Notes under the pieces: generated by a model
Told to the model about the DNA's origin: nothing
Database searches by the model: none
The model's input: only the letters and a program-made list of their open reading frames with translations
In this document: in pieces, positions 1-36,126 of the stretch
Position numbering within the stretch: the stretch's first letter is position 1
Layout of the letters: the number at the start of each line of letters is the position of its first letter
Made by a program: the position numbers and the translations under genes
Assembly: GCA_025363155.1 (NCBI GenBank)
Contig: JANYEL010000218.1
Location: 1-36,126, forward strand
Length of the DNA: 36,126 nucleotides
Direction of reading: 5' to 3'
Source: Moraxellaceae bacterium
Lineage (GTDB): Bacteria > Pseudomonadota > Gammaproteobacteria > Pseudomonadales > Moraxellaceae

Positions 1-68
1 GTAGGGGCTACCCTTGTGGTCGCCCGCTTTTGATATTGATTTAGGGCGACCACAAGGGTAGCCCCTAC
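1..68. repeat. Perfect 25-bp inverted repeat, intergenic palindrome
   Basis: Arms at 1-25 and 44-68 are exact reverse complements, separated by an 18-base loop. The outer ends read GTAGGGGC and GCCCCTAC. It sits downstream of the hom terminator and has no T tract, so it is better read as a dispersed REP- or MITE-like palindrome than as a terminator. The window edge cuts off whatever lies to its left. Confidence 0.8.
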
Positions 69-94
69 AGAATATTTATCATGTACATCACCAA

Positions 95-125
95 TAAAAA
101 AGCCCCCGATTTAATCGAGGGCTTT
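95..125 (-). terminator. Intrinsic terminator of hom
   Basis: The 10-base arms 101-110 and 114-123 pair with one G-U wobble around a 3-base loop. Read on the minus strand, the stem is followed by a run of T (complement of the A run at 95-100). It lies about 20 bases past the hom stop codon. Confidence 0.85.
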
Positions 126-144
126 CATTTAATCTAACTTAAGA

Positions 145-1449
145 TCAACCATCTAGGGTTTCTAAGCGAATACGAACGACAGGCGCTTCAATCGCAGTCA
201 ATGCTTCAATGTCACGAATAGCAGCATTCATGGTGGCTTCAAGCACGGGCTGAGTCAGGATAATGACCGGCACATTGCCTTTTTCTTGAATTGGTTTTTG
301 CAAAATCGCGTCGATGTTAATGCCAGCGCGACTCAAAATTCCTGTCACGTCAGACAGCACACCTGGATGATCTTGTGCGGTGAGGCGCAGATAATACGCA
401 GTGTGCATTTGATCGGCTGCCAAAATCGGCGTATTGACCAGCGATTCTGGTTGAAATGCAAGATGTGGCACGCGTCCAGAACCTTGATTGCCCAGCGCAC
501 GAACCAAATCCACGACGTCAGCGACGATCGCAGAAGCGGTTGGACCTGCGCCTGCACCCGCACCGTAATACAGTGTTGGGCCAACCGCATTGGAATGCAC
601 GAGTACGGCATTTTTTACGCCATTCACGTTCGCAATCAAACGATGTTCTGGAATCAGTGTTGGATGAACACGCAGTTCAAAGCCAGCATCAGTACGCTTA
701 GCAATGCCTAAATGCTTGATGCGATAGCCGAGCTCTTCAGCATACGTCACATCTTCAGCAGTCAGCTTGGTAATGCCTTCGGTGTACACTTTTTCAAATT
801 GCAGCGGAATGCCAAATGCGAGCGATGCAAGCAAAGTCAGCTTGTGCGCCGCATCAATGCCTTCCACGTCAAATGTTGGGTCCGCTTCGGCATAACCGAG
901 TGCTTGTGCTTCTGCCAACACATCGCCAAATGCACGGCCTTTCTCACGCATTTCGGTCAGGATGAAGTTGCCTGTGCCATTGATAATGCCCGCGAGCCAG
1001 TCAATGCGATTCGCCGACAGACCTTCACGCAACACTTTAATAATGGGGATACCGCCAGCAACCGCAGCTTCAAAGGCGACATACACGCCAGCCGCTTCAG
1101 CCGCTTGGAAAATTTCATTGCCATATTCAGCGAGTAAAGCTTTGTTCGCGGTGACGACATGCTTGCCATGCTTGATCGCAGTCATGACCACGTCATGTGC
1201 CAGTGTTGTACCGCCAATCACTTCGATGACGATATCGACATCATCTTGCGTGACGATGCTGAGCAAGTCATCGCTGAGTTTGACGCCTTCTAAGGCGAGA
1301 TCTGGTCGCGCGCGACGGCTACCAACATGGGTAATTTGAATCTCATGACCCGTACGTCGTGCGATTTCCGCAGCATTGTCCTGTAACAAGCGCACAGCGC
1401 CTGCGCCAACGGTTCCTAGACCCAAAATTGCCAGTTTGACTGGTTTCAC
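145..1449 (-). CDS. hom: Homoserine dehydrogenase
   Basis: Reduces aspartate semialdehyde to homoserine with NAD(P)H, the branch step to threonine and methionine; cytosolic. The 434 residues match the usual length of the monofunctional enzyme with an ACT domain. Residues 9-17 carry the nucleotide-binding glycine loop GLGTVGAG. The central catalytic domain contains GIINGTGNFIL and the AEADPTFDVEG region. A C-terminal ACT domain (from about residue 355, YLRLTAQDHPGVLSDV) points to allosteric control by threonine. The start codon is GTG, with GAGG about 9 bases upstream. It is followed by its own terminator. dsbC and xerD lie upstream on the same strand, an order I associate with Acinetobacter relatives. 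thrC, often next, is not inside the window. Confidence 0.96.
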   Translation of the reverse strand: MKPVKLAILGLGTVGAGAVRLLQDNAAEIARRTGHEIQITHVGSRRARPDLALEGVKLSDDLLSIVTQDDVDIVIEVIGGTTLAHDVVMTAIKHGKHVVTANKALLAEYGNEIFQAAEAAGVYVAFEAAVAGGIPIIKVLREGLSANRIDWLAGIINGTGNFILTEMREKGRAFGDVLAEAQALGYAEADPTFDVEGIDAAHKLTLLASLAFGIPLQFEKVYTEGITKLTAEDVTYAEELGYRIKHLGIAKRTDAGFELRVHPTLIPEHRLIANVNGVKNAVLVHSNAVGPTLYYGAGAGAGPTASAIVADVVDLVRALGNQGSGRVPHLAFQPESLVNTPILAADQMHTAYYLRLTAQDHPGVLSDVTGILSRAGINIDAILQKPIQEKGNVPVIILTQPVLEATMNAAIRDIEALTAIEAPVVRIRLETLDG

Positions 1450-1494
1450 AAGCTGTTGCCTCGCGTGCAGATTTCAAAGAGCCATATCATAGCC

Positions 1495-1528
1495 AAAAAC
1501 GCGTGCTTTCTCCAGTAGAGAAGCACGC
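1495..1528 (-). terminator. Intrinsic terminator of dsbC
   Basis: GCGTGCTT and AAGCACGC arms, extended by CTC/GAG pairs, form a hairpin at 1501-1528. On the minus strand it is followed by CG and a run of five T (A run at 1495-1499). It lies between dsbC and hom, so the two are probably separate transcription units. Confidence 0.75.
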
Positions 1529-1570
1529 GATTCAGGCTGTTTTCGTGGGAGGTGTTGCCGTATCGATGGA

Positions 1571-2383
1571 TTATTTTTTGTCGATTTTCAGCATTTTCGC
1601 TAGATCATTTGCAGGGATGTAACCGCCTAAATACTTACCATCTGCAGTGTAGATGGCGGGCGTGCCATTGATGCCAATTTGTTCACCGATGTGGCGTTGT
1701 GCCATGACTGGACTTTTACAGGCTGGCGCTTGGACAGGTAGTCCATGTTTAGCAGTAGTGATTGCTGATTTACGATCTTCGCTACACCAGACGGCTTCAT
1801 TGATAGCAACATCACTTGGAGATCGTGGCCATGCGAGGTAACGAACTTCGATGCCTTTAGCATTAATCTGTTCGATTTCATTATGTAGCTTACGGCAATA
1901 GCCACAATCCACATCTGTGAATGCATAAATAACCGCTTTTGGTTTAGAGGTCGGAGAGAAGATGATGAGGTCTTTTTCAGGGACAGCTGTAATCAATCGC
2001 TTGGCGTCTTGCGCATTCAGTAAGTCTGAAAGATTGGTGACCTCATTGTCACCGAGTTTAACCAGTTCACCTTGGAGAAAGTATTGACCATCACCGCTGA
2101 TGAAGACCGCAGGTACCTCATTGAATGTGACCCAGTAAAGATTCGGCATTTCTGTGCTTGTGATCGAGCTAATGGTCGCTTTCAATCCCGCTTTTTGAAT
2201 ACGTGCAGTGATTGCTTTACGGACCGATTCAGGCGCATTACCTAATATAGCTTGAGTTTGTGGTGTCGCTGAGACGCTTGCTGGAGCTGATGTCTGTACA
2301 TCAGTCGGCGCATCAGACGATGCTTTGCTACAGCCGCTGATGGTCAACAGCAGTGTGGCAGCAAGAGGCCATAACAGTTTCAT
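1571..2383 (-). CDS. dsbC: Thiol:disulfide interchange protein DsbC-like, predicted lipoprotein
   Basis: Periplasmic disulfide isomerase that rearranges wrong disulfides in exported proteins. The start at 2383 is chosen over an in-frame upstream start at 2419 because AAGGA lies 8 bases before this ATG and because it begins directly with a signal peptide. The thioredoxin-fold active site is CGYC in DVDCGYCRKLH. The cis-proline loop is GTPAIY near the C-terminus, and the N-terminal dimerisation region lies before the CGYC. At 270 residues it is slightly longer than E. coli DsbC. Unusually, the signal peptide ends in a lipobox (TISGC, Cys18), which predicts an outer- or inner-membrane-anchored isomerase rather than a soluble one. 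DsbG is the alternative family assignment. Confidence 0.9.
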   Translation of the reverse strand: MKLLWPLAATLLLTISGCSKASSDAPTDVQTSAPASVSATPQTQAILGNAPESVRKAITARIQKAGLKATISSITSTEMPNLYWVTFNEVPAVFISGDGQYFLQGELVKLGDNEVTNLSDLLNAQDAKRLITAVPEKDLIIFSPTSKPKAVIYAFTDVDCGYCRKLHNEIEQINAKGIEVRYLAWPRSPSDVAINEAVWCSEDRKSAITTAKHGLPVQAPACKSPVMAQRHIGEQIGINGTPAIYTADGKYLGGYIPANDLAKMLKIDKK

Positions 2384-2517
2384 GCAAATATCCTTAAATG
2401 TCGAAAGTTTTATCACCAATGATTCATCGCTATCATAGCAAAACTAAGTGCTTTGATATTGTTGCACGCTTGTGAGAGGTTGTTTTGCCTGACTAATGGT
2501 TTTGCTCACTTTTCCTT

Positions 2518-3447
2518 TTATCCACGCGGATGAAATTCAGCATGAAGCTCTTGCAGTCGTGCGCGTGCGACATGGGTGTAAATTTGCGTGGTGGATAAAT
2601 CACTGTGACCAAGTAGCATCTGCACAACCCGTAAGTCAGCGCCATGATTGAGTAAATGTGTGGCAAAGGCGTGACGCAACGTATGCGGAGAGAGGTCGCT
2701 CTGAATGTCGGCTAATTTGGCATAATGCTTAATCATGTACCAAAAGTTTTGCCGCGTCATAAAGCCACCGCGCACGGTAATAAACAACGCATCGGTGACC
2801 AAACCTTGCGCAAGTTCTGGACGCGCGCTGTGCAAATAACGTGAAATCCATTCGACGGCAATTTCACCTAATGGTACGAGGCGTTCTTTACTGCCTTTAC
2901 CTTTGACGCGAATCACACCTGATTTTAAGTTAATGCCATTGAGCGTCAGTTCAGTCAGTTCTGAAACACGTAGACCGCAGGCATACAGCACTTCCAGCAT
3001 CGCTTTATCGCGCATACCTATCGCGGTTTCGATATTGGGTGCGCCCAGCAACGCATCGACATCACGTTCTGATAAATCTTTCGGTAATGGACGACCTAGA
3101 GAGGGTGTTTTTTGATGCGAGGTCGGATTGTCTGAACGGACATCGAGCGCAAGTTGTAGCTTGAAAAATTGCTTAAGTGCAGACAAACAGCGAGCAATCG
3201 AACGTGGACTGCGTTCGGCTTGTGTGAGCATTAATAAAAAATCACCCACTTGCTTTTCTGACCATTGCGGTAGGGGTGTATCATCAAATAAAAGTGCTTG
3301 TTTTAAATCACTTAAATAGGCATTGCGCGTATGCGGACTGACGGCTTGCGCGACTAAATTGTCACGAAAAACCTGTAAATACTCAGCATCTTGCGGAATA
3401 GTCACAGGCGTCGGTAGACGGGGCTTCCGTGCTGGGCGTGAGGTCAT
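2518..3447 (-). CDS. xerD: Site-specific tyrosine recombinase XerD
   Basis: Resolves chromosome dimers at dif together with XerC at the division septum. The 309 residues comprise an N-terminal SAM-like core-binding domain (about 20-105) and a C-terminal catalytic domain. All catalytic residues are visible: Arg160, Lys184, His255, Arg258, His281 and the nucleophile Tyr290 (TTQIYTHV). The HTLRHAFATHLLNHGADLR stretch is typical of XerC/XerD. XerD is preferred over XerC because of its place next to dsbC and hom. Start ATG at 3447. The 134 bases between it and dsbC hold no obvious terminator, so the two may be cotranscribed. Confidence 0.93.
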   Translation of the reverse strand: MTSRPARKPRLPTPVTIPQDAEYLQVFRDNLVAQAVSPHTRNAYLSDLKQALLFDDTPLPQWSEKQVGDFLLMLTQAERSPRSIARCLSALKQFFKLQLALDVRSDNPTSHQKTPSLGRPLPKDLSERDVDALLGAPNIETAIGMRDKAMLEVLYACGLRVSELTELTLNGINLKSGVIRVKGKGSKERLVPLGEIAVEWISRYLHSARPELAQGLVTDALFITVRGGFMTRQNFWYMIKHYAKLADIQSDLSPHTLRHAFATHLLNHGADLRVVQMLLGHSDLSTTQIYTHVARARLQELHAEFHPRG

Positions 3448-3541
3448 GTGCTAAGGTCATATCTAAAAGTTTATTGAATATATCAGGGTGTAGATTTTAT
3501 CAGTGCAATATCACAATGAATATGTTAGAAATGTGATGAAG

Positions 3542-3582
3542 TTTGCGTAAATCAATTTCAAGGAGTGAATTTGATACGCAAA
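3542..3582 (+). promoter_or_regulatory. Imperfect inverted repeat with Shine-Dalgarno in the loop
   Basis: TTTGCGT (3542-3548) and ACGCAAA (3576-3582) pair, and the stem can extend inward with AATCAA against TTGAT. The loop contains AAGGAG at 3560-3565. In RNA this would place the ribosome binding site of the small reading frame at 3571 in a hairpin. It could instead be a protein-binding palindrome. It lies in the 299-base gap between xerD and the diguanylate cyclase, which holds no larger gene. Confidence 0.35.
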
Positions 3583-3681
3583 TTCGTTGTGAAGATTACT
3601 AAAGCATACAGTGATCACGGCAGAGTCATTATAGGATTGATTTGTGGTGATCAAATTGCAATCAATATGCTTCGCACATAA
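3571..3681 (+). CDS. Possible 36-residue small protein (TTG start)
   Basis: A TTG codon at 3571 lies 5 bases after a full AAGGAG and opens a 36-codon frame ending in TAA at 3679-3681. The product is basic at its N-terminus (LIRKFVVKITK) with a hydrophobic stretch (VIIGLICG) and resembles no family I know. It lies 65 bases before the diguanylate cyclase start, so it could be a leader peptide or chance. The only support is the strong ribosome binding site and its spacing. Confidence 0.25.
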   Translation: MIRKFVVKITKAYSDHGRVIIGLICGDQIAINMLRT

Positions 3682-3746
3682 GAATTTGTTTAATTTGCGC
3701 TATGTGTTGGGGAATGTCGTGTCGCCCAAAAGAGATAGAGGTTTAT

Positions 3747-4934
3747 ATGGATGTAACCGCAATAATTAAAAAACATTTATATGTGATGGATTTACCTGAA
3801 AATGATAAAGCGATTATTGTCAATGTAACGGTTTCATTGCTTTACTTCAGCTATTTCTGTATTGCTTATTTCTCACAAAATGTACCGACAGCCCTTCAAG
3901 TTTCAAATCTGTATTACCTGCAGGTCACTGAAATTTTAAGCATAACGAGCATTTTATGCTTGAACATTTTGCTGGGCTTTATTTTATATACGCGCAAAAA
4001 AAATCCAACCTCAACCTTACCAGGCAATATTCAACTCTATTTTATTGGACAGCCACTAGCACTGTATGCCATTTTAAATGGTATTCCTCAACTGATTACT
4101 GGATTGTTGTTGGGAGTTTTGCCTTTTTTGGGACTTATATTGTTTAACCGTAAGCATGTGTTCTACGCAACGTGTTTAATGTGGTTTGAAATTGTCGGGT
4201 TGGCAATAGCCGTGAGTCTAGGACTATTGCCCAATGCGCCGTTATATGTTGATCAAGTGAAGCCCGCACAAGTTCCATTGGCTTTTTTGTTAGTTCAGAT
4301 TTTGATGAGCGCCCCGATCGCAGCGGTTGTTTATATCATGGGGCACTCTCTAATGCAGGGTATCGTGCTGCGAGAAAAGAAGATTCTTGAACTATCGCGT
4401 CGAGATGGATTGACGGGGTTATGGAACAGACGTTATTTGAATGAAGTCTTAGAACATGAGATTGCATTGACACATCGTAATTTGTATTGTTTGTCGGTAT
4501 TAATCTTGGATTTAGATTTTTTTAAAAAAATTAATGACACGTTTGGACATCAAGCGGGCGACAAAGTATTGCTGGCAACAACGGCAATTTTGCAAAAATG
4601 TGCGCGGACGACGGACTATGTGGGTCGGTTTGGGGGCGAGGAATTCATCATCATATTGCCGAATTGTGATGCTAGAATGTCAATAGAGGTTGCTGATCGT
4701 TATCGAAAGTCGCTTGAGGCACAGAGGGTCACCGTGGGTGATCATGTTATTCAAGTCACAGCGAGCTTCGGTGTCACGACGATGTTACCGACCAATACCT
4801 GCCAATATAATATGCAAGCATGCTTGGATGGTTTGATTAATACCGCGGATAAAGCCTTGTATGACGCGAAAGAACAAGGTCGAAATTGTGTCAAATTCCG
4901 ACCATTAAACGAAAATATACAAGCGTCTATATAG
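3747..4934 (+). CDS. Membrane-bound diguanylate cyclase (GGDEF)
   Basis: Makes cyclic di-GMP from two GTP at the inner membrane. The start at 3747 has GAGG 7 bases upstream, better than an in-frame start at 3702. The 395 residues split into an N-terminal half with about five to six hydrophobic membrane segments (to about residue 215) and a C-terminal GGDEF domain beginning at the DGLTGLWNRRYL motif. The active-site signature is GGEEF, an allowed variant, so the protein should be catalytic. Five residues before it is RTTD, the RxxD inhibitory I-site for product feedback. The sensor half is not a family I can name. It is monocistronic and convergent with the feo operon. Confidence 0.9.
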   Translation: MDVTAIIKKHLYVMDLPENDKAIIVNVTVSLLYFSYFCIAYFSQNVPTALQVSNLYYLQVTEILSITSILCLNILLGFILYTRKKNPTSTLPGNIQLYFIGQPLALYAILNGIPQLITGLLLGVLPFLGLILFNRKHVFYATCLMWFEIVGLAIAVSLGLLPNAPLYVDQVKPAQVPLAFLLVQILMSAPIAAVVYIMGHSLMQGIVLREKKILELSRRDGLTGLWNRRYLNEVLEHEIALTHRNLYCLSVLILDLDFFKKINDTFGHQAGDKVLLATTAILQKCARTTDYVGRFGGEEFIIILPNCDARMSIEVADRYRKSLEAQRVTVGDHVIQVTASFGVTTMLPTNTCQYNMQACLDGLINTADKALYDAKEQGRNCVKFRPLNENIQASI

Positions 4935-5010
4935 TTTTTTTATCATGCAAACTAAAATATCTCCACGCTGACTTATGCTCAAGAAGCGTCGATATTGATG
5001 ACAACTAGGG

Positions 5011-5352
5011 TTAATGACAACCTGAGCTTTTCGATGGCGCAGGATTCTTCCATTGCACCGTCTGCACGTCTTCTTTGTTTGTGTTTGACGCACAAGTACC
5101 ACAGGTATTGCAACCACTACCGCATCCACTACCGCATCCACCGCTACTAGCGATGGTCGGTTCTAACCATTGCGCGAGTTTTGTCCAACCTTGAGCGTTG
5201 AAAGCATTAGCGAGTTGGCGTTGTTGATTTGAAACGAGCTTAGGCATAATGCGGCGCAGCATGAAAAACACGCTCCAGCCGAGTAATCCTGCCATGATCA
5301 GCCCTTGCAACACGTTACCGATGATTGCATGTCCATCGTTGACAACACTCAT
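5011..5352 (-). CDS. FeoB-associated Cys-rich membrane protein
   Basis: A 113-residue protein with one membrane segment near residues 9-28 (IIGNVLQGLIMAGLLGWSVF) and a dense cysteine cluster near the C-terminus (GGCGSGCGSGCNTCGTC, five Cys in about 15 residues). The ATG overlaps the feoB TGA in an ATGA junction, so the two are translationally coupled. That junction also fixes the start, not the longer frame reaching 5442. Small Cys-rich proteins often end feo operons. They are proposed to help FeoB, perhaps by binding iron or sensing redox, but the exact role here is inference. A terminal CH adds one more possible ligand pair. Confidence 0.8.
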   Translation of the reverse strand: MSVVNDGHAIIGNVLQGLIMAGLLGWSVFFMLRRIMPKLVSNQQRQLANAFNAQGWTKLAQWLEPTIASSGGCGSGCGSGCNTCGTCASNTNKEDVQTVQWKNPAPSKSSGCH

Positions 5353-7229
5353 AGCAATGCCTCCGCCACATGATACGTAATCAGTGAAGCACCATACGCC
5401 AGTGCAAATAAATACACGGTCATGATGCCAACATATTTCCAAGAACCCGTTTCACGGCGCACCGTTGCCAGTGTTGCAAGGCATTGCGGTGCAAAAATAA
5501 ACCAAGCCAGTAATGATAATGCAGTCGGTAGCGACCATTGTGCGGCGATTAAACTGCCGAGTTGATGGCTGACGGCGTCTTCATTACCTGACAGCGCATA
5601 GACTGTACCCAGCGCGGCAACCACGACTTCACGCGCGGCCATGCCTGGGATTAGTGCAATACAAATTTCCCAAGTAAAGCCAATCGGGGCAAAAATCGGG
5701 GCAATGATGTGACCCAGTTGACCTGCAAAACTGTAATCAATCGGCGGTAAAGTCGCGCCAACAGGAGGCTGCGGAAAGTACGCCAAGAACCACAAAATCA
5801 CGATCAGTGCCAGAATGATTCCGCCGACGCGTTTGATAAAAATCGTCGCGCGTTCATACAAGCCAATGCTGACGCTGCGCCAGCTTGGCATGCGGTAACT
5901 CGGCAACTCCATGAGTAGGGCATGTTCGCTTTGATCGGTACGAAACTTTTTCATGACCATTGCCACAATCAACGCACTCACGATACCGCCAAAGTACAAT
6001 GCGAATAGCACCAAGCCTTGTAAATTAAAGAATCCCCACACCGTTTTTACCGGAATAAATGCACTGATCAATAACGCATAAACAGGTAAGCGTGCCGAAC
6101 AGGTCATGAGTGGCGCGACCATGATCGTGGTTAAGCGATCACGTGGATCACTGATACTGCGCGTTGCCATAATGCCCGGAATTGCACATGCAAAACTGGA
6201 TAACAATGGAATAAACGCACGACCCGTTAAACCCGCACGGAACATCAAACGATCTAACAAAAACGCCGCACGTGGCAAATAACCCGATTCTTCTAACACT
6301 AAGATAAAGAAAAATAAAATCAAAATTTGCGGTAGGAACGTGAGTACCGTACCGAGTCCAGCAAAGATGCCATCTTTCAATAAACTATGGAGCATGCCTT
6401 CGGGCAGGAACGAGGTCGTCCAGTCACTAACCGTGGCCACGACAAAGCCAATGCCATCCATAAACGGCGCCGCCCATGTAAACACGGCTTGGAATATAAA
6501 GAACATCAGCACCGCAAGAATCATGAGTCCAAATACGGGGTGCAATAACACACGGTCTAAGGCATCGTCGCGCTGATCGGTTGAACGTGGCATGATAACC
6601 GCGTCAGCAAGCAGTGCGCGTACTTCAGCATGAATATCGTCAAGTTCAGCCGTAGTAGAAGTAACCACAGGCAATGCAGGAATCTGACCTTCTAATTGCT
6701 GAATCAGTGCCGCAGAGCCATGTCGCTTGACGGCAATCGTTTCGACAATCGGCACACCTAAGCGTTCAGCCAATTTGGCAACATCAATCTTGATCCCACG
6801 ACGCTCGGCATCATCCATCATATTCAGCGCAATGAGCATCGGACGACCCAGACGGCGAATTTCCAATGCGAAGCGTAAATGCAAACGCAGGTTGGTCGCA
6901 TCCACGACACAAACCAGTAAATCAGGGAGTACTTCACCTGCCAATTCGCCTAAACACACGGCACGCGTGACCGCTTCATCGGGACTGGTCGCGTCTAAAC
7001 TGTAGGCACCGGGTAAATCCAATACGCGGACATGACGACCCGAAGGTAGGGTAATCACCCCCTCTTTGCGTTCAACGGTGACGCCAGCATAGTTGGCGAC
7101 TTTTTGGCGTGCACCAGTGAGCTGGTTAAATAAAGAAGTCTTGCCGCAGTTTGGATTACCCACCAGCGCGATATGTTCCGCCATGCCGTTGGTGACAGTG
7201 TCTGTATCGCCAATTACAATCGAATTCAT
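5349..7229 (-). CDS. feoB: Ferrous iron transporter FeoB
   Basis: Inner-membrane Fe(II) uptake protein with a cytosolic G domain. The G1 loop is GNPNCGKTS at residues 24-32. Switch and G2 residues follow (NYAGVTVERKEG), then G3 DLPGAYS and G4 NMMD. After a helical GDI region come two Gate domains with many membrane segments, including PLLSSFACAIPGIMATR and the second gate MAAREVVVAALGTVY. At 626 residues it is shorter than E. coli FeoB (773), as in many Moraxellaceae. It is joined by 4-base ATGA overlaps to feoA upstream and to the Cys-rich protein downstream. Expression is probably Fur-controlled. Confidence 0.97.
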   Translation of the reverse strand: MNSIVIGDTDTVTNGMAEHIALVGNPNCGKTSLFNQLTGARQKVANYAGVTVERKEGVITLPSGRHVRVLDLPGAYSLDATSPDEAVTRAVCLGELAGEVLPDLLVCVVDATNLRLHLRFALEIRRLGRPMLIALNMMDDAERRGIKIDVAKLAERLGVPIVETIAVKRHGSAALIQQLEGQIPALPVVTSTTAELDDIHAEVRALLADAVIMPRSTDQRDDALDRVLLHPVFGLMILAVLMFFIFQAVFTWAAPFMDGIGFVVATVSDWTTSFLPEGMLHSLLKDGIFAGLGTVLTFLPQILILFFFILVLEESGYLPRAAFLLDRLMFRAGLTGRAFIPLLSSFACAIPGIMATRSISDPRDRLTTIMVAPLMTCSARLPVYALLISAFIPVKTVWGFFNLQGLVLFALYFGGIVSALIVAMVMKKFRTDQSEHALLMELPSYRMPSWRSVSIGLYERATIFIKRVGGIILALIVILWFLAYFPQPPVGATLPPIDYSFAGQLGHIIAPIFAPIGFTWEICIALIPGMAAREVVVAALGTVYALSGNEDAVSHQLGSLIAAQWSLPTALSLLAWFIFAPQCLATLATVRRETGSWKYVGIMTVYLFALAYGASLITYHVAEALL

Positions 7230-7504
7230 GCGGGTTGTGCCTCAACAAGTATGCGTTTTGCTTCGCTGCGGCGTAAAGCAAAACGGGTAAAACCGACCTG
7301 AACCAAGATAGGATCGCCACCAAAAGGGGCAACCGTGATGAGGCGTACAAACTCGCCTGGCACAAAACCAAGTTCTTTTAAACGGTGTGCGATGGAGTCA
7401 ATTTTGCCAACAGCTGCATGATGTTCAAAAGAATCAGTTGGATGTGAATCTTCAACAGATAAGATGATCGCAGTCGCGTTTTTTGACAGATCAGAGAGGC
7501 GCAC
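7226..7504 (-). CDS. feoA: Ferrous iron transport protein A
   Basis: A 92-residue cytosolic SH3-fold protein needed for FeoB function. The FeoA signature is visible in RLKELGFVPGEFVRLITVAPFGGDPILVQV, followed by FALRRSEAKRILVE. The start codon is GTG at 7504. About 20 residues between the N-terminal LSDLS and the core (HPTDSFEHHAAVG) appear to be an insertion relative to short FeoA proteins. It is first in the feo operon, directly after the Fur-like site, and overlaps feoB by ATGA. Confidence 0.93.
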   Translation of the reverse strand: MRLSDLSKNATAIILSVEDSHPTDSFEHHAAVGKIDSIAHRLKELGFVPGEFVRLITVAPFGGDPILVQVGFTRFALRRSEAKRILVEAQPA

Positions 7505-7523
7505 AGGTATAGAGAACCTAGGT

Positions 7524-7542
7524 ATAAATGAGAATTATTCCT
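7524..7542 (-). promoter_or_regulatory. Candidate Fur box in front of feoA
   Basis: AATGAGAATTATT at 7527-7539 matches 11 of 13 central bases of the Fur consensus (AATGATAATCATT). The outer three bases on each side do not match. It lies 20-38 bases before the feoA start, where a repressor would block transcription when iron is plentiful. The position is as expected for a feo operon. The call rests on one site only. Confidence 0.55.
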
Positions 7543-7624
7543 AGTTTCAACCTTTAGACGATTCCTGTCAAACGCTATTTTGGTTAAGGGTTTGATTTAG
7601 GGATGACTGGCGGGTTTGATGTGG

Positions 7625-7644
7625 AAAAAAGCTGAATCATTCAG
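7625..7644 (-). terminator. Weak intrinsic terminator after the tautomerase genes
   Basis: On the minus strand CTGAA-TGA-TTCAG forms a 5-bp stem followed by C and six T (A run at 7625-7630). The stem is short and AT-rich, so it may be inefficient. It lies about 40 bases after the stop codon of the gene at 7685. Confidence 0.4.
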
Positions 7645-7684
7645 GAAATATAGAGAATTAAATTTTTAAGCAGATGGGTTGTCG

Positions 7685-8044
7685 TTAATGCGACTCATCT
7701 TCGCTGGGTTCGGACATGATTTCACCGCCTTCCATGATCCAGCTTGCAGGCAGGTCAACGAACACAACTTCAGTCCGTCTTTTCGCACTATCCAAGCTCG
7801 ATAATGCCGCGTTGATTTGGTCGCTCATTTCTGTCTTTATCGCGGCTGAACGACCACTGCGAATGGAGCCTAAGACATGAAAAGCCGTCTTTCTGGGCAG
7901 TGGAATACCTTGGGCAAAAACAACCTGTACATAACTCGCGGGTGCGCCCGTCACTGAGCAATGTGTCTGGGTGATTGAATTCACCACGCTGAGTTTTTTT
8001 TGCTCACTCAAAGGCTTTTTAGTCGATACGGTATACAGAGGCAT
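7685..8044 (-). CDS. Tautomerase-superfamily protein, cis-CaaD-like
   Basis: A 119-residue member of the tautomerase/MIF superfamily, whose enzymes use an N-terminal proline after Met removal. Here the protein begins MPLY, so Pro1 is present. Counting from Pro1, His27 and the SIRSGR motif (Arg61, Arg64) correspond in pattern to the His and Arg pair of cis-3-chloroacrylic acid dehalogenase. An acidic stretch MEGGEIMSEPSEDE follows near the C-terminus, where the family has its catalytic Glu. AAGGAG lies before the ATG. It is the second gene of a pair, 11 bases behind a related gene. The true substrate cannot be read from sequence; hydrolytic dehalogenation or keto-enol tautomerisation are both possible. 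Confidence 0.75.
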   Translation of the reverse strand: MPLYTVSTKKPLSEQKKLSVVNSITQTHCSVTGAPASYVQVVFAQGIPLPRKTAFHVLGSIRSGRSAAIKTEMSDQINAALSSLDSAKRRTEVVFVDLPASWIMEGGEIMSEPSEDESH

Positions 8045-8055
8045 ATCAATCTCCT

Positions 8056-8526
8056 TTAGTCTTCCGACTGATTAATACTCATCTCGAAACGACCTTTCGC
8101 AAGTTTATTCTTCACCAACGTAGTCAGCATTTTGACGAGCATAAAAGGTCGAATCGTCGCACGAAAACGCCGCTTGCTAATCGCCGTGAATTCTTTGACT
8201 TTGGCCGCATCGATTGCACTAATCACGACCTCAGATTTGCTACAACGCGTGAGCGTGGTCCATTGCTGCAATATAGCGTGGAGAAAGGCTGTGCGTTGTT
8301 CGTTCGGCAGACCATCGGCAACCGATGCTGCAATGGTTGCGCAATGAGAAGGTTTTCCAGCGAGGAAGGCTTGACCTCTGGGGATGGTCATCCACAAGAC
8401 TTTGGTTTTTGATTGAAGACCGAAAGATTGAATATAGGCATCGGCAATGCCTTTTTCCAGTTCACTATAGAGTGCTTCTGGATAAAGTCCTTGTGGTACT
8501 GAGCAAATCACCAAATATTTAGACAT
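8056..8526 (-). CDS. Tautomerase-like protein lacking Pro1
   Basis: A 156-residue protein that looks like two beta-alpha-beta units in tandem: VICSVPQGLYPE with the following helix, and ADGLPNEQRTAFLHAILQQW followed by SEVVISAID. This matches the fold pattern of the tautomerase superfamily, although the family call is tentative. It starts MSKY, so the catalytic N-terminal proline is missing and classic activity is not expected. The C-terminus is basic (KRRFRATIRPF). It lies directly upstream of a tautomerase with Pro1, so the two may form a hetero-oligomer or an active/inactive pair. This is inference. Confidence 0.6.
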   Translation of the reverse strand: MSKYLVICSVPQGLYPEALYSELEKGIADAYIQSFGLQSKTKVLWMTIPRGQAFLAGKPSHCATIAASVADGLPNEQRTAFLHAILQQWTTLTRCSKSEVVISAIDAAKVKEFTAISKRRFRATIRPFMLVKMLTTLVKNKLAKGRFEMSINQSED

Positions 8527-8573
8527 GATGGCTGCCTGTCTGTGGGTAAGAAACTCAGTTCAATTATATACCT

Positions 8574-8981
8574 TTAAAGGTTTAAGGGCAGCATGACGTG
8601 CGCGCTAATGGCTTGGTAAATACACAGTAAGCCGCAGACAAGCAGCAGCAAAAACGTGAGACCTGCACCCCAAACGCGTCCAAACTTAAACGATTCTGTA
8701 AATGAAAATGCGTAACCGTGTAGTAAACGCGCGACCACCAGTGTGATGCCCAAAATGTGCAGAATGATAATCGGGAGATGGCTTAACTCGAGCATGCCGA
8801 TCAAGATGAGGATAAATGGAACATATTCAGAAAAATTACCGTGCGCTCGAATTCTTCTCAGCAAAACGGGATCACCGCCATCGCCCAAACTGATGCCTTG
8901 ACGTCTTAGAACAATGATTCGATAACTGAGCACGAGATACAACAGGGCTAGGATTCCAGCATAGAGCGGCGTGGCGATCAT
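8574..8981 (-). CDS. MAPEG-family membrane protein
   Basis: A 135-residue inner-membrane protein with four hydrophobic segments. The MAPEG pattern (membrane-associated proteins in eicosanoid and glutathione metabolism) is visible in RRIRAHGNFSEYVPF, with the conserved Arg-x-x-x-Asn and Glu, followed by LHILGITLVVARLLHGYAF. Bacterial members are often glutathione-dependent detoxification proteins, but most are untested. The start ATG has TTGGAAAAA upstream. It is on the same strand as, but not clearly coupled to, the tautomerase genes. Confidence 0.85.
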   Translation of the reverse strand: MIATPLYAGILALLYLVLSYRIIVLRRQGISLGDGGDPVLLRRIRAHGNFSEYVPFILILIGMLELSHLPIIILHILGITLVVARLLHGYAFSFTESFKFGRVWGAGLTFLLLLVCGLLCIYQAISAHVMLPLNL

Positions 8982-9091
8982 TATTATTTTTCCAATTCAT
9001 TGGAGCGTTTAAAATCACGACATAGGGAGGATTTCGTATCTCTCCCTATGAGAGCCAAATGCGATGTTGTCCACAATATTTTATCGACGAT

Positions 9092-9331
9092 TTAAGCCAA
9101 GTAAGCTGAGCCGCCATCATCTTTACGCCACTCTGTATCGCTTTTGATGATTTTTTCTGCGCGATTGGCAATTTTAATAGCGATCGCCACTGATTTCTCA
9201 ACCAGCTCGTCTTCATTAGAATTGTGTAATGGGAAGTTGTTGATGAGTGAAGCAAAAATCGTTGCAGCCATTTTGGCGACAACTGCTTCACTGTTTTGCA
9301 GTTGCATGAATTCTTCTTTAGGGGTATCCAT
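9092..9331 (-). CDS. Hypothetical 79-residue protein
   Basis: Not a family I recognise. The predicted product is soluble, mostly helical and acidic, with no membrane segment or cysteine. The frame is chosen over an overlapping 116-codon frame because GGAAGGA precedes its ATG at good spacing and because the composition is that of a real protein (alternating charged and hydrophobic residues such as VAIAIKIANRAEKIIKSD). It ends in GGSAYLA. The other frame has eight Trp and strings of Ser and Lys, as shadows do. Confidence 0.6.
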   Translation of the reverse strand: MDTPKEEFMQLQNSEAVVAKMAATIFASLINNFPLHNSNEDELVEKSVAIAIKIANRAEKIIKSDTEWRKDDGGSAYLA

Positions 9332-9621
9332 TTTATGATTCCTTCCAAAAAAACAACGTCAAAAAACGAGGGTAATGCTTCAATCCAACATAGCAATAGT
9401 ACAAAAAGAAGTCAAATACAAATGCAGAATCATGATTGATGGAAAATTCATATTTAATAATCATTTAACTTTTAATTGTTGAAAATAATTTCCGCGATCA
9501 TTTGAATGCTGTACCTGAAGATTTTCGATCTATTAATGGGGTGTGACCGTCATTGATTTGATATGACGCTTGAGCCTATCCTCAATCGCGTGTATTGATA
9601 ATATATTGTATTTTCAAGGTT
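9332..9621. other. Gene-free AT-rich spacer
   Basis: Nothing coding is supported here on either strand. The first bases are the upstream region of the 79-residue gene, including its ribosome binding site. The rest is AT-rich with no clear hairpin until the terminator at 9622. Confidence 0.5.
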
Positions 9622-9709
9622 AAAAAAGGCGGTGACTGTTTAAAGTAATCACCGCCCATTGAATCATTTTTCTGTTGTAAATCGGGTTTAGCCGTGCGCT
9701 AAGCCCGAT
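9622..9709 (-). terminator. Tandem hairpins ending the phytase-like gene
   Basis: Two hairpins follow the stop codon of the gene at 9713. The first, 9681-9709, has 12-base arms with one mismatch and no T tract. The second has perfect 8-bp arms GGCGGTGA (9628-9635) and TCACCGCC (9649-9656), and on the minus strand is followed by six T. The second is a standard intrinsic terminator. The first may protect the 3' end. Confidence 0.75.
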
Positions 9710-9712
9710 GGA

Positions 9713-11590
9713 TTAAAACAGTGGGTTTTTGAGTTTGATATACCAGAGTTGCGTGCGTCGCTCGTAAGGTTTGCCGTTCAGCAGGGTGTAGGTGTAACCC
9801 GTTTTGCCCTCGCTATCGGTAATGACTCCGGCGCTACTGACAAACAGCGTCGTCGGATCGACCACTTTGCCTGTTGAGTCCTTGGCTATAAAGGATAGAC
9901 CGAAGTCATTGTCGTTGGTCAGCGCAAGCGTATGGTTGTCGATCAAGGCCAAACCTTCGGCTTTTTCCATTAACCAGCCATAGTTCTTAAGGTCACCCAA
10001 ATAGGTTTTGCTGATGCGAGTCACGCCGAGTTCAAGCAGTTTGGCAGGGTCTTTGACCTTTTCTAACTCATCAGAACCTGATTTGATGTTGCTGATATCA
10101 GTGGCGCCTTTAATATTAAAAACATAGAGTTTGTTGTGGATCTTGCCATCGGCAAAGGTGCCTTGTTCGATGGTGATAAAGCGACCGTTGCCCAATGAAA
10201 CGAGGTCACCCAGTTTCGCTTTGCCTGATTTACCATCTTCCCAATCGGCAGGTGTGATTGGATACGCGTAAGTTTTGCTGGTTTTGGTCGCAGGATCGAA
10301 TTCTACAAAGCGGGTAAATAGCGCAGTGTTTTTGCTGATATCCAACGTGCTTTGTATGGCAGCATAGAGTTTGCCACCATCGCCAAAGGCGAGACCTTCA
10401 CAGCCACGGTTGGCTTGACGCTTGGCAATGGCAGCAGGCAGTCCTGTCGTGGGGCCAAATTTTTCAACGATTTTGCCCGTTGCCAGCTCGATTTTGACGA
10501 CAAATGGACCATATTCATCACACGTCCAGATGTGTTTTTTATCCGCATCCAGTGCCAACGCCTCAGTGTCTAAACCATTGATATCCGATGGTAGGCTTGC
10601 CAAGTCTTCTGATAGTGCTGTTTCTTTGCTCGAGCCAAGCGCATCATTTGGTAGTGGGCGGCCAGAGATTTTTTGACCATTGACGTTGAGTTCTTTTTTG
10701 TCAGAAATCTTTACGCCAGTGCCGTCTACCGTGAGTTTGACCAGCGTGGGTGCAAAGTTTGGGGCAGGGAAGACTTTGGTCGCAATGCCGCCAGTTAATG
10801 CAGGTGAATCCGCGTTTGGACCACGGTCAGTGATCGCATAGAATGTTGAAACACCGTTGGTTGTACCGACAAAAGCCAGTCCTGAACCGACGGCTAATGG
10901 AAATCCTTTCGGAAAACGTTTTAGTAGATTTGCGTTGGTACCTGAGTACGGGACATATTCGTCAGGTACAGCATGACGTTCAACTTGAGTCACGATGCCA
11001 TCGGAGAAGGTTTCTGTGGATTTACCCAGCGCCTCAGCTTCTGCAATCAGTAAGTGGTTTTTTGCAGTAGCGGAATCGACGATAGTCGCAGTGGCCCCTG
11101 TGTCGCTGAGTAATTTGCCAAGGTTCGTGGCAAACTGAGTCGGTGTGCTGTCGAACGCAATGCTCGCTGCTTTGAGTCTATCCACCGCACTGCTTGGGAT
11201 TTGGATGCCATTGCTGCTATCGCCATCACTGTCGAGGGTCTGCAACAAGACTGCGCGGTTTAACGTTGTGTCGCTTAGGTTGCCTTGTGCATTGATGCCG
11301 TTATTGAGCGTTTTTAATAATAGTTTGTCGCCTGCTTTTGCATTGCCTAAATCAATATTACCCAGTTTAAAGCTGACCGTTTCGCCAGCGACATACTTGA
11401 ATTGACCGTTTGCATCGGTGGTGCCTTTTTGGCTGCCACTATCAAAGCTGACACCTGAAACCGCTGCATCAATCAGCACACCTTTTTTGACGACAAGCGC
11501 GGGTGCTGGTTGTTCGTCGTTGTCATTGTGACAAGCAGTGACTAATATGGCACTGATTGCGAGTGCTAAAACCGTGATTTTAGATTGCAT
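9713..11590 (-). CDS. Esterase-like phytase-family lipoprotein
   Basis: A predicted lipid-anchored protein of 625 residues. The start at 11590 is chosen over 11674 because it opens on a signal peptide with a lipobox (LVTAC, Cys20). After an Asp-rich linker comes a domain of about 200 residues with repeated beta-type sequence (GTTDANGQFKYVAGETVSF) also seen in other surface lipoproteins. The rest (about 230-620) is an esterase-like activity of phytase domain (PF13449 type), a beta-propeller, shown by AITDRGPNADSP, GLDTEALALDADKKHIW, EGLAFGDGGKLYAA and EGLALIDNHTLALTNDND. The substrate is unknown; phosphoester or other ester hydrolysis is the family expectation. It is divergent from a TetR gene with a palindrome between them, so it may be under that regulator. 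Confidence 0.8.
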   Translation of the reverse strand: MQSKITVLALAISAILVTACHNDNDEQPAPALVVKKGVLIDAAVSGVSFDSGSQKGTTDANGQFKYVAGETVSFKLGNIDLGNAKAGDKLLLKTLNNGINAQGNLSDTTLNRAVLLQTLDSDGDSSNGIQIPSSAVDRLKAASIAFDSTPTQFATNLGKLLSDTGATATIVDSATAKNHLLIAEAEALGKSTETFSDGIVTQVERHAVPDEYVPYSGTNANLLKRFPKGFPLAVGSGLAFVGTTNGVSTFYAITDRGPNADSPALTGGIATKVFPAPNFAPTLVKLTVDGTGVKISDKKELNVNGQKISGRPLPNDALGSSKETALSEDLASLPSDINGLDTEALALDADKKHIWTCDEYGPFVVKIELATGKIVEKFGPTTGLPAAIAKRQANRGCEGLAFGDGGKLYAAIQSTLDISKNTALFTRFVEFDPATKTSKTYAYPITPADWEDGKSGKAKLGDLVSLGNGRFITIEQGTFADGKIHNKLYVFNIKGATDISNIKSGSDELEKVKDPAKLLELGVTRISKTYLGDLKNYGWLMEKAEGLALIDNHTLALTNDNDFGLSFIAKDSTGKVVDPTTLFVSSAGVITDSEGKTGYTYTLLNGKPYERRTQLWYIKLKNPLF

Positions 11591-11742
11591 GTGATCGCCA
11601 AAAAAGAGCAAAAATGAATTACTCAACAATGCTAGGGGTGGTTTGTGACAGCACCGTGACGTGCGGATTAACACTTAATGAAAATAAATACTGAATAAAA
11701 ACATGGCTATTTAATGTGGTGTGAATCAGTTGAAAAATAAAT

Positions 11743-11779
11743 TTGACAATCAGGCTATTTAATTGGAATATATATTCCA
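11743..11779 (+). promoter_or_regulatory. Promoter and 16-bp perfect palindrome, likely TetR operator
   Basis: TGGAATATATATTCCA at 11764-11779 is a perfect 16-bp palindrome. A consensus -35 TTGACA lies at 11743-11748, and the -10 region 17 bases later (GAATAT) falls inside the palindrome. Protein binding would therefore block transcription of the TetR gene, which starts 34 bases after the palindrome. The site is in the divergent region shared with the phytase-like gene. Autoregulation from such a site is typical of TetR proteins, but binding is inferred. Confidence 0.6.
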
Positions 11780-11813
11780 TATAGTTTGATCCATAAGCAC
11801 AGAGTAGATTTGA

Positions 11814-12476
11814 ATGGCACGTCGTACCCAAGCCCAACTTGCTGAAACCCGTCAGGCGATTATTGTGTCTGCTAAGCAATTGTTCTCGGATAAAGGGTTT
11901 GCACGCACCCAAGTGGCGGAAATTGCCCAGAATGCAGGCGTGGGCATGAGTGCGTTTTATGGTCAGTTTGAAGATAAGAGCCAGTTGTTTTTATTCATTC
12001 TCAATGAAGTGTTTACTGAGTTGCATGCGGGTATCGTGCAAGTGCGCGAAGGCGTGAATTTGAATGCGCCGCTGGAATCGATCATGGCGACGCAGCAGAT
12101 TTATGAATTGATTTTTGAAACGCTGAACAAGCACGCACAGATAACCTTGTCGATGTTTCGCTCAGGATTTTCTGCGATTCCAGGTTTAGAAACGTGGTAT
12201 TGGCATATTTGCGATTCAGTGGCATCAGAGCTGAGTCAGAATTATCAGAAAGCCGAAGCGGCGGGTTTGATTGAGATTGGCAGCCATCGCGATATGTCCG
12301 ATGCCATGGTGGGCATGGTGCAACATCTGGGGTATCGGATGGTGTTACAAGGTTCGCCCACGCCGATGGAAGCGGCAAAAATGTGTACGCGCTATACCAT
12401 CGGCAGTTTGCTGATGAGTATGCCGCGCGATAAGTTACCGCAAGTGATGCCGCTGTGGGCGGCGATTCCAGTATGA
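11814..12476 (+). CDS. TetR/AcrR-family transcriptional regulator
   Basis: A 220-residue regulator. The N-terminal TetR helix-turn-helix is clear at residues 10-57: RQAIIVSAKQLFSDKGF, then TQVAEIAQNAGVGMSAFYGQF and EDKSQLFLFIL. The C-terminal ligand domain (60-215) is helical and of unknown ligand. It is 55 bases upstream of a Baeyer-Villiger-type monooxygenase on the same strand and divergent from a phytase-like gene, so its likely targets are itself, the monooxygenase and perhaps the divergent gene. A hydrophobic ketone or lipid-like inducer would fit, but that is inference. Confidence 0.9.
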   Translation: MARRTQAQLAETRQAIIVSAKQLFSDKGFARTQVAEIAQNAGVGMSAFYGQFEDKSQLFLFILNEVFTELHAGIVQVREGVNLNAPLESIMATQQIYELIFETLNKHAQITLSMFRSGFSAIPGLETWYWHICDSVASELSQNYQKAEAAGLIEIGSHRDMSDAMVGMVQHLGYRMVLQGSPTPMEAAKMCTRYTIGSLLMSMPRDKLPQVMPLWAAIPV

Positions 12477-12531
12477 CCAGTTTTATGAACGTGAAGTCCT
12501 TTAACCATTGAAGAAGCCAGTGAGAAGTATC

Positions 12532-14268
12532 ATGACAACACCAGAAGATCAAAAGACCGCAACGCCAGCCCCAACATCATCAACGCCTGCGCCTAAAAAG
12601 CCAGCGGTGAAACCAAGAGCGCCAGCCAAGCCGAAAGCGGCGGTCAGTAAGCCAGCCTCAGCGACTAAAACGACTGCTGCGAAGCCTAGTCCAGCTAAAC
12701 CAACGCCAGCACCAAAAGCCAAAGCCGCGCCTGTCATGCCTTCAGAAGTATTGGAAGTGGCGGTGATTGGTTCTGGATTTTCGGGTCTGGGTATGGGCAT
12801 TCGCTTGAAGAAAGCGGGCATTACCAATTTCCGTATTTTTGAAAAAGCGGGTGATGTCGGCGGTACTTGGCGCGATAACATTTATCCAGGTTGTGCCTGT
12901 GATGTGAAATCGCAGCTGTATTCGTATTCTTTTGAACCCTCTGCGGAATGGTCAAATGCGTATGCCAATCAAGGCGAAATTTTGAAGTACATCCGTTTCT
13001 GTGCCAACAAGTACGGCATGTATCCATTCATGCGCTTTAATTCTAAAGTCGTGAATGCCGTGTTTAATGCTGAACAGGGTGAATGGTTACTGACGATTGA
13101 AGGCGGCGAACTCGTCCGCGCTAAGAATGTCGTCGCTGCACCTGGCCCATTTGCTGATCCTGCTGATCCGCATATCAAAGGCTCGGCAGATTTCAAAGGC
13201 ACCATCATTCATACCGCGCGATGGGATAATAATGTTGAACTGAAAGGCAAACGTGTTGCGTTGATCGGTACGGGTGCAACGGGTGTTCAGGTTGGCCCAG
13301 CGATTGCGCCTGATGTCGCACATCTGACCGTGTTCCAGCGCACTGCCAACTGGATTATGCCGCGTCCAAATCCTAATTTGACCGATGCAGACAAGCAAGA
13401 AAGCCGCGACAAGCCACTCAAGATGAAGCTGAATCGTTTGCAGAACTATTGGTTGAATGAAGCAACGGCACCGTTCCTCATCTTGAAATACGATGCGTTT
13501 AAATCAGTGCCATCATCGATTTCAAATAGCTATCGTGAAAAGAAAGTCAAAGATCCTGAATTATTGAAAAAACTCACGCCAAATTATAAGTTTGGCTGTA
13601 AGCGCGTGCTGGTGTCGAGTGATTGGTATCCGACGATGCAACGTGACAATGTGACGTTGGAAGTGTCAGGCATCAAGCAGATTACGCCGACGGGTATTGA
13701 AACGATCGATGGTAATTACTATGAGCTCGATGTGATTATCTTCGCGACAGGTTACGAAGTGCGCAACACGGGTGCGCCGTTTGAAGTGCAAGGTCTAGGC
13801 AATGCGTCATTGAATGACAAATGGAAAGATGGCGCAGAAGCGTTTGACGGTATCGCGACCAATAATTTCCCGAATTTGTATTTCTTGGTGGGGCCATTCA
13901 CAGGACCTGGGCATACGTCGGTGATTGCTTATGCAGAAGCGCAAATTGATTATGTATGGCAGGCGATTGAACTGCGTAAGCAAATGAATTTGAAATACAT
14001 TACTGCCAAACCAAACGCAGAAGCTCGATTTGTGAAAACCATGGATCAGCGGAGCGAACACACCGTGTGGAAATCAGGCTGTGCGAGCTGGTATCTCAGT
14101 CCAAATGGTCGCAACAATGTGCTCTATCCGGGATTCAATGCCGAATACCGTATGCGTATCCTGCGTTTTAACCCAGCCAATTATGTTTTGGTCGGCGCGG
14201 AAAATAAGCCAGTGAAGGCTTCGCTGCGTGATCATTTGAGCACGGTTAAGAGAGCTTTCACGGCGTAA
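12532..14268 (+). CDS. Flavin monooxygenase, Baeyer-Villiger type, with Lys/Pro/Ala-rich N-terminus
   Basis: Class B flavoprotein monooxygenase using FAD, NADPH and O2, expected to turn ketones into esters. ATG at 12532 has GAGAAG upstream and is preferred over an in-frame TTG at 12508. The FAD Rossmann loop GSGFSGLG is at residues 80-87. The family fingerprint FxGxxxHxxxWD is met by FKGTIIHTARWD at 221-232. The NADPH Rossmann loop is GTGATG from residue 246. Residues 3-70 are a low-complexity stretch of Lys, Pro, Ala and Thr, similar in composition to histone H1 tails and not part of the fold. Without it the enzyme has the usual size. It follows the TetR gene and ends at a strong terminator, so the two form one unit. 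Confidence 0.92.
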   Translation: MTTPEDQKTATPAPTSSTPAPKKPAVKPRAPAKPKAAVSKPASATKTTAAKPSPAKPTPAPKAKAAPVMPSEVLEVAVIGSGFSGLGMGIRLKKAGITNFRIFEKAGDVGGTWRDNIYPGCACDVKSQLYSYSFEPSAEWSNAYANQGEILKYIRFCANKYGMYPFMRFNSKVVNAVFNAEQGEWLLTIEGGELVRAKNVVAAPGPFADPADPHIKGSADFKGTIIHTARWDNNVELKGKRVALIGTGATGVQVGPAIAPDVAHLTVFQRTANWIMPRPNPNLTDADKQESRDKPLKMKLNRLQNYWLNEATAPFLILKYDAFKSVPSSISNSYREKKVKDPELLKKLTPNYKFGCKRVLVSSDWYPTMQRDNVTLEVSGIKQITPTGIETIDGNYYELDVIIFATGYEVRNTGAPFEVQGLGNASLNDKWKDGAEAFDGIATNNFPNLYFLVGPFTGPGHTSVIAYAEAQIDYVWQAIELRKQMNLKYITAKPNAEARFVKTMDQRSEHTVWKSGCASWYLSPNGRNNVLYPGFNAEYRMRILRFNPANYVLVGAENKPVKASLRDHLSTVKRAFTA

Positions 14269-14302
14269 TCACGACGCTCAGCAATCAATGTTGGAGATTC
14301 AA

Positions 14303-14336
14303 AAAACCGCCTGCTTGGATAAGTAGGCGGTTTTTT
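14303..14336 (+). terminator. Intrinsic terminator of the monooxygenase
   Basis: AACCGCCTGCTT (14305-14316) and AAGTAGGCGGTT (14321-14332) pair with one mismatch around a 4-base loop, followed by a T run. The leading A run makes it usable on both strands. The stem is nearly the same as the one at 17726. Confidence 0.92.
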
Positions 14337-14621
14337 ATTGCACAAATAATCGCAAAAATAGAGAGCAATTTTTTGCAGTTTTGGATGATTAAAAATGTCC
14401 ATTTTTTGTTCTATCTATAGATTGTAACTTTGAATTGATGGGTCTAGTATCAGGCCATATTCTGTTGATTTTTTGCACAGCCAAACTGGTTTTTCTCAGG
14501 AAGTTTTTGTGTGCGATTTAAGAAAAATAAACAGAATGGCAATGTTGAATGGGGATGATTGAATTGCAGCATTAACGATGAATACGTGATTAAATATTTT
14601 AAAATTAAAAGGGAATCAGCC
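14337..14621. other. Upstream region of the adhesin gene
   Basis: An AT-rich stretch of 285 bases with no supported gene. It probably holds the adhesin promoter. A frame beginning at 14559 is just an upstream extension of the adhesin. AAGGGA at 14609-14614 is the ribosome binding site for the ATG at 14622. Confidence 0.5.
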
Positions 14622-17600
14622 ATGAACAAAATCTATCGGGTTATTTGGAGCAAAGCGCACGGAACGTGGATTGCCGTTTCCGAAGTTGCCAGTAGTCATG
14701 GCAGATCTTCTCACTCTTCTGTTCGTCAAAATGTGGATGTCCAACAAGATCATTCATCGCCGCAGCAGTTGACTGTCTCTGTTCGATTGAGTCTATTGGC
14801 CTCAGCGATCGCAATGGTGATGACGCTGGGACAAGGAGCGTTTGCAGCGACGGGTATTCAGATTGGGGATAACGAAACGCTTAATTCTGGGACAGGCGAT
14901 GCCATAGCCGCAAGCAACGGTCAAGTCGCGATTGGTTCTAGTGCAGTCACTTCAGGCGTGAACTCGGTCGCTTTAGGAGCTAGCGCACAGGCGATAGGAG
15001 GTCAATCCATCGCGGCGGGTGAACATTCGACGGCTTCGGCAATTGCTGCAAGTGCCTTCGGTGAGCATGCGTCTGCAACAGGTTTTAATGCGAGCGCATT
15101 TGGGGCAAACACTCAAGCCTCGGGGCCTGTTTCTACCGCTATGGGTGCTACTTCCAATGCAGCAGGTGGTGGGTCGATTGCGGTTGGGAGTTTTGCGCGG
15201 GCTTTTGGCGTGGACTCTACAGCGGTCGGGAGTGATTCCATTACCTATAATTTGAAAGACGTTGCGATCGGAGAGAGTGCCATCGCGGGTGTCAGTGGCA
15301 GTCTCACAGTTGTCAATGACACCGCGATTGGTAACGATGCACAGGCAACGGGCGGTTCTTCGTTTGCAGGTGGGGATGGGAGTAAAGCGATTGGAGCAAA
15401 TGCCACTGCACTCGGGACTTTGAGCAGAGCAAACACTACAAATGATGTTGCAATCGGTGCCAGCGCCATTGCGGGTCTTTCAGGGAGCAGCGACACGAAC
15501 AATACGGCGATAGGTAATGGTGCGCAGGCGAAAGGAGGGTCTTCTTTTGCAGGCGGTGATGGCGCTAAAGCATTCTCCGGGGGTTCAACCGCTGTTGGGA
15601 TCGGCGCACGTGCATTAAATGTGAACGCGACAGCGATTGGAGCTTATTCAGATGCCACAGGTGTGGATGCGAGTGCAATTGGCGGCGCATCGGCAGCCGC
15701 AGATGGTGCTTTTGCCAGTGGCGCGCATGCGTACTCCAATCAAGCGAATGCAGTTGCGCTGGGCAGTGGAGATACAACAAGTGGCAGTCCCGGCGCGAAG
15801 GCGACTGGACTTGCTGCGGTGGCGATTGGTGGCGCGGGGACAACGACCAGTTCGGCGGTTGCAAATAATGATAGTGATGTCGCAATCGGGACGGGCACGG
15901 TGGCGGGTGTGTCTGGCGGCGCGACAACCAATGACACAGCAATCGGTCATGGTGCATCAGCAACTGGGGGCAGTTCGCTTGCGCTGGGTGATGGCTCTAT
16001 CGCATCTGGTGCAAGTAGCCTCGCGATTGGCGTTGGCAACAACGTCAGTGGTGCCAATAGCGGCGCGATTGGTGATCCGAACACGATTACGGGCAACGAC
16101 TCTTATGCATTTGGCAATAACAATACCATTGGTGGTAACAATACTTTTGTGTTCGGCAATAATGTCACGGCTAATAACAACAATAATGTGATTTTGGGGA
16201 ATAATTCTGCGGATGGATTAGCTGTCGCTGTTGTAGGTTTTGCGGGTGCTAGTCCTGTGGGTTTGGTCTCCGTAGGTTCCGCAGGCAATGAGCGGCAAAT
16301 CACCAATGTGGCTGCGGGTCAGCTGAGTACAAGCTCAACGGATGCGGTCAATGGCTCTGAGCTTTTTGCCACGAATTCATCCGTTTCAGTCATTAGCAGT
16401 GGTTTGAGTAATACCAACAGTTCAGTGTCTGCGATCAGCAGCGGATTAAGTAGTACTAATACATCCGTTTCATCGATTAGCAGTGGCTTGAGTACAACGA
16501 ACTCTTCGGTATCTTCAATCAGTAGTGGCTTAAGCACAACGAATACAACGGTATCGTCGATTAGCAGCGGCTTAATTGCGACCAATACTTCAGTTTCTTC
16601 AATTAGTAGCAGTTTAAGTGCCATCGGTAATACGCTTACATCAGCCAACTCGACAATATCCGCAGTATCCAGCGGTTTGAGTTCAACCAATACCTCCGTT
16701 TCTTCGATTAGCACTAACCTGGCTAGCACCAATACAACGCTGTCAGCTGTTTCCAGCGGCCTCAGCACAACCAATACGACTGTATCTTCAATCAGTACGG
16801 GTTTAAAAAATACGGGTTTACTCGGCGGTACGGCAACAGGAAGTGGTGCTGTAGCGGGTGGCGTGGGTGCCCAAGCGACTGGTGATCATTCGGTCGCCAT
16901 TGGGGATGGTGCGAGTGCGTCAGGTGGTGAGGCGGTATCCATTGGTCATTTGAATAAAGCCATCGGCAATGGTGCCGTTGCGATTGGGGATCCGAACGTT
17001 GCTAATGGTACGGGTGCGATTGCCATCGGTGCGAATAATAATGCCACTTCTAATGGTACTGCGACGGGGGGCGCTGCCACGGGTGCAGTGGCAATCGGAA
17101 ATGCCAACGCTGCGGCAGGTCAAGGATCCGTTGCATTGGGTAGCACGTCGAAAGCGTTCAATGCGGGTTCGATTGCAGTTGGCGATACGGCGGTTGTGTC
17201 CGCAACGTCTACTCAAGGTGTGGCGCTGGGTTCAGGCGCTTCGGTGAATGCGGCCAATGCTGTTGCGTTGGGTGCGAACTCAGTTGCAGATCGTGCCAAT
17301 GCCGTATCGGTCGGTTCGACGACCAGTGCGCGGCAAATCATCAATGTCGCACCCGCCACACAAGGCACAGATGCGGTCAACCTCAATCAACTGAATTCAA
17401 CAACCAGCAGCCTGACTTATCAAATTAATCGCGTGGATCAGCGCGCCAATGCGGCCGCAGCGGCAGCACTCGCAATCCAGCCCGCACCGTATGTGTCGGG
17501 TCGTACTTCGTTGCGTCTTGGAGGAGGTACGTATGGCGGACAAAATGCGGTTGGTGTGTCGGTGAGACACACCAGTGAGGATGGTAATTGGTCGTTTGAT

Positions 17601-17669
17601 GGCGGTTTCTCGGGCAGTAGTTATAGCTCGGGTGGACAAGTCGGTATCTCAACCGTCTTGCCTTGGTAG
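14622..17669 (+). CDS. YadA-type trimeric autotransporter adhesin
   Basis: A 1015-residue outer-membrane adhesin (type Vc secretion). The start at 14622 is chosen because MNKIYRVIWSKAHGTWIAVSE is a typical extended signal peptide region (ESPR); a hydrophobic signal core follows with likely cleavage after AFA (residue 75). Residues about 90-560 are a head built from repeats of the VAIGxxAxAxG type, which form a left-handed beta-roll. A neck (VSVGSAGNERQITNVAAG) precedes a stalk of Ser/Thr-rich 14-residue repeats (586-732). A second head-like block follows, then a second neck (VSVGSTTSARQIINVAP), a short coiled coil and the four-strand C-terminal YadA anchor ending in Trp. It has its own terminator. 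It should mediate surface attachment or biofilm formation; the ligand is unknown. Confidence 0.96.
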   Translation: MNKIYRVIWSKAHGTWIAVSEVASSHGRSSHSSVRQNVDVQQDHSSPQQLTVSVRLSLLASAIAMVMTLGQGAFAATGIQIGDNETLNSGTGDAIAASNGQVAIGSSAVTSGVNSVALGASAQAIGGQSIAAGEHSTASAIAASAFGEHASATGFNASAFGANTQASGPVSTAMGATSNAAGGGSIAVGSFARAFGVDSTAVGSDSITYNLKDVAIGESAIAGVSGSLTVVNDTAIGNDAQATGGSSFAGGDGSKAIGANATALGTLSRANTTNDVAIGASAIAGLSGSSDTNNTAIGNGAQAKGGSSFAGGDGAKAFSGGSTAVGIGARALNVNATAIGAYSDATGVDASAIGGASAAADGAFASGAHAYSNQANAVALGSGDTTSGSPGAKATGLAAVAIGGAGTTTSSAVANNDSDVAIGTGTVAGVSGGATTNDTAIGHGASATGGSSLALGDGSIASGASSLAIGVGNNVSGANSGAIGDPNTITGNDSYAFGNNNTIGGNNTFVFGNNVTANNNNNVILGNNSADGLAVAVVGFAGASPVGLVSVGSAGNERQITNVAAGQLSTSSTDAVNGSELFATNSSVSVISSGLSNTNSSVSAISSGLSSTNTSVSSISSGLSTTNSSVSSISSGLSTTNTTVSSISSGLIATNTSVSSISSSLSAIGNTLTSANSTISAVSSGLSSTNTSVSSISTNLASTNTTLSAVSSGLSTTNTTVSSISTGLKNTGLLGGTATGSGAVAGGVGAQATGDHSVAIGDGASASGGEAVSIGHLNKAIGNGAVAIGDPNVANGTGAIAIGANNNATSNGTATGGAATGAVAIGNANAAAGQGSVALGSTSKAFNAGSIAVGDTAVVSATSTQGVALGSGASVNAANAVALGANSVADRANAVSVGSTTSARQIINVAPATQGTDAVNLNQLNSTTSSLTYQINRVDQRANAAAAAALAIQPAPYVSGRTSLRLGGGTYGGQNAVGVSVRHTSEDGNWSFDGGFSGSSYSSGGQVGISTVLPW
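16377..16817 (+). repeat. 42-bp tandem repeat coding for a 14-residue stalk unit
   Basis: Ten copies of a 14-residue unit (consensus TSVSSISSGLSSTN) with one 7-residue insertion (NTLTSAN) between copies six and seven, 147 codons in all. Val, Ile and Leu recur at 3/4 spacing and Asn or Thr fills every second core place, so each unit is two heptads of a trimeric coiled coil. DNA copies are diverged in third positions, so they are old enough to have drifted but could still recombine and change stalk length. Confidence 0.9.
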
Positions 17670-17725
17670 AGCGTTTTCACCGCACGTCAATAACGACGAC
17701 AAATAGCCAATGCTGTATCATGAAG

Positions 17726-17752
17726 CCGCCTGCTGATCAGTAGGCGGTTTTT
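17726..17752 (+). terminator. Intrinsic terminator of the adhesin gene
   Basis: CCGCCTGCT (17726-17734) and AGTAGGCGG (17739-17747) pair with one mismatch around GATC and are followed by TTTTT. It lies about 55 bases past the adhesin stop. The stem is nearly identical to that at 14303-14336. Confidence 0.9.
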
Positions 17753-17782
17753 CAATTTCAAATCAGAAACATCGAGTTCAAC

Positions 17783-18061
17783 ATGCCGAAAGCCATCGTC
17801 CGCCATATTCTCGTCAAAGATCGTGTGCTCTGCGAACAACTGCAAACGCGCCTAGCCAAAGGCGAAGATTTTGCCAAACTCGCCAAACAATTTTCGGCTT
17901 GTAGTTCGGCCAAGCGTGGCGGGGAATTAGGCGAGATTAGCAAAGGACAGTTGGTAGGTCCCATTGATAGTGTGGTGTTTACTAAAGCTGAACATGTCGT
18001 GCATGGGCCAGTGAAAAGTAAGTTTGGCTTTCATTTGGTGGAGGTGAAGTTTCGTTATTAA
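17783..18061 (+). CDS. ppiC: Small parvulin peptidyl-prolyl isomerase (PpiC-type)
   Basis: A 92-residue single-domain parvulin that speeds cis-trans isomerisation of prolyl bonds. No signal peptide is present, so it is cytosolic. Family motifs are RHILVKDR at the start, FAKLAKQFSACSSAKRGGELGEISKGQ in the middle and GPVKSKFGFHLVEV at the end. Its length matches E. coli PpiC (93). It stands alone between the adhesin terminator and a convergent SDR gene. Confidence 0.93.
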   Translation: MPKAIVRHILVKDRVLCEQLQTRLAKGEDFAKLAKQFSACSSAKRGGELGEISKGQLVGPIDSVVFTKAEHVVHGPVKSKFGFHLVEVKFRY

Positions 18062-18172
18062 CGCCGATATATAATTTTACTTAAGGCTAAGTCTACGTTA
18101 TTCGTTGAAACTACTATAAAAATAGGATGGGTTTATAACCAATCCCTACGAAATGCACATCTCTATTCAACC

Positions 18173-18199
18173 ATAGGGCAGGTTCCAAACCTGCCCTAT
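18173..18199. repeat. Perfect 12-bp inverted repeat between convergent genes
   Basis: ATAGGGCAGGTT (18173-18184), CCA, AACCTGCCCTAT (18188-18199). It lies 13 bases from the SDR stop in the 151-base gap between ppiC and the SDR. Neither strand has a T run after the stem, so it is not a standard intrinsic terminator. A more degraded palindrome-like stretch lies just to its left (18123-18149). It is likely a REP-like element. Confidence 0.7.
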
Positions 18200-18212
18200 C
18201 TACAAGAAGCTA

Positions 18213-19043
18213 CTAGAACGAAAACTTACTACCAATCACAAACAGGCGTTGATAAGCCGATGGTAATAAACGCTGCAACATATCAATGCCATACGCTTCA
18301 GGTCCAATCAATACGCGACGCTTATTGGCTTTGACCCCATCCAAAATAATCTGAGCGGCTTTCGACGCAGGAATCCGCATCACTTTATCCGCTGAGGCTT
18401 TGGATTTTTTAATATCCATACCCAGTGTCGATACATTGGCACTCATCTCAGCAGTATGCGCGATGTTGGTTTTGATGCCGCCTGGATGGACGCAAGTTGC
18501 ACTCACGCCGTAATTGCTTAAGTCCAACTCTTGACGCAAAGACTCAGTAAATCCGCGCACAGCAAATTTACTGGCGTTATAGGCGCTTTGGGTTGGTTGA
18601 GCGGTTAAGCCAAAAATACTCGACGTGTTAATGATATGCCCATCGCCGCTTTCTTTCAGATAAGGCAAAAATGCTTTGGTGCCATAAATCACACCCCAAA
18701 AATTCACCGCCATCATTCGCTCATAATCATGAATTTCATGACCTTCGACCGTGTTGGACATTGCAATTCCTGCGTTATTAAAAATCAAATTCACTTTGCC
18801 ATGTTCTTTTCTGACTTTATCCGCCCATGCATAGACTTGTGCTTGCTCAGCGGTATTCACCACATCCACGGTGACTTTGACTTGATAAGGTTTGAGGAGC
18901 TCGATGGTTTGGTCTAAGCCCTTTTGGTTAATATCGCTTAGTGCCACATGACAGCCTGCTTGCGCCAGCAGCACCGCCAATTGCTGTCCCATACCTGAGC
19001 CTGCGCCTGTGATTGCCGCCACTTTGTTATTAAACGTTTTCAT
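18213..19043 (-). CDS. Short-chain dehydrogenase/reductase
   Basis: A classical SDR of 276 residues, NAD(P)-dependent, probably acting on an alcohol/ketone or acyl substrate. The cofactor loop is TGAGSGMG near residue 13. NNAG is at about 91-94 and the catalytic Ser precedes SAYNASK (Tyr-x-x-x-Lys). The C-terminal 40 residues (RRVLIGPEAYGIDMLQRLLP) are typical of the Acinetobacter-type SDRs found beside monooxygenases and hydrolases. Its upstream region contains a 15-bp inverted repeat whose core is also found in front of the iron alcohol dehydrogenase. The two genes are on the same strand and are probably co-regulated. Confidence 0.9.
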   Translation of the reverse strand: MKTFNNKVAAITGAGSGMGQQLAVLLAQAGCHVALSDINQKGLDQTIELLKPYQVKVTVDVVNTAEQAQVYAWADKVRKEHGKVNLIFNNAGIAMSNTVEGHEIHDYERMMAVNFWGVIYGTKAFLPYLKESGDGHIINTSSIFGLTAQPTQSAYNASKFAVRGFTESLRQELDLSNYGVSATCVHPGGIKTNIAHTAEMSANVSTLGMDIKKSKASADKVMRIPASKAAQIILDGVKANKRRVLIGPEAYGIDMLQRLLPSAYQRLFVIGSKFSF

Positions 19044-19126
19044 GCTTGTTCTCGATAAAAGCCGTGATAAAAAGGCTTCGGTAAAATGAAATCATAGGCA
19101 CATAAAGGATGCACACGTAGAATTAT

Positions 19127-19160
19127 ACTATAGTTGACAATATTCATTGTCAACTATAGT
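19127..19160 (-). promoter_or_regulatory. 15-bp perfect inverted repeat, operator of the SDR gene
   Basis: ACTATAGTTGACAAT (19127-19141), ATTC, ATTGTCAACTATAGT (19146-19160). It carries TTGACA on both strands, so each arm can also be a -35 box. On the minus strand TTGACA is followed after 17 bases by TAGTAT, a possible -10, about 80 bases before the SDR start. The core TTGACA-N8-TGTCAA recurs at 20521. There is no T tract, so a terminator is unlikely. Confidence 0.65.
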
Positions 19161-19198
19161 AAATGGGATGAATTTTATTCAATTCTTTTACTGAGTTT

Positions 19199-20401
19199 TT
19201 ACAGTGCGAGTAATATTTTTTCCGCATCCGCATAGTTCATATATTTAGGTACCGCATAAATGCCATGCGCTTCAGCGAACGCCGCTTTGATCATGTCAGG
19301 GAAATCTTTGCGATTGATACCTTTAATTTCGGTGTCAATGTTGAGATCAATCAGCAATGATTTAACATGTTGAATAAAGATTTCAGTCGCTTGTTTATCA
19401 CTGAAATTGTCATCTACTAATCCAGCACGGACCGCAAGTGCCGCCAAACGTTTGGCCGAAACGTGACGATTAAATTCGAGGACATGCGGCATTACAGTTG
19501 CGTTCGCGCGACCATGCGGTACGCCGTAATGCGCACCCAGTTGATGCGCAATCGCATGTACATAACCCAGTCCCGCCTGATTCAGTGCCAGTCCAGCATA
19601 GTGCGAGGCGAGTGCCATTGCTTCGCGTGCTTCAAGATCTTTTCCATCCGCCCAAGCCTTTGGTAGATTTTCAAAAATCAGCCGAACCGCAGCGCCTGCA
19701 TAATAATCCGTTTCTTGCGTCGCAAACGTACTCACCCACGCTTCCAGCGCATGTGTCAATGCATCTAGACCTGTATCCGCAGTCACACTGCGTGGCATGC
19801 CTTGCATAATTTTTGGATCAAGCGCAGTTGCCAGAGGCACGACTTTAGGATCGATGACCAAGCCTTTTTGATGAGTTTGATTGTCGGAGAGCACTGCGCC
19901 AATCGTCACTTCGGAACCTGTGCCTGCCGTGGTTGGAATCACAAAGAGGGGCAGAGAAGGCTTGCGACTTTTTAGAATGCCGATCAATTGTTTCGGGGAT
20001 TTCTGATTGGCTGCGGACAATGCCATGACCTTGGCAGCATCAATTGCCGAGCCACCACCAATTGCCAGTACGCTATCGCAACCCGAAGATTTTAATAAAA
20101 CCAACCCATCTTCAACCACCTGAAAAGTCGGATCAGGCGTGACGCCAGAGAATACAGAGGTTTTAATACCGAATTTTTGAAGTTCAGTTTCAATGGGTTG
20201 AATGACGCCTAAACCGAGTAATACCGCATCGGTCACGATTAATACATGCTTCATCCCTAACTGCGAAATGCTGGCGCAAAGTTTCAGTGCTGAGTCCGAA
20301 CCGATAAAGACCAATGGCCGTGGGGCTGGGATGACGAGGGTAATGGCTTTGACGGCGGCGAGCTGCGCTTTGGCTTTGATGCGGGTGGTCAGGTTGGACA
20401 T
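19199..20401 (-). CDS. Iron-containing alcohol dehydrogenase
   Basis: A group III (Fe-ADH) enzyme of 400 residues, NAD(P)-dependent, interconverting alcohols and aldehydes or ketones. The cofactor loop GGGSAIDAAK and the family signature TTAGTGSEVT are present. Metal ligands follow the Asp/His/His/His pattern in LDALTHALEA and the segment from YVHAIAHQLGAHYGVPHG. An N-terminal stretch of about 25 residues precedes the Rossmann half. Its divergent upstream region shares the TTGACA-N8-TGTCAR palindrome with the SDR gene. It could oxidise long-chain alcohols or a hydroxy acid, but the substrate is not readable. Confidence 0.93.
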   Translation of the reverse strand: MSNLTTRIKAKAQLAAVKAITLVIPAPRPLVFIGSDSALKLCASISQLGMKHVLIVTDAVLLGLGVIQPIETELQKFGIKTSVFSGVTPDPTFQVVEDGLVLLKSSGCDSVLAIGGGSAIDAAKVMALSAANQKSPKQLIGILKSRKPSLPLFVIPTTAGTGSEVTIGAVLSDNQTHQKGLVIDPKVVPLATALDPKIMQGMPRSVTADTGLDALTHALEAWVSTFATQETDYYAGAAVRLIFENLPKAWADGKDLEAREAMALASHYAGLALNQAGLGYVHAIAHQLGAHYGVPHGRANATVMPHVLEFNRHVSAKRLAALAVRAGLVDDNFSDKQATEIFIQHVKSLLIDLNIDTEIKGINRKDFPDMIKAAFAEAHGIYAVPKYMNYADAEKILLAL

Positions 20402-20520
20402 GTTGTCACTCTCTCAATATGCATTGTGATGTTATAGGGTGTTTGCGCAATGATTTCACTGGCAGAAATCGTCGTGCGGCGATGATCAGTTTGGCGAGTC
20501 TTTCAATTATATTTCTTAAA

Positions 20521-20540
20521 TTGACATTGCTAATTGTCAG
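20521..20540. promoter_or_regulatory. Operator-like palindrome in front of the iron alcohol dehydrogenase
   Basis: TTGACA (20521-20526), 8 bases, TGTCAG (20535-20540). The spacing and half-sites match the core of the longer repeat at 19127-19160. It lies 120 bases before the dehydrogenase start on one side and 115 before the divergent gene at 20655 on the other, so one regulator could control both directions. Confidence 0.55.
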
Positions 20541-20654
20541 GATTGTATAGTATGGTTCTGGCGCTGCATAGATGTGTGGTTCAAGTGCCATGCTGTATGA
20601 ATTATTCAAATAGAAACTTGAATAGAAAGAGTTATTTATTAGGGTGAACCGCAG

Positions 20655-21341
20655 ATGAGTATCAGTCCTCCAGTTTTTGCTTGTACGCTACAGGAACGCA
20701 TTCCTGTTGAATTAGAAGCGCTTTATCATACGACACGAACGCATGTCTCTGATGCTGATAAGCTGCACGGTGTTGAGTTGCTTGCCGAGGCGTATTGCGA
20801 TTTGCTCGACACTTGTTTTGTCCGAATATTAGATGATCTCAACAGAACTAACCCATCCCCAGAGTTGCTCGAAGCGCGCCGTGTTCTCGAAGATATTAAA
20901 GAAAAGACCCGCCACTATGTGCGCTGGACTGCGGGCTTTATTGCCAATGATCGAATACCAGCAGTGATCGCACATTTTTATGATATGACGTATAAACAAG
21001 GTTTAGGTCGTGATCAGTCCTTTATGGGATTCAGTTTGTCACCTGCGCTTGCTGCTGAAATTGCGCGAGTTGTTGATAGCTTGAAAGACGGCAGTGCAAA
21101 GAACTTTGAAGATGGCATGGAGCTGATCATTCTTGTGATTGATGAGACCATGGGGCCGTTGTCGATTGAACCGAAGAATCTGATGAAGTTTAACTTTGTG
21201 GTCAATAAAACCTTAGATGGCATCATTTCTTTGGTCAAGGTCCTGTTCAAACGGATGCTGCGTAAGCTTGCACCGAAGTTGCCACCAGAAATGTTCCCGC
21301 AAATAGCGGCGCATTTAGAGACATTTTTGATCGTTCGTTAA
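20655..21341 (+). CDS. Uncharacterised all-helical protein
   Basis: A 228-residue protein I do not recognise. It looks entirely helical and cytosolic, with no signal peptide, no DNA-binding helix-turn-helix and no cysteine cluster (only three Cys). The C-terminal 60 residues are amphipathic and basic (LVKVLFKRMLRKLAPKLPPEMF), which could bind membranes. AGGGTG lies in front of the ATG. It diverges from the iron alcohol dehydrogenase over a shared operator and is followed by an ester hydrolase 88 bases later, so it probably belongs to the same lipid or alcohol pathway. Confidence 0.7.
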   Translation: MSISPPVFACTLQERIPVELEALYHTTRTHVSDADKLHGVELLAEAYCDLLDTCFVRILDDLNRTNPSPELLEARRVLEDIKEKTRHYVRWTAGFIANDRIPAVIAHFYDMTYKQGLGRDQSFMGFSLSPALAAEIARVVDSLKDGSAKNFEDGMELIILVIDETMGPLSIEPKNLMKFNFVVNKTLDGIISLVKVLFKRMLRKLAPKLPPEMFPQIAAHLETFLIVR

Positions 21342-21429
21342 TGATGATCTAAATGAATTTTGTGGAGTGTTCATCGGTTGATGTCATCTCTCTGGTTCTG
21401 TCCTTCTAATCATTTTAATTAGGTGATAT

Positions 21430-22332
21430 ATGCCGAGTATCCAAGCCCGAGTCGCCCGTTTTGCGATGGCGCAGCAAATGAAGAAAGCCCCACAACGCGA
21501 GTCCAAGCCGTCATCCGTTAGACGTGCGGTGGCGAAGGGTTTGGGTTATATGCCAGTGCCAAAAGGCGTGACGATTAGTCTGCTACAAGTCGGTTCGGTT
21601 TCCGTCGAAGTCATTCGTCCACAAATGGGTAGCACCAATAAGCGCGCACTGATGTATCTGCATGGTGGCGGCTATGTGGCGGGTAGTCCGAAGACGCATC
21701 GTGCCTTTACTGCTCGCCTTGCGTTAGAGCTGAATTGCGAAGTGTGGGTGCCTGATTATCGTCTTGCGCCAGAGCATCCATTCCCAGCGGGGCTGCATGA
21801 TGCGGCGGATGCTTGGAGTGAATTTCTGAAAGTCCATGCAGGCAAAACAGTGCTACTCGGCGGCGAATCGGCTGGCGGCGGATTATCACTTGCGCTGTGT
21901 TACTTACTCCGTGAACGTGCGGTTCGATTACCTGATCAATTATTCTTGCTCTCGGCATGGCTGGATATACGCATGGCGGGCGACAGTTATACCCGTAATG
22001 ATTCACGGGATGTGATTGCCAAAACGTACCCAACCGAGACAGGCTGCGCACGTCATTATGCGGGTAATGAACCACGAACTAATCCACTGATGTCACCGCT
22101 GCTGGGTGATCCTACAGGTTTGCCGCCGACTTACGTGATGGTTGCGGATATGGAAATTTTTGAAGATGACAGTCGTGCGTTTGTGATTCATGCGAGTGAG
22201 ACGGGAGTCGATGTGACTTTGGAAGTGGGGCATGGTTTATGGCATGCATGGCCACTGTTTGCGCCGTTTATTCCGGAATGTACGAATTCGATCAGCAACA
22301 TTGGTGATTGGGTCAGAAAGCATCAACACTAA
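21430..22332 (+). CDS. Alpha/beta hydrolase, HSL (hormone-sensitive lipase) family
   Basis: A 300-residue carboxylesterase. The oxyanion motif HGGG is at 78-81, the nucleophile Ser137 in GESAGG, the acid probably Asp230 and the base His262 (GLWHAWP), which is the full HSL-family triad. No signal peptide, so it acts in the cytosol. It likely hydrolyses short- to medium-chain esters. Esters are also the expected products of the Baeyer-Villiger-type monooxygenase 7 kb upstream, which would fit a ketone to ester to alcohol plus acid route ending at the alcohol dehydrogenase. That chain is inference. Confidence 0.92.
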   Translation: MPSIQARVARFAMAQQMKKAPQRESKPSSVRRAVAKGLGYMPVPKGVTISLLQVGSVSVEVIRPQMGSTNKRALMYLHGGGYVAGSPKTHRAFTARLALELNCEVWVPDYRLAPEHPFPAGLHDAADAWSEFLKVHAGKTVLLGGESAGGGLSLALCYLLRERAVRLPDQLFLLSAWLDIRMAGDSYTRNDSRDVIAKTYPTETGCARHYAGNEPRTNPLMSPLLGDPTGLPPTYVMVADMEIFEDDSRAFVIHASETGVDVTLEVGHGLWHAWPLFAPFIPECTNSISNIGDWVRKHQH

Positions 22333-22519
22333 GACTCACTGTTAACTTCTATTTCGCACGTTGGCTGGATGTAATCCTCCCAACGTTTTTTGCGATGTCT
22401 TTACGAAAAAATACGATTATCTCGATAAACTCAGCGCCCAACACAGGGTTCGCCTGTTATATTGTTCTGTGATTTCGCGTGATTCATTTTCGATTTATTA
22501 AAAGTTCTGGAGAACAGAC

Positions 22520-22888
22520 ATGAGTACATTTGATTCGATTAAATCAAAGATTCAAACCGCTGTATCTGAAGTGCAAGAGAAAGCAACAACAGCTTTCGCC
22601 GAAGTACAAGATAAGGCAACTGCAGCACTTGCAGAAGCACAAGAAAAAGCCAATGAAGCGTTAGGTAATGCGAAAGAACTAGCAGAAACTGCTAAAGCGA
22701 AAGCCGAAGAAGAGTTTGAGAATGTAAAAACTCAAGCCACTGAATTTGCGAACAAAGCAGTGGATGTATCTAAGTCAAAGTTTGCTGAAGCAGAAGAAAA
22801 ACTGAATGAAGTGGTCGGTAAGGCAAAGACTGAATTAGACCAAGTTAAACAAAAAATTTCTTCTAAAGATACACCGCCAGATGCCTAA
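22520..22888 (+). CDS. Amphipathic 11-residue-repeat protein
   Basis: A 122-residue protein rich in Ala, Glu and Lys, with no Cys, Trp, Tyr, His or Arg. Residues 6-115 are exactly ten 11-residue units, for example EVQEKATTAFA, EVQDKATAALA and EAQEKANEALG. Such 11-mers form 11/3 amphipathic helices, as in LEA group 3 proteins, apolipoproteins, alpha-synuclein and perilipins. Some phasins look alike. It has GGAG before the ATG and a strong terminator, so it is a single-gene unit. Likely roles are coating lipid or polyester granules or membranes, or protecting proteins during stress. The sequence alone does not decide. Confidence 0.8.
   Translation: MSTFDSIKSKIQTAVSEVQEKATTAFAEVQDKATAALAEAQEKANEALGNAKELAETAKAKAEEEFENVKTQATEFANKAVDVSKSKFAEAEEKLNEVVGKAKTELDQVKQKISSKDTPPDA
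22535..22864 (+). repeat. Ten 33-bp coding repeats (11-residue units)
   Basis: The frame divides without gaps into ten 11-codon units. Copies two to four are the most alike at protein level, later copies keep only the charge and hydrophobic pattern. This suggests growth by tandem duplication, with the first units the most recent. Confidence 0.8.
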
Positions 22889-22910
22889 GGGTTTTTAGGT
22901 GCCGTAACAT

Positions 22911-22944
22911 AAGGGTGGATTTCGCAGAGAATTCCACCCTTTTT
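22911..22944 (+). terminator. Intrinsic terminator after the 11-mer repeat protein
   Basis: AAGGGTGGA (22911-22919) and TCCACCCTT (22933-22941) are perfect arms, followed by more T. The flanking A and T make it likely to work for both this gene and the convergent DUF4411 gene. Confidence 0.85.
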
Positions 22945-22988
22945 GTTGGCCATCGAGAAAGACCTTTAATGAAGAAAGCTAATATTCA

Positions 22989-23519
22989 TTAGCAATGTAT
23001 TCCTAGCGTATGGAAAAAGCCGATCCAATTTGAACAAGGGATATTCATTAGTTCGCAAGCATTAGGAACTTTTGGATTCCCAGCCTTAGTATGAGTAGTC
23101 CAATCAAAATTAGGCAATCCATATTCGCCTGTAATAACGTTAGCAATCTTCCCTAGATTTAATGCTACAGCAATTAAATCGACATCAGCTTGTTCACTTG
23201 TTACCCATTTGGAGTTTTGCGAATATGGGTAACGAATAAGGGTGCTTCTGATTGTTTGAATTTCACTGCCTACGTCATCTCGTTCAATGACGATTACTTT
23301 AAAATCATTTATGAAATTTTCGAATATGCAAATATCTTGAGAATACATTTCAATTTTCTCTACTATTTCAGCTTTAATTGTATCGCACATATAAAACTTG
23401 AAATTTATAGAGACGCAATGTGTATGAAGTTCACTCCATAGATTGCTAAATATGTCTTGAGGATAAACTCGATAACAAAGGTCAAGCACAGCATTTGTGT
23501 CTAGGCTTATTTTTATCAT
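22989..23519 (-). CDS. DUF4411-type PIN-domain protein (putative RNase toxin)
   Basis: A 176-residue PIN-like protein. The first acidic residue is Asp7 (ISLDTNAVLDL), a second cluster is in SEQADVDLIAVALNLG, and VITGEYG closes the site; these are the places where PIN nucleases bind Mg. The C-terminal half matches what I recall of DUF4411. Its ATG follows the TAA of the upstream Xre-ImmA/IrrE gene with no gap, so they are an operon. PIN proteins of this kind are usually RNases in toxin-antitoxin modules. DUF4411 beside ImmA/IrrE is a recurrent pairing, but I know of no firm function. The pair is visibly more AT-rich than its neighbours, a sign of transfer. Confidence 0.8.
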   Translation of the reverse strand: MIKISLDTNAVLDLCYRVYPQDIFSNLWSELHTHCVSINFKFYMCDTIKAEIVEKIEMYSQDICIFENFINDFKVIVIERDDVGSEIQTIRSTLIRYPYSQNSKWVTSEQADVDLIAVALNLGKIANVITGEYGLPNFDWTTHTKAGNPKVPNACELMNIPCSNWIGFFHTLGIHC

Positions 23520-24653
23520 TTAAAAAACCTTTTCACGGACTTGGTTCAAAGTATTGGGCTTGTAGTGTGCTTTTATTCCCAATATTTCCTTAGCTGTTGA
23601 TGTTGAGATAGTATTGTGCCACATGGCATTCATAACACTTTGAACAAAATACTTTCCGAAGTGACTAATAATTAATGTAGATGCTGGAATTTTTATATCT
23701 TTCTTTGTTTGTGTAGGTTTAACTTTTCCCAAGCTGCTTAGATATATATTTAACTCTTCTCTAGTGATTCTGCCAGTAATGAATAATTGAATTGCAATGG
23801 CTGGGCGGCTTGCTTTAACTTCCTTTCTTATTTGTTTGATAGCTTCATCTAAGCTCAAGTCATTGCGGAAGTATTTATTAATAATGTCTTCGGAGGCTAT
23901 AACATGTCCAGCAACTTCATCACAATAACGCTCTGTTAAGTAAGATGATTTTGTCATTGTCCCGTCTAAAACACTTTCTTTCAGTCCTAGATGAACAAGT
24001 TCATGGATCATTGTAAATAGTCTGCGTTCAGCCGCTTGCCCTGTGCTAAATATGACTATAACGGGTACAGTTTCATAATATAAACACAGTCCATCAGAGT
24101 CTAAATCTGTTCTTGATTTTTCAAGTACTAATATGTCGCTTGCTTCAAGAATATTCCGCCATGATGAATAATAGTCGTTGTGCTTTGGTTCTTTACGCTG
24201 TCCTTTAAGGTTGAAATACTCTTCAATTAGTTTTGCATCTGCAACAGCATCTTCTCCACTCAATTGTAAGCTGAATTTTTTTGCAGATTCTTGCATTGCA
24301 TCTAAAACAAAAAGGTAGTTTTCTCTAGCAGAGGAGGCTTCAAGAACGCATGATTTGTATTTGTAGTTATCAGTAGAAGCATTGCTTGCATTTCTGTGAT
24401 CAATGACTTGAGGAATATTAGGCATATAAGCAATGGAATCGTTGCTCAGATAAATTGCGGGAACGTAAAGCACACTAGCAATACTCTCAAGTTCACTCAA
24501 TTTGAATATTGGGAAATCTGACTCGATTGCCTGAATTATACTTTTTTTAGGTATGTCTGTTTTTTTTGCGAGTTCCTCTACAGATATTGAAACCTGTTCC
24601 CTATAGTGCTCTAACGCCTTTGGCGAGTGCTGTATGAGATTAGACGTAGTCAA
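23520..24653 (-). CDS. Xre-ImmA/IrrE protein: HTH plus zinc metalloprotease
   Basis: A 377-residue protein with an N-terminal helix-turn-helix (about 12-60: SISVEELAKKTDIPKKSI) and an ImmA/IrrE zinc protease domain. The zinc motif HELVH is at 217-221, and the third ligand is the Glu in RYCDEVAGHV. Proteases of this class cleave repressors or antitoxins. The start appears to be TTG at 24653, as no ATG or GTG is near. Directly followed by a PIN-like DUF4411 gene. The likely logic is that this protein represses the operon and neutralises, or is switched by, the PIN protein; which one acts as toxin is not shown by sequence. Confidence 0.85.
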   Translation of the reverse strand: MTTSNLIQHSPKALEHYREQVSISVEELAKKTDIPKKSIIQAIESDFPIFKLSELESIASVLYVPAIYLSNDSIAYMPNIPQVIDHRNASNASTDNYKYKSCVLEASSARENYLFVLDAMQESAKKFSLQLSGEDAVADAKLIEEYFNLKGQRKEPKHNDYYSSWRNILEASDILVLEKSRTDLDSDGLCLYYETVPVIVIFSTGQAAERRLFTMIHELVHLGLKESVLDGTMTKSSYLTERYCDEVAGHVIASEDIINKYFRNDLSLDEAIKQIRKEVKASRPAIAIQLFITGRITREELNIYLSSLGKVKPTQTKKDIKIPASTLIISHFGKYFVQSVMNAMWHNTISTSTAKEILGIKAHYKPNTLNQVREKVF

Positions 24654-24763
24654 AATATTGAATAGAGCCTTGAATAATTATTGTATAGAGTATTGATTTA
24701 ACCAGAACTTCATATATTTTACTATGGCGATACTGACAATATTGCTCTTTCAGACACAACCCT

Positions 24764-26203
24764 TTATTCCCCAACCCGTTTCTGAATCACCTCAATACAC
24801 TCCGCAAATAACCGACTAATCCGCGTCATATCCCGAATCATCGCGATCTGGGGCCATGTTGCACGTTCGCCTAAACGAATATAGTCCACAAGCCCTTGAG
24901 GCGTTGGGTTGGAAACGACCTTGAGATAAGCCGTAGGCTTGAAGGGGAAGTGGATATTAATATCACCAAGATATTGCTGTGATGCGATAGCATGTGCTTG
25001 ATTGAGCAATGGATTAAGCGCTGTCTTGTACGTGAAATTGCGGCCAATATCCAGTAGCTCAGCACTGCCATGATGAATCACCGATGCCACCACTTGCTTG
25101 CCAAATGCGCGTACACCGCGATGGTTTTTGTGGGTAATAAACGGTAGCACATGCGGATTAGCCTGACTGACGATGGTTTGGCTGATATTGTGCAATCGCG
25201 CCAAACGATCACGCGGAACATCGCCATGCAGTGCGCCGTCGATCCAAGTTTCAGTGCTCATATACGGAACCTGAGATCCATCTGCCTTTCGCGCTTGTAA
25301 AGCCACAGCGGGGAAGAGCAGCGGAACGGCACACGAAGCCAATGCTGCATATTCAACAAGTACATTCGGCGCAGTCAGGTAATTTAATAAACGCGGTTTC
25401 TGGTGAGTACGGGTTGGGGATACCGTGATATTGAGAATACGTCCGCTACGTTCATACGCTTCAGCAAAAGTCACACTGCCGACATTGGCAGTAATATGCG
25501 CGAACAATTGTTGTTCGTCCATCACCGAACCTTGCGCACGTATGCTCAGCGGATTGCGCCAGCGCAAGGCATCAATGTGAATCGTATTTAATTGTTCTTT
25601 AAAAAAATGATCTAATTCAGCATCATTTTTATTGCACACGGCGGCAGCGATAATCGAGCCCATGCTCGAACCCGCCAATACTTCGGGCAACAAATTTTGT
25701 TCCCAGAGGGCTTTCACAACGCCCAGATGATAAATGCCAAACGCCGCACCGCCACTCAAGATCAAAGCAGGGCGACCATAAATCTTTGCGGCTTGTTCAA
25801 ACAGCGCCAATTTACGACTCTCAGAGATATGGGGAATGATGCTTTCCGACAGCGTGCGCATCACGCGTTCCACTTCATCCAAGTATTCGTTCACGATATG
25901 CTTCGTGCCAGAACGCGCGTATTGATAAAGTTCTGGATTATTCAACTCGCCCGTATGGCGGTAGACACTTTCTTGTAATAAGCCAATTAAACCAACCAAA
26001 TCATTTGATTGTCGCGATGCTTGCATCAGCTGAATATGCTCACGCATCAGTTGTTCATGACAAAACTCAGACGCATTACTGTTGCGCCAGTCCATGAGGC
26101 CATCAACCTGATCTAATTCTTCAGCATTTTTTAGCCATTCGGCGTAACTATTTGCTTGCGCCAAAGATTTTTTTAAGGCACTGCGTTTGCCAGTATTGGG
26201 CAT
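24764..26203 (-). CDS. Patatin-like phospholipase / triacylglycerol lipase with DUF3336
   Basis: A 479-residue Ser-Asp dyad lipase. The start is the ATG at 26203, after AAGGGA, not the TTG just before it. Residues about 1-140 are a helical DUF3336 region (EWLKNAEELDQVDGLMDWR). The patatin domain has the oxyanion loop SGGAAFGIYHLGVV, nucleophile loop GSSMGS and the Asp in WIDGALHGD. This domain pair and the GGAxxGxYHxGV form are those of yeast Tgl3/4/5 and plant SDP1 triacylglycerol lipases, so storage-lipid breakdown is likely. No signal peptide, so cytosolic or lipid-droplet-bound. The C-terminal 100 residues keep conserved positions such as QQYLGDINIHFPF. Confidence 0.9.
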   Translation of the reverse strand: MPNTGKRSALKKSLAQANSYAEWLKNAEELDQVDGLMDWRNSNASEFCHEQLMREHIQLMQASRQSNDLVGLIGLLQESVYRHTGELNNPELYQYARSGTKHIVNEYLDEVERVMRTLSESIIPHISESRKLALFEQAAKIYGRPALILSGGAAFGIYHLGVVKALWEQNLLPEVLAGSSMGSIIAAAVCNKNDAELDHFFKEQLNTIHIDALRWRNPLSIRAQGSVMDEQQLFAHITANVGSVTFAEAYERSGRILNITVSPTRTHQKPRLLNYLTAPNVLVEYAALASCAVPLLFPAVALQARKADGSQVPYMSTETWIDGALHGDVPRDRLARLHNISQTIVSQANPHVLPFITHKNHRGVRAFGKQVVASVIHHGSAELLDIGRNFTYKTALNPLLNQAHAIASQQYLGDINIHFPFKPTAYLKVVSNPTPQGLVDYIRLGERATWPQIAMIRDMTRISRLFAECIEVIQKRVGE

Positions 26204-26409
26204 CAATTTATTCCCTTAGAATCTTGATCACGCATGTTCATTTACATAGTGCGCTGTGATTTGGTTTTGAAAATTGTAGCACGCAAACAAAGCGTATCAA
26301 TCGTTAATGCGATGAGTCTAAGATTTTAATATTGCTAGGGAATGACACACAGTTGATCATTTGTGCGGAGTATTAATCGTCAATGATTTTACAGAATGAG
26401 AGCCGTGAC

Positions 26410-26649
26410 TTAGCTGTCGCTCGGCGCATCTGTTAATACTAAACCGACCAACTTCTGCACCAGCGGTGCCACTACAATGATGGTTGGAAATGCAACCGAA
26501 AATGCGAATGCCCAAGCCTTAAGCCATACGCTAAAGATGTTACTTACAAACCCCATATTAAAAACACTAATCACAAACGACATGATGCACGACATCAGTA
26601 ACGACATGAAAAATGCAAACACGAATCTTTGATATTTACGGTCGATCAT
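26410..26649 (-). CDS. DUF2798 membrane protein
   Basis: A 79-residue inner-membrane protein with two hydrophobic segments. The DUF2798 pattern is visible in MSLLMSCIMSFVISVFNMG and WLKAWAFAFSVAFPTIIVVAPLVQKLV. The function of this family is not known. It stands alone between the patatin and the ABC exporter, on the same strand. Confidence 0.85.
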   Translation of the reverse strand: MIDRKYQRFVFAFFMSLLMSCIMSFVISVFNMGFVSNIFSVWLKAWAFAFSVAFPTIIVVAPLVQKLVGLVLTDAPSDS

Positions 26650-26733
26650 TGGAATCTCTAATGTTTTGAACTCTAGTAATACTTGATACTACTCGCTTCA
26701 TTGCGTGAAGTTATGAATTTTGAACCGACAATT

Positions 26734-27870
26734 TTAATCCAACGTCCGTCGATAAAAACGCACCGCAATAAACATCACAATCACGGTAAATAACATCAGC
26801 GGCCAAACATTCGGCCATAGATCAACCCAGCCATTTCCTTTCAATAAAATGCCCCGAATCAACCGATTAAAATAAGTCAGCGGCAATAGATTGCCAATAA
26901 ATTGCGCCCAATTCGGCATCCCTGCAAAGGGAAACATAAAACCAGAGAGCAGCATATTTGGCAGAAAATAGAAGATCGTCAGTTGCATCGCTTGCAACTG
27001 ATTCTGAGCAATCGATGACAAGGTAATGCCGACGGTTAAACTTGCCGTAATAAACAACAACGCCGCCATATAGACCGCAACCAAACTTCCAGCGAAAGGC
27101 ACGTGAAATAGAAAACGTGCGCCCAGCAAAATAATCGTTGCTTGCAATAATCCAATCGCAATGTAAGGCATTATTTTGCCTGTGATCACTTCAATCGGGG
27201 TGACGGGCGTGGCGAGGAGGTTTTCCATCGTGCCGCGCTCGCGTTCACGCGTCATGGCAAGTCCAGTCATCATGACCAATGTCATCGACAACACCACGCC
27301 CATCAGTCCAGGCACGACGTTGTATTGGCTAATGCCTTCGGGGTTATACAGCGCATGCACTTGCACATCAAAGGCGGGAACGCCGCTTTTCAGTCGTGTT
27401 AATGCGCCATTCAAATCTTTATCGCTCACGGATTGCACCAATTGCGGTAATGCCGCCAATGCTCTCGCGGTGGCGGTAGGATCCGTCGCATCGGCTTCCA
27501 CCAACAGCGCAGGCCGTGCGCCACGGACTAAATCGCGGGTAAAATTTGGTGGAATATTGAGGACGAACAGCACTTTGCCTTGAGCTAATGCTGCGCGACC
27601 TTCTTCTTCATTGGGCAGTTCATTAACGAGATCGAAATAATCTGAGGTTTTCATGGCCGCGATAAAACTGCGGGTAAATTCACTATTGTCCGAGGCGATA
27701 ATCGCTGTCGGCATGTGTTTCGGATCATTGTTGATTGCATAGCCGAACAGCAGCATTTGCATGATCGGAATTAGGGTAATCATGCGCAGCGTCACGCGGT
27801 CGCGCATGAGTTGCAAAAACTCCTTAAGCACGATGCTCCACCAACGATGGAATGAGAATCCGCGCGTCAT
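26734..27870 (-). CDS. ABC-2 type exporter permease
   Basis: A 378-residue inner-membrane permease of the YbhR/YhhJ type. The start at 27870 (MTRGFSFHRWW) is used, since the frame to 27897 would overlap the ATPase more and lacks a better signal. One membrane segment near residue 20-40 is followed by a periplasmic domain (to about 170). Then come five segments containing the ABC-2 motif TRERERGTMENLLATPVTP. It is the last gene of a three-gene set with the ATPase and an adaptor lipoprotein. Systems of this type usually export drugs or lipophilic compounds; here only one permease is present, so it must work as a homodimer. Confidence 0.9.
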   Translation of the reverse strand: MTRGFSFHRWWSIVLKEFLQLMRDRVTLRMITLIPIMQMLLFGYAINNDPKHMPTAIIASDNSEFTRSFIAAMKTSDYFDLVNELPNEEEGRAALAQGKVLFVLNIPPNFTRDLVRGARPALLVEADATDPTATARALAALPQLVQSVSDKDLNGALTRLKSGVPAFDVQVHALYNPEGISQYNVVPGLMGVVLSMTLVMMTGLAMTRERERGTMENLLATPVTPIEVITGKIMPYIAIGLLQATIILLGARFLFHVPFAGSLVAVYMAALLFITASLTVGITLSSIAQNQLQAMQLTIFYFLPNMLLSGFMFPFAGMPNWAQFIGNLLPLTYFNRLIRGILLKGNGWVDLWPNVWPLMLFTVIVMFIAVRFYRRTLD

Positions 27871-27880
27871 GATCCGATAC

Positions 27881-28849
27881 TCATGTGCCCACTCCAAAAT
27901 TATCCGCCGACTGTTTCATCATATAAATGAACACGTCCTCTAGACTGGTGTCGATTTTTTCCATGCGCAGGTTTTTTCCATGCGCATGGACGACTTGGCG
28001 GATGGTTTGTTCCAGTTGCACCGCATCCTTGCCGCACACATGCAAAGACGAGCCGAATGCCACGGTTTGATCGACCGCTGGTTGGTCGCGTAGCTTTTGC
28101 GATAGTTCCACCAAATTGTCGCCGTGAATCGCCCACGTGGTGAGATTCTGACTGCTGACGATTTCCGCCGCAGTGCCTTGCGCCAGCAATTGTCCGTAGG
28201 CGATATAGGCTAATTTATGACAACGCTCGGCCTCATCCATATAGTGGGTACTGACCAATACGCTGATGCCTTGCGCCGCGAGCAAATGCAGTTCTTCCCA
28301 AAAATCCCGTCGCGCCGTCGGGTCAACGCCTGCAGTCGGTTCATCGAGTAATAATAATTTCGGTTCGTGCAACATACACGCCGCCAGCGCTAGTCGTTGT
28401 TTCCAGCCACCCGACAGTGAGCCTGCGAGTTGACTCGCGCGACTGGTCAAACCGAGTTTTTCCAGTGAACGATCAACGGCTTCCTTACGGTTTTTCATCT
28501 CGTAAACGCGCGCGACAAAATCCAAATTTTCACGAATGCTCAAGTCATCCCAATAGGAAAACTTCTGCGTCATATAGCCCACGCGTTGTTTGATTTCATC
28601 ACTCTGGCTAATGATGTCAAAACCTAAACATGTGCCGCTGCCCGAGTCAGGCGTGAGCAAGCCACACATCATGCGAATCGTCGTGGTTTTGCCGCTACCA
28701 TTCGGCCCTAAAAACCCAAAGATTTCGCCGCGTTTGACTTGTAGTGATAGGTCTTTGACCACCTGCTTGGTGCCGAAGCGTTTATTGATGCCGTTCACAT
28801 CAATGACTAACTCATCATCTTTTGGATTTCCACTTGCGCCGTCTGTCAT
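27881..28849 (-). CDS. ABC exporter ATP-binding protein
   Basis: A 322-residue ATPase. Walker A is GPNGSGKTT near residue 50, the Q-loop is MTQKFSYWDDLS, the signature is LSGGWKQRLALA, Walker B is LLLLDEPTAGVD and the H-loop is STHYMDE. Its C-terminal extension (about 90 residues) is of the YbhF/DrrA kind. It has one nucleotide-binding domain, not the fused pair of E. coli YbhF. It overlaps the adaptor gene upstream by ATGA. Confidence 0.95.
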   Translation of the reverse strand: MTDGASGNPKDDELVIDVNGINKRFGTKQVVKDLSLQVKRGEIFGFLGPNGSGKTTTIRMMCGLLTPDSGSGTCLGFDIISQSDEIKQRVGYMTQKFSYWDDLSIRENLDFVARVYEMKNRKEAVDRSLEKLGLTSRASQLAGSLSGGWKQRLALAACMLHEPKLLLLDEPTAGVDPTARRDFWEELHLLAAQGISVLVSTHYMDEAERCHKLAYIAYGQLLAQGTAAEIVSSQNLTTWAIHGDNLVELSQKLRDQPAVDQTVAFGSSLHVCGKDAVQLEQTIRQVVHAHGKNLRMEKIDTSLEDVFIYMMKQSADNFGVGT

Positions 28850-29817
28850 GACAGTTTCACCGACAGTGGTTGTCCCACGTGCAATTTTGGCGCATCGACG
28901 AGATTGGGCTTGGCTTCGATCATGTACACCAGCTTGGCACGCGTTTCATTGCTGTAAATAATGGGTGGGGTAAATTCAGCATTGGTGGAAATATAGGAAA
29001 TGTGCGCAGATAAATCGGATGCACAACCATCACAATGTAAGGTAATAGCTTGATTCACTTTTAATTGTCCAAGAATAGATTCGGGTACAAAAAAACGAAT
29101 TTTCACTCCTTCGGGTGGCAGCATCCGCACGACTGGAGTGCCCGCATTAACCCATTCCCCCTCACGATAGAGCGTGTCAAACACCAAACCTGCACGTGTT
29201 GCATTCACGTTTTTTTGCGCTAGCCTCCAGTTGGCTTGCGCGAGGACGGATTGTGCTGCGGCGACTTGTGCTTGTTGGGCGCGGATTTGTTCGCTGCGAT
29301 TTGCCAATTGTGCAACGGTTAATTGGCTTTGCAATTCTTCGACTTGCGCGGCGGTGGTTTTGGCAGCGGCGCGTGCGTCGTCTAGTTGTAGTTTGGAAAT
29401 ACCACCAGCGGGGTAGAGGGCTTCAAATTGTTTGAGTTGGATTTTGGCGCGATCAAAGGCAATCTGTGCTTGTGTGAGTTGCGCGCGCGTCACGGCAAGT
29501 TCTTGTGGTCGTCTGCCACTTTGGATGTCGGCGAGTTGTGCTTGGGCGGTTTTAAGTTGGTTTTGTGCTTGTTGTTGTGCGGCGATTTCATTGGCAGATT
29601 CGAGGCTAAATAATGGCGCACCCACCGCAATGTGTTGTCCACGCGCCACCGATAAATGATCAAGTCGTCCCGCTTGCGAGGTCGCGACATAAACGTATTC
29701 GCCTTCGACATAACCTTGCCAATCGTTTGTTTGATGTCGTGCGCATCCCACCAACACAAGGCAGCTGAATAAAAAGATAAAAGATCGAGGAACGGATTTG
29801 TTCTGACGCTGCGGCAT
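28846..29817 (-). CDS. HlyD/YbhG-family adaptor lipoprotein of the ABC exporter
   Basis: A 323-residue periplasmic adaptor anchored by a lipobox (LVLVGC, Cys25). It has a biotinyl-like lipoyl half (SQAGRLDHLSVARGQHIAVGAPLF), then a long coiled-coil hairpin from about 80 to 205 rich in Ala and Gln, the second lipoyl half and a beta-barrel domain. It links the inner-membrane ABC unit to an outer-membrane channel, probably a TolC-like one not encoded here. AAGGGA precedes the ATG. First gene of the operon. Confidence 0.92.
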   Translation of the reverse strand: MPQRQNKSVPRSFIFLFSCLVLVGCARHQTNDWQGYVEGEYVYVATSQAGRLDHLSVARGQHIAVGAPLFSLESANEIAAQQQAQNQLKTAQAQLADIQSGRRPQELAVTRAQLTQAQIAFDRAKIQLKQFEALYPAGGISKLQLDDARAAAKTTAAQVEELQSQLTVAQLANRSEQIRAQQAQVAAAQSVLAQANWRLAQKNVNATRAGLVFDTLYREGEWVNAGTPVVRMLPPEGVKIRFFVPESILGQLKVNQAITLHCDGCASDLSAHISYISTNAEFTPPIIYSNETRAKLVYMIEAKPNLVDAPKLHVGQPLSVKLS

Positions 29818-29959
29818 GGGATGTTCTTCCCTTTTAGATGAGCCTTATCTTTTAACACGCTATAAGTGAATCTAAACCGATATGTGGGGGAGAACAAGAG
29901 GGAGTTATTTTGCAGGTGAGTGCAGATGAGGGATTTTGATGTTTAGTCTGTTTATATGC

Positions 29960-30022
29960 GTAGACTGCGGGCTTGCCCCAGCTTGTGAGTTGGCTCAGTC
30001 GCTGGGGTGAACCTCGGTCTAC
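29960..30022. repeat. Imperfect 22-bp inverted repeat between HlyD and BrnA genes
   Basis: Arms 29960-29982 and 30001-30022 both start or end with GTAGAC/GTCTAC and share GCCCCAGC/GCTGGGG, with several mismatches in the middle. The ends resemble those of the palindrome at 1-68 (GTAG...CTAC). There is no T tract. Probably a degraded palindromic element. Confidence 0.5.
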
Positions 30023-30053
30023 ATTAATTGCTATATATCTTATAATTTAGCAG

Positions 30054-30299
30054 TTAAACATTTGATGAATGTGTCAACGCAACTTTTTCTAGACGTTCAG
30101 CAAGCCACACTTTGATAATAGATTGTCTGGTCACGCCGAGTTTGCTGGCTTCGCGGTCAAGTGAATCAACCATCCACGTCGGAAAATCGACATTCACACG
30201 TTTTTGTTGTTGCAGTACGCGCTTTGCTTTTGATAGGTTAAGCGAAGCGGTGAGATCAACGTCTTCATCAAACTGTTTTTCAAAATCTTTAGCTTTCAT
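30054..30299 (-). CDS. brnA: BrnA-type ribbon-helix-helix antitoxin
   Basis: An 81-residue antitoxin and autorepressor. The C-terminal ribbon-helix-helix is RVNVDFPTWMVDSLDREASK, followed by LGVTRQSIIKVWLAERLE. The N-terminal 30 residues are acidic and would wrap around the toxin. GAGGAGG lies 9 bases before the ATG, a strong ribosome site. It overlaps the last codons of the toxin gene by 11 bases. The order (toxin first, antitoxin second) is that of brnTA. Confidence 0.85.
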   Translation of the reverse strand: MKAKDFEKQFDEDVDLTASLNLSKAKRVLQQQKRVNVDFPTWMVDSLDREASKLGVTRQSIIKVWLAERLEKVALTHSSNV

Positions 30300-30552
30300 A
30301 GAGTGTTACCTCCTCAGTACGTGAACGACGAACGGAAATCAGTCGGATGTTTGCGCCTCTATAGGTGATCACCGCCGACCAATATTTATCATCAATTATT
30401 CCGATGATCAGATACCGCTGCTCATCTTCTGTTTTTGCAGGAATTTCCAAGAGGCTTGGATCATTCCATAAACTTTGGGCATCAATGAAATCAATGCCAT
30501 GTTTTGTAAGATTCGCCTGACTTTTGGCTTCATCGAATTCAAAGGTGAACGT
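30289..30552 (-). CDS. brnT: BrnT-family toxin, start codon ATG changed to ACG
   Basis: The minus strand from 30552 encodes an 87-residue frame that reads as a complete BrnT toxin, an RNase of the RelE-like fold. From the second codon it reads FTFEFDEAKSQANLTKHGID, with IPAKTEDEQRYLIIGII in the middle and TYRGANIRLISVRRSRTEEV at the end. No ATG, GTG or TTG lies in frame between the upstream TAA and this start; the first candidate is ACG at 30552-30550, exactly where the family's Met should be. An internal TTG would delete about 35 residues. The toxin is therefore probably translated very poorly or not at all, while the antitoxin behind it has a strong ribosome site. The frame has no stop or frameshift, so start loss would be recent, or ACG is used, or it is a sequence error. 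Confidence 0.75.
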   Translation of the reverse strand, partial: TFTFEFDEAKSQANLTKHGIDFIDAQSLWNDPSLLEIPAKTEDEQRYLIIGIIDDKYWSAVITYRGANIRLISVRRSRTEEVTLYES

Positions 30553-30561
30553 AGTATATAA

Positions 30562-30588
30562 ATTATACCTTTATTATATAAATATCAA
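30562..30588 (-). promoter_or_regulatory. Promoter of the brnT-brnA locus
   Basis: TATAAT at 30567-30562 is a perfect -10, with TTGATA 15 bases upstream as a possible -35. The -10 ends 9 bases before the ACG at 30552, so the message would start only 2-4 bases ahead of it, that is, almost leaderless. The AAGG upstream of the start overlaps the -10 and would not be in this transcript. The 15-base spacer is shorter than ideal. Confidence 0.5.
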
Positions 30589-30641
30589 GTAATGGAGGGG
30601 TGATTCAATTGTTTGGATTGATCGTCTGTGAAAAGCATTAG

Positions 30642-31424
30642 TTAGCTAATATTGATGACTTTTCTACATTTTGGAAAATTTGAACAGCCCCAAAACTTAT
30701 TGCCAATGTTTTGACCTTTCTTTGTTTCTCTCATAATCATTGGGCTTTGACATACTGGGCAGGTTTGAGCATCCGTTTTTTCTTTTTCAGCAACAATGGT
30801 TTTAACATGTTTTACATGTTCTCGATTGGTTTTGAAAGAAGGAGTGAGTCTGCCTGCTGTTATTTTCTTTGTAATTTCTGTCACTTGAGCGTCCGTTAAT
30901 ACCCGCTGCGTTTTTGATTTTATATATCGAATGTAGCCGCCACCGTAAGTGACATTTTCAGGCATATCGGTTTTGAATATACTCTTGCCGACAAAAACAA
31001 TAATGGAATGTATTTGTTGATCATTCAACTCCAATAAAGATTCCAGTGTTTTTACATGTTTATAGTTCTGGTGAAGTGGATTTTGAAATTTACTGGAATG
31101 CTTATAAATCTTTTGAGTCCACGTTTTCTGATGAGCATTGCCAAAGATCCAACCTTTCATATTTTTTGTTTCAACCACAAAAACGCCATATTTCGAAACA
31201 ATAATATGGTCGATTTGGGTGGTTCCATCTTCAGTTGGCAGGGTTACATTTTTGATTAAATGATATTTCTGTTTATCCAGAAAAAGCTTTGCAGTCAGAT
31301 TGACGATAAACTCACCCATCACGCCTTTGAACCAAGGCGTTTTGATGACAGCCACTAAAATCATAAAGGGAATCAGATACCAAAACACCCTGAATGTTGG
31401 AGTAATAATTGGTGTAGCATCCAT
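30642..31424 (-). CDS. NERD-domain nuclease with topoisomerase-type zinc ribbon
   Basis: A 260-residue protein. A membrane segment (about 12-28) is followed by a NERD domain (35-150) of the PD-(D/E)xK nuclease class: Gly37-Glu38, Asp72 (TTQIDHIIVS) and Glu85-x-Lys87 (VVETKN) are its catalytic places. The C-terminal 45 residues are a four-Cys zinc ribbon (CPVC, then CSNFPKC) of the kind found in topoisomerase I. DNA or RNA processing at the membrane is expected; such proteins also occur in mobile and defence regions. It lies 29 bases behind an unknown two-TM protein on the same strand. Confidence 0.88.
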   Translation of the reverse strand: MDATPIITPTFRVFWYLIPFMILVAVIKTPWFKGVMGEFIVNLTAKLFLDKQKYHLIKNVTLPTEDGTTQIDHIIVSKYGVFVVETKNMKGWIFGNAHQKTWTQKIYKHSSKFQNPLHQNYKHVKTLESLLELNDQQIHSIIVFVGKSIFKTDMPENVTYGGGYIRYIKSKTQRVLTDAQVTEITKKITAGRLTPSFKTNREHVKHVKTIVAEKEKTDAQTCPVCQSPMIMRETKKGQNIGNKFWGCSNFPKCRKVINIS

Positions 31425-31453
31425 TGTAAGTTATCGTTATTGCTAATTATTTA

Positions 31454-32086
31454 TTAGGCTGTTTTCATTTTTAGGAGCTCTGCGTCTAACTCGGATTTTG
31501 AATACAGTCGACGCATAGACTGATTTTGGAGGTCTAAAGACCAATTTTTTGGACCGATAATTCCTTCTTCGTTTACTTCGTCTTGCCATTTACCCTCAGC
31601 TGTTACGACCACAGTTCTCTTATCCAGAGGGAGAGAATCAATAAGCTCTTGAATATGAATTGATCCGTGAAAAGCTTCTCCAGGCTTAAGGTGAAGTTGG
31701 TCATCCGTTTGACCTGTATATGGTGGAGGCATAGGCCATTCGCCTCGATAAGTTTGGATAGAAAAATGTATGACACATAAAACATTATGATTTCTTTGAT
31801 TTTGAGTATCTAAAGACAATGTAGCCACTGGCTCTTTCTGGTAACCAAACCCAAAGTCCAATTGTGTCATCGGTTCGTTATTCACGGCTCTGTAGGTAAA
31901 ATATGTATACCAAATTAGACACACTAGTGTTGCAGTCAACACTGCAATAGTGGGGTCATATACAACTTCGGTCCAAAAAAATGGAGCAATAGAAAGTAAT
32001 ATCGAAATTAATGACGTAATCCATGCGATAAAGTATGCATGCCAAAATCTTTTTCTAGGAAGTAAACTAATTTTTTTAAACTTCAT
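31454..32086 (-). CDS. Uncharacterised two-TM protein
   Basis: A 210-residue protein of no family I know. The start MKFKKISLL at 32086 has GTGGG in front; longer in-frame starts lack a site. Two membrane segments lie near residues 20-60 (AWITSLISILLSIAPFF and IAVLTATLVCLIWYTYF). The remaining 145 residues look like a cytosolic beta-rich domain (TLSLDTQNQRNHNVLCVIHF, GEAFHGSIHI, RTVVVTAEGKW). It precedes the NERD nuclease by 29 bases, so the two are probably cotranscribed; a functional link is inference. Confidence 0.65.
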   Translation of the reverse strand: MKFKKISLLPRKRFWHAYFIAWITSLISILLSIAPFFWTEVVYDPTIAVLTATLVCLIWYTYFTYRAVNNEPMTQLDFGFGYQKEPVATLSLDTQNQRNHNVLCVIHFSIQTYRGEWPMPPPYTGQTDDQLHLKPGEAFHGSIHIQELIDSLPLDKRTVVVTAEGKWQDEVNEEGIIGPKNWSLDLQNQSMRRLYSKSELDAELLKMKTA

Positions 32087-32281
32087 AAAAACCCACATAT
32101 TTTCTGGAAAAATATTCTGCCTAACTACTCTTATGCGGCAGCTGTGACACATAAGATGGCAAATCCTGCTACATAAGAAACCTGACTGATTAAAGTTACA
32201 GGGTAAAAATTATTTTATATTCAATCGAAAACTATCATAGTTTGAATAGAAATAGAATCTTATCCGTCATTAACTACGACC

Positions 32282-33052
32282 TTAAACCAAAGCTACCAAA
32301 TCACAAAACCAAAACCCTTTAGTCTCAACAACCGATTTGCAAATATATTGATCTTCATCTTTGTCATCAGACTGAGTGTTAATCGGCATCGGGGCGGGCA
32401 ATGGACGATAAATCACTTCACCGAGCGTGACCTGAATCGGCTGACGATAAATCGGGCCTGCAAAACAAAAAGTATGGTATTCGCCATTTTCACCACACGG
32501 ATCGACATGCGCGGGCAACTCGGCAATAAATGAGGTGTTAATCTCACGCCCAGCCCATGACTGATCTAAATAACCATCATTAATACAACAGGTAATGGTT
32601 GAAAACCCTTGTGCCACAAATGTCTGAATAAGCATGGCAGTATTCGAATGCCACAGCGGAAACAACGCGGTTAAACCGACTTTTGCCAATTGCCGCTCAC
32701 GATATTCGCGTAAATCCTGCAAGAAAATATCGCCAAAAATCACATGCGTCACGCCTTGGGCTTTGGCTTTTTCTAAACCATCAGTCATTTGCTGTTCGTA
32801 TTCTTCATTGCTGCCCGCGCGTACCCAGACCTTAATCAACGGTAAACCAATCGCCTCCGCTTGCGCGTCCAATAATTCCTCGCGCACCCCATGCATGGAG
32901 ATGCGACCAAACTCCGCATTTAACGTCGTCATCAGCGTGACGACCTCGCAGCTTTGTTGTGCCTTATATAAAGCCATCGCGGAATCTTTGCCGCCGCTCC
33001 AACACATGAGTGCTTTTGGTTTTTCATTGGAAGATATGGATGAGTGAGTCAT
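32282..33052 (-). CDS. DUF71 ATP-pyrophosphatase (diphthine-ammonia ligase family)
   Basis: A 256-residue PP-loop enzyme. The ATP motif SGGKDS is at residues 19-24, followed by ALYKAQQ and LMTTLN. FGDIFLQDLREYRE in the centre and GRPINTSFI-like AGREINTSF near the C-terminus are conserved in DUF71 (COG2102). In eukaryotes and archaea the family amidates diphthine on EF-2. Bacteria lack diphthamide, so the substrate here is unknown and the ligase name is only a family label. It lies 55 bases behind the Cys-rich protein gene, same strand, possibly part of the fmt-rsmB operon. Confidence 0.85.
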   Translation of the reverse strand: MTHSSISSNEKPKALMCWSGGKDSAMALYKAQQSCEVVTLMTTLNAEFGRISMHGVREELLDAQAEAIGLPLIKVWVRAGSNEEYEQQMTDGLEKAKAQGVTHVIFGDIFLQDLREYRERQLAKVGLTALFPLWHSNTAMLIQTFVAQGFSTITCCINDGYLDQSWAGREINTSFIAELPAHVDPCGENGEYHTFCFAGPIYRQPIQVTLGEVIYRPLPAPMPINTQSDDKDEDQYICKSVVETKGFWFCDLVALV

Positions 33053-33107
33053 GGATAATGGATTCTTATTAAATGAAGGATGTATGATTAATATTTAAGG
33101 CTATGTA

Positions 33108-34851
<1,744 letters not shown>

Positions 34852-34855
<4 letters not shown>

Positions 34856-35829
34856 TGTAGTTGTTGTCCAATTTGAAGTTTTTGCGCTTGAAGGATTTGT
34901 ACGCTATTCAGCGGTTTACCACCGGCCCATTGCAGTTGGGTGAGGCGTAGCGATTGCCCATCCCCACAACGAACCGTGATGCCAAGTCTGTCAATGTTAA
35001 TGATTTCACCAGATTGACCTTCATTTGCCGCAGTCTCCAGCAATTCCACCGACCAAACGCGCAACACGTCATCACCGATTTGCGTATACGCGACAGGCCA
35101 AGGCTGTAAACCGCGAACTAAACGATCTAAGACCACCGCCGAAAGTGACCAGTCAATTTTGCCTTCAGCTTTGGTCAGTTTCGCTGCGTAATTGGCAAGA
35201 TCGTTGTTTTGCTTTGTTCTACTTTCTTGATAATGCGCTAATTTTTCTAATGAATGGACAACAGCTTCACCACCCAATGTCGCCAAGCGATCATGTAGCG
35301 TGGCACTTGTATCTGTACTTTCAATTGGCAGGGTCGCTGTGTACAACATATCACCCGTGTCGAGTCCTGCATCCATTTGCATGATAGTAATGCCTGTCTC
35401 CGCATCCCCCGCCAAAATCGCCCGATGAATCGGCGCAGCTCCACGCCAGCGTGGGAGCAATGACGCATGAATATTCAAGCAACCTAAACGCGGCATATCG
35501 AGCACCGTTTGCGGCAAAATCAAACCGTACGCCGCAACAATCATCGCATCAACGTTGTGTTCAGCCACAATTTGCGCTAATTCCGCTTGAGCCGCGCGAC
35601 CTTCTTCGGTGCTACTTTTTAGATGAATCGGTTGATACACAGGAATGCTATGTGTCAGCGCGAGCGCTTTCACAGCAGATGGCGTGAGTTTTTGCCCACG
35701 CCCAGACGGACGATCAGGCTGCGTATAAACCGCACAAATGTTGTGCCCCGTATCAATCAAAGCTTGCAGTGCCGTAGCGGCAAATTCAGGTGTTCCAGCG
35801 AAAATAAGATTCACAGTCGTTGTTTTCAA
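34852..35829 (-). CDS. fmt: Methionyl-tRNA formyltransferase
   Basis: Formylates Met-tRNA(fMet) for initiation, using 10-formyl-THF. The 325 residues have an N-terminal formyltransferase domain with the catalytic Asn and His in NIHASLLPRWRGAAPIHRAI and the Asp in MDAGLDTGDML, and a C-terminal tRNA-binding barrel (from about 210). It starts the operon. def, its usual partner, would lie to the right and is not in the window; palindromic repeats and a possible transposase end take that place. Confidence 0.97.
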
Positions 35830-35883
35830 TACTTGGTGAGATGGTGGTGATTATAACTGACTAGTGCTGTGCTTGCTTTGAAG

Positions 35884-36001
35884 TCTTCCCTTTCAAGGGG
35901 AAGATTTAGATGGTGGTGCTTTTTTAAATGAGATAAAAAGCAAATCCACCCTAGCCCTCCTTTTTCTAAGGAGGGCACAAAAGCTCCTCCCTTTGCAAAG
36001 G
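35884..36001. repeat. Cluster of short palindromes upstream of fmt
   Basis: Three palindromes follow each other: TCTTCCCTTT/AAGGGGAAGA with one mismatch (35884-35904), GCCCTCCTT/AAGGAGGGC with a 5-base loop (35954-35976), and CCTTTGCAAAGG (35990-36001). The form CCCTAGCCCTCC-TTT-GGAGGG is of the dispersed intergenic repeat kind. The cluster ends where the reading frame at 36002 ends, as if one element had landed beside the other. In the 172 bases between fmt and that frame I see no other feature. Confidence 0.6.
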
Positions 36002-36124
36002 CTATGTCTGCGTTAACAGTTGAAATGGATTATTTTTAGCCAAAGCAACTGTTAGCGCAATTTCTGGAGTTAGAGTTTTTCCCCAACGCTCCAAAAACCT
36101 TCGCCATCCCAAATAATTCTCCAG
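36002..36124 (-). CDS. C-terminal fragment, possibly of a transposase (runs off the edge)
   Basis: The last 40 codons of a frame that enters from the right edge and ends in TAG at 36004-36002. The residues NYLGWRRFLERWGKTLTP and ALAKNNPF are similar in style to transposase C-termini, but I cannot name the family. The other two frames on this strand stop early. Its stop codon directly abuts the palindrome cluster. Confidence 0.4.
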   Translation of the reverse strand: MENYLGWRRFLERWGKTLTPEIALTVALAKNNPFQLLTQT

Positions 36125-36126
36125 AT

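What the first reader, a model, noticed from the sequence alone, without database searches (positions are those of the whole stretch)
30289..30599. BrnT toxin whose only defect is an ACG in place of the ATG start
The toxin frame is complete (87 residues, family motifs intact) but has no ATG, GTG or TTG in frame at the start; ACG sits exactly at the expected Met and differs by one transition. The TATAAT box ends 9 bases before it, so the message would be nearly leaderless, a form that normally needs AUG. The antitoxin downstream keeps a strong GAGGAGG site. This looks like a toxin silenced by one base while the antitoxin and autoregulation are kept, or a real non-AUG start that holds toxin low.
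Basis: partly seen in the sequence, partly recalled or inferred. Interest (0 to 1): 0.65.

Follow-up and report, generated by a model that had tools for sequence, protein, structure and literature searches.

The report
BrnT toxin gene missing its start
A bacterial self-poisoning gene is complete except for its start codon, which has changed to one that ribosomes hardly use, so it is probably switched off while its antidote gene stays on; a few relatives show the same kind of switch-off.

Summary
On the minus strand, 30552-30289, lies a complete 87-codon BrnT frame (PF04365, 91 bits) that begins with ACG. An in-frame TAA lies seven codons upstream, and no ATG, GTG or TTG is in frame before residue 35. 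TATAAT ends 9 bases before the ACG.

In relatives the -10 box, a dyad (GGTATA..TATACC) and the toxin start are packed the same way, so a near-leaderless start looks like a subfamily trait (transcript start not mapped). In 48 comparable relatives the second base of the start is always T; here it is C. The frame is otherwise clean.

Four other relatives have lost the start to ATT or ATA. In each, the nearest copy seen has ATG; two show clear decay; all four keep the antitoxin. In one genome the ATT copy against its ATG sister copy gives dN/dS 0.71, versus 0.02-0.06 between ATG copies.

Best reading: a recently silenced toxin with its antitoxin kept. Weak initiation at ACG is not excluded for the window, which has no close relative to test it. 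Toxin-antitoxin decay is known; start loss as its first step in a near-leaderless toxin is a small new detail.

The parts
30289..30552 (-). brnT frame: ACG (30552-30550), 87 codons, TAA (30291-30289)
   Evidence: PF04365 91 bits
30550..30552 (-). ACG at the start position; second base is T in 48 of 48 comparable relatives
30054..30299 (-). brnA antitoxin gene, ATG start, 81 codons, CopG_antitoxin PF12441 (29.3 bits against 28); overlaps brnT by 11 bases
30309..30315 (-). GAGGAGG Shine-Dalgarno site of brnA, 9 bases before its ATG
30562..30567 (-). TATAAT, -10-like box, ends 9 bases before the ACG
   Evidence: conserved in relatives
30583..30588 (-). TTGATA, -35-like box, 15 bases before the TATAAT (shorter than the 16-18 the scan asks for)
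   Evidence: TTG-A conserved in many relatives
30553..30569 (-). Dyad GGTATAATTTATATACT, presumed antitoxin operator, one base off the GGTATA..TATACC form
   Evidence: binding not tested
30571..30573 (-). In-frame TAA seven codons before the ACG

Best explanation
This is a horizontally acquired type II toxin-antitoxin module of the BrnT/BrnA kind whose toxin has recently been silenced by loss of its start codon. In this subfamily the -10 box, a dyad and the toxin start codon are packed into about 20 bases, so the message should begin about 0-5 bases before the start codon without a Shine-Dalgarno site, and toxin synthesis rests on a 5'-terminal AUG. With ACG there, initiation should fall to near nothing. 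brnA has its own Shine-Dalgarno site on the same message, so antitoxin and repression should persist. Shown: the anatomy, the homologues' start codons, the open frame and complete antitoxin, and start loss with decay elsewhere. Inferred: the transcript start, the near-absence of translation, acquisition by transfer, and BrnA binding to the dyad.
For: Frame complete; K17, H18 and E86 stand at the numbers that PMC10714953 gives (passages; not aligned to that protein). Second start base T in 48 of 48. Packed geometry conserved. Leaderless messages in E. coli start at AUG, with GUG/UUG/CUG much less efficient (PMC9031893 passages; also PMC5622118 passages). Of 135 scorable loci 17 have a damaged toxin, and 15 of the 17 keep a complete antitoxin; of 118 loci with open frame and canonical start, 3 lack an antitoxin match, all within 48 bases of a contig end. 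L205 (ATT) against L197 (ATG) in one genome: dN 0.055, dS 0.078, ratio 0.71, against 0.02-0.06 in the 10 of 15 pairs of ATG copies whose dS could be computed; L200 has ATA plus two TAA; L187 has ATT and lacks one codon. L042 has ATT ATT where its nearest relative L210 has ATT ATG. No match in 3 of 3 genus sisters; the flanks lie about 50 bases apart in sister G003.
Against: The window frame shows no decay, so relaxed selection is not shown here. Frames of L187 (ratio 0.04-0.11) and L042 (0.09 against L210) are still mostly constrained, and L200 apart from its stops too (0.03-0.08 against ATG copies). GTG and TTG occur at this place in other open copies. A promoter scan lists a different minus-strand pair, TTTATA/TATACT, whose -10 ends at 30553, right before the ACG (7 sites found against 4.4 in shuffles); used, it would start the message inside the toxin frame. 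A predicted hairpin pairs part of the brnA Shine-Dalgarno site (GGAG with CUCU), so brnA translation may depend partly on brnT translation. Measured ACG efficiencies could not be read.
Confidence: 0.7

Rival explanations
1. ACG is a working but very weak start that holds toxin low; the frame is kept by selection on that small amount.
For: Frame with 0 of 84 private residues and 0 departures from 37 near-invariant columns; GTG and TTG occur at the same place in open copies; IF3 level and infC mutants that relax codon choice change leaderless expression (PMC9031893 passages).
Against: No ACG in the fetched relatives; the other start-lost copies each have a nearest copy with ATG and two show decay; a clean frame is also found in ordinary copies (L022, L004, L023) and fits a recent change.
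Confidence: 0.15
2. The base is wrong in the assembly, or a minority strain state, and the organism has ATG.
For: Draft genome of 237 contigs with 6.54% contamination; no second sequence of this locus was found.
Against: The contig is syntenic with genus sister G003; a single substitution exactly in a start codon is an unlikely error; start-lost copies occur in other genomes, including ones of low contamination and few contigs.
Confidence: 0.07
3. The toxin starts elsewhere: at an internal or near-cognate codon, or by frameshift from an overlapping start in another frame.
For: ATT codons stand in frame at residues 20 and 23, and a TTG and an ATG lie just downstream in another frame.
Against: Starts at residue 20 or later would remove K17 and H18; the first canonical in-frame codon is residue 35; no upstream start.
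Confidence: 0.04

Closest known systems
BrnT/BrnA type II toxin-antitoxin (PF04365; Brucella abortus brnTA)
   Same: Toxin-first order, overlapping genes, BrnT domain, CopG/RHH-type antitoxin, dyad over the promoter
   Different: Toxin start is ACG; protein activity and operator binding untested here
Decaying chromosomal toxin-antitoxin loci (PMC7167474 passages; the ccdO157 paper it cites was not held)
   Same: Toxin lesion with the antitoxin kept
   Different: The review passages name deletions and nonsense mutations; here the only lesion seen is the start codon of a near-leaderless toxin
Leaderless mRNAs
   Same: Start codon predicted 0-5 bases from the message's 5' end, no Shine-Dalgarno site
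   Different: Transcript start not mapped; ACG instead of AUG

Membership tests
BrnT toxin family | Match to PF04365 over the full domain | tested here: met
   91 bits against 34.5, profile 1-77 of 77
BrnT toxin family | Residues reported as important (K17, H18, E86) | tested here: met
   Present at the same numbers (residues from PMC10714953 passages; no alignment to that protein made)
BrnT toxin family | Toxin gene followed by an overlapping BrnA/CopG-type antitoxin gene | tested here: met
   11-base overlap; PF12441 29.3 bits against 28
BrnT toxin family | Expressed, ribonuclease-active toxin | not testable with these tools
   No canonical start; expression and activity need the bench
Leaderless mRNA | Transcript begins at or within a few bases of the start codon | tested here: inconclusive
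   Conserved spacing predicts it; the scan lists another pair; no transcript map
Leaderless mRNA | AUG as start | tested here: not met
   ACG
Decaying toxin-antitoxin locus | Lesion in the toxin gene with the antitoxin kept | tested here: met
   Start codon lost, brnA complete
Decaying toxin-antitoxin locus | Relaxed selection on the toxin | tested here: inconclusive
   None seen in the window copy; seen in the start-lost copy L205

The most novel reading that the evidence does not exclude
Near-cognate starts (ACG, ATT, ATA) at the 5' end of near-leaderless BrnT messages are a reversible, fidelity-gated low-expression state: one base sets the toxin near zero in normal growth, but it can be made when IF3 is low or 70S initiation dominates, while the cell keeps the antitoxin and the frame ready.
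Probability: 0.1. Interest if true: 0.6.

Novelty: new member of a known kind. Interest (0 to 1): 0.3.

Why it matters
It is an early, clean snapshot of how a toxin-antitoxin module may be disarmed: toxin first, by one base, antitoxin still in place. The packed promoter-operator-start design may make start loss a more frequent first lesion here: 5 of 17 damaged toxins, 4 of them with an otherwise open frame, against an expected 4-9% in a rough mutation count. Gene finders that want ATG, GTG or TTG would miss or truncate such genes (inference).

Tried and rejected
Conserved ACG start: looked at in the loci fetched, namely 80 kept of 124 confirmed in genome contigs, 1 viral locus, up to 30 best loci each from the family, order, class and phylum samples (read) and the relatives of two start-lost genomes. 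None had ACG at the place. Of the plasmid records (3, 22) the start was read in 2 only (L208 ATG; L209 lacks its N-terminal part); the 2 phage records were not read. Most loci are distant (27-44% identity).

Operator plus ACG pattern in viral contigs: 5 stretches, none with a BrnT match behind it; four of the five share the same surroundings.

Contamination: made unlikely by synteny with G003. Upstream start: excluded. ATT as a conserved start in the groups of L187 and L042: not borne out. L187 and L205 both have ATT in one genus, but L205's nearest copy L197, in the same genome, has ATG, so I take them as separate changes.

Start-loss share: suggestive only. At expected shares of 0.06 and 0.09, P for at least 4 of 17 is 0.016 and 0.060, for at least 5 of 17 0.0026 and 0.0145; at 0.12 and 0.15 (also computed) 0.138 and 0.244, and 0.045 and 0.099. 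Loci are related, open frames are easier to find, and the indel rate is guessed.

Rows dropped: one search counted 49 of 87 full-length loci (of 94 kept rows, at 58% identity or more); 38 did not fit the dyad pattern or its offset. In one search, 2 of 137 loci were at contig ends; antitoxin-only loci were not sampled, because BrnT was the query; L208-L220 came before no tally and are not in it. In one search, 5 of 15 pairs of ATG copies gave no dS.

Full report
What is there. On the minus strand the window holds a toxin-first brnTA pair downstream of a gene with a NERD domain (30642-31424). The toxin frame, 30552-30289, has 87 codons and matches BrnT_toxin PF04365 with 91 bits; the antitoxin, 30299-30054, matches CopG_antitoxin PF12441 with 29.3 bits against a cut-off of 28. 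The toxin frame begins with ACG. Seven codons upstream is an in-frame TAA, and no ATG, GTG or TTG is in frame before residue 35. TATAAT ends 9 bases before the ACG, with TTGATA 15 bases before it, and the 17-base dyad GGTATAATTTATATACT runs from the -10 box to the base before the ACG. The promoter scan, which demands a 16-18 base spacer, does not list this pair. It lists one minus-strand pair here, TTTATA/TATACT, with its -10 directly before the ACG, among 7 sites in the region against 4.4 expected. The promoter assigned here therefore rests on conservation.

Comparison of starts. Eighty loci were kept of 124 confirmed in genome contigs, and more came from genome samples. Many show the same packed arrangement: TTG-A box, about 15 bases, GGTATA..TATACC, start codon. 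Of 49 loci whose dyad abuts the start in the window's register, the window has ACG; the other 48 have 42 ATG, 4 GTG, 1 TTG and 1 ATT, and the second base is T in 48 of 48. The base before the start is T in the window and in 4 of 48 others, C in 44. A nearly leaderless toxin message is thus a likely trait of the subfamily, by inference from geometry.

State of the frame. Against 50 homologues of equal length the window toxin has 0 of 84 residues not seen elsewhere and 0 departures from the 37 columns at least 94% conserved. As a yardstick, 15 other copies scored 0-6 private residues and 0-3 departures, and L022, L004 and L023 also scored 0 and 0. K17, H18 and E86 stand at the numbers reported as important in PMC10714953 (passages). 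dN to 21 near homologues is 0.08-0.18, with dS of 1.3 or more, or not computable. If changes were neutral, about 44% of amino-acid changes would hit a near-invariant column, so zero hits bound the neutral period to about five such changes, roughly 0.03 per site (my arithmetic). Either the start was lost recently or some protein is still made. In a FastTree tree of 51 copies the window sits among copies with ATG or GTG.

Origin and place. No match was found in 3 of 3 genus sisters, and in the family search (102 of 348 genomes with some match) the best other match was 37% identical. In sister G003 the flanks of the window block 29900-32297 lie about 50 bases apart. The pair therefore probably arrived with, or beside, a variable block, and the contig belongs to this genus.

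Start loss elsewhere. Of 137 distinct loci at 54% identity or more, 2 are at contig ends. Of the other 135, 118 have an open frame with a canonical codon near the start (most downstream one: 108 ATG, 7 GTG, 3 TTG), 12 have a broken frame, and 5 have an open frame without a canonical start: L001 ACG; L042, L187 and L205 ATT; L206, whose N-terminus is unrelated. L200, counted as broken, has ATA and two TAA. L187's genus is probably Vibrio: a copy 94% identical to the L204 peptide lies on a plasmid of Vibrio sp. HDW18, at almost the same coordinates as L198 on its contig (inference). In the search around L187's genome, 10 of 119 genomes had a match at 1e-20; 8 of these are in its genus and hold 10 copies, 7 with ATG, 2 with ATT and 1 with ATA. 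L205 and L197 lie in one genome and differ by dN 0.055 and dS 0.078, ratio 0.71, on few changes; the 10 of 15 pairs of ATG copies with computable dS give 0.02-0.06. L187 lacks one codon; its ratios are 0.04-0.11. L200 apart from its stops is still constrained (0.03-0.08 against ATG copies). For L042 the nearest relative found, L210, has ATT ATG where L042 has ATT ATT; their ratio is 0.09. The antitoxin is complete in 15 of 17 damaged loci, and in all five start-lost loci, window included.

Mechanism. In E. coli leaderless messages start at AUG, with GUG, UUG and CUG much less efficient (PMC9031893, passages); they are said to require AUG (PMC5622118, passages). ACG here should thus almost abolish toxin synthesis, while brnA has GAGGAGG 9 bases before its ATG and can be translated from the same message. 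A weak predicted hairpin pairs part of that site, so some dependence of brnA on brnT translation is possible. The expected net state is toxin off, antitoxin and repression on. Decaying chromosomal modules with inactive toxins are described in PMC7167474 (passages), and start loss as a first lesion fits that kind. A rough count expects 4-9% of inactivating events to be start losses; 5 of 17 were seen, 4 with an otherwise open frame. That is suggestive only.

Limits. Read support, transcript start, protein level and toxin activity are untested. The primary BrnT paper, the 64-codon initiation paper and the ccd decay paper were not held. A fidelity-gated low start remains open for the window copy but has no comparative support. 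Literature searches were 20 of 58 listed; 20 of 1,007; 10 of 3,640; 5 of 5; 12 of 12; 15 of 73; 12 of 116; no listed title is about non-AUG starts of BrnT, which does not show that none exists.

Noticed in passing
L220 (G1551:C42): Open frame of at least 156 codons running from BrnT straight into a BrnA-like sequence; BrnT-BrnA fusions are reported in PMC11980606 (passages).
   Followed up: no
window 29945-30060: Dispersed repeat just behind brnA, with short imperfect copies on contigs C105, C165 and C121 and beside the NERD gene of sister G002.
   Followed up: partly
window 29900-32297: Block with brnTA, the NERD gene and an unassigned gene (31454-32152) that is missing between the same flanks in sister G003; NERD lies elsewhere in G003, and in G002 it is not followed by brnTA.
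   Followed up: partly
L002 (G000:C189:3795-4034): A second, distant BrnT (35% identity) in the same genome.
   Followed up: no
L209 (Aliivibrio fischeri plasmid pKB1A97-67): Annotated BrnT toxin of 74 residues whose N-terminal part (about 26 residues) and usual promoter are replaced by unrelated sequence, while an antitoxin-like frame follows; probably a truncated toxin.
   Followed up: partly
L142, L143, L144, L146: Viral contigs sharing an operator-like 20-mer followed by ACG, without a BrnT match behind it.
   Followed up: no
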